Of a stretch of 64,000 bases of DNA, positions 1 to 64,000 are shown in pieces. The DNA is from Formosa sediminum. Its GTDB lineage: Bacteria > Bacteroidota > Bacteroidia > Flavobacteriales > Flavobacteriaceae. Under the pieces are notes generated by a model that was not told the origin of the DNA, ran no database searches, and saw nothing but the letters and a program-made list of their open reading frames with translations. The position numbers and the translations under genes are program-made. Numbering within the stretch: position 1 is the first letter of the stretch; every line of letters starts with the position of its first letter. Where the stretch lies: assembly GCF_007197735.1 (NCBI RefSeq), contig NZ_CP041637.1:372001-436000 (forward strand), in the 5' to 3' direction.

Positions 1-1
1 G

Positions 2-472
2 TATCTCGCTATGAAAAATAAAAGTCTACACCGTAATTTTATGGGCTATACGTCTGGAAAAACAAAACTCATGCTTGGTTTAGGTGTATCGTCTATTAGT
101 GACTCCTGGTACAGTTTTGCTCAAAACGAGAAAACAATAGACGCTTATTATGCACGCTTAGAAGCTAATGAATTACCTATTATTAAAGGCCACTTACTGA
201 CAGCACAAGATTTAATAGTGAGACAACACATCCTTAATATTATGTGTAATCTTGAAACGTCATGGAAAAACCCAAATATGCAATTACAAGCATTACCTGA
301 AATTTTATCGCATTTAAAAGAGATGGAAGATGATGGTATTCTAGATATTTATGAAAACCATTTAGTGGTAAAAGAAGAAGGACGTCTGTTTATTAGAAAT
401 ATTTGTATGGCCTTCGATTTAAAACTGCATGAAAGTAAACCGGAAACTAAACTGTTTTCAATGACCATTTAA
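2..472 (+). CDS. hemN: Oxygen-independent coproporphyrinogen III oxidase, 3' end only
   Basis: This is the C-terminal part (about 156 residues) of HemN, the radical SAM enzyme that decarboxylates coproporphyrinogen III to protoporphyrinogen IX without oxygen in haem synthesis. The reading frame is open to the left edge of the window, so the start and the CxxxCxxC iron-sulfur motif lie outside. What remains matches the family C-terminus: RNFMGYT, LGLGVSSISD, and the winged-helix HemN C-terminal domain with a region around LTAQDLIVRQHILN. An internal ATG at position 11 could be mistaken for a start but falls inside the conserved region. The identification rests on recognised family motifs. Confidence 0.88.
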   Translation, partial: YLAMKNKSLHRNFMGYTSGKTKLMLGLGVSSISDSWYSFAQNEKTIDAYYARLEANELPIIKGHLLTAQDLIVRQHILNIMCNLETSWKNPNMQLQALPEILSHLKEMEDDGILDIYENHLVVKEEGRLFIRNICMAFDLKLHESKPETKLFSMTI

Positions 473-527
473 CCTCATACTGTTTCAAAAAAAATTTTAA
501 CTTACTTTTTTTTTAAATAGTAAATAC

Positions 528-695
528 ATGAAAACGAAAATAACTTTTATTCTAGGCATATTAAGTATCAGCACAGGAATCTTCTTACATTATTGTCTTC
601 AAAATGATGCATTCGATTTCTTTAAAGGTATTGCCTTTGGAAGTGGTATTGGTTTATTATTAACTGGACCTTTTCTTAAAAAGAAGCAAGCTTAA
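528..695 (+). CDS. Small two-helix membrane protein, unknown
   Basis: A 55-codon reading frame begins 55 bases after the hemN stop. It has two hydrophobic stretches (about residues 5-24 and 32-49), a short polar link with acidic residues, and a basic KKKQA tail, so it is probably a small inner-membrane hairpin protein with a cytoplasmic C-terminus. Glycines in the second helix (GIAFGSGIG) would allow helix packing. I do not recognise a family. The position directly behind hemN suggests cotranscription, but no function follows from that. It could be a chance frame; the membrane pattern, the start codon and the fit to the gap argue for a real gene. Confidence 0.55.
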   Translation: MKTKITFILGILSISTGIFLHYCLQNDAFDFFKGIAFGSGIGLLLTGPFLKKKQA

Positions 696-858
696 ATACA
701 ATTATACTTATATCACTCACTATAAAATCTAAAGTATTTTGTCAACTCTAGTGTATTCATTTCAATCAAAAAAACATGTAATACCATCCTCATTATTGCC
801 TTACAATTAATAAAATTACAGTTCATAAATACATGTTCAATATTTTAAATATCATATA

Positions 859-1401
859 ATGAAACATACAAAATATATTATACCTGCTCTACTCATTTTA
901 GTAACCGGAATTGTATTTACATCTTGCGCAACAATTCCTAAAAACGCAGAAGCTGTTAGCCCTTTTAACAAAGAAAAATACTTAGGAAAGTGGTATGAAA
1001 TCGCACGATTAGATTTTAAATTTGAAAAAGACCTAAATAATACTACGGCTAATTATTCTATAAATCCAGACAACAACACTATTAAAGTGGTAAATCGAGG
1101 TTATAATTATGTAAAACAAGAGTGGACGGAAGTTGAGGGAAAAGCAAAATTTTTAGATAGCGACAACATCGCAAAACTTAAAGTCTCGTTTTTTGGTCCA
1201 TTTTATTCTGGTTATAATGTTATTGCTTTGGCCGATGATTATAAATACGCCTTGGTAGCTGGTAAAAATTTAGATTATTTATGGATTTTATCACGAAAAC
1301 CTACAATTCCAGAAACTGTAAAAGAAGAATTTTTACAAAAAGCAAAAGATATTGGATATAATACTAGTGACTTAATTTGGGTGGAACACACTAAGTCTTA
1401 A
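859..1401 (+). CDS. blc: Bacterial lipocalin (Blc-like lipoprotein)
   Basis: A 180-residue lipocalin. The N-terminus is a lipoprotein signal peptide ending in the lipobox FTSC, so the mature protein is lipid-anchored, probably to the outer membrane. The lipocalin signature GKWYEIARLD follows near residue 42, and the later part has the expected strands, with YALVAGKNLDYLWILSR near the end of the barrel. Members of the Blc family bind lysophospholipids or fatty acids and are linked to membrane stress. Length is normal for the family. It is followed by the aquaporin gene on the same strand after 142 bases, so the two could be coexpressed in envelope or osmotic stress; that is inference. Confidence 0.88.
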   Translation: MKHTKYIIPALLILVTGIVFTSCATIPKNAEAVSPFNKEKYLGKWYEIARLDFKFEKDLNNTTANYSINPDNNTIKVVNRGYNYVKQEWTEVEGKAKFLDSDNIAKLKVSFFGPFYSGYNVIALADDYKYALVAGKNLDYLWILSRKPTIPETVKEEFLQKAKDIGYNTSDLIWVEHTKS

Positions 1402-1543
1402 GCATTAAGACATTCAAATCTTAAATTTTTCTTAAATTATTTATAAAGTTTTCGGATATTTATTGCGTTAAAATTAAATGGTGACATTACTTAAACCTTT
1501 AAACATCATCATTTATTAACAACTAATCAATAAAACCAACTTT

Positions 1544-2233
1544 ATGAAAAAATTAGTAGCAGAATTTATAGGCACCATGTGGCTTGTATTAGGCGGTTGT
1601 GGGAGCGCAGTATTGGCTGCAGGATACCCAGAATTAGGTATTGGATTTGTAGGCGTTTCTATGGCGTTTGGTCTAACTGTATTAACAATGGCCTATGCCA
1701 TAGGACACATTTCAGGCTGTCATTTAAACCCAGCAGTAACTATCGGACTCACTGTAGGTGGACGCTTTGATAAAAAAGACGTCGTACCATACATTATTGC
1801 ACAAGTACTTGGTGGTATTTTAGGCGCAGGAATATTATACGCCATTGCTTCTGGAAAAGCAGGATTTGAATTAGGCGGTTTCGCTGCCAACGGTTACGGA
1901 GAACATTCTCCAGATGGTTACAACATGATGTCTGCTTTGGTGACCGAAGTTGTTATGACCTTTATGTTTTTAATAATTATTCTAGGCGCAACACATTCTA
2001 AAGCTTCGGCAGGATTTGGTGGATTAGCTATAGGTTTAGGGTTAACACTTATACATTTAATAAGTATTCCGGTAACAAACACATCTGTAAATCCTGCAAG
2101 AAGTACTAGTCAGGCCATATTTGTAGGCGATTGGGCGCTTAGTCAATTATGGTTATTTTGGGTTGCGCCAATTGTAGGTGCTATTATTGCTGGCGTAGTT
2201 TACAAGTTTTTATCACCAGAAACAAAACTATAA
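1544..2233 (+). CDS. aqpZ: Aquaporin Z-type water channel
   Basis: A 229-residue major intrinsic protein with six membrane helices. Both half-helix NPA motifs are present: HLNPAVT in the first half and SVNPARS in the second. The selectivity filter resembles E. coli AqpZ: a histidine in LIHLISIP, a threonine in VTNTSVNPA and the arginine after the second NPA. This supports a water-specific pore rather than a glycerol facilitator. The start [11 protein letters not shown] is the standard family N-terminus. The gene ends just before a very strong terminator hairpin at 2252-2310, so it closes its transcription unit. A frame-shifted reading frame inside its 5' half is a shadow. Confidence 0.95.
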
Positions 2234-2251
2234 ATTTAATTTTTTATATAA

Positions 2252-2310
2252 AAAAACATCTACTTTTTAACTTATGCTTAGTAAGTTAAAAAGTAGATGT
2301 TTTTATTTTT
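2252..2310 (+). terminator. Rho-independent terminator after aqpZ
   Basis: A perfect 23-bp inverted repeat (arms 2252-2274 and 2282-2304) around a 7-base loop is followed by a T-rich run. It is AT-rich but unusually long. Because the reading frame of the next gene is open back to 2297, a naive start call would fall inside the right arm of this hairpin. Confidence 0.88.
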
Positions 2311-2338
2311 ATACCTTTCTTTCTTAAAAACAGATATT

Positions 2339-2881
2339 ATGGGTAAAAAAACAGATCATATTGCACCTCGCATAGAAGCATTTATAAAACAACAACATCT
2401 CTTTTTTGTTGGTACAGCGGCTAACGAAGGCCGTGTTAATGTCTCGCCTAAAGGAACAGATAGTTTTAGAGTGATTAACAAAAATAAAATTGTGTGGCTA
2501 AATTTAACCGGAAGTGGTAATGAAACGGCAGCACACCTTTTACAACATAACCGTATGACTATTATGTTTTGTGCTTTTGAAGGCAAGCCGCTTATTTTAA
2601 GACTTTATGGTTCTGCTTGTATTTTCCACCCTAGAGATGAAGAATTTCAGCAGTATAGCAGCTTGTTTCCAGATGCTATTGGTTCTAGACAAATTATTGA
2701 AATGGATGTCGATTTAGTGCAAACCTCTTGCGGTTTTGGAGTTCCATTTATGGATTACAAATCGGAACGAACATTATTAAACGATTGGGCAAACCAAAAA
2801 GGGCAAGATGGTATAGAGCAATACTGGTTAGATAAAAACACCAAAAGTATAGACGGGTTTGAAACAGAAATAAGCAAGTAA
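2339..2881 (+). CDS. Pyridoxamine 5'-phosphate oxidase-family flavoprotein
   Basis: A 180-residue PPOX-type split-barrel protein. The core has the family pattern FVGTAANEGRVNVSPKG, then IVWLNLTGSGNETAAHLL, then IMFCAFEGKPLILRLYG. Relatives bind FMN or F420, and this subgroup is usually annotated only as a PPOX-fold protein, so no substrate can be assigned. I place the start at MGKKTDHIAP (2339), not at the upstream in-frame ATG at 2297, because that one lies within the aqpZ terminator hairpin and would add a non-conserved leader. The ABC ATPase gene starts one base after this stop, so the two are probably cotranscribed. Confidence 0.82.
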   Translation: MGKKTDHIAPRIEAFIKQQHLFFVGTAANEGRVNVSPKGTDSFRVINKNKIVWLNLTGSGNETAAHLLQHNRMTIMFCAFEGKPLILRLYGSACIFHPRDEEFQQYSSLFPDAIGSRQIIEMDVDLVQTSCGFGVPFMDYKSERTLLNDWANQKGQDGIEQYWLDKNTKSIDGFETEISK

Positions 2882-2882
2882 T

Positions 2883-4136
2883 ATGAAACACATACACCTT
2901 GCAATTCATTATTTTAAAACACATACACCCGAATTAACTATACAACACATTCAAGACTCTGAACACCCGCTATTATCTGGGTTTAAAGCTAAAACAGCGA
3001 CATTCTTATCAAATACCACTTTAGAAAAGTTTGTTCAAGCTGAATTATTACACGACGACTATACGTTAACGAAAGATTCTAAACGTAAACTTTTATCGCT
3101 TTCTAGTGGAGAGCGCAGAATTTTATTATTTGATTATTTACTAAAGAATGACCCTGAGTTTTTAGTGATTGTCAATCCGTTTGATTCTTTAGATGTCAAA
3201 AATGTGGCGCGTTTACAAAAACGATTAACCACACTTTCAAAACACATCCCAATCATTCAGTTTTTTAGTCGAACTAGCGACATTATGCCCTATGTGCAAT
3301 ATATTCTGAAACTAGAAGATAATCAATGCCATTTGCAACCTATTTCAGACTTTTTAAACTCAGAATCATATCATACTGCATTAAATCTCACCCAAGCTTT
3401 ACCTAAACCTTTACCTGAAGCTAAAAAGCATTTACCACACAAATTAATAGAATTAAAGAAAGTAAAAGTCTCTTATAACGACAAACCCATTTTAAATAAT
3501 ATTAGCTGGACGATAAAGCAAGGGGATTTTTGGGAACTAAAGGGTGAAAACGGCACGGGAAAATCAACCTTAGTGACTATGATGATTGGAGACAATCCTA
3601 AAGCATATGGCCAAGATGTAATTTTATTTGGAAAAAAGAGAGGCACAGGAGAAACTGTTTGGGACATAAAACAAAATATTGGGTATTTTACGCCTAGTAT
3701 GATGCATTTATTTAACGGACAGCATTCCGCTTTAAATATGGTAATTTCAGGTCTAAAAGATAGTATAGGTTTGTATAAAACACCAACAGATTTAGAACTC
3801 CTTTTAGCTAAAGAATGGTTGCAGCTTATAGGATTAAACACCATTACAAACACAACCTATTACAACTTATCTGAAACCAATAAACGATTAATTTTAATTT
3901 GTAGAGCCATGATTAAACATCCGCCATTACTCATTCTAGATGAACCCACTGTTGGTTTAGATGATAAAGGTGCGAGTATGTTTATTAATTTGGTTCAAAA
4001 AATTTCTAAAGACAGTAATACTGCCATAATTTATGTGTCTCACAAAACAGAAGCAGAGCTAAAACCTGATTTCATTTTTCAGTTAGAACGTTCGGAGGCT
4101 GGCTCTTACGGAACTGTTATAACACCAACCGATTAG
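2883..4136 (+). CDS. Fused double ABC ATPase (ModF/PhrA-like) with complementary degenerate halves
   Basis: A 417-residue cytoplasmic protein with two ABC nucleotide-binding domains and no membrane segments. The first half (about 1-170) has an intact signature loop LSSGE at 73-77 but no Walker A, and its Walker B is eroded (LVIVNPF, about 94-100). The second half has a perfect Walker A (GENGTGKST, 221-229), Walker B LLILDEP near 350 and a switch histidine (YVSHK), but its signature loop reads LSETN. ABC dimers pair the Walker A of one half with the signature of the other, so one working site and one dead site are predicted. The architecture resembles ModF/PhrA of E. coli, but no transport partner is nearby. 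The MFS gene follows after 12 bases. Confidence 0.8.
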   Translation: MKHIHLAIHYFKTHTPELTIQHIQDSEHPLLSGFKAKTATFLSNTTLEKFVQAELLHDDYTLTKDSKRKLLSLSSGERRILLFDYLLKNDPEFLVIVNPFDSLDVKNVARLQKRLTTLSKHIPIIQFFSRTSDIMPYVQYILKLEDNQCHLQPISDFLNSESYHTALNLTQALPKPLPEAKKHLPHKLIELKKVKVSYNDKPILNNISWTIKQGDFWELKGENGTGKSTLVTMMIGDNPKAYGQDVILFGKKRGTGETVWDIKQNIGYFTPSMMHLFNGQHSALNMVISGLKDSIGLYKTPTDLELLLAKEWLQLIGLNTITNTTYYNLSETNKRLILICRAMIKHPPLLILDEPTVGLDDKGASMFINLVQKISKDSNTAIIYVSHKTEAELKPDFIFQLERSEAGSYGTVITPTD

Positions 4137-4148
4137 ACAAACATGTAA

Positions 4149-5342
4149 ATGACGAATATACAACACGCCGCAACCCAACAGATTCCGAAAAAGATTCTAT
4201 CGCTAATTATAATCTCTCAATTTTGTTGCACGTCGCTTTGGTTTGCTGGAAATGGCGTGATGGACGACATTATAAAAGTCTATCAATTACATCCTTCAGT
4301 ATTAAGTTTTCTTACATCTGCTGTTCAATTTGGGTTTATTATCGGGACTTTTGTGTTTGCATTGTTTACTATTGCAGACAGGTATGCCCCTTCTAAAGTA
4401 TTTATGGTGAGCGCCCTATTGGCCGCTATATTTAATCTTGGAATTGTAATAAAAGGGCAGTCGCTTTCATATCTACTTATTTTACGGTTTTTTACCGGTT
4501 TTTTTCTTGCTGGCATTTATCCTGTTGGTATGAAAATAGCTGCAGATTATTATAATAAGGGCTTAGGTAAAGCTCTTGGTTTTTTAGTTGGGGCATTAGT
4601 TTTAGGCACTGCATTTCCGCACTTATTAAGTAATATTACAGAGCATTTACCGTGGGAAACAGTGATCTATGCAACATCTATACTTTCTGTATTTGGTGGA
4701 CTTATCATTTTTGGCCTTGTTCCGGATGGTCCTTTTAGAGCAGCAAGTACAACCGTTGATTTTTCTGTATTTACCACACTTTTTAAAAACCCAAATTTAA
4801 GAGCTGCTGCTTACGGCTATTTTGGACATATGTGGGAACTCTACGCCTTTTGGGCATTTACCCCAATTATGATTAAAACATACAACAACTTGCACCCTCA
4901 AGCCTCATTAAATATTGCACTATACTCTTTTATTATAATTGGCATGGGTGGTTTAGGCTGTATTATTAGTGGTTGGATATCTTCAATTAAAGGCGTAAAA
5001 CCATCAGCATCTTTTATTCTATTTGTGTCTATGCTTTTCTGCTTATTGTCTCCGTTAAGTTTTTACACAAATTCAAGTGCAATTTTTATTTGTTATATGA
5101 TATTCTGGGGTATGTTTGTTGTTGCCGATTCTCCATTATTTTCAACATTAGTGGCATACAACACAGCGTCTCATACTAAAGGAAGCGCTCTTACTATTGT
5201 TAACTGTATAGGATATGCCATAACTATAGTTAGCATTCAAACTCTTGGTTTTTTACAAACCATTTCTAATCCCATTTTTATTTACATGGCATTAGCAATA
5301 GGTCCACTTTTTGGATTAATCGCTCTAAAACGGAACCGTTAA
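4149..5342 (+). CDS. Major facilitator superfamily transporter
   Basis: A 397-residue integral membrane protein with about twelve hydrophobic segments arranged in two halves, as in MFS transporters. The region after the second helix reads FALFTIADRYAPSKVF, which resembles the family loop between helices 2 and 3 without being a perfect match. The rest is typical of MFS proteins of Bacteroidota (for example LRFFTGFFLAGIYPVGMKIA in helix 4). Substrate cannot be read from sequence. The first residues are polar and the first helix begins near residue 14. It follows the double ABC ATPase closely and probably ends that unit; the next gene lies on the opposite strand with only three bases between stops. 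Confidence 0.82.
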   Translation: MTNIQHAATQQIPKKILSLIIISQFCCTSLWFAGNGVMDDIIKVYQLHPSVLSFLTSAVQFGFIIGTFVFALFTIADRYAPSKVFMVSALLAAIFNLGIVIKGQSLSYLLILRFFTGFFLAGIYPVGMKIAADYYNKGLGKALGFLVGALVLGTAFPHLLSNITEHLPWETVIYATSILSVFGGLIIFGLVPDGPFRAASTTVDFSVFTTLFKNPNLRAAAYGYFGHMWELYAFWAFTPIMIKTYNNLHPQASLNIALYSFIIIGMGGLGCIISGWISSIKGVKPSASFILFVSMLFCLLSPLSFYTNSSAIFICYMIFWGMFVVADSPLFSTLVAYNTASHTKGSALTIVNCIGYAITIVSIQTLGFLQTISNPIFIYMALAIGPLFGLIALKRNR

Positions 5343-5345
5343 AAC

Positions 5346-6191
5346 TTATGAATTTGTATTATTGTCTTTCTTATAGACATGCGGATTTTCAACAATACCT
5401 TTTTTAAATATTTTTCTAATATTCATTCTTAAAAACGAATCCAACTTTAATACTTGATTTGTAATTAATTGTTCTGGTCGTCCTCTAAATGTAGTTACAT
5501 GAAACGTATCTGTGTGTTGTAATGGACTGTTAGAAAAGTAATAATTAGAAATGCATTGTCTTGAAGCATTTGCAATAACCGGACTTACAGAATGCCACGA
5601 TGTTTTATGTGTTGCCATAACAACAAGTCTATTACATTTAGAGTGCACTACTGTTTGATGAGATTCTAGACCATTTGGCCAAAGTTCTAAATGTCCGCCA
5701 TTTTCATCTTTCCAATTTGGAGACACATAATATAATATATTTAGAACACGCCATCTGTTGCGGTCTTTATCATGAGAATTATCTAAATGCGGATTTAAAA
5801 ACTGCCCTTTTTTCATGGCTGAAAGTCCTCCTGCATATAGGTTTTCATCTGGGTATAAATCGTTAATTCCGCATATATCACTAATAAGTTTCACTATAGA
5901 TGGATCTTGAAACGCATAAATAGCATCTTCTAAAATAGGATGATATTTATCCATTTGAGCAGCTACATGTTTATTTTCCCTTAAGCTCTTCTTTAGTACC
6001 ATTTCTTCATGAGATGGAAAGTGACTATGTAATGCTTCCACCATATAATCAGGCAAAACATCATCTAAATAAAAAAAACCTATGCCTTCTTTTGAAGCTT
6101 CATACTGATGTTTTAAAGATGACTGTTCTGCTCTTAATCTAGTAAGTATGTATCTTGATAAGTTTGTTTTATCTATGGTTTCTTTATTCAT
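5346..6191 (-). CDS. 2-oxoglutarate/Fe(II)-dependent oxygenase
   Basis: A 281-residue prolyl-4-hydroxylase-like oxygenase. The iron ligands are visible as HLD in the segment FLNPHLDNSHDKD and a distal histidine in TSWHSVSPV. The arginine in NASRQC is positioned to hold 2-oxoglutarate. Between them runs the typical strand pattern VLNILYYVSPNWKDENGGHLELW. The N-terminus looks cytoplasmic. The substrate is unknown; relatives hydroxylate protein side chains or small molecules, and similar genes occur in polysaccharide loci. The preceding minus-strand gene (YpfJ-like peptidase) ends 33 bases upstream, so the two may share the promoter at 7163-7193. It converges with the MFS gene. Confidence 0.83.
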   Translation of the reverse strand: MNKETIDKTNLSRYILTRLRAEQSSLKHQYEASKEGIGFFYLDDVLPDYMVEALHSHFPSHEEMVLKKSLRENKHVAAQMDKYHPILEDAIYAFQDPSIVKLISDICGINDLYPDENLYAGGLSAMKKGQFLNPHLDNSHDKDRNRWRVLNILYYVSPNWKDENGGHLELWPNGLESHQTVVHSKCNRLVVMATHKTSWHSVSPVIANASRQCISNYYFSNSPLQHTDTFHVTTFRGRPEQLITNQVLKLDSFLRMNIRKIFKKGIVENPHVYKKDNNTNS

Positions 6192-6224
6192 TTGTTATAC
6201 AATTTATATAGCTATGGATTTATT

Positions 6225-7127
6225 TTAAAGTGGATTAGCATTAAAGGTATCACCTTGAGAAATATCTCCAGTTTCAAATCCTTTTTTAAACCAACGCATA
6301 CGTTGTGCCGATGTCCCGTGAGTAAATGAGTCTGGTACCACACGACCGGTAGCTTGTTTTTGCAAACGGTCGTCGCCTATCGCGTTTGCAGCGTTCAGAG
6401 CTTCTTCTAAATCACCACTTTCCATCATTTGCGTCATAGCTTGTGAATGATGTGCCCAAACTCCGGCTAAAAAATCTGCTTGCAGCTCGACGCGAACAGA
6501 GAACTTATTATATTCAACTTCACTTAACTGCCCTCTTAATTGTTGCATTTTATCAGAAATTCCCGTAATTTTTTGAATATGATGCCCTACTTCATGCGCG
6601 ATAACATAAGCTTGAGCGAAATCTCCAGGAGCATTCATTTGGCGTTCCATATCATCAAAGAAACTAAGATCTAAATACAATTGTTCATCTCCTGGACAGT
6701 AAAAAGGTCCCGTAGAACTTGATGCGGCACCACATGCAGAATTTACAGAGCCTGTAAATAAAACTAAAGTAGGTTCGCGATAATTAGTGAGTAATTTATT
6801 CCAAACGTCTTCAGTACTCGCCAAAATAGTCTTACTAAATTCTGCTAATTCTTCATCTTTAGCAGTGGCTTGATAATTTGAACTTTCAGTTTGTATTTGT
6901 CCACCACCTAAAACACCACTTACTAAATTTAATGGATTATAGCCGGTAACTACAGAAAACGCTACCACAATCCCTACAACTATTAATCCCTTTTTAGAGA
7001 ATAACATTTTCACTAAAGGAATTAATAACATGGGACTGATCCCTCCAAAACCTCCTCCTGTACTTGGTCCGCTTTGTCCTCTTCGATCGTCTACGTTAGA
7101 GCTTTGTCTTCTTCCTTGCCATTTCAT
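6225..7127 (-). CDS. ypfJ: YpfJ-family neutral zinc metallopeptidase
   Basis: A 300-residue putative metalloprotease of the YpfJ/KPN_00128 family. A single membrane helix (about 45-65) follows a Gly-rich N-terminal tail, so the catalytic part should be periplasmic. The zinc motif HEVGHH is present and is preceded by the family pattern FYCPGDEQLYLDLSFF. A downstream acidic ligand lies in ELQADFLAGVWAHH. The C-terminus has the conserved FTHGTSAQRMRWFKKGFE. Length is standard. No physiological substrate is established for the family. A good Bacteroidota promoter lies upstream at 7163-7193. Confidence 0.9.
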   Translation of the reverse strand: MKWQGRRQSSNVDDRRGQSGPSTGGGFGGISPMLLIPLVKMLFSKKGLIVVGIVVAFSVVTGYNPLNLVSGVLGGGQIQTESSNYQATAKDEELAEFSKTILASTEDVWNKLLTNYREPTLVLFTGSVNSACGAASSSTGPFYCPGDEQLYLDLSFFDDMERQMNAPGDFAQAYVIAHEVGHHIQKITGISDKMQQLRGQLSEVEYNKFSVRVELQADFLAGVWAHHSQAMTQMMESGDLEEALNAANAIGDDRLQKQATGRVVPDSFTHGTSAQRMRWFKKGFETGDISQGDTFNANPL

Positions 7128-7162
7128 AATGCATTATTGGTTGGTTAGTTAATTTCTAATCA

Positions 7163-7193
7163 AATGTAATCTACTCTGTCTAAAAGTACAATT
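7163..7193 (-). promoter_or_regulatory. Promoter of the ypfJ-like gene
   Basis: On the minus strand the sequence reads TTG (7193-7191), a 20-base spacer, then TACATTTG (7170-7163), which matches the Bacteroidota -33/-7 promoter pattern TTG ... TAnnTTTG. It leaves a leader of about 30 bases before the ATG at 7127. Confidence 0.6.
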
Positions 7194-7241
7194 TTATTTG
7201 GCTAACAAATGATTAAACAGTGTGATCCATAAAAAAAATAA

Positions 7242-7829
7242 CTACTGATTTACAGGCCCTAAAGGCATAACAACACGCCCATAAACTTCATTAAGTAAAG
7301 TCCCCACACCTGCATATATAGCTGAAGCTCCACAAATAATTCCTTCTATACCTGTAATTGTTTTAAGAGTGGTATTTTCTGTATAATCGCTTAAAGCTAA
7401 TAAGAAAAATAAGAGTGCCAGACTCCCAAAAACAAATTGTAACGCTTTATTTATTTTTAATGTACCAATAAAAAACAACGAAGTAAAAATGCCCCACATT
7501 ATAAGATAGGCAACCATTGCCCCAACAGTTGGCCCTTCGAAAATTCCCATCTTAGGCATTAAAATAATACCCACAAGACTTAGCCAGAAAAATCCATAAG
7601 AGATAAATGCCGTCATTCCAAAACTGTTATTCTTTTTTGATTCTAATATACCTGCTATAATTTGTGCAGTACCACCATAAAATATACCCATAGCCAGAAT
7701 CATAGAATTCATATCATAAAACCCTGCATTATGAAGATTTAATAATACCGTTGTCATTCCAAACGCTAGAAGCCCTAAAGGCCCTGGGTTTGCAGAATTG
7801 TCTTTAATTGTTAGTGTAGTTTGTTCCAT
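7242..7829 (-). CDS. satP: Acetate/succinate uptake transporter (GPR1/FUN34/YaaH family)
   Basis: A 195-residue membrane protein with six hydrophobic helices. The family signature [14 protein letters not shown] sits at the start of helix 1 (the usual form is NPAPLGL). The helix 2-3 region [35 protein letters not shown] is also highly typical. The family forms hexameric channels or proton-coupled carriers for acetate and succinate in the inner membrane. It appears to be a single-gene unit: the gene on its left has its own promoter and the gene on its right is divergent. Substrate preference within the family is inferred. Confidence 0.9.
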
Positions 7830-8019
7830 TTATTTTAATTTGTTAACTGTTATTCTATATGTTTATAAGTTTTTAATATGCATAAATTCTCTAATTATCA
7901 AAAACTTATAATTTACCACTAATTAAAAGCAAAAAATTAAAATAACATTAAAAAATTACGGAATTTACATTGGTATCACTATATATTTTTAATTACACAT
8001 AATATTTCAAACCATTTAT

Positions 8020-8781
8020 ATGCAAACTATTAGTATTTTAGGATGTGGTTGGCTAGGCTTACCTTTAGCAACAACATTAATAAACAAGAACTTTAATGTT
8101 AAAGGCTCTACAACTCAGACAAATAAATTACCTATTCTAAAAGCAGCAGGCATAGTACCATATATTGTAAACATTGAGTCTAAATCAATACCGACTGATT
8201 TTTTAAACTCAGACATTCTAATACTATTGATTACATCTAAAAACAGAGATGCTTTTCAACAATTTATAAAACAAATTGAGACTTCTACAATTAAAAAAGT
8301 AATATTTATAAGCTCTACTTCTGTATATCCAAATTCTAATACAGAAGTTACGGAAACTAGCGAAACTAATCAAAGCCCTTTAGTAGCTATTGAATCTTTA
8401 TTTACACAAAATAACACTTTTAAAACTACAGTAATACGTTTTGGAGGCTTATTTGGCTACCAAAGAAAGCCTGGTAATTTTATACGCGCTCATAACATAA
8501 TTCCTAATCCGGAAGGTTATATTAACCTGATTCATCAAGACGATTGTATTGGTATTTTAATCTCTATTATTGAAAAAGATATTTGGAACGAAACATTTAA
8601 TGCTTGTGCAAATTCGCATCCAAAACGTGCTGCTTTTTATACTAAAGAAATGGCTAAAGTTGGTCGATTACACCCTGTTTTAGATCCAGATTCTGATAAC
8701 GTATATAAGATTGTAAGTCCAGAAAAACTTATATCGGCAATAGGTTATACATTTAAATATTCTAATTTAATGGATTATTAA
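8020..8781 (+). CDS. NAD(P)-binding nucleoside-sugar epimerase-like protein
   Basis: A 253-residue Rossmann-fold protein. The N-terminus has the dinucleotide-binding glycine pattern ILGCGWLGLPLA, and VIFISSTSVYPNSNTEVTE resembles the strand and SxS/Y region of extended SDR proteins. However, the usual YxxxK catalytic pair is not clear (the segment reads SPLVAIESLFT). It resembles YeeZ-type proteins, which are annotated as SDR-like but have no proven reaction. GFLxGY-like motifs such as IRFGGLFGYQRKPG follow. It is 29 bases upstream of the DUF1028 gene, a likely transcriptional partner. The biochemical role is unassigned. Confidence 0.75.
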   Translation: MQTISILGCGWLGLPLATTLINKNFNVKGSTTQTNKLPILKAAGIVPYIVNIESKSIPTDFLNSDILILLITSKNRDAFQQFIKQIETSTIKKVIFISSTSVYPNSNTEVTETSETNQSPLVAIESLFTQNNTFKTTVIRFGGLFGYQRKPGNFIRAHNIIPNPEGYINLIHQDDCIGILISIIEKDIWNETFNACANSHPKRAAFYTKEMAKVGRLHPVLDPDSDNVYKIVSPEKLISAIGYTFKYSNLMDY

Positions 8782-8810
8782 TACTCTAAAATCAATTCAC
8801 TTTTAATACT

Positions 8811-9803
8811 ATGAACACAAACACCGTTAAAACTGTATTTATAATTGCCGTATTATGCTTTACTCAATTTACTAATGCACAAGTTTATAAAGATCAATTC
8901 GCACATACTTTCTCTATTGTTGCCAGAGATGTTAAAACAGGCGAAATGGCCGTTGGCGTACAAAGTCACTGGTTTAATGTAGGAAGCATAGTCGCTTGGG
9001 GTAAATCTGGGGTTGGTGTTGTAGCCACGCAATCTTTTGTAAATCCTGCTTATGGACCTAACGGAATAGAACTGATGGAACACGGAACTTCTGCCACAGC
9101 TGCTTTAAAAACACTTGTTGAAAAAGATGAAGGTCGAGATTTTAGACAAGTAGCGATGTTAGATGTTAACGGCAATGTAGATGCATTTACAGGTGCAAAT
9201 TGTGTAGAATCTGCACATCAAATTATAGGCGATAATTTTTCTGTTCAAGCCAATATGATGTTAAATGACAAAGTCGTACCTGCTATGGAACAGGCTTTTA
9301 AAACCAATAGCAATTTGCCTTTAGCAGAACGTATTGTAAAAGTTTTGCAAGCAGCACAAGATGCTGGTGGTGATATACGCGGGAGACAATCGGCTGCATT
9401 AATTGTTGTTGGTCCAGAATTAACAGCCCAAGCTTGGCAAGACAAATTAGTTGAATTAAATGTAGAAGATAGTGAAGCTCCTTTAGTAGAATTGGAGCGA
9501 TTACTTAAAGTGCATAATGCTTATAATTTTATGAACGAAGGCGACCTTGCTGTAGAACATGGAGATATGAAAAAAGCTATGGAAGCTTATGGTACAGCAC
9601 AAAATATGTTTCCGGAAAATTTAGAAATGAAATATTGGACCGCGATTGCCATGGCAAATTCAGGGCAATTACGTGATGCTTTACCTATTTTTAAGGCTAT
9701 TTTTGAAAAAGATAACAACTGGAGAATAATGACAAAACGTTTACCAAAATCTGGTTTATTATCCGTGTCTAAATCTGAACTAGATCGGATATTAAAACTT
9801 TAA
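8811..9803 (+). CDS. Exported DUF1028 protein with C-terminal TPR-like region
   Basis: A 330-residue protein with a cleavable signal peptide (hydrophobic run, then TNAQ near residue 24). The DUF1028 domain (about 28-225) is an Ntn-hydrolase-like fold and has the family blocks TFSIVARDVKTGEMAVGVQS, GVVATQSFVNPAYGPNGIEL and VDAFTGANCVESA. The remaining 100 residues form helical repeats (VEHGDMKKAMEAYGTAQNMFPENLEMKYW), which look like tetratricopeptide units. The reaction of DUF1028 proteins is unknown; some are fused to peptidoglycan-binding domains, so envelope hydrolysis is a reasonable guess only. The gene ends at a bidirectional terminator. Confidence 0.83.
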   Translation: MNTNTVKTVFIIAVLCFTQFTNAQVYKDQFAHTFSIVARDVKTGEMAVGVQSHWFNVGSIVAWGKSGVGVVATQSFVNPAYGPNGIELMEHGTSATAALKTLVEKDEGRDFRQVAMLDVNGNVDAFTGANCVESAHQIIGDNFSVQANMMLNDKVVPAMEQAFKTNSNLPLAERIVKVLQAAQDAGGDIRGRQSAALIVVGPELTAQAWQDKLVELNVEDSEAPLVELERLLKVHNAYNFMNEGDLAVEHGDMKKAMEAYGTAQNMFPENLEMKYWTAIAMANSGQLRDALPIFKAIFEKDNNWRIMTKRLPKSGLLSVSKSELDRILKL

Positions 9804-9811
9804 TTTAAACC

Positions 9812-9856
9812 TAAAAAAAAAGCCTCCATTATAATAAATAATGAAGGCTTTCTTTC
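9812..9856. terminator. Bidirectional terminator between the DUF1028 gene and dsbD
   Basis: Arms GCCTCCATTA (9822-9831) and TAATGAAGGC (9839-9848) pair with one mismatch. They are flanked by an A-run on the left and a T-rich run on the right, so the hairpin can end transcription from both convergent genes. Confidence 0.8.
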
Positions 9857-9880
9857 TTTAAATAAACTCTATAAGAAATT

Positions 9881-11854
9881 CTATTTTTTGAAATTCTGAA
9901 CTCCTTTTTCTAACCAATCTTGATAAAGTTTTGCATCTGGTAGATATGCAACAGGTTCTACCAATTGCTCCTCTTCATGATCGATAATAACATAAAATGG
10001 TTGTGAATTAGCTTTATATCTTATAGTTTGCATCTCACTCCATTTTTGTCCAATGTATTTTAATGTCTTTCCTGGTTTTAATTGAGAGGCTACAACTTCA
10101 TCATCTTCCAACGGACGTTTATCATCTACATATAAAGAAATTAAAACCACATCGTTTTTTAAAATGTTTAAAACTCCTGGTTCTGGCCAAACATTTTGTT
10201 CCATCTTTCTACAATTCACACAAGCCCATCCTGTAAAATCTAACATTATGGGTTTACCTACTTGTTTAGCATAAGCCACACCTTTATCGTAATCATTAAA
10301 AGCCAAAATATCATGAGGTGCTAACAAATGAGCGCCATCTGGCAAATCGGTTTGTGTTGCTGCACTTAGAGCATTTCCTCCAAGTTTAGAGTATCCAACT
10401 CCATAAGGTGATTCACTATATTCTAACGGTGGAGGGAACGCACTAATTATATTTAACGGTGCTCCCCAAAGTCCAGGTATCATATAAATTGTAAAAGACA
10501 ACACAATAAGTCCTAAACTTAATCGTCCAACAGAAATATGAGGTAAAGGCGAATCGTGAGGTAATTGTATCTTTCCAAACAAATAAAATGCTAAAGCTCC
10601 AAAAATAGCGATCCAAATAGCAATAAACACCTCACGTTCTAAAATATGTAATTGCAATACTAAATCTGCTTGTGACAGAAATTTAAAAGCTAAAGCCAAT
10701 TCTAAAAAACCTAAAACAACTTTTACCGTATTTAGCCAGCCTCCAGATTTTGGCAAAGAGTTTAACCAACCCGGAAATGCTGCAAATAAAGCAAAAGGCA
10801 GAGCTATCGCTAAAGAAAAGCCAAACATTCCAATAATTGGGGCTGCACCTCCTTTTGAAGCAGATTCGACTAAAAGCGTTCCAACAATAGGCCCCGTACA
10901 AGAAAATGAGACTATGGCTAATGCTAACGCCATAAAGAAAATGCCTATTAACCCACCACGATCGGCTTGAGAGTCAACTTTATTTGCCCAAGAATTTGGT
11001 AAAACAATTTCGAAAGCGCCTAAAAACGATATAGCAAACACCACAAGTAATACAAAGAAAATAACGTTAAACCATACGTTGGTAGCCAATGCGTTTAAAG
11101 CACTAGCACCAAAGATTCCCGTAACCGCGGTACCTAACAACACATAAATTACAATAATACTTATTCCGTAAATAATAGCGTTTCTAATTCCGGCTGCTTT
11201 ACTTTTACTTTGTTTGGTAAAAAAGCTCACCGTCATAGGAATCATAGGAAATACGCATGGCGTTAATAACGCTGCAAAACCCGATAAGAAAGCAACAAAG
11301 AAAATAGACCATAACCCCTTATTTGAAGCTGCCTCCTCTGTTTTCTCTATTTGTTGTTCTGAAATTTCTTTAGTTTTGTTAGTAGTATCTGCTGTTAATA
11401 CGGCATTAGCGTTTAAAACAAATTCTAGTTCAACTTCTGTAGGTGGCATACATTGGGTGTCATCACACACCATATATTCAACAAAACCGTTAATAGTATT
11501 AATTTCTGAAGTAACAGTAATTAATTGTACAAATTGAGTTTGACCTTCAAAAAACTTAATATCCATTTCAAACACAGGATCAAATACAGTATGTCCTTCA
11601 CCTTCGGTAGTATTACCTTCTAACGTAAAAGTATTTTCTGAATTATCATAAATAAAAGTGGTTGGAATCGGGCCATTTTCTGGTACATATTGAGAATATA
11701 AATGCCAACTTGTTTCAATATTAGCTGTGGTAATTAATTTATATTCTGTATCCGAAACTTTTTCAACAGAAGTAGACCACTTTACCGGATCTAATATCTG
11801 AGAAAATGCAGATAAAGTTAATGTAAATAAAAGGGCAAAAAGAATATGCTTCAT
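9881..11854 (-). CDS. dsbD: Protein-disulfide reductase DsbD
   Basis: A 657-residue membrane protein that passes electrons from cytoplasmic thioredoxin to periplasmic thiol proteins. Order of parts: signal peptide ending near AFSQ, periplasmic DsbD-alpha domain (about 20-150, with CDDTQCMPP near its end), a poly-helix membrane domain with the LLTPCVFPMIP and VSFSCTGPIVGTLL cysteines, and a C-terminal thioredoxin domain with the active site CVNC near residue 545. I place the start at MKHILFALL (11854). An in-frame ATG at 11968 would add 38 non-signal residues and lies upstream of the promoter element at 11916-11923. Many DsbD proteins of this phylum also have this extra-membrane order. Confidence 0.93.
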   Translation of the reverse strand: MKHILFALLFTLTLSAFSQILDPVKWSTSVEKVSDTEYKLITTANIETSWHLYSQYVPENGPIPTTFIYDNSENTFTLEGNTTEGEGHTVFDPVFEMDIKFFEGQTQFVQLITVTSEINTINGFVEYMVCDDTQCMPPTEVELEFVLNANAVLTADTTNKTKEISEQQIEKTEEAASNKGLWSIFFVAFLSGFAALLTPCVFPMIPMTVSFFTKQSKSKAAGIRNAIIYGISIIVIYVLLGTAVTGIFGASALNALATNVWFNVIFFVLLVVFAISFLGAFEIVLPNSWANKVDSQADRGGLIGIFFMALALAIVSFSCTGPIVGTLLVESASKGGAAPIIGMFGFSLAIALPFALFAAFPGWLNSLPKSGGWLNTVKVVLGFLELALAFKFLSQADLVLQLHILEREVFIAIWIAIFGALAFYLFGKIQLPHDSPLPHISVGRLSLGLIVLSFTIYMIPGLWGAPLNIISAFPPPLEYSESPYGVGYSKLGGNALSAATQTDLPDGAHLLAPHDILAFNDYDKGVAYAKQVGKPIMLDFTGWACVNCRKMEQNVWPEPGVLNILKNDVVLISLYVDDKRPLEDDEVVASQLKPGKTLKYIGQKWSEMQTIRYKANSQPFYVIIDHEEEQLVEPVAYLPDAKLYQDWLEKGVQNFKK

Positions 11855-11915
11855 AGGTACTTTAAAGTAATTTGGTATTGATTTATAATTGTATTCCGTT
11901 TTTTTCAGCGTCCTG

Positions 11916-11923
11916 CAAATATA
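11916..11923 (-). promoter_or_regulatory. -7 element of the dsbD promoter
   Basis: The minus strand reads TATATTTG, a perfect TAnnTTTG box, about 60 bases upstream of the dsbD start at 11854. No clear -33 TTG is seen. Its position supports the shorter dsbD start. Confidence 0.5.
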
Positions 11924-12290
11924 CATTGACTCGTAATAAATAAACCCATTCTCACGCACTATTAACACATCATTTAGGCAAAACTCACTTAATTATCTAT
12001 ATAAACTTAGTGTTAGACTTTTAAAAAACGAGTGCATACTTTAATTTATTAATACAGTAATTATAATTTATAAATCTAGAAACACCTTTTTTATGCTATA
12101 CCTGTTACAAAACGCCTACATTTTTTACCTCTAAGTCCTTAATAACTTGTTATAATAAGTTAACAGGCCATTATAAAAATTTAGAACATAACTGCTTATC
12201 AGTTTCCATTTTCTAAAATTTAAAATTAGCATAGAAAATAAGCCTATTATAACTACAAATCGTATATTAAACTCAGAAATAATATATCCT
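11924..12290. other. Divergent intergenic region, dsbD / adenine deaminase
   Basis: These 367 AT-rich bases separate two divergent genes. Apart from the dsbD promoter box at the left edge I see no coding frame worth calling, no strong hairpin and no RNA gene. A 62-codon minus-strand frame at 12131-12319 runs into the deaminase gene and looks like chance. Confidence 0.6.
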
Positions 12291-13313
12291 ATGAAATTAT
12301 CTGAATTAAAAAACATCATACAAGGTATACCTAAAACAGAACTTCATTTACACCTAGAAGGAAGTTTTGAGCCAGAATTAATGTTTGAAATAGCTAAAAG
12401 AAACAATATTCCTTTAGATTACGAATCCGTTAATGCTTTAAAAAAGGCTTACAAGTTTAATAATCTTCAAGAGTTTTTAGACATTTACTATTTAGGTGCA
12501 AAAGTGTTAATTTACGAACAAGATTTCTTTGATTTAACTTGGGCTTATCTTACCAAGGTACATAGCCAAAATGTGGTTCATGTAGAAGTCTTTTTCGATC
12601 CCCAAACACATACAGAACGAGGTGTACCCTTTAATGTTGTTATTAACGGAATTAAAAAAGCACTTGAAAAAGGTAAAGAAGAATTAAACATATCTTACAA
12701 GCTTATCATGTCTTATTTACGTCATTTAAGTGAAGACGATGCGTTTAAGACATTAGAAGAAGCTCTTCCTTTTAAACATTGGATTGATGGTGTTGGGTTA
12801 GATTCTTCTGAAGTTGGCAATCCGCCTAGTAAATTTATTAATGTTTTTGAAGCCTCTGCAAAACAAGGTTTCAAATTAGTTGCTCACGCCGGAGAAGAAG
12901 GTCCCGTTGAGTACATCTGGGAAGCTTTGGACCTCCTGAAAATTGACAGGATAGATCATGGTAACCGCTGCTTAGATGATGATAAATTGGTTCAAAAATT
13001 AATTCAAGACAAGACAGCTTTAACCTTATGCCCATTGAGTAATTTAGAACTTAAAGTGATTCAAAATATGGAAGATCACAATATTGTTGAAATTCTTGAT
13101 CGAGGTATTGTGGCGACAATAAACTCTGATGATCCTGCTTATTTTGGTGGTTATATGAATGAGAATTATTATGAAACAGCTAAAGCTTTAAAACTTAATA
13201 CAACACATTTAAAGCAGTTGGCCATTAATGGTTTTGAAGCTAGTTGGCTCCCTCTTGAAGATAAAGAGAAACATATTTTAAAAGTTGAACAGTATTTTAG
13301 CTCAATCCAATAA
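12291..13313 (+). CDS. Adenine deaminase, adenosine-deaminase-like (type 2)
   Basis: A 340-residue zinc amidohydrolase of the adenosine deaminase superfamily. Metal and catalytic residues are visible: HLHLEG (17-22 region), the histidine in LVAHAGEEGP, the histidine in IDHGNRC and the SDDP motif. Several blocks are those of bacterial adenine deaminase rather than adenosine deaminase: FNNLQEFLDIYY, VFFDPQTHTERGVPF, VGLDSSEVGNPPSKF, EYIWEALDLLKIDRIDHG and SDDPAYFGGY. The predicted reaction is therefore adenine to hypoxanthine plus ammonia in purine salvage (EC 3.5.4.2). Automatic annotation as adenosine deaminase would be easy and probably wrong. It is a single-gene unit. Confidence 0.88.
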   Translation: MKLSELKNIIQGIPKTELHLHLEGSFEPELMFEIAKRNNIPLDYESVNALKKAYKFNNLQEFLDIYYLGAKVLIYEQDFFDLTWAYLTKVHSQNVVHVEVFFDPQTHTERGVPFNVVINGIKKALEKGKEELNISYKLIMSYLRHLSEDDAFKTLEEALPFKHWIDGVGLDSSEVGNPPSKFINVFEASAKQGFKLVAHAGEEGPVEYIWEALDLLKIDRIDHGNRCLDDDKLVQKLIQDKTALTLCPLSNLELKVIQNMEDHNIVEILDRGIVATINSDDPAYFGGYMNENYYETAKALKLNTTHLKQLAINGFEASWLPLEDKEKHILKVEQYFSSIQ

Positions 13314-13322
13314 AAAAAATTA

Positions 13323-13352
13323 CAAAAAAATAGTCGGGCTTTCGCCCGACTA
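13323..13352 (-). terminator. Terminator of the HAD lipoprotein gene
   Basis: A perfect 9-bp stem (13331-13339 with 13344-13352) has a 4-base loop. On the minus strand the loop is GAAA and the hairpin is followed by seven T residues, so it is optimal for the gene at 13410-14468. The plus-strand tail is poorer in T. Confidence 0.85.
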
Positions 13353-13409
13353 TAAATTTAACACTCTAAAATTAACCATAAGTTTAAAGCAATTTATGGT
13401 TTAAATGTT

Positions 13410-14468
13410 CTATTTTTTCTCAAAAGGATATATTACATTCCAATCGTCTTTCATACTTACTATGGTCCATTTTTTTTCATTAGCTTCATCTAATGCTTTA
13501 TCAAATTTACCAATATGAGATGTTCTATCATAAGCCCATTCTCTTATGGAATCTGTATGATGTACGTATAATTTCATTGTTTTAAAAGTATTAGCATCTG
13601 CCCAGCGTAACATTTGCAAATCACCATCTGAGTTACCTGCTGCGAATACTGGCTTTCTACCAATGTATCTGTTAATACCAACAGGTTTTCCTTCTTTATC
13701 ATCGTTTAAATCAAGTTTAGCTAGTCTTTTTATAAATGGTTTACCATCATTATAGTCGTATTCTGTTTGTACGCTACTGCCTACCACTTGATCTTTAGGT
13801 ATGTTATACACTTCTTCTGTCCATGGTCTCATAAATTCTATACCACCTCCAGAAACAATAAATGTCTTAAAATCGTTAGCTCTCAAGTAGTCTAACAATT
13901 CTAACATAGGTTGATAAACTAACTCTTTAAATTTTTTCTTTTTAATTGGGTGTTCCGCTGTTGCAATCCATTCTGACACTAAAGCTTCAAACTCATCTGT
14001 GGTTGTATCTGCATGAGTAGTCATAATAATAGTTACTAACCCTTTTTCTCCTTGAGCCATTAAAGCTTCCATATCGTTTTCTAATACAGCCTTAAATGGT
14101 TGCTTATTTTTCCATTCTGGATGATCGGCAGACATTGCTTTAATTCTAGAAAGGGCAAAAAACAATTGAAAATACATAGGTTGTTCTGACCATAGTGTAC
14201 CATCGTTATCAAAGGTTGCAATTCGATCAAAAACAGGAATAAAATTTGCACTTGTACTATCTGTTACATCTTCTACATAAGCTATTATAGAGTGTTTAAC
14301 ATCACCTTCATTCCATGATGGCAACGGATCTGCCATAACTGTTTCTGTAACTTCTTTAGGCTCTACTGTAGTACTTGTAGACGATTCTTGTTTACAGGAC
14401 CACAGACTAATAAGTAACACGCTAGAGAGTATTAAACACCGTGTTTTACTTTGGATTATTTTAATCAT
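13410..14468 (-). CDS. HAD-family phosphatase lipoprotein
   Basis: A 352-residue exported hydrolase. The signal peptide ends in a lipobox-like LWSC, so the protein should be lipid-anchored, followed by a Ser/Thr-rich linker. HAD motif I is FDNDGTLW, with the nucleophile and acid/base aspartates. FIVSGGGIEFM gives motif II (serine), and AGNSDGDLQML gives the acidic motif IV; a lysine between them (for example in YIGRK) could be motif III. It resembles phosphoserine-phosphatase-like HAD proteins. A periplasmic acid phosphatase role is likely but the substrate is unknown. A -7 box lies at 14511-14518 and a terminator at 13323-13352. Confidence 0.84.
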   Translation of the reverse strand: MIKIIQSKTRCLILSSVLLISLWSCKQESSTSTTVEPKEVTETVMADPLPSWNEGDVKHSIIAYVEDVTDSTSANFIPVFDRIATFDNDGTLWSEQPMYFQLFFALSRIKAMSADHPEWKNKQPFKAVLENDMEALMAQGEKGLVTIIMTTHADTTTDEFEALVSEWIATAEHPIKKKKFKELVYQPMLELLDYLRANDFKTFIVSGGGIEFMRPWTEEVYNIPKDQVVGSSVQTEYDYNDGKPFIKRLAKLDLNDDKEGKPVGINRYIGRKPVFAAGNSDGDLQMLRWADANTFKTMKLYVHHTDSIREWAYDRTSHIGKFDKALDEANEKKWTIVSMKDDWNVIYPFEKK

Positions 14469-14510
14469 TTTTAAATTGGTTTATTGTTTATTGATTGTAT
14501 TTACAAGGTA

Positions 14511-14518
14511 CAAAAGTA
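14511..14518 (-). promoter_or_regulatory. -7 element of the HAD lipoprotein promoter
   Basis: The minus strand reads TACTTTTG, matching TAnnTTTG, 43 bases upstream of the start codon. A TTTG lies further upstream at 14538-14535, but the 16-base spacing is shorter than usual. Confidence 0.45.
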
Positions 14519-14582
14519 AAAATGATTTTTAAATCAAATCTGAGATATAATTTTGTTATGATTTAGAGTGAATATCTATAAC

Positions 14583-14612
14583 AAAAAAGGCTTCACATTT
14601 CTGTGAAGCCTT
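14583..14612 (-). terminator. Terminator of the initiator tRNA gene
   Basis: A perfect 11-bp stem (14587-14597 with 14602-14612) has a GAAA loop on the minus strand and a run of T residues after it. It lies 12 bases beyond the tRNA 3' end. Confidence 0.88.
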
Positions 14613-14623
14613 GCTAAACTTAG

Positions 14624-14696
<73 letters not shown>

Positions 14697-14768
14697 ATAT
14701 TAAACAAAACAATTATTTTTAGCTTTTAACTTTCAGCACATAACCACTGACCTAATTGTTTCGGACTG

Positions 14769-14798
14769 CAAATATACGACACTTTATTGATATTGCAA
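14769..14798 (-). promoter_or_regulatory. Promoter of the initiator tRNA
   Basis: On the minus strand TTG (14798-14796) is followed by a 19-base spacer and TATATTTG (14776-14769). This is a near-ideal Bacteroidota promoter, about 70 bases upstream of the tRNA 5' end. Confidence 0.65.
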
Positions 14799-14945
14799 GA
14801 GTTTTTTGTAAAAAAATTACAAATACTTTTTAAAAACCTAATTTACTGACTGTTACAGATAAAAAAAATAAACATGTTATATGTTATAACAAACCGAATA
14901 AGTAGATGTAAAGTATATTAAACCTATAACACGTTACCTATGTTT

Positions 14946-15755
14946 TTAGTAATCTGTAATTACAGACCCAGATTCAATTGCTAAATAGTCTTTGGGCATA
15001 TAATCGGTAAAGCTATAATACTCTTTTGTAAAGTTATTTTTCTTTAACATTAAGGTCGTTAACTTTTTTAGCTTATTTAAAGACAAAGGTAAGTATCCTG
15101 TAAACTTATTATTAGTTATAATTAGTTCTTCAAGATTAGATAATTCTCCTAGTTCCTCTGGAAGCTCACCTTCAAATAAATTATCGTGTAAACTTAAATG
15201 TTCAAGTTTTTTTAATTCACATAATTGAACTGGAAAATATCCTGAAAAATGATTTCTTCCTAATTGAATGATTTCTAAATTTTCAAGTTTTTTAAATGTT
15301 GAAGGAATGGGACCTTTAAACTTATTGTGATATAAACTTAAAAACTCTAGCTGATCCAAGTTTCCAATTTCTACAGGAAGAAAACCTACAAACTCGTTCA
15401 AAAATAATTCTAAACTTCTAAGATCTCTTAATTCACCTATTGAACGAGGTAAAGTTCCTCCTAATTTATTTGAAGCCAAGTTCAATTCTGTTAAATATTT
15501 CAATTCGCTTATACTATCTGGCAATTCGCCTCTTAAATTATTGCTATGTAAATTAATGGAAACTACATGGCCATTTTCAATAGTAACACCATACCATGTT
15601 TCTACAGATGCACTTAGATCCCAAGGGATTTTCCAATATTCACCGTCGGTCGCATAATATAAATTAACTAGTGCTTTTTTCTCTGTAAAAGGGATACTTG
15701 CAAAAGAGAGGAATGATGAGAAAATACAAATTAATGTAAGTCGAATTGTTTTCAT
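14946..15755 (-). CDS. Exported leucine-rich-repeat protein
   Basis: A 269-residue protein with a signal peptide (cleavage near SFAS). After an N-terminal cap containing YYATDGEYWKIPWDLS, it has about seven leucine-rich repeats of 23-24 residues in the plant-type form, LxxLxLxxNxLxGxLPxxIGxL (for example LTELNLASNKLGGTLPRSIG). This cap plus repeat combination occurs in many surface proteins of Bacteroidota and plant receptor kinases. There is no recognisable C-terminal sorting domain for the type IX system. A binding role at the cell surface or in the periplasm is likely, ligand unknown. It stands alone between the tRNA and the ABC-F gene. Confidence 0.82.
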   Translation of the reverse strand: MKTIRLTLICIFSSFLSFASIPFTEKKALVNLYYATDGEYWKIPWDLSASVETWYGVTIENGHVVSINLHSNNLRGELPDSISELKYLTELNLASNKLGGTLPRSIGELRDLRSLELFLNEFVGFLPVEIGNLDQLEFLSLYHNKFKGPIPSTFKKLENLEIIQLGRNHFSGYFPVQLCELKKLEHLSLHDNLFEGELPEELGELSNLEELIITNNKFTGYLPLSLNKLKKLTTLMLKKNNFTKEYYSFTDYMPKDYLAIESGSVITDY

Positions 15756-15844
15756 GTTAGTAAAGGTGTTTTGGGGCTATTTAGTAACAATGTTAAAGAA
15801 ATCCATGTTGAAAGTCAAATTTTTTCGACCAATTACATAAATTG

Positions 15845-17752
15845 TTAACTTTCAAATTCATCTAATTCTTCCTGCACCATTTCCCATTCAGACATTAGTT
15901 TACTTAATTTCTTTTTTTTGATATTGTAGGTTTCAAAGAAGTCTGGTTTCGCTGCTAATTCATCATAATTTATAGCTAATTCTGAGTCTAATTTTTTAAT
16001 TTCTTTTTCTAATTCGTTTATCTGAGATTCAATTTTACTTAATCTATTATTAAGTGATTTTAATTTTTTTTGATCTTCGTAAGAATTGGTTTTCTCTTTA
16101 GGCTTATCTTTAATAACATTACGTTTTTCTACTTCTCTTAAGTTTTCAACGTTTCGTTCTTCTAAATAAAAATCGATATCCCCTAAATATTCTTTTATTT
16201 TATGGTCTTTAAATTCAATAACTTTATCGGTTAAATTTTGAAGAAAATCTCGATCGTGGGAGACTAAAAGTAGCGTACCTTCAAAACGTTTTAAGGCTTC
16301 CTTTAATACATTTTTAGATTTAATATCGAGGTGATTAGTAGGCTCATCCATAACCAACACATTAAATGGTTGTAGCATTAATTTAGCAAGGGCTAAGCGG
16401 TTACGTTCACCTCCAGAAAGTACACGTACATATTTATCGGCTTCTTCTCCTCTAAACAAAAACGACCCTAAAATATCTCTTACCTTACTTCTATTTTTTT
16501 CATTTGCAGCATCAATCATGGTATCTAAAACCGTTTTATTACCATCTAAATATTCGGCTTGGTTTTGAGCGAAATACCCAATTTGTACATTATGACCTAA
16601 CTTTAAATGTCCACCATGTTTTAATTCTCCTACGATGATTTTAGCTAAAGTAGATTTTCCCTGTCCATTTTGACCAACAAATGCTATTTTGCTATCGCGT
16701 TCTACATGTAAACTTACACCCTGAAGCACTTTTTTATCGCCATATTCTTTTACAATATTGTTAGCTTCTACAACCACTTTCCCTGGTGTAACAGATACCG
16801 GAAAATTTAATGTCATTACACTATTATCATCTTCATCTACCTCTATACGATCAATCTTATCTAATTTTTTAATTAGTGATTGCGCCATGGTAGCTTTAGA
16901 AGCTTTTGCACGGAATTTTTCGATTAATTTTTCTGTTTGCTCAATTTGTTTTTGCTGATTTTTTTGAGATGCAATTTGCTGATCTCTAATCTCTTGTCGC
17001 AATACCAAAAATTTAGAATACGGCTTAGGGTAATCGTAAATTCTACCTAAAGATATTTCAATAGTACGGTTAGTAACATTATCTAAAAACATTTTATCGT
17101 GAGACACAATAGCTACTGCTCCTGGATAATTTTTAAGAAATCCTTCTAACCATATTATAGATTCAATATCTAAGTGGTTAGTGGGCTCATCGAGTAATAA
17201 GATATCATTATTTTGAAGTAATAATTTAGCTAATTCTATTCGCATTCGCCAGCCTCCGGAAAACGTATCTGTTAATTTTTCAAAATCTTCACGCTGAAAT
17301 CCTAATCCTTGTAAAATACGTTCTGTATTCCCTTGGTAATTATAACCCCCAATAATTTCATATTGGTGTTGTAGATCGTTTAAATCGACCATGAGTTGGT
17401 GGTAGGATTCACTTTCATAATCTGTACGAGTTACAAACTGTTCGTTTATATACTCCATTTTAGCTTCAAGATCTTTAATCTCTGTGAAAGCTTGGTAGGC
17501 TTCTTCTAACACAGTACGTCCTAAAACAAAATCTATATCTTGTCTTAAAAACCCTATTTTTAAATCTTTATCTGCAGAAATTTGTCCAGAGTCTGGCTCT
17601 AAATCTTTAGATATAATTTTCAGCATGGTCGATTTACCTGCACCGTTTTTTCCTATTAAGCCCACGCGATCGCCTTGACTTAATTTAAAGGTTATTTCTT
17701 CAAATAAATATTCACCCTGAAATGAAATAGAGAGGTTATGTATATTAAGCAT
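15845..17752 (-). CDS. ABC-F family ATPase, ribosome-associated
   Basis: A 635-residue soluble protein with two complete ABC domains. Walker A motifs are GKNGAGKST (near 36) and GQNGQGKST; signatures are FSGGWRMR and LSGGERNR; both Walker B motifs read as DEPTNHLD. The segment between the domains is the long helical linker of ABC-F proteins, rich in Lys, Gln and Ile, and a charged coiled-coil tail of about 90 residues follows the second domain. The layout matches the Uup/YheS subgroup. ABC-F proteins act on the ribosomal E site, clearing stalled ribosomes or antibiotics; which of these applies here is not visible. It is not part of a transporter. Confidence 0.92.
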   Translation of the reverse strand: MLNIHNLSISFQGEYLFEEITFKLSQGDRVGLIGKNGAGKSTMLKIISKDLEPDSGQISADKDLKIGFLRQDIDFVLGRTVLEEAYQAFTEIKDLEAKMEYINEQFVTRTDYESESYHQLMVDLNDLQHQYEIIGGYNYQGNTERILQGLGFQREDFEKLTDTFSGGWRMRIELAKLLLQNNDILLLDEPTNHLDIESIIWLEGFLKNYPGAVAIVSHDKMFLDNVTNRTIEISLGRIYDYPKPYSKFLVLRQEIRDQQIASQKNQQKQIEQTEKLIEKFRAKASKATMAQSLIKKLDKIDRIEVDEDDNSVMTLNFPVSVTPGKVVVEANNIVKEYGDKKVLQGVSLHVERDSKIAFVGQNGQGKSTLAKIIVGELKHGGHLKLGHNVQIGYFAQNQAEYLDGNKTVLDTMIDAANEKNRSKVRDILGSFLFRGEEADKYVRVLSGGERNRLALAKLMLQPFNVLVMDEPTNHLDIKSKNVLKEALKRFEGTLLLVSHDRDFLQNLTDKVIEFKDHKIKEYLGDIDFYLEERNVENLREVEKRNVIKDKPKEKTNSYEDQKKLKSLNNRLSKIESQINELEKEIKKLDSELAINYDELAAKPDFFETYNIKKKKLSKLMSEWEMVQEELDEFES

Positions 17753-17838
17753 AGAATTGTTACAAATGTTACCAAACTATAAGCGATTAAATCTTAAGTT
17801 TGTATTATAAATTAGATTGTAAAAATACATTAAATAAA

Positions 17839-18231
17839 ATGTTTACAAAAGGATCCAAAATATATAGTATGATAACTGGTGTTTGTCCAAAATGTCATCA
17901 AGAATCTATGTATGTTAGTAAAAATCCATATAAATTAGGAGACGTATTAAAAATGCATGAACAATGTTCTCATTGCCATACTAAATATAAAATAGAACCT
18001 TCTTTCTTTTATGGTGCTATGTATGTTAGTTATGCAGTTGGTATTGCTTTTGCTGTTGCTGCCTTTATAATTAGTTATTTATTTATTGGTACAGATTTAG
18101 TGACCTCCTTTATAGCTATAGTATTTACTTTAATTGTTTTTACACCTATTATTATGCGTTTATCCCGTAATATATGGATAAATATGTTTATGAGCTTTGA
18201 TAAGAGCTTACTAAATAAAACAAAAAATTAA
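17839..18231 (+). CDS. DUF983 small membrane protein with two zinc-ribbon-like cysteine pairs
   Basis: A 130-residue protein. The N-terminal part has CPKC and, 25 residues later, CSHC, which would suit a zinc ribbon. Two membrane helices follow (VSYAVGIAFAVAAFIISYLF and a second around FIAIVFTLIVFTPIIM). This is the DUF983 architecture and its length is normal. I place the start at MFTKGSKIYS (17839), because the longer frame from 17800 adds 13 residues that are not typical. The function is unknown. It converges with the oxidoreductase gene with three bases between the stops. Confidence 0.78.
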   Translation: MFTKGSKIYSMITGVCPKCHQESMYVSKNPYKLGDVLKMHEQCSHCHTKYKIEPSFFYGAMYVSYAVGIAFAVAAFIISYLFIGTDLVTSFIAIVFTLIVFTPIIMRLSRNIWINMFMSFDKSLLNKTKN

Positions 18232-18234
18232 GAT

Positions 18235-19278
18235 TTAATAAAAGCGTGTTATATTAATATCTGGATCTAAATTCCCGCCATGTTCTATAACGTTATATAG
18301 TTGTTTAGCTACGTATGGCCCAATTAGCACACCGCGAGTTCCTAGACCGTTTAAAACATACATATGCTTGTGTTCTAAGTGTTCTCCCACAATAGGACGT
18401 CTATCTTTTACTGTTGGTCTTACGCCTGCCAAATGTTTAACCACAGTAAAATCGCATTTTAAAAAACTCTTTAATTTATCTAATAATTCTGTTTTTCCAG
18501 CTTCGGTAGTTTCATCAGTCTTATCTGTCCATTGGTAAGTTGCTCCAACTTTATACAAATCGTCTCCTAAAGGAATTAAAAACACACTAGTTTTTAGAAT
18601 ACAAGACATTTTTAAATCTGGTGCATGGATTACTAATAATTCTCCTTTTGCTCCTACCATAGGTAGTATATTAAAAAATGGATTCTTTTTAATACCAAAA
18701 CCTTCGGCAAAAACAATATGTTTTGCTTTTACTGTATTATAAATAAACCCTGAATTTTCAATTTTAAGTGTATTATATTGAAAATCACTTGTGTCTAGCT
18801 CCTCCTGTTTTTGTAAATAAATTTTATAAGCAGAAATTAATTGCGCGGTATCTATCCGACCGGAATCAAAAACTTCGCCGTAACCAAATTTTGCATCAAT
18901 CGCAGCAGTGGTATTTTTTATTAATTTGGTAGATATAAACTCTCCTACATTAGGTTTATCTGAAGCAGCAAACCAATCGTTTTGTTCTTCTGAAGATAGA
19001 AAACGGCGATATACAGAGGTTTTATAGTCTAATTTTACGCCCAATTTATCTTCTAAAGTCTGATAAAATGGTAAAGCTATTGCTAATTGTTCTTTTGCTT
19101 TCCATACTGACGTAAAACGTTTTAAAACCACAGGATTATAAACTCCTCCTGCGACTGTAGACGAATTTTGTGAATGATTATCAAAAACTAAAACAGAGCC
19201 ATTATTTCGCTTAATTTCTTCTATAAAAGATATCCCTGCTAACCCGCAACCCACAATTATGTAATCTACTTCTTTCAT
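18235..19278 (-). CDS. DAO-family FAD-dependent oxidoreductase
   Basis: A 347-residue flavoprotein of the D-amino-acid oxidase/glycine oxidase fold. The N-terminal FAD-binding motif is IIVGCGLAGISFIEEI, followed by an acidic strand end. The C-terminus carries the conserved blocks LAGVRPTVKDRRPIVG and YVLNGLGTRGVLIGPYVA, typical of ThiO/DadA-like enzymes. No thiamine or amino-acid genes are beside it, so the substrate is open. The start MKEVDYIIVG lies only four bases downstream of a perfect TATCTTTG promoter box (19283-19290), so the mRNA may be leaderless. Confidence 0.84.
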   Translation of the reverse strand: MKEVDYIIVGCGLAGISFIEEIKRNNGSVLVFDNHSQNSSTVAGGVYNPVVLKRFTSVWKAKEQLAIALPFYQTLEDKLGVKLDYKTSVYRRFLSSEEQNDWFAASDKPNVGEFISTKLIKNTTAAIDAKFGYGEVFDSGRIDTAQLISAYKIYLQKQEELDTSDFQYNTLKIENSGFIYNTVKAKHIVFAEGFGIKKNPFFNILPMVGAKGELLVIHAPDLKMSCILKTSVFLIPLGDDLYKVGATYQWTDKTDETTEAGKTELLDKLKSFLKCDFTVVKHLAGVRPTVKDRRPIVGEHLEHKHMYVLNGLGTRGVLIGPYVAKQLYNVIEHGGNLDPDINITRFY

Positions 19279-19282
19279 ACAC

Positions 19283-19290
19283 CAAAGATA
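19283..19290 (-). promoter_or_regulatory. -7 element placed directly before the oxidoreductase start
   Basis: The minus strand reads TATCTTTG, then GTGT, then the ATG of the oxidoreductase. With the transcription start normally a few bases after this box, the message would begin at or very near the start codon. Confidence 0.55.
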
Positions 19291-19310
19291 CGTGGATTAA
19301 ATTCTGAGCA

Positions 19311-19335
19311 AAAAAAAAGCTCGTAAATTACGAGC
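19311..19335 (-). terminator. Terminator of the gldKLMN operon
   Basis: GCTCGTAA (19319-19326) pairs with TTACGAGC (19328-19335), giving a usable 6-bp GC-rich stem with a five-base loop. On the minus strand it is followed by nine T residues. It lies 27 bases after the gldN stop. Confidence 0.87.
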
Positions 19336-19362
19336 CTTTTTTAAAAGTTTATATAAATGGTA

Positions 19363-20256
19363 TTAATAAGACCACATATCAAGTTCAAAATTTCTAATAC
19401 TTTCTTTAATTCTATCAGATTCTAATAACTGCATTAAAGCATTATCTGCTATGTACTCTGTAACTTCTCTGTCTCCAAATACGTTTTCCTCTTTAAAAAT
19501 ATATCCATTAAAGCGTCTAGAATTAAGAATATGATCAAAAGAAAACGGCACTGCACTATTATTATCATTAAAAGCCTTAGCTTCGTGTAACACTTGTCTT
19601 GCATCTGGATAAAAAATCCAAAATAAAGGAATTAACTCTTTATTATTTGGGTCGTTAAGAAAGTTAACATCCGGTGCAACTGGTGCTATACCCAGTAAAC
19701 GATATTTTAATTCAGACTGACGCTTATCAAAATACCATAAACCTTTAATCCAATATTCAGCAACATCGTAAGACGAAATTTGTTGTTTATTAATATATTG
19801 CTCATCTACAACCCCTTCTGCGTTATATTGTTCGTACCCCATATCAGTAGTATCTACTAAGACTAAAGCATCTTGAATATCTCCTAATGTTCTCTTTGTT
19901 GTAAAGTAAGAATCATCATAAATATTTTCGATTTCGCCTTGTTTAATAGCTTTGATTAGAACATCATAAAGAGAGCGTCTGTTACTTCCAATATTATTAG
20001 TATCTACAGGATAATATAATGGGAAGTTTACACGCTCATCTAACACAACTTTTTCCCAAACCATTTTAGAGAATAATAGGTCACGATCGTCAACATAACC
20101 ATATTCTAACGGTTTATCATTATCTAATGATTTTTGAGCATCAGTTCTTAAACCGATTTCTTCTGGGCTTTTTGCATTTAATATATTTGCTTGCGCAAAA
20201 GAAGCTGAAGCTATAAATATGCTACACAGGGTTAATAAAAAACTTTTATAATTCAT
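19363..20256 (-). CDS. gldN: Type IX secretion/gliding protein GldN
   Basis: A 297-residue exported protein (signal peptide ending near SFAQ). It is the last gene of the gldKLMN operon and matches the GldN/PorN family in length, in the N-terminal region with DDRDLLFSKMVWEKVVLDERVNFPLYYP, and in the C-terminal half with LKYRLLGIAPVAPDV and FWIFYPDARQVLHEAKAFN. GldN and GldK form the periplasmic ring structures attached to the outer membrane in the type IX secretion system, which exports adhesins and enzymes and drives gliding. Only one copy is present here; F. johnsoniae has a second paralogue, gldO, directly behind, which is absent. Confidence 0.93.
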   Translation of the reverse strand: MNYKSFLLTLCSIFIASASFAQANILNAKSPEEIGLRTDAQKSLDNDKPLEYGYVDDRDLLFSKMVWEKVVLDERVNFPLYYPVDTNNIGSNRRSLYDVLIKAIKQGEIENIYDDSYFTTKRTLGDIQDALVLVDTTDMGYEQYNAEGVVDEQYINKQQISSYDVAEYWIKGLWYFDKRQSELKYRLLGIAPVAPDVNFLNDPNNKELIPLFWIFYPDARQVLHEAKAFNDNNSAVPFSFDHILNSRRFNGYIFKEENVFGDREVTEYIADNALMQLLESDRIKESIRNFELDMWSY

Positions 20257-20319
20257 TATTTAAAATTTTAAAATGTTGTGCTAATTTTTTCTTTTTGAGA
20301 TATTCTAAACAATATAATT

Positions 20320-21882
20320 TTAGTTAGAAAGCTCTATTAAAATTGGAGATACTTTTTTCAATTTATAAGATGAATTACCATTGATTTGAGCAGAGATATC
20401 AAAAATTGTTACAGCCTCTCCTCGTTTAGCTTTACGTAATGCAGCTTCTGCTCTACTATTAAGCTTAGTTCCTCCAACTGTAATTGTAGGTTGTCCAGGT
20501 ATTTTAATTTTAAAAGATGTTACTTTTAAAGGTAAGTCGAAATCAAAATCATCTAATTTTGCTCCAATAGTAGCAGATGCTAAACTATTACGCTGCATAG
20601 ACACATTTCCAGACTCTCCACGAATAGTTCCTGTTGGGCTTGGAATATCCTTAATTCTAAATGTAGCTTTATCAGACACTTTGTTTCCATCAGGTAAAAC
20701 TCCGCTTACGTTAATAGTAACTTCTCTTCCAGAACCTGGATTCATTATATATTTACCATTACCAGAACCTTTCTTTAAACCAGGCGCGCTTGCATTTACT
20801 TTGTTATCTGCAATACCTGCAAAAGTAATAGTCATTGGGTTTGCAACACCACGATATACTACATTCATCTTATCTGCAGAGATTGTTGCTGCATTTGGCT
20901 TAGAAATAGTAGCAAAAGTAGATTTTACAGGCACTTCTACAGACTCTCCATCTTGTAAAAATGTTAATTTACCTTCAATAACATGTTCTCCAGCACTTCC
21001 TGTACCAAAGTTTAATTTTACTTTACCATCTTCTACAGTATATTGCTCTTCAGTTAATGGTCTTCCGTCTAGAGTTAATTCAACTTTATTTGGTTTTGTA
21101 GAACCATCTTTACGACCTAATACAATGTTACCATCAAAAGTTTCTCCATTAAAGTATGCAGATTTAGACGTTTCTAATAAAGTTGTATAGTTAGTCATAG
21201 AAGCTTCAGCTGCTAAAGACCCTGCTAACATATTATTTAAAACTTCTGAATTTGTTGTTTTAAGATCTGATTGTAATTGAGTAATCTTTGTTAAAGAAGC
21301 AACTAAAGGATATCCTTTATAATTGTATTCTAACCAATCTACTTCAATACCATCTCTATTTTCTACTGGAGATGTACTAAATTTCTTTTTAACATCTGCT
21401 GCCATGGGAGCTAATTTAGGATCTGATTCTAAAACAGCAACAGTCCCATCTCTAAATTTAGCGATTTGATTTAAGAATTCTTCACCTTCTGGCTTATAGT
21501 TATCGCCTTGAAAAAAGTGATTATCTAAGAAATCTCCTTTATCCATAGTTTCATAATCCGTAGCATCATCTAGGTCTGCTGTCATTTTTGTTTTTAAACC
21601 TTCTAGATACGAATTAAAGTCTTTACCTAACTCTTCAATTTTATCTGCCTTTTGTTTAAGGGGTTTAAATTTTTCCGGGTTTTCGTCTGCTTTCACAGCT
21701 AAATTAGCTAATAAAGCTTGATTACGAGCTGTTGCTAATTGGTTTGATTCAACCAATTTTTCGTTCATTAATCCAAATGCTGAAAGCACCTCTTTTGACA
21801 TATTCAATGCTAACATCGCAATGAAAATTAAATACATCAAGTTAATCATTTTCTGCCTTGCAGATAAATTTCCTCCTGCCAT
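20320..21882 (-). CDS. gldM: Type IX secretion/gliding motor protein GldM
   Basis: A 520-residue protein with one N-terminal membrane helix (about 13-33, MINLMYLIFIAMLALNMSKE) and a long periplasmic part. The first periplasmic section is helical, followed by beta-rich Ig-like domains, as in the known D1-D4 structure of GldM/PorM. The C-terminal segment has the conserved FKIKIPGQPTITVGG. With GldL it forms the proton-driven rotary motor of the type IX system, and it spans the periplasm to the GldKN ring. Start MAGGNLSARQK is the family standard. The gap to gldL is 55 bases. Confidence 0.95.
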   Translation of the reverse strand: MAGGNLSARQKMINLMYLIFIAMLALNMSKEVLSAFGLMNEKLVESNQLATARNQALLANLAVKADENPEKFKPLKQKADKIEELGKDFNSYLEGLKTKMTADLDDATDYETMDKGDFLDNHFFQGDNYKPEGEEFLNQIAKFRDGTVAVLESDPKLAPMAADVKKKFSTSPVENRDGIEVDWLEYNYKGYPLVASLTKITQLQSDLKTTNSEVLNNMLAGSLAAEASMTNYTTLLETSKSAYFNGETFDGNIVLGRKDGSTKPNKVELTLDGRPLTEEQYTVEDGKVKLNFGTGSAGEHVIEGKLTFLQDGESVEVPVKSTFATISKPNAATISADKMNVVYRGVANPMTITFAGIADNKVNASAPGLKKGSGNGKYIMNPGSGREVTINVSGVLPDGNKVSDKATFRIKDIPSPTGTIRGESGNVSMQRNSLASATIGAKLDDFDFDLPLKVTSFKIKIPGQPTITVGGTKLNSRAEAALRKAKRGEAVTIFDISAQINGNSSYKLKKVSPILIELSN

Positions 21883-21937
21883 TTCTAATTAGTTTTTTAA
21901 GTTAATAATGTATAGAACTTTAGATTCTAATTAGTAT

Positions 21938-22591
21938 TTATTTTTTTACCATAGCAGAAAGCATTCCACCGTAAACACCGTTTAAAGATGATAAGTTAGA
22001 TGCTAAAGATTGCATTTGATCTTTTAATTTTTGTGCATTTTCTACAGACTCTTTATTAATAGTTGCTTGACGAGAAACACTCTCTAATTGCACTTTATAA
22101 AGGCTGTTTAAAGATTCCATTTGAGATGCAGCGATAGACATTTCTTCACCATATTTTTTTGTAGAAGCAATAGAGTCTATTGTAGGATTAATCCCTTTTG
22201 CAGCACCTTCAAAGTTTTTAATACTAGTTCCTAAACTAGCCATTAAGTTTGCATCAATTTTAGCTTCTTTTAATAAGTTATCTAATTTTTTAGATAATAA
22301 TCCTTCAGCATCTTTAGGTTCTTCTGCTTTACCTTTTACAGTTGCTTTAGGAGTTCCGCCTGCTAATTCAGGATAAACTTTAGACCAGTCTAATTCTTCT
22401 TCTACTGGTTCAAATGCAGATAATGCGAAAATAACCGCTTCTGCTACAAGACCAATAGTTAACATTAAGTTACCTGTTATAGGTCCAAATTCAATATGTG
22501 TAATCTTAAATAATGCTCCAATGATTACTACTGACGCTCCAAGACCATAGGCCATGTTCATCATTCTTTTTCCTGCTTTAGATTTTGCCAT
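21938..22591 (-). CDS. gldL: Type IX secretion/gliding motor protein GldL
   Basis: A 217-residue inner-membrane protein with two helices (about 14-31 and 38-60) and a long cytoplasmic C-terminal part with predicted helices. GldL pentamers surround the GldM helices and conduct protons. The charged intramembrane positions described for the family seem to be kept: K29 in helix 1, E51 in helix 2 (LVAEAVIF) and E61 at its end (SAFEPVEEE). Start MAKSKAGKRMMN is standard. It lies second in the operon, 81 bases after gldK. Confidence 0.94.
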   Translation of the reverse strand: MAKSKAGKRMMNMAYGLGASVVIIGALFKITHIEFGPITGNLMLTIGLVAEAVIFALSAFEPVEEELDWSKVYPELAGGTPKATVKGKAEEPKDAEGLLSKKLDNLLKEAKIDANLMASLGTSIKNFEGAAKGINPTIDSIASTKKYGEEMSIAASQMESLNSLYKVQLESVSRQATINKESVENAQKLKDQMQSLASNLSSLNGVYGGMLSAMVKK

Positions 22592-22672
22592 AATTTCTAA
22601 TTTTTGTTTTTTTTTAAGGTTTTTACCTTAAAAGGTTGATTAATAATGATTAATTTAGGTTAAGTTAAATAA

Positions 22673-24040
22673 TTATCTTCCTGAGTTACCTGTAATATCT
22701 GTTCCCATGTAATCTTGAACAGTTCTAAATCCAATGTAACTTCTTGCTGAATCAGCGTATTCGTAATCTCTTGAGCTAACTTGTAAAAAGTAAGCGACAT
22801 CTTTCCAAGACCCCCCACGTACAACTTTACGTTGGTTAGAATTGTCGTTAACAATAGGGTTAATAGAAGATGAATATTCGTAAGATGCTGGGTCGTAAGA
22901 TGAGTACACCCATTCTGCAACATTACCAGCCATATTATATAAATTATAATCATTAGGCTCGTAAGATTTAGCTTCTACTGTATATAAAGCTTGATCTGCT
23001 GCATAATCCCCTCTTAAAGGCTTAAAGTTTGCTAAGAAACATCCTCTGTCGTCTTTAGCATATGGTCCTCCCCAAGGAAAAGTTGCAGCTTGCAATCCAC
23101 CACGAGCAGCATATTCCCACTCTGCTTCAGAAGGTAATCTAAAAGAGTTTACGTATTGTCTTTTTTTGTCTTTTTGGTATGCATTTTTATACAATGTTCT
23201 CCATTGGCAGAATGCATTGGCTTGTTTCCAGCTTACACCTACCACTGGGTATTCACCATAAGCATCATGCCAGAAATAATCATTATGCATTGGCTCATTA
23301 TATGAGTAAGAAAAATCTCTTATCCAAGCTGTAGTATCTGGATACACCATTACTTCTTCTTGCACAATAACATCACTACGTTTAAGGTTTTTATTTTTCG
23401 CAGCTTTTTGAATATCTAGATAGGTATATTGAAATTTAAATTTATTAACATCCCAAGTACGTTGTCCGTTGTAAGATTCTTCTAAAGGAATGTGCATAGA
23501 GTCCATAACTTCTGTATAAAGCTCGTCTGGATATTCTGCTTGATCATAAATTAAATCTACGCGTTTATTCAATTTTCTCCCTTCGTTTCCTGTAGGCCCT
23601 AAACCACTATAATTGTCTAACATATACTTTTCATAGACAGTCATACTAGCGGTATCTGCATCTGTGTAAGCAAATTCTCCAATCCCACCATCTTCAGGAG
23701 TTTTTCCAACTTCATCTGCTAAATTGGCCAAACGTGTTCTGATTATAGAATCGCGAACCCAATTTACAAATTGTCTGTACTCTCCATTAGTAATTTCAGT
23801 TTCATCCATATAGAATGCACGAACTGTTACTGTTTTAGAAGGCGCATCTTGAATTCCTGCTAAATCATCATCGGCTTTACCCATAATAAATGATCCACCT
23901 GGAACTAAAGTCATTCCGTAAGGTTTTTCTGGATGCCACCTTTTTCCTTGAACTCCAACAAGTTCACCTCTGTCTCCAGAGCCACAACTCATTATTACTG
24001 TTAATACAACTGTTAATAATACTAATTTTTTCATATCCAT
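22673..24040 (-). CDS. gldK: Type IX secretion/gliding lipoprotein GldK
   Basis: A 455-residue lipoprotein with the lipobox IMSC near residue 19. The rest is a formylglycine-generating-enzyme/sulfatase-modifying-factor fold: MTLVPGGSFIMG near the start, GVSWKQANAFCQWR and RLPSEAEWEYAARGG in the middle, and NMAGNVAEWV and RGGSWKD near the end. In GldK/PorK this fold is used structurally, in the ring with GldN under the outer membrane. The start could be M1 or M3 of MDMKKL. It is the first gene of the gldKLMN operon; I found no clear promoter box in the 157 bases before it, so it may be read through from topA and the arginase-fold gene. Confidence 0.94.
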   Translation of the reverse strand: MDMKKLVLLTVVLTVIMSCGSGDRGELVGVQGKRWHPEKPYGMTLVPGGSFIMGKADDDLAGIQDAPSKTVTVRAFYMDETEITNGEYRQFVNWVRDSIIRTRLANLADEVGKTPEDGGIGEFAYTDADTASMTVYEKYMLDNYSGLGPTGNEGRKLNKRVDLIYDQAEYPDELYTEVMDSMHIPLEESYNGQRTWDVNKFKFQYTYLDIQKAAKNKNLKRSDVIVQEEVMVYPDTTAWIRDFSYSYNEPMHNDYFWHDAYGEYPVVGVSWKQANAFCQWRTLYKNAYQKDKKRQYVNSFRLPSEAEWEYAARGGLQAATFPWGGPYAKDDRGCFLANFKPLRGDYAADQALYTVEAKSYEPNDYNLYNMAGNVAEWVYSSYDPASYEYSSSINPIVNDNSNQRKVVRGGSWKDVAYFLQVSSRDYEYADSARSYIGFRTVQDYMGTDITGNSGR

Positions 24041-24197
24041 AGAAAACTTGAGGTTATAATTGATACCTAAATTTTAGACTGTAAACATATTTATATATTT
24101 TTTAAAAAACAATTTTTTTGAGGAAAAATTAAACATTTCGTCGTAAAAAAGTGCATTTTATCGATAGGCAGTACGTTTCGTCTATTATTTTAGTCAT

Positions 24198-25367
24198 TTA
24201 AACGCAATTTTTTTGATAAGCTTTGAACCAACGTTGAGGAATTTTGTTATTACAAGCATCTAAATAATCTTGATGCATACACGGTAATAACGTATGTCTT
24301 TTCAATTTATTATTAATTTCATTTAAAAAGGGGATCTCAATCCACCAGCGTCCAGTCTTGATGCTTTTGTAAAAATTGAGTTCTTGGGAGTCGACTAAGG
24401 TAATAAATTTTTGGTATATATGTTCATCTTTAAAGTCAGTATCTTCTACTCTATTATTAACGCCTTCAATAAAATACCAAATCATTTGAGAAATTAAAAT
24501 ACAAGTAATTTCATCGTCCTTAGAAGGTTTATATTCAAAAATACCGAGTGTACTTACTTTATTACTAATACCCGCATATCTAGTTATAGCGCATATTTCT
24601 TTACCGTCTAAACCATTTGGAGAAACTTTTTGATTTAAACTCACTTCTGAAGCTTTTATAGATCCTAAATCTACTGAGACAATATTTGCATCACGCATTA
24701 CAGGTTCTACTAGCGTAATATCATTAGAGACTTGCCCCAATCTATAGGCTTCAAAATATAATGTTTCCATTAAATCTATCTGTTCCTGAGAATTAAAGTA
24801 AGTTTGATAGCCAATAGTTGCATAGTTAAATAAGTTATAGGGCTCTTCTAAGATAATTTTACCTACAAAACTATCGTTTTTAATAGGCTGTGTTAAATCT
24901 CCTAAATCAAAATTACGATCTACATTTACAAGGTTAACCATTGGAATAATCTTATCGAATGCACGATACATAGGGTATGTAAGATCTTGACTTCCGCCTA
25001 GTACAACTGGTATAATTTTTAATTTTACCAATTCTGAAACCGTTTCCTTTAAGGCGTAGTATGTGTCTTCTACAGTTTCTCCTTTATATATATCTCCTAA
25101 ATCAGCTAATTTTGTACTCCAACTTCCTGGAAATAACTTATAGAAGGCATTGCGGATTTCGTTTAAATTAAAATCTTCTCCTATATAATTAACATCATTT
25201 CTATTTTCTAGAACCCCTAATAATACGATTTCTACACCTTCTAAATCAGGAATACCATGTTCTTTTGTATGTATTTTTATTTTTTTACCAATAGTTTGTG
25301 GCGATAACACCTCTGTATATGCAACAACAGCATCGGGTACTGGAGCCAAAAAATTAAGGTCGGCCAT
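24198..25367 (-). CDS. Arginase-fold protein lacking the manganese ligands
   Basis: A 389-residue protein of the arginase/formiminoglutamase (ureohydrolase) superfamily by fold pattern: VVLGGSQDLTYPM, LVNVDRNFDLGD and ANIVSVDLGSIKASE occupy the places of the three metal motifs. In active enzymes these read GGxH, DAHxD and DxD. Here the first histidine is Q127, the DAHxD histidine is N152 and the DxD aspartate is G235, so the dimanganese site should be absent and hydrolysis unlikely. The gene starts three bases after topA and precedes gldK on the same strand. A structural or regulatory role, perhaps tied to type IX secretion, is inferred from this setting only. Annotation as formimidoylglutamase would be misleading. 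Confidence 0.78.
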   Translation of the reverse strand: MADLNFLAPVPDAVVAYTEVLSPQTIGKKIKIHTKEHGIPDLEGVEIVLLGVLENRNDVNYIGEDFNLNEIRNAFYKLFPGSWSTKLADLGDIYKGETVEDTYYALKETVSELVKLKIIPVVLGGSQDLTYPMYRAFDKIIPMVNLVNVDRNFDLGDLTQPIKNDSFVGKIILEEPYNLFNYATIGYQTYFNSQEQIDLMETLYFEAYRLGQVSNDITLVEPVMRDANIVSVDLGSIKASEVSLNQKVSPNGLDGKEICAITRYAGISNKVSTLGIFEYKPSKDDEITCILISQMIWYFIEGVNNRVEDTDFKDEHIYQKFITLVDSQELNFYKSIKTGRWWIEIPFLNEINNKLKRHTLLPCMHQDYLDACNNKIPQRWFKAYQKNCV

Positions 25368-25370
25368 GAA

Positions 25371-27881
25371 TTATTTCTTTTTTGCAGTGGTTGTCTTTTT
25401 CTTAGCTGTCGCTTTCTTTTTAGCTGCAGTTTTACGCTTTGGAGTTTTAGCTTCTATCATCGCCTTTGCTTCGTCTAATGTTATCTTTGTTGCATCAACA
25501 GTTTTGTCTAATTCAACCTTTACTTTTCCTTTTATAACATTATGCCTTCCCCAACGGGCTTTTTCTACACGAATACCTTCTTCTTCCCAGTTATGAACAA
25601 CTTTATCAATTTCTTTCTGGATTTTTTCTTTTATTAACGTCACTATATCATCATCAGATAAATTATCCCAATCATATTTTTTGTTTACGTTAATAAACAT
25701 ATTGTTCCATTTAATAAAGGGTCCAAAACGTCCTTTTCCTTTTTGTACAGGTAAACCATCATACATATATATAGGTGCATCTGCTTTTTGTTTTTCTTTA
25801 ATTAAAACAATAGCATCATCTAACTCTACACTTAAAGCATCGACACCTTTTGGTAAAGACACATAGGCATCTCCAAATTTAATATATGGTCCAAAACGAC
25901 CATTATTTACAACCACAGGTTCCCCTTCATAAGTTCCTAAATCTTTAGGTAACTTAAATAAATCCAAGGCCTCTTCGAAAGTTATAGTATTTAATTGTTG
26001 GTCTGGCGACAAACTTGCAAATATTTTATCGTCTTCTTCGGCTGCGCCTATTTGAGCCATTGGTCCAAATTTACCTAAACGCACACTAACTTGGCGCCCA
26101 GTTTTAGGGTCTGTTCCTAAAATACGTTCTCCAGATTCGCGGTCTGCATTTTCTTGAACATCTTTTACATGAGGATGAAATTTAACATAGAATTCTTTCA
26201 TCATCTCTGTCCAATTCTCTTTTCCTTCTGCTATATCATCAAAGTCTTCTTCAACTTTTGCTGTAAAATTGTAATCTAAAATACTTTCAAAATGATTTAC
26301 TAAAAAGTCGGTTACAATCATTCCGATATCTGTTGGGACTAACTTCCCTTTATCTGAACCTACCTTTTCTGTAAGTAGCTTGTCTTTAACAGCACCTTCT
26401 TTTAGCGTAAGTTGTGTGTATTCACGCTCGACACCTTCTACAGTACCTTTTTCTACATAATTTCTATTTTGGATTGTAGAAATTGTTGGCGCATAAGTAG
26501 ACGGACGACCAATACCTAATTCTTCAAGTTTCTTAACTAAAGAAGCTTCTGTATATCTATAAGGTGGTCGTGTATAACGTTCTGTAGCAGTAATATATTC
26601 GTTAAGAAGCGTTTCGTTAACTTTCATAGCAGGTAACATTCCTTCTTGTTCAGAATCTTCATCGTCTGTACCTTCTAAGTATACTTTTAAAAAGCCATCG
26701 AAAGTTATAACTTCCCCGTTTGCAGAAAATAATTCTTTATGTGTAGAAGCCGATATTTTAACATTGGTACGTTCTAATTGCGCTTCACTCATTTGCGAAG
26801 CTATGGCACGTTTCCAAATTAGCTCGTATAAACGGGCTTGATCTCTATCTATATCTACGGTGTGTAATGCAAAATCTGTTGGACGTATTGCTTCGTGAGC
26901 TTCTTGTGCTCCTTTTGCTTTACCTTTATAATTACGCTCTTTAGCATATTTTTTTCCGTAAGCATTTTCAATTTCTGCTTTAGCTCCTTTTCGTGCTTCG
27001 TCAGATAAGTTTACACTATCGGTTCTCATATAAGTAATTAAACCGGCTTCGTATAAACGTTGTGCCATAGTCATGGTTTTACTTACCGAAAAATACAGTT
27101 TTCTCGCTGCTTCTTGCTGTAGTGTTGATGTTGTAAATGGTGCAGCGGGCGATTTTTTAGCTGGCTTTTTTTCTAAATCTGAAACTTTAAAATCTGCATT
27201 AGCATTTTGTTCTAAAAATTTAAATGCGTCGGCTTTTGAGGCAAATGTTTTTGGTAATTTAGCTTTAAAGGTTTGCCCCTCTTCATTAGAGAATTCTGCA
27301 TCTATACGGTAAGATGCCTCGGCTTTAAACTCTTGTATTTCGCGTTCACGCTCTACAATTAATCTTACAGACACAGATTGTACACGTCCGGCAGATAATC
27401 CGCCTTTTACCTTTCGCCATAACACTGGAGATAATTCGTATCCTACAATTCTATCTAAAACACGTCGAGCTTGTTGGGCATCTACCAAATGGTAATCTAT
27501 ACCACGCGGATTTTCAATTGCTTTTTGTATAGCCGATTTAGTAATTTCATGAAAAACAATACGTTTTGTTTTAGCTTTATCTAATTTTAAAGTCTCTGCC
27601 AAATGCCATGCTATAGCTTCTCCTTCGCGATCCTCATCACTTGCTAGCCAAACCATTTCGGCTTTCTTAGACAAATCTCTTAGCTTTTTAACAACTGATT
27701 TCTTATCGGAAGACACCTCGTATTTCGGACTAAAATCACCTTCTACATCTACACCTAATTCTTTAGAAGGCAAATCGGCAATATGACCAAAACTAGACTC
27801 TACTTTATAATCTTTACCTAAAAATTTTTCGATCGTTTTCGCCTTTGCAGGGGACTCCACTATTACTAAATTCTTCGCCAT
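25371..27881 (-). CDS. topA: DNA topoisomerase I
   Basis: An 836-residue type IA topoisomerase that relaxes negative supercoils. The TOPRIM domain opens with LVIVESPAKAKTIEKFLG and has the acidic DEDREGEAIAWHL. The catalytic tyrosine is in GLITYMRTDSVNLS (about residue 283). The C-terminal part has several topoisomerase C-terminal repeats (GRFGPYIKFGD, GRFGPFIKWNN) instead of cysteine zinc fingers, and ends in a Lys/Ala-rich tail. The start is MAKNLVIVES (27881); the longer frame to 27914 begins upstream of the -7 box at 27901-27908. The arginase-fold gene follows after three bases. Confidence 0.96.
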   Translation of the reverse strand: MAKNLVIVESPAKAKTIEKFLGKDYKVESSFGHIADLPSKELGVDVEGDFSPKYEVSSDKKSVVKKLRDLSKKAEMVWLASDEDREGEAIAWHLAETLKLDKAKTKRIVFHEITKSAIQKAIENPRGIDYHLVDAQQARRVLDRIVGYELSPVLWRKVKGGLSAGRVQSVSVRLIVEREREIQEFKAEASYRIDAEFSNEEGQTFKAKLPKTFASKADAFKFLEQNANADFKVSDLEKKPAKKSPAAPFTTSTLQQEAARKLYFSVSKTMTMAQRLYEAGLITYMRTDSVNLSDEARKGAKAEIENAYGKKYAKERNYKGKAKGAQEAHEAIRPTDFALHTVDIDRDQARLYELIWKRAIASQMSEAQLERTNVKISASTHKELFSANGEVITFDGFLKVYLEGTDDEDSEQEGMLPAMKVNETLLNEYITATERYTRPPYRYTEASLVKKLEELGIGRPSTYAPTISTIQNRNYVEKGTVEGVEREYTQLTLKEGAVKDKLLTEKVGSDKGKLVPTDIGMIVTDFLVNHFESILDYNFTAKVEEDFDDIAEGKENWTEMMKEFYVKFHPHVKDVQENADRESGERILGTDPKTGRQVSVRLGKFGPMAQIGAAEEDDKIFASLSPDQQLNTITFEEALDLFKLPKDLGTYEGEPVVVNNGRFGPYIKFGDAYVSLPKGVDALSVELDDAIVLIKEKQKADAPIYMYDGLPVQKGKGRFGPFIKWNNMFINVNKKYDWDNLSDDDIVTLIKEKIQKEIDKVVHNWEEEGIRVEKARWGRHNVIKGKVKVELDKTVDATKITLDEAKAMIEAKTPKRKTAAKKKATAKKKTTTAKKK

Positions 27882-27900
27882 TTTTATTTTTTTGGTAGTA

Positions 27901-27908
27901 CAAATGTA
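27901..27908 (-). promoter_or_regulatory. -7 element of the topA promoter
   Basis: The minus strand reads TACATTTG, a TAnnTTTG match, 19 bases before the topA start at 27881. No well-spaced -33 TTG is visible. Confidence 0.5.
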
Positions 27909-28395
27909 TATCAAAAAAGCAACATCATCCTAATTTTAAAAGCATTCAGTACGATGAAAGGTTAAAAACTTCGATTTTCAACCTATAATTTTTCAATTTA
28001 ATTATTAATTTTTTACGAAAAACACTAAGTTTTCCTATAAAACGGTTTCGCCTTTTAAATTTTTAAAGCCAAATGCTTCTTTATAAATTATATACAATAA
28101 TAAGTATGTACGCAATATAATTTTTAAAGGTCTTATAAAATATAACACCTGTATTAATTGACCTTACATTATAACATACTACTGTACATTCATAATTAAT
28201 GCTTTTTCAATGTATTTATACAAACATTATACACTCATTCTAACAAATAATCTTTTGTTTACATAATAAGAGAGACATTTATATCAATACCCAAACCTAA
28301 TTCACTACCATATATGCTTAACTTAGCACACATTGTAAAATACTTTATAAAACTAACGGTTGTATATTTTAACAAAAAATTACTAGAAAATTAAA
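27909..28395. other. Long divergent intergenic region, topA / miaB
   Basis: About 490 bases of very AT-rich DNA lie between the topA promoter box and the inverted repeat in front of miaB. I found no convincing reading frame, tRNA-like fold or strong terminator-type hairpin. It is the longest non-coding stretch in the window. Confidence 0.6.
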
Positions 28396-28435
28396 CTGAC
28401 ACTTTGTCACAAACATAATTTTAATTGTATCTTTG
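28396..28435 (+). promoter_or_regulatory. miaB-operon promoter with overlapping inverted repeat
   Basis: TTTG (28403-28406), a 21-base spacer and TATCTTTG (28428-28435) form a good Bacteroidota promoter about 37 bases before the ATG. The imperfect inverted repeat CTGACA-CTT-TGTCAC (28396-28410) covers the -33 element, so a protein bound there would affect polymerase. A related repeat lies before groES at 33227-33241. Confidence 0.6.
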
Positions 28436-28471
28436 CAAACTTATAGACTGATAATTATTTTCAGGAGACTT

Positions 28472-29914
28472 ATGGAGAAGACTATTGACGAAAGTAAACA
28501 AGGAGAAACTCTTGTTCTAGAACAAAAAACAGAAAATACACGTAAACTATTTATAGAAAGCTACGGTTGTTCTATGAATTTTAGTGATAGTGAAATTGTA
28601 GCCTCAATTTTACATAAACAAGGATACAATACCACACAAAATTTAGAAGATGCAGATTTAGTATTAGTAAACACTTGCTCTATTAGAGATAAAGCAGAGT
28701 TAACAGTACGCAAACGTCTTGAAAAATATAATGCCGTAAAACGTATTAACCCAAAAATGAAGGTTGGCGTTTTAGGCTGTATGGCTGAACGTCTTAAAAG
28801 TAAATTTTTAGAAGAAGAAAAAATTGTAGACCTTGTTGTTGGTCCAGATGCATATAAAGATTTACCCAACTTACTTGCCGAAGTAGAAGATGGTCGCGAT
28901 GCTATAAATGTTATTCTATCTAAAGAAGAAACTTATGGCGATATTGCTCCTGTAAGATTAAATAGTAATGGCGTTACAGCTTTTGTATCTATTACTAGAG
29001 GTTGCGATAATATGTGTACATTTTGTGTTGTACCATTTACTCGCGGAAGAGAACGTAGCCGTGAGCCACAAAGTATACTTGAAGAAATTAATGATTTATG
29101 GAATCGAGGCTATAAAGAAATTACGCTTCTAGGACAAAACGTAGACAGTTACTTATGGTACGGAGGCGGACTAAAAAAAGATTTTGATAAGGCAACAGAC
29201 ATGCAAAAAGCTACTGCTGTTAATTTTGCCAAACTATTAGAATTGTGTGCTAAAGAACAACCTAAAATGCGCATTCGCTTTTCAACATCAAACCCTCAAG
29301 ATTTAACCCTTGATGTTGTTGAAACCATGGCTAAATACAAAAACATTTGTAAACACATACATTTACCCGTGCAAAGTGGTAGTAATCGCATTCTTAAAGA
29401 GATGAACCGTTTACATACACGTGAAGAGTATTTTGAGTTAATCGATAATATTCGTCGTATTTTACCTGAGTGTTCTATAAGCCAAGATATGATTACCGGT
29501 TTCCCTACAGAAACTGAACAAGACCACCAAGATACGCTTAGCCTTATGGAATATGTAAAATATAATTTTGGGTATATGTTTTATTATTCTGAACGTCCTG
29601 GAACTTTGGCTGAACGTAAAATGGAAGACGACATTCCTTTAGAAGTTAAAAAGAAACGTCTAGACGATGTTGTACAACTACAACGCAAGCATAGCGAATA
29701 CAGAACAAAAGCTTACTTAAACACAGAAGTAGAAGTTCTTATAGAAAGAGAATCAAAAAAATCTGACCAGCATTGGTCGGGAAGAACATCTCAAAATATA
29801 GTAGCAGTATTTCCTAAAGCCAATTTTAAAGTTGGAGATTTTGTAACAGTTAAAATTAACGATTGTACAAGTGCAACCCTTATAGGAGAAGGCGTTGCAT
29901 TATCTAATTTATAA
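28472..29914 (+). CDS. miaB: tRNA-2-methylthio-N6-dimethylallyladenosine synthase MiaB
   Basis: A 480-residue radical SAM methylthiotransferase that converts i6A37 to ms2i6A37 in tRNAs reading UNN codons. Three domains are visible: the N-terminal UPF0004 domain with three cluster cysteines (YGCSMN, VNTCS, LGCMAE), the radical SAM domain with CDNMCTFC (CxxxCxxC), and a C-terminal TRAM domain around ERESKKSDQHWSGRTSQN. The start MEKTIDESK (28472) is preceded by AGGAG, which is unusual in this phylum; the longer frame from 28433 starts inside the -7 promoter box. It is the first gene of the unit leading to secG. Confidence 0.95.
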   Translation: MEKTIDESKQGETLVLEQKTENTRKLFIESYGCSMNFSDSEIVASILHKQGYNTTQNLEDADLVLVNTCSIRDKAELTVRKRLEKYNAVKRINPKMKVGVLGCMAERLKSKFLEEEKIVDLVVGPDAYKDLPNLLAEVEDGRDAINVILSKEETYGDIAPVRLNSNGVTAFVSITRGCDNMCTFCVVPFTRGRERSREPQSILEEINDLWNRGYKEITLLGQNVDSYLWYGGGLKKDFDKATDMQKATAVNFAKLLELCAKEQPKMRIRFSTSNPQDLTLDVVETMAKYKNICKHIHLPVQSGSNRILKEMNRLHTREEYFELIDNIRRILPECSISQDMITGFPTETEQDHQDTLSLMEYVKYNFGYMFYYSERPGTLAERKMEDDIPLEVKKKRLDDVVQLQRKHSEYRTKAYLNTEVEVLIERESKKSDQHWSGRTSQNIVAVFPKANFKVGDFVTVKINDCTSATLIGEGVALSNL

Positions 29915-29955
29915 ATCAAGGTAAACCAACATACTAAAACTAAACACAATTTTAT

Positions 29956-31224
29956 ATGGAATCAGTACAAGCCATAAAACAACGTTTCGGGATAATTGGT
30001 AATAACCAAAAACTTAATCGTGCTATTGAAAAAGCAATTCAAGTAGCGCCTACAGATATTTCTGTGTTAGTAACAGGAGAAAGTGGAGTTGGTAAAGAAA
30101 GTATTCCTAAAATTATTCACCAACTATCGCATAGAAAACACGGTAAATATATCGCTGTAAACTGTGGTGCAATCCCTGAAGGCACTATAGACAGTGAACT
30201 TTTTGGTCACGAAAAAGGAGCTTTTACAGGTGCAACACAAACCCGATCTGGATATTTTGAGGTTGCAGATGGCGGAACCATCTTTTTAGATGAAGTAGGA
30301 GAATTACCATTAACCACACAAGTACGTTTATTACGTATTTTAGAAAATGGAGAATTTTTAAAAGTAGGTTCTAGTCAGGTTCAAAAAACAAATGTCCGCA
30401 TAGTCGCCGCTACAAACGTAAATATGTTTGAAGCCATAAAAAAAGGAAAATTTAGAGAAGATTTATACTACCGTTTAAGCACTGTAGAAATACAACTTCC
30501 ACCCTTACGAGAACGCCAAGAAGACATCCATTTATTATTCAGAAAATTTGCTAGCGATTTTGCTTTAAAATACAAAATGCCAACAATAAAACTAACTGAC
30601 GACGCCACTTTAGAACTTCTAAAATTTAGATGGAATGGTAATATTCGTCAGCTAAGAAACGTAGCCGAGCAAATCTCAGTTTTAGAAGGAAACCGTACAA
30701 TAAACGCACAAACTATTCGCGGGTATTTGCCTAATTCAGCAACAAATCTGCCCGCTGTAATTTCTAACACAAAATCAGAATCTGATTTTAGTAGTGAACG
30801 CGAAATTCTTTATAAGGTTTTATTTGATATGAAAGCAGATTTAAACGACCTTAAAAAGTTAACTGCAGAATTAATGAAACATGGTAACGATAAAGATGTG
30901 CAGAAAAATAACGAAAGCCTTATTCAAAAAATTTATGGAGATGAATCTGATGCCGAATACGATGAAACGGAAGATGATTTAGAAATTTTATCTATTCCAG
31001 AACCCGTTCCAACAACTTTGGTAGATCCTGCAATTAATTCGCTAGACAAATATCATTTTGCAGAAGAAATTCAGGAAGAAGAAACACTCTCATTACAAGA
31101 TAAAGAGTTAGAACTCATAAAAAAATCACTAGAACGCCACCAAGGAAAACGTAAATTAGCAGCTGCAGAACTTGGGATTAGCGAACGCACTTTATACAGA
31201 AAAATAAAACAGTACGACTTATAA
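29956..31224 (+). CDS. Sigma-54-dependent transcription activator without receiver domain
   Basis: A 422-residue bacterial enhancer-binding protein. The AAA+ domain starts almost at the N-terminus (Walker A GESGVGKES near residue 40), has the sigma-54 contact loop EKGAFTGATQ and Walker B GGTIFLDEVGELP, and an arginine-finger region around FREDLYYRL. A charged linker rich in Asp and Glu (about 275-370) leads to a Fis-type helix-turn-helix (KRKLAAAELGISERTLYRKIKQ). No receiver, GAF or PAS domain is present, so regulation must come from expression level, the linker or a partner. It sits between miaB and lptE. Confidence 0.92.
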   Translation: MESVQAIKQRFGIIGNNQKLNRAIEKAIQVAPTDISVLVTGESGVGKESIPKIIHQLSHRKHGKYIAVNCGAIPEGTIDSELFGHEKGAFTGATQTRSGYFEVADGGTIFLDEVGELPLTTQVRLLRILENGEFLKVGSSQVQKTNVRIVAATNVNMFEAIKKGKFREDLYYRLSTVEIQLPPLRERQEDIHLLFRKFASDFALKYKMPTIKLTDDATLELLKFRWNGNIRQLRNVAEQISVLEGNRTINAQTIRGYLPNSATNLPAVISNTKSESDFSSEREILYKVLFDMKADLNDLKKLTAELMKHGNDKDVQKNNESLIQKIYGDESDAEYDETEDDLEILSIPEPVPTTLVDPAINSLDKYHFAEEIQEEETLSLQDKELELIKKSLERHQGKRKLAAAELGISERTLYRKIKQYDL

Positions 31225-31227
31225 ACC

Positions 31228-31734
31228 ATGACATTTAAACACTACATCATACTTATATTTACAGCGGTTACCTTAACCGCTTGCGGAGCGTATTCGTTTA
31301 CTGGGGCTAAAGTAAATGCAAATACTAAAACATTTCAGGTTAATTTTTTTCAAAATAATGCCTCATTAGTAGAACCCGGAATAGATTTAGATTTCACCAA
31401 TGCCTTAACAGATTTACTTATTAACCAAACCAATTTAGAAAATGTAAACTCTAACGGAGACTTGGTTTATGAAGGTGAAATTGTTGAATACAGAATTTCG
31501 CCAACTACAGCAACAGCCGATGACACTGCTGCACAAAACCGCTTAACTATTTCTATAAATGTTCGTTTTTACAACAAACAAGATGAAGAGTCTGAATTTG
31601 AGAAACGCTTTTCGTTCTTCTATGATTACGACGGTACCTCACAACTCGTTGGCTCATTAAAAACAACAGCAATAGAAGCTATTTTTGATCAAATTACACA
31701 AGATATTTTTAATGCGTCTTTAGCGCAGTGGTAA
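31228..31734 (+). CDS. lptE: LptE-family lipopolysaccharide assembly lipoprotein
   Basis: A 168-residue lipoprotein with lipobox LTAC directly followed by GAYSFTG, the usual N-terminus of LptE in Bacteroidota. The later part has the pattern LVYEGEIVEYRISPTTATADDTAAQNRLTISINVRFYN, with the remaining strands matching the two-layer LptE fold. LptE plugs the outer-membrane LptD barrel and delivers lipopolysaccharide to the surface. It starts three bases after the activator stop and is followed at once by the TPR gene, so these genes are cotranscribed. Confidence 0.87.
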   Translation: MTFKHYIILIFTAVTLTACGAYSFTGAKVNANTKTFQVNFFQNNASLVEPGIDLDFTNALTDLLINQTNLENVNSNGDLVYEGEIVEYRISPTTATADDTAAQNRLTISINVRFYNKQDEESEFEKRFSFFYDYDGTSQLVGSLKTTAIEAIFDQITQDIFNASLAQW

Positions 31735-31736
31735 CC

Positions 31737-32810
31737 ATGACAAGTACAGATTTTTCACACATATTACAACACCCTGAAGCTTTAATACCAGAACAAACAG
31801 GACTTTTAAAAAGTATTATAGAAGAATTTCCATACTTTCAACCCGCTCGTGCGCTTTACTTAAAAGGTTTAAAAGTAAATGAGAGTTTTAAATATAATCA
31901 GGAATTAAAAGTTACAGCAGCCTATACTACAGACCGAAGTATTCTATTTGATTTTATTACTTCTGAAGCGTTCGTTCAAAATGAGATTTCTCAATTTATA
32001 AAACAAAATACGTTACATTTAAAAAACATAGATGTAGACGCTATAAATATCTCTAACAATAATGTAACAGAATACAGCACGTTTGAGGCTGAAAAATCTC
32101 AACCTAAAATCTCGCCTGCCAAACTTGTTCATTTTTCAGAAGATTATTCTAAAGCATTAAAGGTCCCTTCTGATTCTGAAGCTATATCAGAAGAAAAAGA
32201 AGAAGAAAAAGACCTCGCAGCAACTCAAATTGAAGATCAAAATTCTCTTACAAATCAGGATTCAGAAAAATCCATAAATGCCCCAGAAACAGTTTTAGAA
32301 ATTGGCAAGCCTTTAGATTTTAATAATTCAGAAACCCATTCTTTTAATGAGTGGTTAAAACTCACTTCTTATAAGCCTGTAAATCGTGACACAGATCCTA
32401 TAAAACAATCTATTAAAGCGGAAGGTAAAAAAGAGGACACAAAAGAAGTTCCCTCTAAACCTGAAGCACCTCACCATATTACACCTGAAACTGAAACAAA
32501 AGCAGATAATGGTCCAACACCTGAACAAGCTAAAAAATTTGCTTTGATAGATAAATTTATATCTACAAATCCTAAAATTGATCCTAAAAAATCATCTGGT
32601 GTATCTCACAACTTGGCCGAGTCGCATATGCTACAACCGGAATCACTAATGACAGAAACATTAGCAAGAATTTATGTTGAGCAAAAAAATTATAAAAAGG
32701 CCATACAATCTTATAACATATTAAGTTTGAAATATCCAGAAAAAAGTGGTTTCTTTGCAGACCGAATTAAAGCAATAAAACAAATACAAGAACAAAATAA
32801 GAAAAACTAA
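31737..32810 (+). CDS. TPR-containing protein of unknown function
   Basis: A 357-residue protein with no signal peptide. The N-terminal third (LLKSIIEEFPYFQPARALYLKGLK) is helical and conserved-looking. The middle is low-complexity, rich in Glu, Lys and Ser. The C-terminus is a TPR-like pair (LARIYVEQKNYKKAIQSYNILSLKYPEKSGFF). I place the start at the second in-frame ATG, two bases after the lptE stop; the first (31728) would overlap lptE by seven bases. The stop overlaps the secG start (TAATG). The role is unknown; the neighbours suggest envelope biogenesis. Confidence 0.75.
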   Translation: MTSTDFSHILQHPEALIPEQTGLLKSIIEEFPYFQPARALYLKGLKVNESFKYNQELKVTAAYTTDRSILFDFITSEAFVQNEISQFIKQNTLHLKNIDVDAINISNNNVTEYSTFEAEKSQPKISPAKLVHFSEDYSKALKVPSDSEAISEEKEEEKDLAATQIEDQNSLTNQDSEKSINAPETVLEIGKPLDFNNSETHSFNEWLKLTSYKPVNRDTDPIKQSIKAEGKKEDTKEVPSKPEAPHHITPETETKADNGPTPEQAKKFALIDKFISTNPKIDPKKSSGVSHNLAESHMLQPESLMTETLARIYVEQKNYKKAIQSYNILSLKYPEKSGFFADRIKAIKQIQEQNKKN

Positions 32811-33163
32811 TGAGTACGTTTACAATATTTTTATTCCTAATCGTTGTAGTAGCATTTTTATTAATCGTGGTAATCATGGTACAAAACCCTAAAGGAGGCG
32901 GATTGTCTTCTTCTCTTGGTGGAGGTAGTTCTCAACAAATTGGTGGCGTTAAAAAGACTACAGACTTTTTAGATAAAAGTACATGGACTTTAGCTGGTTT
33001 AATGTTAGTTTTAATTTTATTATCTAACGTTGCTATAAACAGAGGTTCTGGTACTTTAGAGTCTAAAGCTTTAGACACTGAAAATACCGCTCAACCATTA
33101 AACACACCTGCAGCAGCACCATTAAATACACCTGCTACACCTAGTGAAGAAACTCCAGAGTAA
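32810..33163 (+). CDS. secG: Preprotein translocase subunit SecG
   Basis: A 117-residue SecG with two membrane helices (about 5-23 and 58-76) separated by the conserved glycine/serine-rich loop NPKGGGLSSSLGGGSSQQIGG. SecG supports SecYE in protein export across the inner membrane. The family core ends near residue 80; the rest is a proline, threonine and alanine-rich tail containing the repeat PLNTPA twice. The gene ends the miaB-to-secG unit at the terminator 33191-33222. Confidence 0.94.
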   Translation: MSTFTIFLFLIVVVAFLLIVVIMVQNPKGGGLSSSLGGGSSQQIGGVKKTTDFLDKSTWTLAGLMLVLILLSNVAINRGSGTLESKALDTENTAQPLNTPAAAPLNTPATPSEETPE

Positions 33164-33190
33164 ACGTCATATTATTATATATACAACATA

Positions 33191-33222
33191 AAAAATGCCA
33201 ACTTTTACAGTTGGCATTTTTT
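33191..33222 (+). terminator. Terminator after secG
   Basis: Thirteen-base arms (33191-33203 and 33209-33221) with TGCCAACT/AGTTGGCA in the core and a five-base loop end in six T residues. Confidence 0.9.
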
Positions 33223-33226
33223 GTTG

Positions 33227-33267
33227 CTGAAAGTTTGTCAGTCTTATAGACTTGGCACAATTTTCGA
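33227..33267 (+). promoter_or_regulatory. groES upstream region: inverted repeats and a sigma-54-like element
   Basis: CTGAAA-GTT-TGTCAG (33227-33241) resembles the repeat before miaB, and AGTCT-TAT-AGACT (33240-33252) overlaps its end. TTGGCAC follows, with GG at 33254-33255, ten bases, then GA at 33266-33267; a sigma-54 promoter has GG, ten bases, then GC. No TAnnTTTG box and no CIRCE element are present. A start about 36 bases before the groES ATG would fit. The sigma-54 reading is tentative because the -12 half is imperfect. Confidence 0.45.
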
Positions 33268-33314
33268 AATATACACAAACATAAAAATTAATCTATTTTA
33301 AAAATTATAATAAC

Positions 33315-33593
33315 ATGAGTAAAGTAAACATCACACCACTTGCAGACCGCGTTCTGGTTGAACCACTTCCTGCAGAAACTCAAACAGCATCAGGATTATT
33401 TATTCCAGATTCTGCTCAAGAAAAACAACATAAAGGAATTGTTGTTGCTATTGGTACGGGTAAAAAAGATGAACCACTTACTGTTAAAATTGGAGACAAA
33501 GTTCTTTATGGTAAGTACTCTGGTTCTGAATTAAAATTAGAAGGAAAAGAATATTTAATGATGCGTGAAGACGACATCATGGCAATTATCTAA
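33315..33593 (+). CDS. groES: Co-chaperonin GroES
   Basis: A 92-residue co-chaperonin that caps GroEL. All family blocks are present: [13 protein letters not shown] at the start, the mobile-loop region [39 protein letters not shown] and the C-terminal [13 protein letters not shown]. Length is standard. It is followed by groEL after 89 bases. A strong terminator separates it from secG, so the pair has its own promoter region (33227-33267). Confidence 0.97.
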
Positions 33594-33670
33594 TCCCTAC
33601 TTGCAAAAACAAGATTCTAAAAAAAGTTTAACTAAAATTAAATGCGTAAGTATCGTTTTACTTACAGTAA

Positions 33671-35311
<1,641 letters not shown>

Positions 35312-35334
35312 TTATAACATCTTATAAAACACTA

Positions 35335-35364
35335 AACCGAAGTCTTAAGGCTTCGGTTTTTTTA
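35335..35364 (+). terminator. Terminator after groEL
   Basis: AACCGAAGTC (35335-35344) pairs with GGCTTCGGTT (35349-35358), with one G-U pair and a TTAA loop, followed by more T residues. Confidence 0.9.
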
Positions 35365-35382
35365 TGTTTATTTTTCTATGAT

Positions 35383-35814
35383 TTAATTTTTACTTTGCTT
35401 TTGATAGTAAAAGGCGGGCAAAAGTAATAACAGCAATAAAGGCTGAATTAAAAATCTTCGGATATTAAATAGATAAAAATAATGATCTTGTTTTGCATTT
35501 AAAACAAAAATTAAAAACATAGGCATTAGCACCAAATAAGCTATTAAATAAACTATTGCCGAAAATTTTAAAACATTTACATCTTTAAATGCAAAGTGTA
35601 TTATACCCAACGACAGCAATGTATTTAAAAGGTAGCGTAAACTGATAAAACCAATAAGTTTTAAAGTATTAAAAACAGGAGCATCTAGAAATAGATAATC
35701 ATTTTTAAAGAATTCTAAAAACGGATCATAAAAAAGGTCTGCTTCAAAAGCTCTAATTAACACCAAACCTATAAATAATAAGCAAATTAAACTATAGCGC
35801 TGAATGTTCTGCAT
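35383..35814 (-). CDS. Exosortase F system-associated membrane protein
   Basis: A 143-residue protein with about four membrane helices. Its gene overlaps the end of the exosortase gene by 23 bases. The pattern RAFEADLFYDPFLEFFKNDY near the N-terminus, followed by helices with SLRYLLNTLLSLGIIHFAF, matches what I know of the small protein encoded beside XrtF in Flavobacteriia. The role is unknown; strict pairing with the exosortase suggests a subunit or partner in the inner membrane. Confidence 0.72.
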   Translation of the reverse strand: MQNIQRYSLICLLFIGLVLIRAFEADLFYDPFLEFFKNDYLFLDAPVFNTLKLIGFISLRYLLNTLLSLGIIHFAFKDVNVLKFSAIVYLIAYLVLMPMFLIFVLNAKQDHYFYLFNIRRFLIQPLLLLLLLPAFYYQKQSKN

Positions 35815-36400
35815 TTTTCTTTTTAAGTTTCACGAAATTATTCACCCAAAATACCCACAATAAAAACACCATACCATAAATTATTAATGGAAAAATAACA
35901 CCATGTAATATGTGTTCCATATCTGGATAATGGTAAAGTCCTACAGCAATTAATGCAATACGCAATACATTTACTGCATAAATTAAAGCAGCGCCAGCTA
36001 AAATATATAAGATGGTTTTTTTAATAGTCGAAGCAAATGCAACAATAAAAGCTATAAAAAGTACTATAACACTTATCGCATTACACCCTTCAATAACACG
36101 AATTACATACGTATTATTAAAATAAAACCTCACCCATTCTTCTCCTTCTTGTAATGCAATATTAGATTTAAAACCAAATATATTTAGAAGAGCTTGAGAC
36201 TGATATGCAACCTGATAAGTAACAAAATCAGGCTGATAGCTTGATGCCTTAGAACCATCTAAATACCACTTATAACCCAAAGCGAGCACAAAATAGACGG
36301 TTAAAAAGGTAAAGACAAATCGAATTACAGGCTTATATGTTTTAAATAAAGTCTTCAAAAAAGGGGGCTTTTTATATAGCGTTAAATTTATAAAAATCAA
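35792..36400 (-). CDS. xrtF: Exosortase family protein XrtF
   Basis: A 202-residue integral membrane protein of the exosortase/archaeosortase family. The catalytic cysteine is in EGCNAISVIVLF, the arginine in AVNVLRIALIAVG and the histidine in MEHILHGVIFPLI. These form the Cys-Arg-His set used for transpeptidation of sorting signals. The length is short, as for XrtF of Flavobacteriia. No obvious target with a PEP-CTERM-like tail was recognised in the window. It is divergent from the GAF-domain gene with a very short spacer. Confidence 0.85.
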   Translation of the reverse strand: MIFINLTLYKKPPFLKTLFKTYKPVIRFVFTFLTVYFVLALGYKWYLDGSKASSYQPDFVTYQVAYQSQALLNIFGFKSNIALQEGEEWVRFYFNNTYVIRVIEGCNAISVIVLFIAFIVAFASTIKKTILYILAGAALIYAVNVLRIALIAVGLYHYPDMEHILHGVIFPLIIYGMVFLLWVFWVNNFVKLKKKNAEHSAL

Positions 36401-36448
36401 GTTCTATAATCGTTGCATTTTAAATACTTTTACAAAAAAATTAAAACT

Positions 36449-36907
36449 ATGTCTTTATCAGCTTTAAAACCCAAAGTAGAAACTATACTAACTCAATCTA
36501 ATAAAACGCTAGACGAACGTTTATTAGCTGTATGTGAATTATTAGACCACGAAGTTTCTTATTACAATTGGGTAGGATTTTATTTTAAAAACGGAGACAA
36601 GAACGAACTTAAACTTGGCCCTTATGTTGGTGCACCAACAGATCATACCATTATTCCTTTTGGAAAAGGGATTTGCGGACAAGTTGCTGTAAGTAACAAA
36701 AATTTTGTAGTGCCAGACGTATCTGCACAAGACAATTATATAGCATGTAGTATTACTGTAAAGGCAGAAATTGTAATTCCTATCTTTGTAAATGGCGAAA
36801 ATGTAGGTCAGATAGATATAGACTCAAACACTCCAGATCCTTTTACTGAAGACGATGAGCGTTTCTTAGAATTTGTATGTGAACACGTTGCTAAACAACT
36901 TGCTTAG
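36449..36907 (+). CDS. msrC: GAF-domain free methionine-(R)-sulfoxide reductase-like protein
   Basis: A 152-residue protein made of a single GAF domain. The blocks YNWVGFYFKNGDKNELKLGPYVG, FGKGICGQV, NYIACSITVKAEIVIPI and GQIDIDSNTPDPF match free-Met-R-sulfoxide reductase. Two of its three characteristic cysteines, in GICG and IAC, are kept, while the first (VAC in E. coli) is replaced (DHTIIPF). The two kept cysteines should still allow catalysis. I start it at MSLSALKPKV (36449); the upstream ATG at 36413 adds a lysine/aromatic leader that lies over the presumed promoter region. Confidence 0.85.
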   Translation: MSLSALKPKVETILTQSNKTLDERLLAVCELLDHEVSYYNWVGFYFKNGDKNELKLGPYVGAPTDHTIIPFGKGICGQVAVSNKNFVVPDVSAQDNYIACSITVKAEIVIPIFVNGENVGQIDIDSNTPDPFTEDDERFLEFVCEHVAKQLA

Positions 36908-36924
36908 CAGAAAACATATTTCAC

Positions 36925-36968
36925 AAAAAAACGGACTTGTATCTCTATAATTACAAGTCCGTTTTTTT
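36925..36968. terminator. Bidirectional terminator, GAF gene / ABC permease
   Basis: A perfect 17-bp inverted repeat with core ACGGACTTGTA/TACAAGTCCGT (arms 36925-36941 and 36952-36968) is flanked by A-runs and T-runs, suiting both convergent genes. Confidence 0.92.
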
Positions 36969-37006
36969 TATAAAGCAACGTATTTTAAAATTGTATAACT
37001 AAAGTA

Positions 37007-38257
37007 TTACATACCGGTTCGAATAGCTTCTACAGGATCTAATTTAGAAGCCGAAAGCGCTGGTAACACTCCAGATATTAATCCTATTAATGTAGATAGT
37101 GAGAATCCTATTAACATATTCCAAAAGGATAATATAAACTCAAAATCCTCTACAAATAAAGATGCTATTATTGAAACAAGCCACACAAAAGTAAGACCTA
37201 TCAATCCGCCTATCACTGCCAAAATAATAGCTTCAAACAAAAACTGAAATAAGATAAATCTATTTTTAGCACCTAAAGATTTCTGAATACCAATTAAATT
37301 AGTACGTTCTTTCACACTCACAAACATAATATTAGCAATACCAAATCCGCCAACTAACAGAGAAAATCCGCTTATCACCCAACCTACAAGATTCATTACT
37401 CCTATTATATTATCAATGGCGTCTGTCATTCCCGATAATTTATTCACGAAAAAATTATCTGGTTCGTCTGCTTTTAAACCTCTATAGACTCTAAATCGTT
37501 GCTTTAAAACCTGTTCAAATGCAGCAATATCTAAACCTGCCTCTGGTTTAATCATAATAGCTCCTGGAATACCATCTAACCCACCATTTGTAAATTGTCT
37601 TACAAAGTTTGAAGGCACAAAAGCTTTTTCGTCTGGAGAATCAAAAAGCGAAGATCCCACTTTTTTAAGCACGCCAATAACGGTCACTTTTCGCCCATAC
37701 ATACGCACTTGTTTTCCTAAAGGTTGTTCGGTTTCAAAAAGATTTTCTGCTAAACCTGCTCCTATTACAACAACAGGTGCACCTGTAGACGATTCAGACT
37801 CTGTATAAAAACGCCCTTGGCCAATTTTTAAATCATCAATTTCATAAATACCATAAGACGCTGGCGTAACATCTACATTACTAATGGCATTATCTTGATA
37901 TTTTATAGTTTCGGTACTACCAATAATAACATAAGCACTAGATTTTATATTTGGAATATTACGTGTGATAAACTCATAATCATCATATTCTGTTTGCGGA
38001 AAGTTATCGCGTTGCCACCTTGGAACTTCAGTAGGTCCAAAAGAATATTTAGTTAAATAAATGGTGTTTTTATCTAGTCCTGACAACTGACTTTTAATGC
38101 TTTGATCTAAAGAATCTACTGCTGCTAGGACAGCAATTATTGAAAAGATACCTATAGTCACTCCTAAAAGCGACAAAAATGTTCTCAATTTATTGTTTCG
38201 TAGCGCATTAATAGCGAACGAAAAACTTTCTTTAAAAAGTCTTAAATATAAAATCAT
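37007..38257 (-). CDS. MacB/FtsX-type ABC transporter permease
   Basis: A 416-residue permease with the MacB order: one N-terminal membrane helix (FLSLLGVTIGIFSIIAVLAAV), a periplasmic MacB-PCD domain of about 200 residues, and three C-terminal helices with GGFGIANIMFVSVKERTNLIGIQKSLGAKN, the coupling segment typical of FtsX permeases. The C-terminus LSASKLDPVEAIRTGM is standard. These permeases work with a separate ATPase in lipoprotein or small-molecule efflux, but no partner ATPase lies beside it. It probably forms a single-gene unit here. Confidence 0.9.
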   Translation of the reverse strand: MILYLRLFKESFSFAINALRNNKLRTFLSLLGVTIGIFSIIAVLAAVDSLDQSIKSQLSGLDKNTIYLTKYSFGPTEVPRWQRDNFPQTEYDDYEFITRNIPNIKSSAYVIIGSTETIKYQDNAISNVDVTPASYGIYEIDDLKIGQGRFYTESESSTGAPVVVIGAGLAENLFETEQPLGKQVRMYGRKVTVIGVLKKVGSSLFDSPDEKAFVPSNFVRQFTNGGLDGIPGAIMIKPEAGLDIAAFEQVLKQRFRVYRGLKADEPDNFFVNKLSGMTDAIDNIIGVMNLVGWVISGFSLLVGGFGIANIMFVSVKERTNLIGIQKSLGAKNRFILFQFLFEAIILAVIGGLIGLTFVWLVSIIASLFVEDFEFILSFWNMLIGFSLSTLIGLISGVLPALSASKLDPVEAIRTGM

Positions 38258-38378
38258 TTAGAAGTGCTTTTATTAAAAATTCTGAGATTTAAATATAGGA
38301 CGTTTTAAATATAGTTTTGTTACAAAAAAAATAAAAACAAAACACGAAACAAACTATAAAAATTTTATTCTAAATCCT

Positions 38379-38386
38379 TACTTTTG
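38379..38386 (+). promoter_or_regulatory. -7 element of the purH promoter
   Basis: TACTTTTG matches TAnnTTTG 23 bases before the purH ATG. A -33 TTG is not obvious. Confidence 0.5.
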
Positions 38387-38409
38387 CGCATTAATATAAC
38401 ACAACACTA

Positions 38410-39942
38410 ATGAGCAACGAAAAAACAATCAAATCTGCTTTAGTCTCTGTATTTAGCAAGGATGGTTTAGAACCTATTATTAAAAAGTTAAACGAACTGG
38501 GAGTAACCTTATATTCTACTGGTGGTACTCAGGCATTTATTAACGATTTAGGTATAGATGTTGTCCCTGTAGAAGAGGTAACTTCTTACCCTTCTATTTT
38601 AGGTGGACGCGTAAAAACATTACACCCTAAAGTATTTGGAGGTATTTTAAATCGTCAAAACAATGATCAAGATCGTACTGAATTAGCAGAATTTGATATT
38701 CCTCAAATAGATTTAGTTATAGTTGATTTATATCCTTTTGAAAAAACAGTGGCTTCTGGAGCTAGTGAACAAGATATTATTGAAAAGATTGACATTGGGG
38801 GAATTTCTTTAATTCGTGCCGCTGCTAAAAATTATGCAGATGTTGTATGTGTGTCATCGGTTAATGATTACGCTAACTTTTTAGATATTATTACAGCACA
38901 AAACGGTACACTAACTTTAGAACAAAGAAAAGATTTCGCAAGAAAATCATTTAACGTGTCGTCTCACTATGATTCTGCAATTTTTAATTACTTCAATCAA
39001 AACGATGAAGAAACGGTTTTAAAAATTAGCGAACAAAACGGACAAGTATTACGTTATGGCGAAAACCCTCATCAAAGAGGATTTTTCTTTGGTAATTTTG
39101 ATGACATTTTCACTAAACTTCACGGTAAAGAATTAAGTTACAACAATCTTCTAGATGTAGATGCTGCTGTAAATTTAATACGTGAATTTAAAGGAGACAA
39201 ACCAACATTTGCCATTTTAAAACATAACAATGCGTGTGGTGTTGCACAACGTAATACATTAAAAGAAGCGTATACTGATGCACTCGCGGGAGATCCTGTA
39301 TCTGCATTTGGTGGTGTATTAATTGCTAATACCGAAATAGATTTAGCTACAGCCGAAGACATTCATTCATTATTTTGTGAAGTTGTTATAGCTCCTGCTT
39401 TTAGCGAGGAAGCTACTGCATTATTAAAAGGTAAGAAAAACAGAATTCTTTTAGTGCTTCACGATATCGATATGCCTAAAACAAATGTAAGATCTTGTTT
39501 AAACGGCGTATTAGTTCAAGACACGAACAACGTTACAGACCGTTTAGAAGACTTAACAACTAAAACAAACAAAACAGCTACAGAAAGTGAATTAAACGAT
39601 TTAATTTTTGCATCTAAGATTTGTAAACACACAAAATCTAACACCATTGTTTTAGCTAAAAACGGACAGTTATGTGCAAGTGGTACTGGACAAACCAGCC
39701 GTGTAGATGCGCTTAATCAAGCCATACATAAAGCACAATCTTTTAAATTTGATTTAAACGGTGCAGTGATGGCTAGTGATGCATTTTTTCCGTTTCCAGA
39801 TTGTGTAGAAATTGCAAAAAACGCAGGAATTACAGCAGTTATTCAGCCAGGCGGTTCAATAAAAGACCAATTAAGTATAGATTATTGTAATGATAATAAT
39901 GTCGCTATGGTATTTACAGGTACACGTCATTTCAAACATTAA
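38410..39942 (+). CDS. purH: Bifunctional AICAR transformylase/IMP cyclohydrolase PurH
   Basis: A 510-residue enzyme for the last two steps of IMP synthesis. The N-terminal MGS-like cyclohydrolase domain has ALVSVFSKDGLEPIIKKL, LYSTGGT and GGRVKTLHPKVFGGIL. The C-terminal transformylase domain has RYGENPHQRG, FAILKHNNACG, DPVSAFGGVL and the C-terminal DAFFPFPDCVE and QPGGSIKDQ. Length is normal. It is followed by mreB after 57 bases on the same strand; that gap has no terminator, so some read-through into the rod operon is possible. Confidence 0.97.
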   Translation: MSNEKTIKSALVSVFSKDGLEPIIKKLNELGVTLYSTGGTQAFINDLGIDVVPVEEVTSYPSILGGRVKTLHPKVFGGILNRQNNDQDRTELAEFDIPQIDLVIVDLYPFEKTVASGASEQDIIEKIDIGGISLIRAAAKNYADVVCVSSVNDYANFLDIITAQNGTLTLEQRKDFARKSFNVSSHYDSAIFNYFNQNDEETVLKISEQNGQVLRYGENPHQRGFFFGNFDDIFTKLHGKELSYNNLLDVDAAVNLIREFKGDKPTFAILKHNNACGVAQRNTLKEAYTDALAGDPVSAFGGVLIANTEIDLATAEDIHSLFCEVVIAPAFSEEATALLKGKKNRILLVLHDIDMPKTNVRSCLNGVLVQDTNNVTDRLEDLTTKTNKTATESELNDLIFASKICKHTKSNTIVLAKNGQLCASGTGQTSRVDALNQAIHKAQSFKFDLNGAVMASDAFFPFPDCVEIAKNAGITAVIQPGGSIKDQLSIDYCNDNNVAMVFTGTRHFKH

Positions 39943-39999
39943 TTTCATTACTTTTACGAGACACATTTTTAACTAAAGCAAAAAAAAGACATATAACGC

Positions 40000-41028
40000 A
40001 TGGGATTTTTTGACTTCCTTACAGAAGAAATAGCTATTGACTTAGGAACAGCCAATACTCTTATTATTCACAATGATAAAGTTGTGGTTGATAGCCCTTC
40101 AATAGTTGCTCGTGATCGAGTTAGTGGCAAAATTATTGCCGTTGGTAAAGAAGCGAGCATGATGCAAGGAAAAACACACGAAAATATTAAAACAATTCGC
40201 CCTTTAAAAGATGGTGTAATTGCAGATTTCGACGCGTCTGAACAAATGATTAGTTTGTTTATTAAAAACATCCCTGCCTTAAAGAAAAAAATGTTTACCC
40301 CAGCGCTTCGTATGGTAGTTTGTATTCCTTCTGGCATTACTGAAGTAGAAATGCGAGCTGTAAAAGAATCTTGCGAACGTGTTAATGGTAAAGAAGTCTA
40401 TTTAATACACGAGCCTATGGCTGCGGCCATAGGTATTGGTGTAGACATTATGCAACCTAAAGGAAATATGATTGTTGATATTGGTGGTGGTACTACCGAA
40501 ATTGCCGTTATAGCCTTAGGAGGTATTGTTTGTGACAAATCAGTTAAAATTGCTGGAGATGTGTTTACAAACGATATTATATATTATATGCGTACACAAC
40601 ACAATTTATATGTTGGAGAACGTACTGCAGAAAAGATTAAAATTCAGATTGGAGCTGCAACTGAAGACTTAGAGCTTTCTCCTGAAGATATGAGTGTCCA
40701 AGGTCGCGATTTATTAACAGGAAAACCCAAACAGGTACAAATATCGTTTCGTGAGATCGCAAAAGCATTAGACAAATCTATACTTAGAATTGAAGATGCT
40801 GTAATGGAAACATTATCACAAACGCCTCCTGAATTAGCTGCAGACATTTACAATACAGGTATTTATTTAGCTGGAGGAGGATCTATGTTACGTGGTTTAG
40901 ACAAAAGATTATCACAAAAAACAGACTTACCAGTTTACATTGCAGAAGATCCTTTACGTGCTGTTGTTCGCGGAACTGGGATCACGCTTAAAAACTTAAC
41001 AAAGTTTAAAAGCGTCCTGATAAAATAG
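40000..41028 (+). CDS. mreB: Rod-shape actin homologue MreB
   Basis: A 342-residue bacterial actin. The ATP-binding signature reads IAIDLGTANTLI near the start, then IVDIGGGTTEIAVIALGG for phosphate 2, and YLAGGGSMLRGLD for the adenosine motif. MreB filaments under the inner membrane guide cell-wall insertion. The amphipathic N-terminus MGFFDFLTEE suits membrane binding. It is the first gene of mreB-mreC-mreD-mrdA-rodA, whose genes are 9 bases apart or overlap. Confidence 0.97.
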   Translation: MGFFDFLTEEIAIDLGTANTLIIHNDKVVVDSPSIVARDRVSGKIIAVGKEASMMQGKTHENIKTIRPLKDGVIADFDASEQMISLFIKNIPALKKKMFTPALRMVVCIPSGITEVEMRAVKESCERVNGKEVYLIHEPMAAAIGIGVDIMQPKGNMIVDIGGGTTEIAVIALGGIVCDKSVKIAGDVFTNDIIYYMRTQHNLYVGERTAEKIKIQIGAATEDLELSPEDMSVQGRDLLTGKPKQVQISFREIAKALDKSILRIEDAVMETLSQTPPELAADIYNTGIYLAGGGSMLRGLDKRLSQKTDLPVYIAEDPLRAVVRGTGITLKNLTKFKSVLIK

Positions 41029-41037
41029 TCATAAAGC

Positions 41038-41859
41038 ATGCAGCAAATCCTAAATTTTATTATCCGCAACAAAAACTTTTTGTTGTATTTGCTGCTCATG
41101 TCATTGGCTGTATTTTTCACAGTACAAAAACATTCCTTTCATAAAAGTAAATTTATAAATTCTGCTAACTTTTTAAGTGGTGGTATTTATACACAAATCA
41201 ATAATATTAATCAGTATTTAGATTTAAGAACTCAGAATACAAATTTATCTGAAGAAAATGCCAGACTTCGTAATCTATTACAAAATTACCAACAGTCTGT
41301 AGAGAAAAATTTTGTAGACAGCACCTCGTTTAAGGCACCCTATATTTTTAGACCTGTACGTGTTATAAAAAACAGCTATTCAGCCACAACAAACATTTTA
41401 ACTATAGATAAAGGAAATAACGATAGCATACATGAAGATTTCGGACTCATAACATCTAAAGGTATTCTAGGTATTGTAGACCATACGAGTAATAATTATG
41501 CTACAGTAATTTCTATTTTAAATACTAAAAGTAGAATTAGTGCCCAGTTAAAAAAAACAAATCATTTTGGTACATTAACTTGGGACGGAGTATCTCCTGA
41601 ACGCGTTCAGCTTATAGATATTCCAAAAATTGCACCTGTAAAAGTTGGCGATACTATTATAACTTCTGGACGTTCTGTAATTTTCCCAAAAGGCATACAA
41701 ATAGGAGCTATTGAAAGTTTTAAATTAGATGCTGCTGAAAACAATTTTGAGATAAATGTGAGGCTCTTTAATGATATGACAAATATTGAACATGCTTATA
41801 TTATTGAGCATTTAGATGCCCCAGAGATTAATAACTTACTAAAGTTAACAGATGAATAG
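41038..41859 (+). CDS. mreC: Rod shape-determining protein MreC
   Basis: A 273-residue protein with one membrane helix (about 12-29), a coiled-coil segment (YLDLRTQNTNLSEENARLRNLLQ) and the beta-rich periplasmic MreC domain, with typical LTIDKGNNDSIHEDFGLIT and VKVGDTIITSGRSVIFPKGIQIG. It links MreB, MreD and the penicillin-binding protein in the elongation complex. Its end overlaps the mreD start by eight bases. Confidence 0.93.
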   Translation: MQQILNFIIRNKNFLLYLLLMSLAVFFTVQKHSFHKSKFINSANFLSGGIYTQINNINQYLDLRTQNTNLSEENARLRNLLQNYQQSVEKNFVDSTSFKAPYIFRPVRVIKNSYSATTNILTIDKGNNDSIHEDFGLITSKGILGIVDHTSNNYATVISILNTKSRISAQLKKTNHFGTLTWDGVSPERVQLIDIPKIAPVKVGDTIITSGRSVIFPKGIQIGAIESFKLDAAENNFEINVRLFNDMTNIEHAYIIEHLDAPEINNLLKLTDE

Positions 41860-42358
41860 TAATTTTATATCTCAAATATTAAGATTTATTGTATTAATTT
41901 TAGTGCAAATAACTATTCTAAATCATATTAATTTTTTAGAGTACTTAAACCCATATTTATACATTCTCTTTATAGTACTATACCCAATAAAAAACGACCG
42001 TATGGTTTTCTTGCTTGTAAGTTTTTTATTAGGATTAGTTGTAGATATGTTTTCAGATTCTGGCGGTATACATGCTGCAGCCTGTGTAACCATAACATAT
42101 TTAAGACCTTTAATTTTAAAATGGACATTAGGTACCGTTTACGAATACCAATCTATAAAGTTTAACAATATAGACTTTAGTGCTAGGCTTATGTATATTA
42201 GTATTCTAACAATAATACATCATTTAATTCTTTTTCTTTTAGAAGTATTTAACTTTTCTGAAATATTTTTAACACTCAAAAAAACGTTATTTTCTAGTAT
42301 CTTTACAATTCTTCTATGTATAATAGTTACTATAATTTTCAGCAAACGTTCTAAATGA
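41852..42358 (+). CDS. mreD: Rod shape-determining protein MreD
   Basis: A 168-residue integral membrane protein with about five to six helices and few charged residues, as expected for MreD. The segment YLNPYLYILFIVLYPIKNDRMVFLLVSFLLGLVVDMFSDSGGIHAAACV is characteristic of MreD in Bacteroidota; the DxFSDSGGIHA part follows helix 3. It starts inside the end of mreC and overlaps mrdA by four bases (ATGA), so translation is probably coupled. Confidence 0.9.
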   Translation: MNSNFISQILRFIVLILVQITILNHINFLEYLNPYLYILFIVLYPIKNDRMVFLLVSFLLGLVVDMFSDSGGIHAAACVTITYLRPLILKWTLGTVYEYQSIKFNNIDFSARLMYISILTIIHHLILFLLEVFNFSEIFLTLKKTLFSSIFTILLCIIVTIIFSKRSK

Positions 42359-44286
42359 GACAAATTTTATTATTTTTCACTATAATTACTGTCGGAGTTA
42401 TATTTATATTCAGATTATTTTATCTTCAAATTTATAGCTCTACAGCAAACAATTTATACGAAGATAATGCCATACGTAAAGTTTACGATTATCCCAAAAG
42501 AGGCTTTGTTTACGACAGGAACGGCAACCTTTTGGTATCTAACCAATCTTCTTATGATGTTATGGTAATACCGCGTGAGGTGAAACCACTTGATACAGTT
42601 GAGTTTTGTAACCTTTTAAAAATAGACAAAGCTAAATTTATTAAAACGTACAAGAAAGCGTACCACTATTCTCCTCGATTGCCTTCGGTTTTCGTATCGC
42701 ATTTATCAAAAGAAGACTACGCGGTGCTTCAAGAAAAAATGAGAAAATTTGAAGGATTTTACATTCAAAAACGATCCCTTCGTCATTATGAAGCTTCAAT
42801 TGGCGCTAATGTATTAGGAGATATAGGTGAAGTTAATAATGCGATTATAAAAAAAGATCCTTATTACAAAATGGGAGATCTTATAGGAAAACAAGGTGTC
42901 GAATTATCTTATGAAGACGTCTTAAGAGGAAAAAAAGGCATTAAATTTATTCAGAAAAACCGATTTAATAAAAACATAGGGCCATATAAAAACGGTAAAT
43001 TTGATACTTTACCCGTACCAGGAAAAGACATAACCATAACCATCGATGCCCAATTACAAGCTTATGGAGAGCAATTAATGCAGCATAAACGCGGCGGTAT
43101 CATTGCCATAGAACCTAGTACAGGTGAAATCCTTACAATGATTTCTGCACCAACCTACGACCCTAATGCTCTAGTAGGAAGAAAGCGTTCTCAAAATTTC
43201 ACAAAACTATATAATGATTCTATAGCAAAACCTACTTACGATAGAGGTTTGTTAGCACAATACCCTCCAGGATCACCCTTTAAAGTTTTAAATGCGCTTA
43301 TTGGTTTACAAGAAGGTGTTGTCACTGCAGAAGATAAATTTACTTGTAATCACGGCTATAGCTACGGAAAAAATGAAAAAATGGGATGTCACAGCCACCC
43401 GAGTCCGTTAGCCATGGACATGGGAATTTATGAATCTTGTAATGCTTACTTTGCAAACGTATATAGACGTATAATTGAAAAATACGATTCGCCTTACGAA
43501 GGCATGAACGTTTGGAATAAACACGTCACGAGTTTTGGTCTTGGAGATTATTTAGGTTACGACCTTAAAATAGGCAGTCCTGGCCGTATACCTAGTGGAG
43601 ATTTTTACGACAAATGGTATGGTAAAAACAGATGGCGCACAACCTTTACACTCTCAAATGCTATTGGACAAGGAGAAGTTGAAGCAACACCTATACAGCT
43701 AGCAAATATGGTTGCTGCAATTGCTAATCGTGGATATTTTTATACGCCTCACATTATAAAAACTATCGAAAATCAAGATATAGATGCACAGTATACTACA
43801 CCAAGACATACTACTATAGATAAAGAAAATTTTGCTCCAGTAATACAAGGTATGTATGATGTTTATAATAAAGGTACTGCAGCTAGCTTACAAGTACAAG
43901 GAATAGAAATATGCGGTAAAACTGGAACTGCAGAAAATTTCACAAAAATAGACGGTGTAAAAACACAACTTACAGACCACTCTATTTTTGTGGCATTTGC
44001 TCCAAAAGAAAATCCAAAGATTGCTATAGCTGTATTTGTGGAAAACGGTTATTGGGGAAGTAGATTTGCAGGTAAAATAGCCACTTTAATGATTGAAAAA
44101 TATATAAATGGCACCATTTCTAGAACAGATTTAGAAAAATGGATTTTAAGCCATAGTTTAGAGCATGAATACGAAAAACCATACTCTGGTGAACCTTTTA
44201 AAATTAATCGTGGTACTACACTAGAATTAGTAGAGCCAACAGTAATTAATCATGATCACTTACTACCCTCTAAACCTCAAATATGA
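42355..44286 (+). CDS. mrdA: Penicillin-binding protein 2 (elongation transpeptidase)
   Basis: A 643-residue class B penicillin-binding protein with an N-terminal membrane helix, the dimerisation domain (KRGFVYDRNGNLLVSNQSSYDV) and the transpeptidase domain. The active-site motifs are SPFK (SxxK) in YPPGSPFKVLN, SCN (SxN) in YESCNAYFAN and KTG in CGKTGTAEN. It crosslinks peptidoglycan in the rod complex with RodA. Length is normal for Bacteroidota, whose PBP2 has a polar C-terminal tail. It overlaps mreD and rodA by four bases on each side. Confidence 0.96.
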   Translation: MRQILLFFTIITVGVIFIFRLFYLQIYSSTANNLYEDNAIRKVYDYPKRGFVYDRNGNLLVSNQSSYDVMVIPREVKPLDTVEFCNLLKIDKAKFIKTYKKAYHYSPRLPSVFVSHLSKEDYAVLQEKMRKFEGFYIQKRSLRHYEASIGANVLGDIGEVNNAIIKKDPYYKMGDLIGKQGVELSYEDVLRGKKGIKFIQKNRFNKNIGPYKNGKFDTLPVPGKDITITIDAQLQAYGEQLMQHKRGGIIAIEPSTGEILTMISAPTYDPNALVGRKRSQNFTKLYNDSIAKPTYDRGLLAQYPPGSPFKVLNALIGLQEGVVTAEDKFTCNHGYSYGKNEKMGCHSHPSPLAMDMGIYESCNAYFANVYRRIIEKYDSPYEGMNVWNKHVTSFGLGDYLGYDLKIGSPGRIPSGDFYDKWYGKNRWRTTFTLSNAIGQGEVEATPIQLANMVAAIANRGYFYTPHIIKTIENQDIDAQYTTPRHTTIDKENFAPVIQGMYDVYNKGTAASLQVQGIEICGKTGTAENFTKIDGVKTQLTDHSIFVAFAPKENPKIAIAVFVENGYWGSRFAGKIATLMIEKYINGTISRTDLEKWILSHSLEHEYEKPYSGEPFKINRGTTLELVEPTVINHDHLLPSKPQI

Positions 44287-45560
44287 TTAGAGAAACTAAT
44301 AGACATTTTTCTTTTGATTGGATAACTATAGTTATTTTTATGTTACTCGTAGGCTTTGGATGGATTAATATAATCTCATCGTCTCACGTTGGAGAAACTT
44401 TAGACTATTTTGACTTTTCTCAGCCTTACGGAAAGCAGCTCATGTTTATTGGTCTAACCCTTGGACTAATTGTCGTGATTTTAGCTATAGAAGCAAAATT
44501 TTATGAACGTTTTGCGAGTGTAATATATATTATATCTATGCTCTCTTTGGTTGGCCTTTTTATTTTAGGTAAAAATGTTAATGGAGCAACATCTTGGTAC
44601 GGCATTGGAGGTATGACTATACAACCTAGTGAGTTTGCAAAGGCTGCTACTGCATTAGCTGTAGCCAAATATGTAAGTGATTTACAAACAGATATTAGGC
44701 GGTTTCAAGATCAGATTAAAACCTTTATTATTATATTAATACCTGCATTTTTAATTCTATTACAAAACGATGCAGGGAGTACCATTGTCTATGGTGCTTT
44801 TTTCTTTGTATTATATAGGGAAGGCTTACCACAAATTTATTTAACATTAGCGGTAAGTGTAGTATGTATTTCTATTTTATCTTTGAAATTTGGATCTATA
44901 ATTACTTCTATTATAGCGGCAGCAATTGTATTTACACACTACTTTTTAAGCAAAAAAAAACCTATTATTATACAACCAATAATCATTACCATAATTGCCA
45001 TTGCAATGTCTATTGGTGTTCAATTTTTTTATAGTAGTATTCTTCAACCACACCAAAAGGACAGAATTAGTTTATGGCTTAGATTGGAAAAAGACCCAAC
45101 CAAAATCGCAGAAATGCGTCGTGATATTTTATACAATTTATACGAATCTGAAAAAGCAATAAGTTCTGGTGGCTTTAAAGGTAGAGGGTTTATGGAAGGT
45201 ACGCGTACTACAGGAAAGTTTGTTCCAGAGCAACATACAGATTATATTTTTAGTACCGTTGGTGAAGAATGGGGCTTTATTGGGAGTGCATTAGTTATTA
45301 TATGCTTTATATTATTAATGCTACGAGTACTCCATCTTGCCGAACTTCAGAAGTCTCAATTTAGCCGGATTTATGGTTATGCAGTTGCATCTATCATGTT
45401 CCTCCATTTCATGATAAATATTGGAATGGTTATGGGACTTATACCAACTATTGGTATCCCCTTACCTTTCTTCAGTTATGGAGGTTCTGGGCTTTGGGGC
45501 TTCACAATTCTACTCTTTATTTTTATTAAGCTAGATTCAAATAGAATTAACGAATGGTAA
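44283..45560 (+). CDS. rodA: Rod-shape SEDS glycosyltransferase RodA
   Basis: A 425-residue SEDS-family membrane protein with about ten helices. Conserved stretches are GATSWYGIGGMTIQPSEFAK, LLQNDAGSTIVYGAFF and the C-terminal IPTIGIPLPFFSYGGSGLW. The QPSE/K region and the aspartate in the QNDAGS motif are typical of active RodA, which polymerises glycan strands and pairs with PBP2. It is the last gene of the rod operon; 153 AT-rich bases separate it from the M20 peptidase. Confidence 0.95.
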   Translation: MIRETNRHFSFDWITIVIFMLLVGFGWINIISSSHVGETLDYFDFSQPYGKQLMFIGLTLGLIVVILAIEAKFYERFASVIYIISMLSLVGLFILGKNVNGATSWYGIGGMTIQPSEFAKAATALAVAKYVSDLQTDIRRFQDQIKTFIIILIPAFLILLQNDAGSTIVYGAFFFVLYREGLPQIYLTLAVSVVCISILSLKFGSIITSIIAAAIVFTHYFLSKKKPIIIQPIIITIIAIAMSIGVQFFYSSILQPHQKDRISLWLRLEKDPTKIAEMRRDILYNLYESEKAISSGGFKGRGFMEGTRTTGKFVPEQHTDYIFSTVGEEWGFIGSALVIICFILLMLRVLHLAELQKSQFSRIYGYAVASIMFLHFMINIGMVMGLIPTIGIPLPFFSYGGSGLWGFTILLFIFIKLDSNRINEW

Positions 45561-45713
45561 CAGATTATTAATTTCTAAAGTTTTGCTACTTTTTTCTATT
45601 TAAAACAAAATACATCACTCTAAAAAAATAATAATTATTAATTGTTTGTTAATAGCAATATCTTAATTTTAAGATATCTTTCAATTATAATTATTGTTTT
45701 ATAAAAGTGCATT

Positions 45714-47138
45714 ATGAGCGAAAAGCTTAGTCTATTTTTCTTGTTATTATGTTTTACATTTCAAATTCAAAGTCAAAATTTATCTTTAAAAACAACAATT
45801 AAAGATCATGGTGAGAATTTAAATATAGAAGAAACTCTTAGTAAGTATATCCAATTTGAATCTATAAGCGGAAATGAAATTGAAGCTGGAAAATGGTTTA
45901 AATCGCTATGCGAACAAAATGGCTTATATGTTCAACAAATGGGAGATACTAATGGTAATTATAATTTTACCGCTTCTATTTACCCTTTAGATCACAATCT
46001 TCCAAATATTATTTTATTAAACCATATAGATGTTGTTCCTGCAGGAGATATTACTAAATGGGAACATAATGCATTTTCAGGAGATATCACAGACACCGAA
46101 ATTTGGGGCAGGGGCGCGTTTGATAATAAAGGAAATGGAATCATGCATTTATTTAGCGTGATTGAAATTTTAAAAAAATACGGGCACACTAAAATGCCTT
46201 ACAATGTAACTTTGCTAGCTGTATCTTGCGAAGAAAAAGAATGTAATGGCGGTGGTGCAGAATATGTCATTCAAAATTATTTAAACACTTTAAATCCTAT
46301 AGTGGTATTAGGCGAAGGGCCTCCTGGATTTAATGGCATACTAGATTCTAAGCCCAATCAAAATTTATTTGGTATTTCTATTACCAATAAAAGACCACTA
46401 TGGTTAGAATTATCTTTAGAAGTTAAAACCTCAGCTCATGGCTCTATTACACCTATAAATTATGCAAACAAAGGCATGATAAAAGCCTTAGATAACCTTA
46501 TAGAAAAAAGACAAAAAGTTGTTTATAACGACATTAACTTAAACATATTAAAACAATTGGGACAATGGGAAACAGGTATAAAATCTGTTGCTTTAAAACA
46601 CCCTAGATTATTTAAAATTTTTATTGCGCCTAAACTGAGACATAAACCAGAATTATTATCTTTATTTTCTAACTCCATCACACTGACTAGCGTAGATAGT
46701 CACAATAGTGTAATTAATGTTATTCCGGACGAGGTCACTGCATTATTAGACTGTAGGTTATTACCACACCAAACCAATGAAGAGTTTGTGGCAGAGGTTA
46801 AAAAACAACTTAAAAACAAACGCATTAAAATAAAAATAATTAAAGAATCTCCTATTGTACCTGCTTCAAATTATGAGTCGCAATTTTATATTAATATTAA
46901 AAATGCGATTGAAAAAAATTATCCTAATGCTAAAACTTTAAGCGTTTCAGTACCTAACTATAATGATGCTAGTTTTTTTAGAGCACAAGGTATAAATTCG
47001 TTTTGCTTTACTCCAATGCAATTTGACAGACATTATCTAGAGTACATTCACAACGTTAATGAACGTATTCCAAGAGGCGTTTTAATACCAGGAACACAAA
47101 CTTTTATAGATGTTATAGAAAGTTGTTTTATACAATAA
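45714..47138 (+). CDS. Exported M20-family metallopeptidase
   Basis: A 474-residue zinc peptidase with a signal peptide (hydrophobic run, QIQSQ near 20). The metal and catalytic residues are visible: ILLNHIDVVPAG (HxD), GRGAFDNKGNG (bridging aspartate), SCEEKECNGGG (catalytic and metal glutamates) and a late histidine in FDRHYLEYIHNVNERIP. The insertion between the halves is the dimerisation domain. It fits the carboxypeptidase/aminoacylase branch of M20. Substrate is open; export suggests scavenging of peptides. It is a single-gene unit. Confidence 0.88.
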   Translation: MSEKLSLFFLLLCFTFQIQSQNLSLKTTIKDHGENLNIEETLSKYIQFESISGNEIEAGKWFKSLCEQNGLYVQQMGDTNGNYNFTASIYPLDHNLPNIILLNHIDVVPAGDITKWEHNAFSGDITDTEIWGRGAFDNKGNGIMHLFSVIEILKKYGHTKMPYNVTLLAVSCEEKECNGGGAEYVIQNYLNTLNPIVVLGEGPPGFNGILDSKPNQNLFGISITNKRPLWLELSLEVKTSAHGSITPINYANKGMIKALDNLIEKRQKVVYNDINLNILKQLGQWETGIKSVALKHPRLFKIFIAPKLRHKPELLSLFSNSITLTSVDSHNSVINVIPDEVTALLDCRLLPHQTNEEFVAEVKKQLKNKRIKIKIIKESPIVPASNYESQFYINIKNAIEKNYPNAKTLSVSVPNYNDASFFRAQGINSFCFTPMQFDRHYLEYIHNVNERIPRGVLIPGTQTFIDVIESCFIQ

Positions 47139-47238
47139 ATTCACTTTAATAGTGCCGTTAATTTATGATTTTTAGCAAGAATAAAACTACACTATATTTT
47201 TGCTAAAACCCCTATTAAATAAAGGAACTTAACTTTTT

Positions 47239-47273
47239 TTTGCATTTAAAAAGACTTTTTTAGAGTATCTTTA
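47239..47273 (+). promoter_or_regulatory. Probable promoter of ldhA
   Basis: TTTG (47239-47242) and TATCTTTA (47266-47273), 23 bases apart, resemble the Bacteroidota promoter with one mismatch in the -7 box. They lie about 28 bases before the ATG. Confidence 0.4.
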
Positions 47274-47301
47274 TACTAGTATTTATTAAATTTTACATCT
47301 T

Positions 47302-48291
47302 ATGAAAGTAGCCTTTTTCAGCACAAAATCTTACGATATTTCTTCTTTTGAGAAACACAATACTGGTAATCATGAAATAATATTTTACGAAAGTACTCTA
47401 AACACTAAAACTGCAAAACTAACGCAAGGTTGCGATGCTGTTTGTGCATTTGTAAACGACCATTTACACGAACGTACAATAAAATTGTTAAGTGAATATG
47501 ACGTAAAACTTATTGCGATGCGTTGTGCTGGATTTAATAATGTAGATCTAAAAGCAGCAGCTACCGAAAACATAAAAGTAGTACGTGTACCTGCCTACTC
47601 TCCTATGGCCGTTGCCGAACATGCTTCTGCCCTAATTTTAACCTTAAACAGAAAAACGCATAAAGCGTATAATCGTGTGCGTGAAGGTAATTTTTCATTA
47701 GAACGTTTAACCGGTTTCGATTTATACAAAAAAACTGTAGGTGTTGTTGGTACAGGAAAAATAGGGCAATATTTTATTAAAATAATGAAGGGTTATGGGT
47801 GTAATGTTATTGCTTACGATCTCTATCCAAACGATGCCGTTAAAGCTCTTGGCGTGTCTTATGTTTCTATGGATGAATTATTAGAACAGTCTGATATCAT
47901 TTCATTACATTGTCCTTTAACAGAAGACACCCATCATTTAATTGGAAAAGAAGCTTTCTCTAAAATGAAAAAGGGAGCGATGTTAATTAATACAAGTCGT
48001 GGGGCCCTTATTGATACTGTTGAAGCTGTTGAAGCCTTAAAAAATAAAACTTTAGAATATTTCGGAATCGACGTTTACGAGCAAGAAGAGAAATTATTTT
48101 TCCGCGATTTGTCTGAAAATATTATTATGGATGATGTTATTTCGCGTTTAATTTCATTTCCTAATGTACTTATAACTTCGCACCAAGGGTTTCTAACTCA
48201 TGAAGCATTAGATAAAATTGCTGAAGTCACATTAGGTAATCTCACTGCTTTTGAAACGGAAGAACATCTGGAAAACGAAGTTGCTATTTAA
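47302..48291 (+). CDS. ldhA: D-lactate dehydrogenase
   Basis: A 329-residue NAD-dependent 2-hydroxyacid dehydrogenase. The NAD-binding motif is VGVVGTGKIGQYF, the substrate arginine is in INTSRGALIDT, and the C-terminal blocks FGIDVYEQEEKLFFRD and LITSHQGFLTHEAL (catalytic histidine) are the form found in E. coli LdhA. It interconverts pyruvate and D-lactate, mainly in fermentation. This makes ldhA more likely than a phosphoglycerate or glyoxylate enzyme. It appears to be a single-gene unit with its own promoter. Confidence 0.92.
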   Translation: MKVAFFSTKSYDISSFEKHNTGNHEIIFYESTLNTKTAKLTQGCDAVCAFVNDHLHERTIKLLSEYDVKLIAMRCAGFNNVDLKAAATENIKVVRVPAYSPMAVAEHASALILTLNRKTHKAYNRVREGNFSLERLTGFDLYKKTVGVVGTGKIGQYFIKIMKGYGCNVIAYDLYPNDAVKALGVSYVSMDELLEQSDIISLHCPLTEDTHHLIGKEAFSKMKKGAMLINTSRGALIDTVEAVEALKNKTLEYFGIDVYEQEEKLFFRDLSENIIMDDVISRLISFPNVLITSHQGFLTHEALDKIAEVTLGNLTAFETEEHLENEVAI

Positions 48292-48373
48292 CATCCATCA
48301 CCTTAAAAGCTAAAAACTTCCTAAACTATTAATAGTTTTTAATTATATTATCGAATAAATTTAAAATACAATT

Positions 48374-48745
48374 ATGTCTTTAGGAGCCTTTTCTATCAGT
48401 TTAAATGTACAAGATATTGCAATATCTAAACAATTTTATGAAACTTTAGGGTTTGTCGTGTTTGCTGGTGATCCAGAAAAAAATTATCTCATCATGAAAA
48501 ATGGTGAAACTTTAATTGGTCTTTTTCAAGGCATGTTCGATAAAAACATTTTAACCTTTAACCCTGGTTGGGACCAAAATGCCAATACGCTTGAAGATTT
48601 TATTGATGTGAGAGACATTCAAAAAGAATTAAAATCGAAAGGAATTACCTTGTCTTCTGAAGTCGATGAATCCACCAAAGGTCCAGGAAATATTATTGTT
48701 ATGGATCCCGACGGTAATCCTATTTTAATAGACCAACATGTGTAA
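48374..48745 (+). CDS. VOC-superfamily (glyoxalase-like) protein
   Basis: A 123-residue vicinal-oxygen-chelate fold protein with the two-module pattern: ISLNVQDIAISKQFYETLGFVVF at the start and ILIDQHV at the end, with DFIDVRDIQKELKSKGITL between them. VOC proteins include glyoxalase I, dioxygenases and resistance proteins. Metal ligands expected of true glyoxalase I are not all visible, so the activity cannot be assigned. It stands alone between ldhA and the reductase gene; its neighbours give no hint. Confidence 0.8.
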   Translation: MSLGAFSISLNVQDIAISKQFYETLGFVVFAGDPEKNYLIMKNGETLIGLFQGMFDKNILTFNPGWDQNANTLEDFIDVRDIQKELKSKGITLSSEVDESTKGPGNIIVMDPDGNPILIDQHV

Positions 48746-48822
48746 CTAATCTCTGTAATTGGATTGCGTTATTTTATTTACGAGTACCGTTAAAAAACAT
48801 GGTGATTTTCAATTACATTTAA

Positions 48823-48856
48823 AAGTTATATAACTTATAGATAAGTTAAGTCTTAT
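48823..48856. promoter_or_regulatory. Nested palindromes upstream of the reductase-photolyase unit
   Basis: AAGTTATATAACTT (48823-48836) is a perfect palindrome. It overlaps TAACTTAT-AG-ATAAGTTA (48831-48848), and ATAAG-N6-CTTAT (48841-48856) follows. The half-site AAGTTA appears three times in alternating orientation within 26 bases, directly before the ATG at 48872. This looks like an operator, but the DNA is AT-rich and chance cannot be excluded. Confidence 0.4.
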
Positions 48857-48871
48857 ATTACATCCCACATT

Positions 48872-50287
48872 ATGAACATACTTTTAACAGGAGCTACTGG
48901 ATACATCGGCCAACGTCTATTACCCGTTTTGGTAGCGCAAGGACATCATGTAATTTGCGGTGTAAGAGACCCTAAACGTTTTAATCCGCCAGAGACTTTA
49001 GCTACTAAAATACGTATTATCACTATAGACCTTTTAAATGAAGAAAGCTTAAAAACTATTCCAGAAGATATAGATGCCGCTTACTACTTGGTACATTCCA
49101 TGTCGGCCTCTAGTGCTTATCAAGATTTAGAAAAACAATCGGCTATATATTTTAGAGAAGCTATCAATAACACACAAGCTAAACAGGTCATTTATTTGAG
49201 TGGAATTGTTAATGATAAGATGCTTTCCGAGCATTTAAACTCCAGACAAACTGTAGAAAATGAACTACATAAAGGAAAATACAGTTTAACCACTTTACGA
49301 GCCGGCATAATAATTGGCTCTGGAAGTGCTTCTTTTGAAATTATACGCGATTTAGTCGAAAAGTTACCTATTATGATTACGCCGCGTTGGCTAAATACTA
49401 AATGTCAACCAATTGGGATTACAGATGTCATTTCCTTCTTATACCAATCATTAGGTAAGGAAGAAACTTACGACAAAAATTTTGATATTGGCGGACCAGA
49501 CATACTCTCTTACAAAGAAATGCTCTTACAATTTGCAGAAGCCCGCGGATTAAAACGTCGCATTTACATCGTACCGGTAATGACGCCTCGCCTCTCTTCG
49601 TACTGGTTGTATTTTGTAACTTCTACCTCGTATAAACTTGCCATAGCATTAGTAGATAGCATGAAAGTTGAAGTAGTTTGTAGAGACAATAAAATTAACA
49701 CCATTCTAAACATCGCGCCTATTTCTTATAAAGAAGCGTTAAACAAAGCCTTTAAAAAAATTGAAACCAACGAGATTATTTCCAGTTGGAAAGACGCGCT
49801 AAGTAGCGGAACTATGGCTATAAACATGTCGGAATTTATACAAATACCTACACATGGCTGTTTTATAGATAAACGTGAAAAAGCCTTTAATAACCGCGAA
49901 GCATGTATTGACCGTATTTGGCGTATTGGAGGAGAAACGGGTTGGTATTACGGTAATGGATTATGGAAATTAAGAGGTTTTGCAGATAAATTATCTGGTG
50001 GAGTTGGTTTACGCCGAGGTCGCACACATTTAGACCAACTTTTTCCCGGAGATGCTTTAGATTTTTGGCGCGTATTATATGCCAATAAAGAAGAAGGTCG
50101 TTTACTCTTGTTTGCTGAAATGAAATTACCGGGTGATGCTTGGCTAGAATTTAAAATAAAAGATAACGTATTACAACAAACGGCAACATTTAGACCTGTT
50201 GGAATCTCAGGGCGATTATATTGGTATAGCGTGTTACCATTTCATGGTTTTATATTTAAAAATATGCTAAAACGCCTAACAGCTTAA
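48872..50287 (+). CDS. SDR-type reductase with C-terminal DUF2867 domain
   Basis: A 471-residue two-domain protein. The N-terminal 280 residues form an atypical SDR Rossmann domain (ILLTGATGYIGQRLLP, then VIYLSGIV and a TLRAGIIIGSGSASFEIIRDL block). The last 150 residues are DUF2867 (IWRIGGETGWYYGNGLWKLRGFADKLSGGVG, LPGDAWLEFKI). This combination is common in bacteria, is often found beside photolyase or carotenoid genes, and has no defined reaction. Here it is 27 bases upstream of the photolyase gene, so cotranscription is likely. The nested palindromes at 48823-48856 lie before it. Confidence 0.85.
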   Translation: MNILLTGATGYIGQRLLPVLVAQGHHVICGVRDPKRFNPPETLATKIRIITIDLLNEESLKTIPEDIDAAYYLVHSMSASSAYQDLEKQSAIYFREAINNTQAKQVIYLSGIVNDKMLSEHLNSRQTVENELHKGKYSLTTLRAGIIIGSGSASFEIIRDLVEKLPIMITPRWLNTKCQPIGITDVISFLYQSLGKEETYDKNFDIGGPDILSYKEMLLQFAEARGLKRRIYIVPVMTPRLSSYWLYFVTSTSYKLAIALVDSMKVEVVCRDNKINTILNIAPISYKEALNKAFKKIETNEIISSWKDALSSGTMAINMSEFIQIPTHGCFIDKREKAFNNREACIDRIWRIGGETGWYYGNGLWKLRGFADKLSGGVGLRRGRTHLDQLFPGDALDFWRVLYANKEEGRLLLFAEMKLPGDAWLEFKIKDNVLQQTATFRPVGISGRLYWYSVLPFHGFIFKNMLKRLTA

Positions 50288-50314
50288 TAACTCAATACTT
50301 TTAATACTTGGTTT

Positions 50315-51592
50315 ATGACATATACCTTATTTTGGTTTAGACGCGATTTAAGATTAACCGATAACACCGCACTTGTTGAAGCCTTAAAGCACAGCAAAAA
50401 CGTATTGCCAATTTTTATTTTTGATGAAAATATTTTAAATGAATTAGCAGCAGATGATGCCCGAGTAACCTTTATTTACAAAAAATTAGAGCTTATAAAT
50501 TCGGAATTAAAATTACATAAATCTTCACTATTATGTTTAAAAGGAAACCCTTTAGAGGTTTGGAAAGACCTAATAAAAGATTATAATATTGATGCTGTAT
50601 ATACCAATACAGATTACGAACCTTATGCCAGAACTCGAGATGCTGAAGTTGAAACACTATTAAAAACTCACAACATCACATTTCATAATTTTAAAGACCA
50701 TGTTATTTTTGAACCTCAGGAAGTTTTAAAACAAGACGGACAACCTTATACAGTGTATACACCTTATAAAAACAAATGGTTAGAACATTTTAACGGTGTC
50801 ACTCTAAATACAGATATACAATTTAAAAACTTACATCAACAGCAATTTGATTTTCCAAGTTTAAAATCTATCGGATTTAAAGCCTCCACTAAAGCGGTCA
50901 GAGCCTATCAGCTGGAACACGTTAGTGAATATGCTAAGTTTCGCGATTTCCCTAATAAAGATATTGGCAGCTATTTAGGGCCTCATTTACGTTTTGGCAC
51001 AGTAAGTATTCGTGAAATTATTTCAGAATTGAAACCTGAGGACAGTACGTTTTTAAGCGAGCTAATTTGGAGAGAATTCTTTATACAAATCTTATTTCAT
51101 TTTCCGCATGTAGTGCACAACAATTTTAGAAGTAAATACGACGATATTGCATGGCGAAATAATGAAGAAGAATTTAAACTCTGGTGCGAGGGTAAAACCG
51201 GATACCCAATGGTAGATGCTGGAATGCGACAATTAAATAAAACGGGATATATGCATAATCGGGTACGTATGGTAACCGCTGCTTTTCTGTGTAAACACTT
51301 ACTGATACATTGGACTTGGGGTGAAGCGTATTTTGCTAAGCATTTGCTTGATTACGAATTGGCTTCAAATAATGGCAATTGGCAATGGTCTGCTGGAACA
51401 GGTTGTGATGCGGCACCATACTTTAGAATTTTTAATCCGATAACTCAATTAGAAAAATTCGATAAAAATCTTGAATATGTAAAAACATGGATTCCAGAAT
51501 ACGGCACAGATAAATATCCTGAACCTATAGTAGAACATAAAGAAGCTCGAATGCGCGCACTAGACACTTATAAAGCAGGAATAAAAGATTAA
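50315..51592 (+). CDS. phrB: Deoxyribodipyrimidine photolyase (cryptochrome/photolyase family)
   Basis: A 425-residue FAD photolyase. The N-terminal antenna domain begins LFWFRRDLRLTDNTALVEAL. The FAD domain has WREFFIQILFHFP, TGYPMVDAGMRQLNKTGYMHNRVRM and NGNWQWSAGTGCDAAPYFRIFNP, and the tryptophans of the electron-transfer chain (for example HWTWGE and NWQW) are in place. It should repair UV-induced pyrimidine dimers using blue light. It is shorter than E. coli PhrB (about 470 residues) but has all motifs. Its stop is two bases from the stop of the convergent crtY. Confidence 0.92.
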   Translation: MTYTLFWFRRDLRLTDNTALVEALKHSKNVLPIFIFDENILNELAADDARVTFIYKKLELINSELKLHKSSLLCLKGNPLEVWKDLIKDYNIDAVYTNTDYEPYARTRDAEVETLLKTHNITFHNFKDHVIFEPQEVLKQDGQPYTVYTPYKNKWLEHFNGVTLNTDIQFKNLHQQQFDFPSLKSIGFKASTKAVRAYQLEHVSEYAKFRDFPNKDIGSYLGPHLRFGTVSIREIISELKPEDSTFLSELIWREFFIQILFHFPHVVHNNFRSKYDDIAWRNNEEEFKLWCEGKTGYPMVDAGMRQLNKTGYMHNRVRMVTAAFLCKHLLIHWTWGEAYFAKHLLDYELASNNGNWQWSAGTGCDAAPYFRIFNPITQLEKFDKNLEYVKTWIPEYGTDKYPEPIVEHKEARMRALDTYKAGIKD

Positions 51593-51594
51593 AT

Positions 51595-52272
51595 CTATCT
51601 CGATTTAAAGTATCTAAATCCTTCAATATTTAAGAATATAAGGAGTAACCCATATATACTATCTTCAACAGGAATAGTGAATAACCGAATGCCCATATTT
51701 TCAGCATCATTATACCAAACAATAGGAGCTTCTAAAAACGACCCCGTAAGCAAACCATTGCTTGCAAAAAAGAATGGTAGTATAAATAGATAAGTGAGAT
51801 AATGATAGGATAAATCAACCTTTTTCAATTTTAGATAGCCTAAAAACAAAGTTGTAAAACCACAAGCTGTTGCGGTATACCAATGCTCTAAATAAAACAT
51901 AGTAAGCAGACCAAAAACTAAAATTAACACGTTTGTAATTTTAGTTTGAGTATGTTTAAAAGGAGATGTTCTAACAAGATAGGTAAAGGCAAAATAAGAG
52001 AACACACAACAAAACGGAATACAAATAAAGAATAGAACTTCCTCTAATGGTAAATTAGCTATATATAGTCCTGTTAAATACTCTGGGTTAAATCCCCAGA
52101 CTTCCATTTCTGTAAATGCATAATCCCAAATTAGAAAAAATATCGTAATTAAACTATTAGCTTTAAAAAAAGCCGGCCAATGTTTATAAAAGGCATGTTT
52201 GGGATAAAAACTTGCAATAAGCGGGATAGATATACAAGCAAAATCTATTAACAAATACGTAAACGGCTTCAT
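51595..52272 (-). CDS. crtY: Lycopene cyclase, fused CrtYc-CrtYd type
   Basis: A 225-residue membrane protein with about six to seven helices. Two lycopene-cyclase-domain repeats are visible, and the first contains the diagnostic NLPLEEVLFFICIPF. This heterodimer-type cyclase, fused into one chain, is common in Bacteroidota carotenoid clusters and converts lycopene to beta-carotene. It is the last gene of the crt operon and overlaps crtZ by four bases (ATGA). Confidence 0.87.
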   Translation of the reverse strand: MKPFTYLLIDFACISIPLIASFYPKHAFYKHWPAFFKANSLITIFFLIWDYAFTEMEVWGFNPEYLTGLYIANLPLEEVLFFICIPFCCVFSYFAFTYLVRTSPFKHTQTKITNVLILVFGLLTMFYLEHWYTATACGFTTLFLGYLKLKKVDLSYHYLTYLFILPFFFASNGLLTGSFLEAPIVWYNDAENMGIRLFTIPVEDSIYGLLLIFLNIEGFRYFKSR

Positions 52273-52733
52273 TTTTTCTTGTATTGCTCATGGTATTTTT
52301 TTGGAACGTTTAGCATGCCAAAACACTCGCCATCTTCTTTTCCTAAATGCTTATGATGTACTTTATGCGCCTTTCTTAACGCAATTAAATATTTGTTTTT
52401 GGTTTTACTGAACCATTTAAAACGTTGGTGTATTAAAACATCATGTACTAAAAAATAAGCAATGCCGTAAAACATAATTCCTAACCCTATAAAAAACAAA
52501 ACGTTTAATTCTGGGCGTATACCAAAGTAAAGTAATGCAATACTAGGAATGGCAAAAATCACAAAAAATGCATCGTTCTTTTCGAATACATGTGGATATT
52601 TAGGCTGATGATGGTCGGCATGTAAATACCATAAAAAACCATGCATAATATATTTATGTGTTAACCACGTAATGCCTTCCATTATTAAAAATGTGGCCAA
52701 TGTTACAATAATATATAATACTATTTGCATCAT
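52269..52733 (-). CDS. crtZ: Beta-carotene hydroxylase CrtZ
   Basis: A 154-residue di-iron membrane hydroxylase. The histidine boxes are HKYIMHG, HADHHQPK, HDVLIHQRF and HKVHHKHLG, spread over about four helices. It hydroxylates the beta rings of beta-carotene to give zeaxanthin, the pigment typical of marine Flavobacteriaceae. Two adjacent ATG codons (52733 and 52730) could serve as the start. The first shares one base with the stop of the preceding unknown gene (TAATG), indicating coupled translation. Confidence 0.93.
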   Translation of the reverse strand: MMQIVLYIIVTLATFLIMEGITWLTHKYIMHGFLWYLHADHHQPKYPHVFEKNDAFFVIFAIPSIALLYFGIRPELNVLFFIGLGIMFYGIAYFLVHDVLIHQRFKWFSKTKNKYLIALRKAHKVHHKHLGKEDGECFGMLNVPKKYHEQYKKK

Positions 52734-53194
52734 TAATTATCTGTATGTTTTTTAATATTAAACAACATAATTTGTTTATAATCCTCGCTTAAATTGGCTG
52801 TACCAATATGTGTATTTATAAACGTACGGTCTTCTTCAATATTATCGTAATTTAAAAATCCTGGTGCATTAAGTTGGCACAATAACCGTACATACCGAGC
52901 TTCAATATTATTAGGGTTTTTAGCAATATAATCTTCTAAAATTTGTTTACCCGCTTTAAAATGATTTAATTTTCTAAAGGGCCAATTGGTATATTCCGCC
53001 TGCCACATTGTGGCAGACGCCAAATAAGGCGTTTTTAAATCGCACGCTACATTATCCATATCTGAAATAAATTTTTCCAAGGCCTCTTCTGAAAGAATGG
53101 CGTGAAAATCTGCTCGAATTTCAGGCATAGTGTTACAATCATCTTGAGGATTCATAGTTAAGAAGAATAGGATAATTAGAGTTTTAAATAACAT
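52733..53194 (-). CDS. Unknown protein inside the carotenoid operon
   Basis: A 153-residue protein encoded between crtB and crtZ, overlapping both genes. The N-terminus (MLFKTLIILFFLT) is a short hydrophobic stretch, perhaps a signal peptide or anchor, without a clear cleavage or lipobox site. The rest is predicted helical: FISDMDNVACDLKTPYLASATMWQ, then FKAGKQILEDYIAKNPNNIEARYVRLLCQLN, which resembles a TPR-like unit, then a region rich in Asp, Asn and Ile. I do not recognise a family. Its tight position suggests a role with the membrane-bound carotenoid enzymes, perhaps as a scaffold; this is inference. Confidence 0.75.
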   Translation of the reverse strand: MLFKTLIILFFLTMNPQDDCNTMPEIRADFHAILSEEALEKFISDMDNVACDLKTPYLASATMWQAEYTNWPFRKLNHFKAGKQILEDYIAKNPNNIEARYVRLLCQLNAPGFLNYDNIEEDRTFINTHIGTANLSEDYKQIMLFNIKKHTDN

Positions 53195-54020
53195 TGAGTT
53201 TGTATCTTATATATGCTTTGGTTAAAATAACCAATTTTAATGGATTTGAGATACGAATTCGTTCATATAATAATCGTTTAGAATCTAAACGTTTTAATTT
53301 GTGCAATAATTTTAAATAATACTTATATGCCAAATACACACCCAATCTGCTTTCCATAGGTAATTGCACTATACCTTTGTAAGCTTCATTAAAATCAGAT
53401 TCTATATCTTTTATAATATCTTCTTTAGCCATATTTGTTAGTCCGTTTTTATTTACATTCGGAAAATAAGACCGTCCCAACACTTCTGTATCGTCTTTGA
53501 TATCTCTTAAAAAGTTTACTTTTTGAAAAGCAGAACCCAAATATTTGGCAGAATTTTTTAAAGCATTAAACTGAGCTTCGTCGTTATTTACAAACACGCG
53601 CAAGCACATTAATCCAACGACATCAGCAGACCCATAAATATAATTTTTATAAGCTTCGTCTGTATCATATTCAGTTACCTTTAAGTCGCACTCCATTCGT
53701 TTAAGAAAATCTTCTACATACGTTTGTAAGTTATAATTTCTTACAACCTCTTGAAAAGCATTAATTATAGGATTTAAACTTATTTTACGTTCTAATGCCT
53801 TATGATAATCGGCTACAAATTCGTAAAATAATGCTTCTTGATTGTATGCTTCAAAAGAGTCTACAATTTCATCGGCATAACGTACAAAACCATAAATAGC
53901 GTAAATATGCGGACGTATAGATGGTGCAAATAATTGAATACCCCAAGAAAATGAAGTACTATATTCTTTAGTAATTATTTTACTACATTTTAAACTAGAT
54001 GTGTCGAAAAGTGCCTTCAT
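53184..54020 (-). CDS. crtB: Phytoene synthase CrtB
   Basis: A 278-residue squalene/phytoene synthase-family enzyme that joins two geranylgeranyl diphosphates. Both aspartate-rich motifs are present in the usual form: YADEIVDSF near residue 67 and LRDIKDDTEVLGRSYFP near 170. SADVVGLMCLRVF precedes the second. Length is normal. It lies two bases after the crtI stop, and its end overlaps the next gene by 11 bases. Phytoene synthase is preferred to squalene synthase because of the crt neighbours. Confidence 0.93.
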   Translation of the reverse strand: MKALFDTSSLKCSKIITKEYSTSFSWGIQLFAPSIRPHIYAIYGFVRYADEIVDSFEAYNQEALFYEFVADYHKALERKISLNPIINAFQEVVRNYNLQTYVEDFLKRMECDLKVTEYDTDEAYKNYIYGSADVVGLMCLRVFVNNDEAQFNALKNSAKYLGSAFQKVNFLRDIKDDTEVLGRSYFPNVNKNGLTNMAKEDIIKDIESDFNEAYKGIVQLPMESRLGVYLAYKYYLKLLHKLKRLDSKRLLYERIRISNPLKLVILTKAYIRYKLNVI

Positions 54021-54022
54021 GT

Positions 54023-55486
54023 TTAGGAGTATTTTAAAATTAATTCGCTAACAATTTTACCAGAAATAAGAGATGGAGGAACTCCTGGTCCGGGTACAGT
54101 TAATTGTCCGCAGAAATATAAATTATCTACTTTTTTACTTTTTAATTTAGGGCGTAACACATGTGTTTGTAATAGTGTATTTGCTAAACCATATGCATTC
54201 CCTTTATATGAATTATAATCGTCTTTAAAATCATTTACACAATAAGATTCTTTAAATAAGATATGCGACTTTATATCGATTCCTACTGTATCTTCTAATC
54301 TGGTCATGAGTTTATCAAAATAGTTTTCTCTAATCTCTGGCGTATCTTCAAGGTCTGGTGCTATTGGCATTAAAAAAATCCCAGCTTCCTTCCCCATTGG
54401 AGCAGATGAAGCATCTGTTTTACTAGGAAAACTGGCATAAAACAACGGTTTTTCTGGCCACGTTTTTGTATCGTAAATCGTTTCGGCATGGGTTTCAAAA
54501 TCGGTATCAAAAAATAACGTGTGATGTGTAACGTCATCCAATGTTTTATCGAAACCTACAAAGAACAATAAAGCAGAAGGTGCAAAAGTTTTTTTATCCC
54601 AATACGATTCTGAGTACTGCTTATAGGCCTTTGGCAAAAGTGTTTCGGTATGATGATAATCGGCTCCACTCAATAAAACATCGCAAGGATATTCTTCTGC
54701 TTCAGTAGACACAGTGTGTACGCATTTATTTTCAACATTAATAGCTGTGACGCTGCTATTCGTTTTAAAAGTAACACCCAAACTCAATGCTAGTTGTTCT
54801 ATCCCTTTTACCACTTCGTACATACCGCCCATAGGATGCCAAGTTCCTAGTTTAAAATCGGCGTAATTCATGAAGTTGTAAAAAGAAGGTGTATTACTCG
54901 GTTTGGCACCAAGAAATAACACCGGAAATTCTAGTATTTTTTGTAGCGACTCATCTTTAACATAACTCGCCACTTGTTTTTTTATCGTTTTTAAAAACGC
55001 CCCAGATTTAGTAATGGTGTCCCAGTTTACAATTTCGAAAAGATGTTCTCCAGGCTGATATACCAAATCTTTAATTGCGATATTATAATTGTCTTCAGAC
55101 TTGTCTATAAATTTTTGAAGTGCTTTACCGCTATTAGGTTCTACACCCTCAAACGTTGATTTAATTTTTTCTAAATCGTCCGCGATGGCAATCGAATCCT
55201 TTTTATTAAAATAAATTTTATAGGCAGGATTTAATTTTTTTAACGTGTAATATTCGGTTGTACTTCTATTAAAATCATTAAAAAAAGAATCGAATACATC
55301 GGGCATCCAATAAAATGTAGGTCCGATATCAAATACAAAACCATCTCGTTTTAATTGTCTTGCGCGACCACCAATGGTATCATTTTTTTCTAAAATGGTA
55401 ACGTCAAATCCAGCTTGTGCTAAGTAGCAACTTGCGGACAACGATGAAAATCCTGAACCAATAATAACAACTTTTTGATTTTGCAT
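54023..55486 (-). CDS. crtI: Phytoene desaturase CrtI
   Basis: A 487-residue FAD-dependent carotenoid desaturase. The N-terminal dinucleotide motif is VVIIGSGFSSLSASCYLAQAG, and the C-terminus carries YFCGQLTVPGPGVPPSLISGKIV, the conserved carotenoid-oxidoreductase tail. GPTFYWMPDVFDSFF near residue 57 fits CrtI. It converts phytoene to lycopene. It opens the minus-strand crt operon crtI-crtB-unknown-crtZ-crtY. The 126 bases before it hold the hairpin 55510-55536, but I see no clear TAnnTTTG box, so its promoter is uncertain and may need an activator or a released repressor. Confidence 0.94.
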   Translation of the reverse strand: MQNQKVVIIGSGFSSLSASCYLAQAGFDVTILEKNDTIGGRARQLKRDGFVFDIGPTFYWMPDVFDSFFNDFNRSTTEYYTLKKLNPAYKIYFNKKDSIAIADDLEKIKSTFEGVEPNSGKALQKFIDKSEDNYNIAIKDLVYQPGEHLFEIVNWDTITKSGAFLKTIKKQVASYVKDESLQKILEFPVLFLGAKPSNTPSFYNFMNYADFKLGTWHPMGGMYEVVKGIEQLALSLGVTFKTNSSVTAINVENKCVHTVSTEAEEYPCDVLLSGADYHHTETLLPKAYKQYSESYWDKKTFAPSALLFFVGFDKTLDDVTHHTLFFDTDFETHAETIYDTKTWPEKPLFYASFPSKTDASSAPMGKEAGIFLMPIAPDLEDTPEIRENYFDKLMTRLEDTVGIDIKSHILFKESYCVNDFKDDYNSYKGNAYGLANTLLQTHVLRPKLKSKKVDNLYFCGQLTVPGPGVPPSLISGKIVSELILKYS

Positions 55487-55509
55487 AAGTGTTTTAATCT
55501 TTAAATAAT

Positions 55510-55536
55510 CCTGCAGCTTCTAAAATGAGCTGCAGG
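55510..55536 (-). terminator. Hairpin between the fasciclin gene and crtI
   Basis: CCTGCAGCT (55510-55518) and AGCTGCAGG (55528-55536) form a perfect 9-bp stem with a 9-base loop. On the minus strand the tail is only moderately rich in T, so it may be a weak terminator of the fasciclin gene, or an mRNA-end stabiliser in the crtI leader. Confidence 0.6.
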
Positions 55537-55612
55537 AATACTCACCTTTAACTAACTAATTAACATATTGTTTTACAACCTAATATAGCAATATATTTAT
55601 ATCTTTTGCTTA

Positions 55613-56629
55613 TTAATTTGGTAAAAGCACACGATCTATTACATGCGCAACACCATTAGACCCCAGAATATCTGCAGATAAAATATTGGCAGTTTCTCCG
55701 GTAGCATCTTGAATTACGAAAGTATCTCCAGAGGTTACAATATTTATACTATTACCTACATATGCAGTTTCTACAGAAGTTTCTGATAAATCTGCGGCAT
55801 AGACTTCAGTGGTTATAACATGGTATAATAAAATATTTTTAAGCAAAGCTATTTCTTCTTCTGTATCAAAATCGTCTAAGCTATTATAGTCATCGCCTAG
55901 AGCATTTAACAGATTAGCAAATGCATCGTTAGTTGGAGCAAAGACTGTAAAGGGACCTTCACTATTTAAAGTATCTACCAAATCTGCTTTAATAAGGGCT
56001 GCTTCTAAAATCGATAAATCGTCTGTACCCACAACAAGATCTACAAGTGTTTGACTGTTTAACATATCTATAATTTCTTGAGGCAATAAAATTTTATCTA
56101 TAATATGTATAACACCATTACTAGCTTCAATATTGGCTTGTGTTACCATCGCTTCCTCTGTTGTTGCATCTGCGATATACACGCCATCTGTTAAACTTAC
56201 AGTAATCATTTCCCCTTGTGCAGTAGTAATTTCCTGATTATCTGAGAGCGCACTTGAGTTTACTGCTGCACCCGCAACTACATGGTATTGTAAAATTGTA
56301 GTTAACATGGCTTTTCCTTCATCTGTATCAAAATCTGATAAGCTATTAAATCCATCAAGCTGATTTAACAAATCAACAAACGCTTGATTGGTGGGAGCAA
56401 ATACTGTAAAAGGTCCATCTTCACTTAATGTTTCTACGAGGTTACTATCTGTTTCTGAATCAGCTAAAAGTAAGGCCGATACTAAATTGCTTAATTCTGG
56501 AGTGTCTTGAGCAATTTCAACAATATTTTGACTAGAACTCATGTCTGTAGCATCGTCATCATTATCACACGCTGTAATTACAAATAGTAAACTAAATAAA
56601 ACTCCAAAGTATTTTAATTTTGTTTTCAT
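55613..56629 (-). CDS. Lipoprotein with two fasciclin (FAS1) domains
   Basis: A 338-residue protein with a lipoprotein signal (lipobox ITAC) followed by an Asp-rich linker, then two FAS1 domains (about 35-185 and 190-336). Each has the family blocks GPFTVFAPTNQAF or GPFTVFAPTNDAF, LLPQEIID-like ends and the NGVIHIIDKILLP or NGVAHVIDRVLLP motif. FAS1 proteins mediate adhesion. It is anchored in the envelope and could be surface-exposed. A good promoter lies at 56658-56688, divergent from that of the CarH-like gene, so joint light control is possible but unproven. Confidence 0.9.
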   Translation of the reverse strand: MKTKLKYFGVLFSLLFVITACDNDDDATDMSSSQNIVEIAQDTPELSNLVSALLLADSETDSNLVETLSEDGPFTVFAPTNQAFVDLLNQLDGFNSLSDFDTDEGKAMLTTILQYHVVAGAAVNSSALSDNQEITTAQGEMITVSLTDGVYIADATTEEAMVTQANIEASNGVIHIIDKILLPQEIIDMLNSQTLVDLVVGTDDLSILEAALIKADLVDTLNSEGPFTVFAPTNDAFANLLNALGDDYNSLDDFDTEEEIALLKNILLYHVITTEVYAADLSETSVETAYVGNSINIVTSGDTFVIQDATGETANILSADILGSNGVAHVIDRVLLPN

Positions 56630-56657
56630 GTCTATGTTTTTTATTGTTATTGTTTTA

Positions 56658-56688
56658 CAAAACTATAATAATATTTTATTTTGTCAAA
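56658..56688 (-). promoter_or_regulatory. Promoter of the fasciclin gene
   Basis: On the minus strand TTTG (56688-56685), a 19-base spacer and TAGTTTTG (56665-56658) match the Bacteroidota promoter. The predicted start is about 25 bases before the ATG. Confidence 0.65.
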
Positions 56689-56713
56689 CTTATTATTAAA
56701 ATAATTAGACAAA
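56680..56713. promoter_or_regulatory. Inverted repeat between divergent promoters (candidate operator)
   Basis: TTTGTC (56680-56685) and GACAAA (56708-56713) are exact inverted copies, and the similarity extends inward with gaps. The left arm overlaps the -33 region of the fasciclin promoter and the right arm lies about 40 bases before the regulator's -7 box, so a CarH-like protein bound here could control both genes. Confidence 0.4.
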
Positions 56714-56752
56714 CGTATTTTATTAAATCCTTTTAAAAGTGCTTTTTTTGTT

Positions 56753-56760
56753 TAACTTTG
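56753..56760 (+). promoter_or_regulatory. -7 element of the CarH-like regulator gene
   Basis: TAACTTTG matches TAnnTTTG and ends 18 bases before the ATG at 56779. It rules out the earlier in-frame TTG at 56758, which lies inside the box. Confidence 0.6.
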
Positions 56761-56778
56761 CATAACAAATACTTAGAC

Positions 56779-57678
56779 ATGAGTAATTACACTATGGCAC
56801 AAATCGTGTCTTTAACCGGCATAAAATCGCATACTTTAAGAAAATGGGAAAGTAGATATAACTTTTTAGAGCCTTTACGCACAGAAACAAACATTAGATA
56901 CTATACTGATGAGCAACTAAAAAAATTATTGAACATTAGTATATTAACTCGCAATGGTTTTAGAATTTCAAAGATTAATGAAATGTCTGAAACAGAACTA
57001 CATAACGAAGTCTCTAATATTTTGTTAGAAGGCTCTGCAGAAGATGAAATAAGCGCTTTAATTTTAAGTGTTATGACTTTAGATGAAGATGAATTTGACA
57101 AAACAGTAAATGCCGAAATTCTTAAAACAGGCTTAATAACTACAATAACAGGTCTTATATATCCATTCTTAGCACAAATTGGAGTGCTTTGGGGTGTTAA
57201 TAAAGTTATGCCTGCACAAGAACATTTTATATCTAATTTAATTAGACAAAAAATATTTACGGCCATAGAGCTTTTACCTAAACCTTTAAAAAACGCACCT
57301 AAAGCCGTGTTATTTTTACCAGAAAATGAGCATCACGAAATTGGGCTATTATTAGCTTCATTTATCGCACAAAAAATAGGGTGGCGTGTGTATTATCTTG
57401 GACAAAATGTTCCAGACGAAAATATAAATATGGTGACCGAAATTACCAATCCAGATGTACTTGTAACCATGTTTATTACCCATTCTTATAAATCTGTAGC
57501 ACAGAAACTAAAAAAAATCACATCTGAAATAAACTTACCACTAATAGTCTCTGGATATATTGAACATCCTAACCTCTTAACATCTATTTCTAATTCAATT
57601 CATTATTTAAGCACACCAGAAGATTTTGTGCCTCTCCTAAAAACAATTGCAAAGGAGCGTATTGTATTTAGCGATTAA
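56779..57678 (+). CDS. carH: MerR-type regulator with cobalamin-binding domain (CarH/LitR-like)
   Basis: A 299-residue regulator. The N-terminal MerR helix-turn-helix (4-70) starts YTMAQIVSLTGIKSHTLRKWESRY. The middle four-helix bundle has W138 followed nine residues later by E148-H149, the W-x9-EH motif of light-sensing CarH proteins. The C-terminal Rossmann part has E184-x-H186-x-x-G189, which supplies the cobalt-binding histidine, and later VYYLGQNVP. In CarH, adenosylcobalamin holds a repressor tetramer in the dark and light breaks it. Here it is beside the crt operon, whose genes are the expected targets. The start 56779 follows a -7 box at 56753-56760. Confidence 0.85.
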   Translation: MSNYTMAQIVSLTGIKSHTLRKWESRYNFLEPLRTETNIRYYTDEQLKKLLNISILTRNGFRISKINEMSETELHNEVSNILLEGSAEDEISALILSVMTLDEDEFDKTVNAEILKTGLITTITGLIYPFLAQIGVLWGVNKVMPAQEHFISNLIRQKIFTAIELLPKPLKNAPKAVLFLPENEHHEIGLLLASFIAQKIGWRVYYLGQNVPDENINMVTEITNPDVLVTMFITHSYKSVAQKLKKITSEINLPLIVSGYIEHPNLLTSISNSIHYLSTPEDFVPLLKTIAKERIVFSD

Positions 57679-57709
57679 ACCTTAAATTTTATAAGTTTAT
57701 TTAAAGGTT
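57677..57709. terminator. Weak hairpin between convergent carH-like and DUF2490 genes
   Basis: AAACCTTAAAT and ATTTAAAGGTTT pair with one bulge around a short loop, ending in T-rich sequence. The arms overlap the last bases of both genes, so this is a compact, possibly bidirectional terminator. Confidence 0.45.
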
Positions 57710-58518
57710 TTTATTATTCTAAAACGAAAAACAATATCGTTGGTTCTTTCTAAATTTTCCGGATTATAGTCTCCACCTTGCTGCGTGTAATGATATGCAA
57801 GACTACCTTCAACCTTAAAGTCTGGATTAAATTGATAACCCAATCCCGGCGTTAAACGAATTACATCATTAAATTGCGATGCGCTCACTAGATTAAAAAA
57901 ACCCTCTATGGCAACAGGTATATAAAATCCTTCACCGGCTTCAAACCACACCCCTTCTAGATTAAAAACTGCTTTTATTTGATATCTAAATCGCAATCCA
58001 AAAATTTGATTCTCAGGATCACTTGAGAACACAAAACGTTCTTCAAGTCTAAATAGTTGTTTAAAAACAATTCTAGGTGTTAAATCTATTCCAAGTTCAT
58101 AGCCTTGAAGAGGTCTAATTTCAAAAGACCCATAATCGTCGTTATCTTTGGTCGTTAAAATAAAAAAGTTTGTACCAAAAAATAGTTTCTCGGAATGGTT
58201 AAATCTTTTAAAAAGAAGTTTTTCAAATTTTTTCTCAAAATTAGCTTTAACTATAAAACGGTGCCAACTTTTAGGGCTAATGGTTCTATACCCAAAATTA
58301 GCAGTAATTTTTTGACCATCTCCCATACTCCAAGACGGATCTAAATCAAACCAAATTTGTCTTGTAAATTCATTATCTTCTGTATCAGCATCTGCACGTT
58401 CCTGTGCGGTAGATTGTTGTAGTGCTAAAATGAAACATAATCCACTAAAAATACATTTTAAAAAAGCATTAATCTTTAAATTCTTAAAAGGGTCAATATA
58501 AGCTAATGTATTGCGCAT
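57697..58518 (-). CDS. DUF2490 outer-membrane beta-barrel protein
   Basis: A 273-residue protein with an N-terminal hydrophobic segment ending near QSTAQ, so it is exported. The rest is alternating hydrophobic/polar strands with many aromatics and ends with phenylalanine-rich IVFRFRIIKTFK, as outer-membrane barrels do. The pattern FTRQIWFDLDPSW and GLGYQFNPDFKVEGSLAYHYT matches the DUF2490 family, small barrels of unknown function common in Bacteroidota. The upstream -7 box lies at 58595-58602. Adjacency to the CarH-like gene is convergent and may be accidental. Confidence 0.78.
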   Translation of the reverse strand: MRNTLAYIDPFKNLKINAFLKCIFSGLCFILALQQSTAQERADADTEDNEFTRQIWFDLDPSWSMGDGQKITANFGYRTISPKSWHRFIVKANFEKKFEKLLFKRFNHSEKLFFGTNFFILTTKDNDDYGSFEIRPLQGYELGIDLTPRIVFKQLFRLEERFVFSSDPENQIFGLRFRYQIKAVFNLEGVWFEAGEGFYIPVAIEGFFNLVSASQFNDVIRLTPGLGYQFNPDFKVEGSLAYHYTQQGGDYNPENLERTNDIVFRFRIIKTFK

Positions 58519-58594
58519 AAGATATTAATTTACTTGAGCTTTTAAAAATTACCCTCTTTACTTTTTTACTATATATTACTATATTAACGTATTA

Positions 58595-58602
58595 CAAACA
58601 TA
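58595..58602 (-). promoter_or_regulatory. -7 element of the DUF2490 gene
   Basis: The minus strand reads TATGTTTG, a TAnnTTTG match, 77 bases before the start codon at 58518. No -33 TTG at the right distance is clear. Confidence 0.4.
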
Positions 58603-58761
58603 CTTAAGATTAAGTAATTTTAAAACTTAAAATTTAAGTAGGTTTTTAACATTCCTATTCTATTGAATTTATTCAAAATTTTAAGAAGTTATTAAGAAAC
58701 TAAAATTTTAATTTATATTTACCTCAATTTCTATTTTTAAAAAGTTAAAAACAAGCATTTT

Positions 58762-59637
58762 ATGAATATTAAAAGAACCCTTTTTGGTGTCATTTGTTTG
58801 GTTTTTATAACAAGAACAAAAGCACAAGAAACCACCACAACTACAGTATCTGCTGCCAATACAGATATTAGTTATAACTTAAATTTAGAAGCTGTAGCTT
58901 CTGTTTTTGGTGAATCTAAAGATTTAGAAGATTTTGAAAAACAATTAAATGATCCTGATGCTAAAATTTCAAATTTAGATTTAAATGAAGATGGAGAAGT
59001 AGATTATTTAAGAGTTGTTGAAACATCTAAAAATACCACACACGTTGTTACATTACAAGCAGTTTTAGCAGAAAACGAATTTCAAGATGTTGCTACTATT
59101 GATGTAGAAAAAACTGGAGAAGATACTCAAGTAATCATTACTGGAGATGCATACATTTATGGCCCTAATTATTTTATAACGCCATATTTTGGTGTTGCAC
59201 CACCTATTTTTGGCTGGTTTTGGGGACCATTTTACAGCCCATGGATGTCTCCTTGGTATTGGGGCTTTTATCCTCCTTACTTTAGACCTTGGCGACCTTT
59301 TCCACCTCATGTATATCATAACCATGTACATGGCCATATCAATACTAAAAACAGATATAATCATGATCATGTAAAGCGCAATCACGAAGCAAAACGGTTA
59401 CAAAAATCTGTTAGCCATAAAGATCTTCAGAAAAAATTCCCTGAAAAATCTTTTAAAAACAGAAATACAAACCTTACAAATAAACACGATTTTAATAACC
59501 GCTCTAATATTAACCGTACAAACACCAGAAATTTCAATAAAACATCAACAAGACCTTTTACTTCGCCGTCCAGAACAAGTTCTTTTGGTAGAACCTCTAC
59601 TGGCCGTATGAGCGGATTCAGAGGATTTAGACGATAA
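58762..59637 (+). CDS. Exported protein with calcium-loop-like motif and Trp/Pro and His/Asn/Arg-rich tail
   Basis: A 291-residue protein with a signal peptide (ending near TKAQ). An acidic domain (about 30-125) contains DLNEDGEVDYLR, which has the DxNxDG spacing of EF-hand or dockerin calcium loops. A segment of about 40 residues rich in Trp, Tyr, Phe and Pro follows, then a basic tail rich in His, Asn, Arg and Ser ending SGFRGFRR. I do not recognise a named family. It is the first gene of a three-gene unit with the DUF2092 and DUF6515 proteins. The composition suggests surface or matrix binding, which is inference. Confidence 0.75.
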   Translation: MNIKRTLFGVICLVFITRTKAQETTTTTVSAANTDISYNLNLEAVASVFGESKDLEDFEKQLNDPDAKISNLDLNEDGEVDYLRVVETSKNTTHVVTLQAVLAENEFQDVATIDVEKTGEDTQVIITGDAYIYGPNYFITPYFGVAPPIFGWFWGPFYSPWMSPWYWGFYPPYFRPWRPFPPHVYHNHVHGHINTKNRYNHDHVKRNHEAKRLQKSVSHKDLQKKFPEKSFKNRNTNLTNKHDFNNRSNINRTNTRNFNKTSTRPFTSPSRTSSFGRTSTGRMSGFRGFRR

Positions 59638-59666
59638 TTTTTTAAACCAGCTATAATCATAAAACA

Positions 59667-60410
59667 ATGAAAAAAATGAAAAAATACATTACAATGTGTG
59701 TTCTTGGTATTTTGCCTTACGTAACGTTAGCTCAAAATGAGGACAAAAAAATTGATTTGGATGCCATATTGCTTTTCGATCAGATGGGAGAAGCTATAGG
59801 CGAGTTAAACTCGGTGTCTTTTCACCTTAGTACAATTACAGAAGAACCTGGCACAGACAAGGACATTAAAAAACTTTATAATGAATGTGATGTAAAAATG
59901 GTAGGTCCGGACAAAATGAGTGTAAAACAACACAGCATGGACACACACAGTGCTTATTATTACAATGGTAAAGTAATTACTTACTATTCTTTTAAAGAGA
60001 ACAACTATGTTACTGTAGAAGCACCAAGTAATATAATTGATATGATAGATTTTATGCACGACAATTTCTCAATGGATTTTCCTGCTGCAGACTTTTTCTA
60101 TCCTACATTTACAGATGATATAATTGAAAATTTTAATTCCATTACCTATATAGGCTTAGAGCTTCTTGGTGGTGTAGAGTGTAACTTAGCAAAAATTGAA
60201 AATGAAAATGTAAGTGTAAAAATTTGGATTTCTGCTGAAGACCATACCCTTCCTAAACAATTTGAAATTACATATAAGAAAAAAGACAACTTAAAATTTC
60301 AGGCAACATTTAGTGACTGGCAACTTAATCCTGAATTAAATGATGATATTTTTGAATTTGAACCTCCTACAAGTGCTAGATTAATTAGCGTTTTAATAGC
60401 TAAATCTTAA
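59667..60410 (+). CDS. DUF2092-family exported protein
   Basis: A 247-residue protein with a signal peptide (either M1 or M4 of MKKMKK; cleavage near TLAQ). The body fits DUF2092, a LolA/LolB-like half-barrel: SVSFHLSTITEE, CDVKMVGPDKMSVKQH, YYYNGKVITYYSFKENNYVTVEAP, and the C-terminal KQFEITYKKKDNLKFQATFSDWQLNPELNDDIFEFEPP. Such folds bind lipids or lipoproteins in the periplasm. It lies 29 bases after the first gene of the unit and 30 before the third. Confidence 0.8.
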   Translation: MKKMKKYITMCVLGILPYVTLAQNEDKKIDLDAILLFDQMGEAIGELNSVSFHLSTITEEPGTDKDIKKLYNECDVKMVGPDKMSVKQHSMDTHSAYYYNGKVITYYSFKENNYVTVEAPSNIIDMIDFMHDNFSMDFPAADFFYPTFTDDIIENFNSITYIGLELLGGVECNLAKIENENVSVKIWISAEDHTLPKQFEITYKKKDNLKFQATFSDWQLNPELNDDIFEFEPPTSARLISVLIAKS

Positions 60411-60440
60411 AACTAACCAATAATTTAAAAAACTAATCTC

Positions 60441-61451
60441 ATGAAAATTCAAAATATACATACTCATATAAAAATTGGTTTAGTTGTGTTTTTATTAGCA
60501 TTTCTTAACCCTATAGACTTACAAGCGCAACGTTTTAGTCGTGGCGGAGGCGGAGCATCTCGTGGTGGCGCAGCTACACATCGCTCAACACCATCTAGAT
60601 CAAGTAATATATCTAGATCATCGGCTACACGCCAAAAATCTAGTATTAATGGTGGTTTTAATAAATCGTCTTCTAGAAATATTTCTAACAAAAAAACCAG
60701 TACAGCGTCTAAATTACCATCTAGAACATCTAATTCTGGAATAAAATCTAAAACCACAAGCAGAAATAATACTTCAAATATTGCAAACAAAAAAACCTCT
60801 AATATTAAGAACAAATCTGGGAATAAAATTAATATAGACAACAGTAAGAACAACGTTAATATAAATGTTAATAATAGCAGAAATATACACCAGAACAATT
60901 CTAGAAACACACATGTAAACCATAGTCCTAGACATTATAATCGTCCGCCTTACAGATACGGCGGAAGAGGATATTATTGTCACAGACCTTATTACTATCA
61001 CCCATACAGACCTTTTTATTGGGGACCAGCATGGCATCCTTGGGGCTATTTTATAACAACTTTAGCAGCTACAGCGATAATTGTTAGTGTAGAAAACCAG
61101 CAGTATCACTATGATAACGGAGTATACTATGTTGCAGAAAATAACGGATATACTGTTGTACAAGCTCCTGTTGGTGCCACTGTAAAAACATTACCAAAAG
61201 AAGCAGAAGTGGTACAGGTTACAGAAACCACTAACAATTATTACTATGGTGGTGCATATTATGAAAAAGATGCCAATGGTTACACCGTTGTACCGGCTAC
61301 AGCAGGAACTATAGTTCCAAATTTACCTGAAGGAGGTGAAGAAATAAAAATAGGAGACCAAACCTATGTACAATTTGGAGATACTTACTACCAACCCGTA
61401 CAGGTAGATGGTAAAGATATGTATGAAATTGTAGATGTGAAGGAAGAATAA
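60441..61451 (+). CDS. DUF6515-like exported protein with two tandem C-terminal modules
   Basis: A 336-residue protein with a signal peptide (about 1-31). Residues 35-165 are low-complexity, rich in Ser, Arg, Asn and Thr. A Tyr/His/Pro-rich stretch follows, then a hydrophobic segment (YFITTLAATAIIVSV). The C-terminal 110 residues contain a duplicated module: NGYTVVQAPVGATVKTLP and NGYTVVPATAGTIVPNLP, each preceded by an aromatic strand (YDNGVYYVAE, YYGGAYYEKD). This is the DUF6515 pattern; function unknown. It ends the three-gene unit at the terminator 61476-61511. Confidence 0.8.
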   Translation: MKIQNIHTHIKIGLVVFLLAFLNPIDLQAQRFSRGGGGASRGGAATHRSTPSRSSNISRSSATRQKSSINGGFNKSSSRNISNKKTSTASKLPSRTSNSGIKSKTTSRNNTSNIANKKTSNIKNKSGNKINIDNSKNNVNINVNNSRNIHQNNSRNTHVNHSPRHYNRPPYRYGGRGYYCHRPYYYHPYRPFYWGPAWHPWGYFITTLAATAIIVSVENQQYHYDNGVYYVAENNGYTVVQAPVGATVKTLPKEAEVVQVTETTNNYYYGGAYYEKDANGYTVVPATAGTIVPNLPEGGEEIKIGDQTYVQFGDTYYQPVQVDGKDMYEIVDVKEE

Positions 61452-61475
61452 ATATGCTCTTCTAAGTTATAATTA

Positions 61476-61511
61476 AGCGCTCAAATTATGTTTTGAGCGC
61501 TTTTTTTTTAC
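61476..61511 (+). terminator. Terminator after the three-gene exported-protein unit
   Basis: AAGCGCTCAAA (61476-61486) pairs perfectly with TTTGAGCGCTT (61493-61503) around a six-base loop, with eight further T residues. Confidence 0.92.
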
Positions 61512-61527
61512 CTGAAGATTTGCTAAG

Positions 61528-62478
61528 CTATGATACAAGCAAAGCTTCTGCATTGTAATTTTTGCCTTGCCAGGTATTAAGTTCTGTAAGTTTTCGATCT
61601 ATCTTATTTACAATCTCAAAATTCTTAAGTTTACCCCATTTAGGTGCAATAAGCATTGCCTGTGGAGCATGACTTATAAAACGTTCAATAATAATATCAG
61701 GCCTTAAAAGACTAACAAATTCCGCCACAAACGCTATGTAATCTTCTTGTGTAAATAAATTAAAATATTCAGGATTGTGTTTATATTGGTATGCCATAAC
61801 TGTTTTATTGACAATCTGAAGGTGGTGTAGCTTAAGAGTATCAATAGGTAATTCAGAAATTAATCTTGCATGATCTAATAATTCTAACCTAGATTCTCCT
61901 GGCAAACCTAGAATTAAATGCGCTCCTAAATGTATCCCCTTATTTTTACATCTTTGAAAAACGGAAATACTATCTTCAAACGTATGGCATCTGTTTACTC
62001 GTTCTAATGTTTTATTTAAGGTTGTCTCAACTCCAAATTCGAGTGCTATATAATGTGTTTTAGATAGTTGAGACAAATAATTAATTATAACATCGCTAAT
62101 GCAGTCTGGCCGCGTTCCTATAACCAAACCTACAACTCCAGAAACGCTAAGCGCCTCTTCATACATGGCTTTTAAACTATTAAAATCCGAATATGTGTTC
62201 GTGTAAGCCTGAAAATAGGCTAGATATTTTTGCGTTTTATATCGACTATGAAATCGAGAAATACCTTCTTTTAATTGTGAAGTAATACTTCGACTAGGCT
62301 GACAATAATCTGGATTAAAAGAATCGTTATTGCAATAAGTACAACCCCCATAACCTTTAGTTCCATCCCTATTGGGACACGAGAAACCAATATCTATTGA
62401 TATCTTTTGTACACGTGTTCCAAACCTAGATTTTATGTAAGATGAATAATCTAAATACCGTTTTCCTGTAATTTGCAT
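61528..62478 (-). CDS. YhcC-type radical SAM protein (TIGR01212 family)
   Basis: A 316-residue radical SAM enzyme. The cluster motif is the extended form of this family: CPNRDGTKGYGGCTYCNN, in which the first cysteine and CTYC bind the iron-sulfur cluster. Later blocks are FQAYTNTY, VVGLVIGTRPDC, YIALEFGVETTL and GAHLILGLPGES. The C-terminus has the conserved TLKLHHLQIVNKT. The family is widespread and the reaction is unknown. The gene converges with the plus-strand unit and stands alone. Confidence 0.9.
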   Translation of the reverse strand: MQITGKRYLDYSSYIKSRFGTRVQKISIDIGFSCPNRDGTKGYGGCTYCNNDSFNPDYCQPSRSITSQLKEGISRFHSRYKTQKYLAYFQAYTNTYSDFNSLKAMYEEALSVSGVVGLVIGTRPDCISDVIINYLSQLSKTHYIALEFGVETTLNKTLERVNRCHTFEDSISVFQRCKNKGIHLGAHLILGLPGESRLELLDHARLISELPIDTLKLHHLQIVNKTVMAYQYKHNPEYFNLFTQEDYIAFVAEFVSLLRPDIIIERFISHAPQAMLIAPKWGKLKNFEIVNKIDRKLTELNTWQGKNYNAEALLVS

Positions 62479-62590
62479 AATCTTAAAATAAAGACAAAAC
62501 TATCGGAAAATTAGGTATTAGAATATGACAAAAGTTAGACTTGGAGAAAATAAGAATCTCACTAAACAACTCTATTTTACACCTATAAAT

Positions 62591-63103
62591 TTAAATTGTA
62601 TAGCGTTTATTTAACAAATCAATATCTATTGGTGTAATCAAAGACACAAAATAATTTAACTGCCAAGATTGTGTTTGTTTTGCTTGGTTATTAGTTGGTA
62701 CAACCCAAGACGGATATACTCTAAATCCTCGTTTTCCAGGTTTTATAGCAGAATGAACCAACCCTTGCTCTAAACCAACAGCTTTAGGAATTATAAATTG
62801 CCCAAAGCGCTCCCTATCATGCACATTAATCACATAGAAATCGAAAGCATCATCTTCACTAAAAGGGACTGTAACACCCTCTGCATTTCGTTTCCAAAAC
62901 GTTACAAATTGCCCTTCTTTTTTAGGAGTTGCTTTTGCTGTTCTACAAATAACACGTGTATTGTTTAACTTAAAAGTACACGCCTTATATGCACGGCCTT
63001 CTTCTTCTAATTCAAAATTAGTAAGCTTAAAATTACCTTTCTCTAAAATAGCTTGTGGTAAGAATTCTTGATTCAATGTATCTAATTTAAAATGATATAA
63101 CAT
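62591..63103 (-). CDS. MepB-family protein
   Basis: A 170-residue cytoplasmic protein that resembles MepB, named for its gene's place in the Staphylococcus mepRAB operon but without a defined function. Blocks are YKACTFKLNNTRVICRTAKATPKKEGQFVTFWKRN, the acidic SEDDAFDFYVINV, GQFIIPKAVG and GKRGFRVYPSW. I start it at the ATG at 63103; the frame also has a TTG directly before it. A terminator for gldC lies just upstream (63109-63143), so it has its own transcription unit. Confidence 0.75.
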   Translation of the reverse strand: MLYHFKLDTLNQEFLPQAILEKGNFKLTNFELEEEGRAYKACTFKLNNTRVICRTAKATPKKEGQFVTFWKRNAEGVTVPFSEDDAFDFYVINVHDRERFGQFIIPKAVGLEQGLVHSAIKPGKRGFRVYPSWVVPTNNQAKQTQSWQLNYFVSLITPIDIDLLNKRYTI

Positions 63104-63108
63104 CAAAT

Positions 63109-63143
63109 AAAAAAAGCTTCACGATATACATCACGAAGCTTTT
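63109..63143 (-). terminator. Terminator after gldC
   Basis: AAAAGCTTC pairs with GAAGCTTTT around a partly paired inner region. On the minus strand it ends in seven T residues, closing the gldB-gldC unit. Confidence 0.75.
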
Positions 63144-63160
63144 ACAGTAATTATAAATTG

Positions 63161-63496
63161 TTATTTTTTATTCAATTCAAGTTTTTCAGCAAAATAATCA
63201 CAAAAATCTTTCATTGTAGCAGTCATTTTTTCATCTTGAGTTGCCCGTTTAAAGGTGTCACTCATTGCCACAAGTGTTTGGTGAAAAAACACTTTCATTT
63301 CATCTACTGGCATGTCTTTGGTCCACAAATCTATTCTAAGCGATTCTTGTGCTTTACTATCCCATACAGAGAGCATCATGGCTTTAGCTTCTTCGTTTGT
63401 AATACCACCGTCTTCGGCTGTCCAGTGTAGATTTTCAGGAACACGATTTTCATCTAATTCTACCGTTAATTGTATTGTTGATTTATGATTTGCCAT
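63161..63496 (-). CDS. gldC: Gliding motility protein GldC
   Basis: A 111-residue soluble protein matching GldC: STIQLTVELDENRVPENLHWTAEDGG, AKAMMLSVWDSKAQESLRIDLWTKDMPVDEMKVFFHQTLVAMSD, and a helical C-terminus with AEKLELNKK. In F. johnsoniae GldC stabilises or supports GldB, and loss weakens gliding. It overlaps the gldB stop by one base (TAATG), so the two are coupled, and a terminator follows at 63109-63143. Confidence 0.93.
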   Translation of the reverse strand: MANHKSTIQLTVELDENRVPENLHWTAEDGGITNEEAKAMMLSVWDSKAQESLRIDLWTKDMPVDEMKVFFHQTLVAMSDTFKRATQDEKMTATMKDFCDYFAEKLELNKK

Positions 63497-64000
63497 TATT
63501 TTTTAGGTTTAAATTTTGAATGATTAAAAATATCTTCAGCACTACTATTAAACAGCTCTTTAAAAGATACTTCTGGATTATTTTCCATATAGGCCTTTAC
63601 AATTTGCCATCCCATATATTCCCCAATTCTACCCGGAGATTCGTTATCTATTTCTGCTAAATAAAATTTAGAAAATGGTGCAGCGTTTATAAAACGAGAT
63701 GGTAATTTAGAGTCTGTACTAAACAATAATTCGCGTTCTACAAAATATTGCCAAATGTATGCTTCATTGGCTTCTGCCCATTGTAATTGTTCAGGCGTAT
63801 ATTCAATTTTTTCAGCATCTGTTTTAAAAGGTATCATTAAATCTTTAAAATACAACCGCTTACCTGCCGCTATCATTTCATCTAAAAGTGTTTTGTTTTT
63901 TGTGGGTAAAATATATCGTTCTGCATAAGCATTGGCCAAATCTACCACGATCTGTGATTTTTTAAACCCACTTCTTATATACTCTTGTACACCAAGATAA
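63496..64000 (-). CDS. gldB: Gliding motility lipoprotein GldB, C-terminal part
   Basis: The last 168 residues of GldB, a lipoprotein required for gliding. The frame stays open to the right edge (YLGVQEYIRSGFKKSQIVVDLANAY), so the start, signal peptide and lipobox are outside. A GTG at 63948 could be mistaken for a start but lies inside a conserved helix. The fold is a helical zincin-like one; GRIGEYMGWQIVKAYMENNPEVSF near the C-terminus is typical. It overlaps gldC. Confidence 0.92.
   Translation of the reverse strand, partial: YLGVQEYIRSGFKKSQIVVDLANAYAERYILPTKNKTLLDEMIAAGKRLYFKDLMIPFKTDAEKIEYTPEQLQWAEANEAYIWQYFVERELLFSTDSKLPSRFINAAPFSKFYLAEIDNESPGRIGEYMGWQIVKAYMENNPEVSFKELFNSSAEDIFNHSKFKPKK

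Follow-up and report, generated by a model that had tools for sequence, protein, structure and literature searches.

A probable pseudo-formimidoylglutamase encoded beside topA and type IX secretion genes in Bacteroidia

Results

The locus

The window analysed here is the whole 64,000-nucleotide stretch at positions 372,001 to 436,000 of the Formosa sediminum contig NZ_CP041637.1. Its relevant features, numbered from the first letter of the window, are as follows.

25371-27914, minus strand: topA, directly upstream of the pseudo-arginase gene (TIGR01051, 720.6 bits)
24198-25367, minus strand: putative pseudo-formimidoylglutamase gene, 389 amino acids (open reading frame, Pfam Arginase, AlphaFold2, Foldseek)
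24201-24458, minus strand: family-specific C-terminal domain, last 86 codons of that gene (alignment of 66 members)
24081-24112, minus strand: conserved promoter-like block 5' of gldK (TTG-N20-TAnGTTTAC)
22673-24040, minus strand: gldK, 157 bp downstream of the pseudo-arginase gene and first in gldKLMN (TIGR03525, 597.9 bits)
21938-22591, minus strand: gldL (TIGR03513, 229.6 bits)
20320-21882, minus strand: gldM (TIGR03517, 463.9 bits)
19363-20256, minus strand: gldN (TIGR03523, 272.3 bits)

A preliminary description of this DNA had placed the gene between topA and gldK with its start three bases after topA, and both statements held: the open reading frame was recovered, NCBIfam models named topA, GldK, GldL, GldM and GldN around it, and its ATG lies 3 bp beyond the topA stop codon. 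The same description had the gene running into the type IX core operon. The gldKLMN genes do follow downstream, but across a 157-bp gap that holds the promoter-like block. The encoded protein comprises an arginase-fold core (approximately residues 45-305) and a C-terminal domain (approximately 306-389), with no N-terminal signal sequence apparent by eye.

An arginase fold without a justified enzyme name

Arginase was the sole Pfam family matched by the Formosa protein (PF00491; 55.2 bits against a cut-off of 22, E 9.6e-15), and when E values up to 1 were admitted, 37 of 38 diverse family members matched it too. The AlphaFold2 model, for which 86 related sequences served as input, reached a pLDDT of 92.6 and a pTM of 0.93, and its top Foldseek matches in the PDB were the formiminoglutamases 4mxr (E 8.7e-15, TM 0.78 by target length) and 3m1r, accompanied by agmatinases and metformin hydrolase subunits. 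The predicted structure thus bears out the earlier claim that the fold is kept. When the family profile was compared with solved structures by sequence, Bacillus subtilis HutG (3m1r) was again the best match (1.4e-18).

It had been anticipated that automatic annotation would call the protein formimidoylglutamase or arginase. The second name is right at the level of the domain; the first is not, since the protein scored only 57.8 bits on TIGR01227, the NCBIfam equivalog model for formimidoylglutamase HutG, whose cut-off is 229.15. The match to the NCBIfam agmatinase model was likewise far under its cut-off. Because both scores fall so far short, an enzyme name is unwarranted and, judged by these models, the only justified name is the domain-level 'arginase family'.

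Fixed loss of the second manganese site

In arginase, the Mn-A ion is bound by His101, Asp124, Asp128 and Asp232, and the Mn-B ion by His126, Asp124, Asp232 and Asp234. The corresponding Formosa motifs read GGSQ127, D150-R-N152-F-D154 and D233-L-G235. Across 89 Flavobacteriaceae orthologues the equivalent of His101 (position 127) was Gln in 84 and His in 5, that of His126 (position 152) was mostly Lys (36), Arg (26) or Asn (11) and His in only 2, and that of Asp234 (position 235) was Asp in only 2. By contrast, D150 and D233 were kept in all 89, and position 154 was Asp in 80 and Asn in 9. The claim that all three metal motifs have changed is therefore correct for the His101, His126 and Asp234 equivalents but not for D150, D154 and D233, which make up three of the four Mn-A ligands. 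Both ligands specific to Mn-B are lost, and the six-ligand binuclear cluster is incomplete. The expectation that the missing ligands would be fixed across orthologues was also confirmed, His126 and Asp234 being gone in 87 of the 89 each, and the same pattern of loss recurs throughout the sampled Bacteroidia families. Since the orthologues share this loss of catalytic residues and the fold is kept, the protein is a probable pseudoenzyme.

The five Flavobacteriaceae orthologues with His at the His101 position (L083, L085, L087, L088 and L089) lack the Mn-B ligands, and may be either intermediates or reversions.

The changes reach beyond the metal ligands. Seven further residues (G57, N58, G60, R61, R156, S164 and G165) were invariant or nearly so in a comparison set of 20 HutG-like proteins whose ligands are essentially intact, and none of these residues is conserved in the family; some of the seven bind substrate. 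The family has instead acquired its own invariant core residues, R209, R225, C259 and W297, while the substrate-side glutamate E278 is kept in 67% of a broad set of sequences. Taken as a whole, the sequence comparison indicates a site no longer equipped for binuclear catalysis.

One metal ion might nonetheless be held, since D150, D154 and D233 are retained, and a leftover mononuclear A-type site is possible for most members. On this basis the protein might be a repurposed enzyme or sensor that holds one A-type metal through the three acids and Gln127 and has Lys or Arg in place of the second. The retention of the acids, the frequency of E278 and the two near-invariant cysteines of the family (259 and 363) would all suit such an arrangement. 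We nevertheless consider it improbable: four deep members (L108, L115, L116 and L122) are without even the acids yet carry the C-terminal signature, the HutG-conserved active-site residues are gone, and the remaining acids may be merely structural.

A C-terminal domain specific to the family

The C-terminal domain, of about 80 amino acids, was absent from the 20 HutG-like outgroup proteins. Its near-invariant positions are an RWW motif (340-342), C363, D367-Y368, A371, P377 and W380, and in the alignment of 66 members W341, W342, C363 and Y368 showed no variation at all. AlphaFold2 predicted a small beta structure plus two helices from about residue 306 onwards; modelled alone, the domain reached a pLDDT of just 74. 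No acceptable match to it was found in Pfam, NCBIfam, PHROGs, PDB sequences or PDB folds.

An ancient family under purifying selection

The gene was found in 148 of 151 Flavobacteriaceae genomes, including all 127 near-complete ones and small genomes of 1.3-1.9 Mb, and in 281 of 296 Bacteroidia genomes, mostly as a single copy. The three Flavobacteriaceae genomes without it (G052, G066 and G084) were considered as cases of co-loss and rejected, since proper matches to gldK and topA were missing from them too, which makes missing contigs the likelier explanation. Matches outside Bacteroidia covered the core only and were HutG-like in appearance.

A tree was built from core columns, without the ligand columns and the C-terminal domain. 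A branch with SH-aLRT support of 100 separated all 58 sampled members from the intact HutG-like proteins, which were the nearest outgroup; the method was a quick one and some branches were long. On this tree the ligand states require two changes: the first is common to the whole family, and the second belongs to another degenerate copy carried by the Formosa genome. This second arginase-fold protein of Formosa has the motifs GGTQ, SAHTK and DCN, lacks the C-terminal domain, sits on a very long branch and lost its metal site independently on the tree. Its gene is located as follows.

L003:1306-2424 (G000:C1 ~2856152-2857270), minus strand: second degenerate arginase-fold gene

We infer that both the loss of the ligands and the gain of the C-terminal domain predate the divergence of the sampled Bacteroidia.

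Lost catalytic residues could also be the mark of a gene decaying without function. Conservation excludes this for practical purposes: dN/dS was 0.057 against a same-genus orthologue (NG86; dN 0.097 and dS 1.70, a value that puts synonymous sites near saturation), identity stayed at about 74% across many genera, and retention is near-universal, the small genomes included. Such values point to strong purifying selection on the gene.

Association with topA and with type IX secretion genes

The order topA-gene-gldK, all on the same strand, was present in 87 of the 89 Flavobacteriaceae loci fetched, and gldK adjoined the gene in 88; of the exceptions, L085 has only gldK beside the gene, and L090 has neither neighbour and keeps the protein. 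Elsewhere the order is often topA-gene-porP-gldK-L-M-N, in which the gene inserted before gldK scores well as PorP/SprF. The synteny with topA and gldK that had been proposed from the Formosa sequence thus extends well beyond it. Among 80 named loci, roughly 31 had porP and gldK-type genes nearby, about 18 had topA only and about 30 had neither, although some contigs end too early for the neighbours to be judged. Mucilaginibacter and Pedobacter belong to the last group, and the Sphingobacteriaceae loci are unlinked to type IX secretion system (T9SS) genes.

Nine loci from Sphingobacteriaceae and relatives that have no topA or T9SS neighbours (L202, L208, L209, L211, L212, L214, L215, L217 and L218) share a second conserved context, in which the gene and an NAD-dependent epimerase-like gene are divergently oriented.

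Co-occurrence was assessed in 119 genomes from one Bacteroidales-like order, counting the protein as present at 171 bits or more. It was present in 84 genomes and gldL in 109. None of the 10 gldL-negative genomes had the protein (Fisher p 1.7e-6, a value that ignores shared ancestry), and about 25 genomes were gldL-positive and protein-negative. In about 45 of the 84 protein-positive genomes the gene lay within roughly 4 kb of gldL, going by coordinates compared by eye. In the class-wide sample, gldL was found without the protein in 9 genomes and the protein without detected gldL in 5, four of which are more fragmented or less complete drafts. G381, which is 99% complete, carries the pseudo-arginase and had no detected gldL, and is thus a candidate for a role independent of the T9SS.

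These results bear on the strongest rival explanation, that the protein is a housekeeping pseudoenzyme tied to topA or general physiology and that its gene stands before gldK through inheritance of the order and not through a shared function. The gene hugs topA (median gap 5 bp, at most 30 bp in 62 of 87 Flavobacteriaceae loci), the pair occurs without por genes in the topA-only loci, por neighbours are lacking in Sphingobacteriaceae, L090 retains the gene away from both topA and gldK, and five genomes have it with gldL undetected. Against this, the gene was absent from every gldL-negative genome of the order sample, where such a role should persist, the gene repeatedly has gldK or porP as its neighbour in many families, and L085 has kept gldK and not topA alongside. 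We regard the housekeeping explanation as possible, with doubts.

The link to gliding and the T9SS that the preliminary description had thought worth testing thus finds support as a genomic association, in the recurrent adjacency and in a distribution nested, within one order, among T9SS carriers. The gene's closest neighbour is nonetheless topA, gldK has a conserved promoter-like block of its own, there are exceptions, and the T9SS association is not exclusive.

A conserved promoter-like block before gldK

In Flavobacteriaceae the gap between the gene and gldK has a median of about 125 bp. Within it, about 40 bp before gldK, sits a block of the form TTG-N20-TAnGTTTAC(G), so that the earlier statement that no promoter box precedes gldK appears to be wrong. 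The looser pattern TTG-N17-23-TAnnTTT occurred before gldK in 65 of 88 genomes, as against a mean of 12.9 and a maximum of 21 in dinucleotide shuffles and 5 of 88 in control sequence taken from before the pseudo-arginase gene, and the spacing within the block was N20 in 61 of 63 cases. In 12 Flavobacteriaceae genomes that were scanned, the long form was found once per genome and always before gldK. We rejected the block as a regulon signal: loose matches elsewhere in these 12 genomes were unlike the long form and about as common as those to a reversed control pattern, which marks the block as gldK-specific.

The promoter consensus of F. johnsoniae is TAHHTTTG (PMC6847099), from which the block departs by a G at the fourth position and an A at the eighth; it may therefore be a special promoter, perhaps a promoter or control element reserved for gldKLMN. 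With a short gap to topA on one side and a promoter-like block in the gap to gldK on the other, the gene appears to close a topA unit, next to a gldK unit that is started separately.

Discussion

The closest known relative of the family is HutG (TIGR01227; PDB 3m1r, 4mxr and 1xfk), which shares its arginase fold, gives the best profile match and is the nearest outgroup, whereas the family has lost the metal ligands and the HutG-conserved residues and has an extra C-terminal domain. The family would descend from a HutG-like ureohydrolase whose lineage lost the second manganese site and the HutG-type active-site residues, gained the C-terminal domain, and gave rise to an ancient, usually single-copy Bacteroidia family that purifying selection has since kept, presumably for something other than ureohydrolysis.

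Proteins of this kind have precedents. Hai et al. reportedly described in 2015 an arginase-like protein of Trypanosoma brucei without the binuclear manganese cluster (PDB 4rhm and 4rhq). It resembles the family in having evolved an arginase fold without that cluster, but it is eukaryotic and only weakly similar by sequence, and to our knowledge it has no C-terminal RWW domain. Another precedent is the metformin hydrolase pseudo-subunit MetCb/MfmAB (PDB 8snf, 8ryi and 8x3g). This bacterial arginase-fold pseudoenzyme, a close fold match, acts by binding, but it is encoded beside its active partner, whereas our family sits beside topA and T9SS genes. Since arginase-fold pseudoenzymes have been described (PMC11271267), the kind is already known; what is new is the family, its C-terminal tail and its genomic setting. 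Searches of the open-licence literature that paired gldK or type IX secretion with the names of arginase-type enzymes (arginase, formimidoylglutamase, agmatinase) returned no paper on the protein.

MetCb suggests a further reading, in which the protein carries no metal and serves as partner subunit to an active ureohydrolase, as MetCb does in the metformin hydrolase MetCaCb. The superfamily does offer a pseudoenzyme subunit that its active partner requires (PMC11271267), and metformin hydrolase structures were among our fold matches. However, no active ureohydrolase adjoins the gene, and the sole intact ureohydrolase of the genome is a distant agmatinase in a polyamine-type cluster (L001), leaving this reading very unlikely. 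At this locus (L001:54-3343) the agmatinase gene lies between a decarboxylase-like gene and an apparent deoxyhypusine-synthase-like gene.

The reading that we favour is of a cytoplasmic pseudo-formimidoylglutamase that acts by binding, most likely in the T9SS/gliding machine or its production, and we hold it with about even confidence. The residues for chemistry are lost, a new tail has been added and T9SS genes are frequent neighbours, which together make a binding protein probable, and binding the most likely mechanism. We infer the absence of catalysis from the residues that have gone. The core, with Lys, Arg or Asn at a lost metal-ligand position, would present the invariant C-terminal surface (RWW, C363 and DY), on which a protein partner or a ligand would be held in the cytoplasm. 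Two observations make the T9SS or its production the most likely setting: the repeated location of the gene next to porP-gldKLMN, and a distribution that tracks the T9SS. The proposal of a non-enzymatic scaffold or regulator is well supported to the extent that a binuclear-metal ureohydrolase is contradicted by the family-wide loss of the Mn-B ligands and the HutG residues, while other residues and the new C-terminal domain are held invariant; a mononuclear A-type metal site may still be left.

The natural partner candidate would be the cytoplasmic part of GldL. More specifically, the protein might be a cytoplasmic T9SS or gliding-motor factor whose C-terminal domain docks GldL/PorL or PorX and controls motor assembly or activity, although in this detailed form the idea is rather unlikely. 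PorX, a soluble protein that PorL recruits through its cytoplasmic domain (PMC5005315), offers a model for a possible T9SS role of the family, but is itself an unrelated response-regulator protein. A lead comes from Porphyromonas gingivalis, in which PGN_1678 was up 3.44-fold with porP-porN in a ppGpp-null mutant (PMC6994654). PGN_1678 is numerically the next locus tag to porP, a place that fits the conserved gene order, and is on that position a candidate orthologue.

Arginase-fold pseudoenzymes are otherwise known from a few scattered cases, whereas this one is kept by nearly the whole class Bacteroidia, and its gene has neighbours that rank with the best studied of the phylum. Should the protein act on the T9SS, it would take its place alongside PorX, according to a 2017 review the one wholly cytoplasmic protein known to be related to the T9SS (PMC5445135). 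If it has no T9SS role, it would be a near-universal Bacteroidia protein whose job lies elsewhere.
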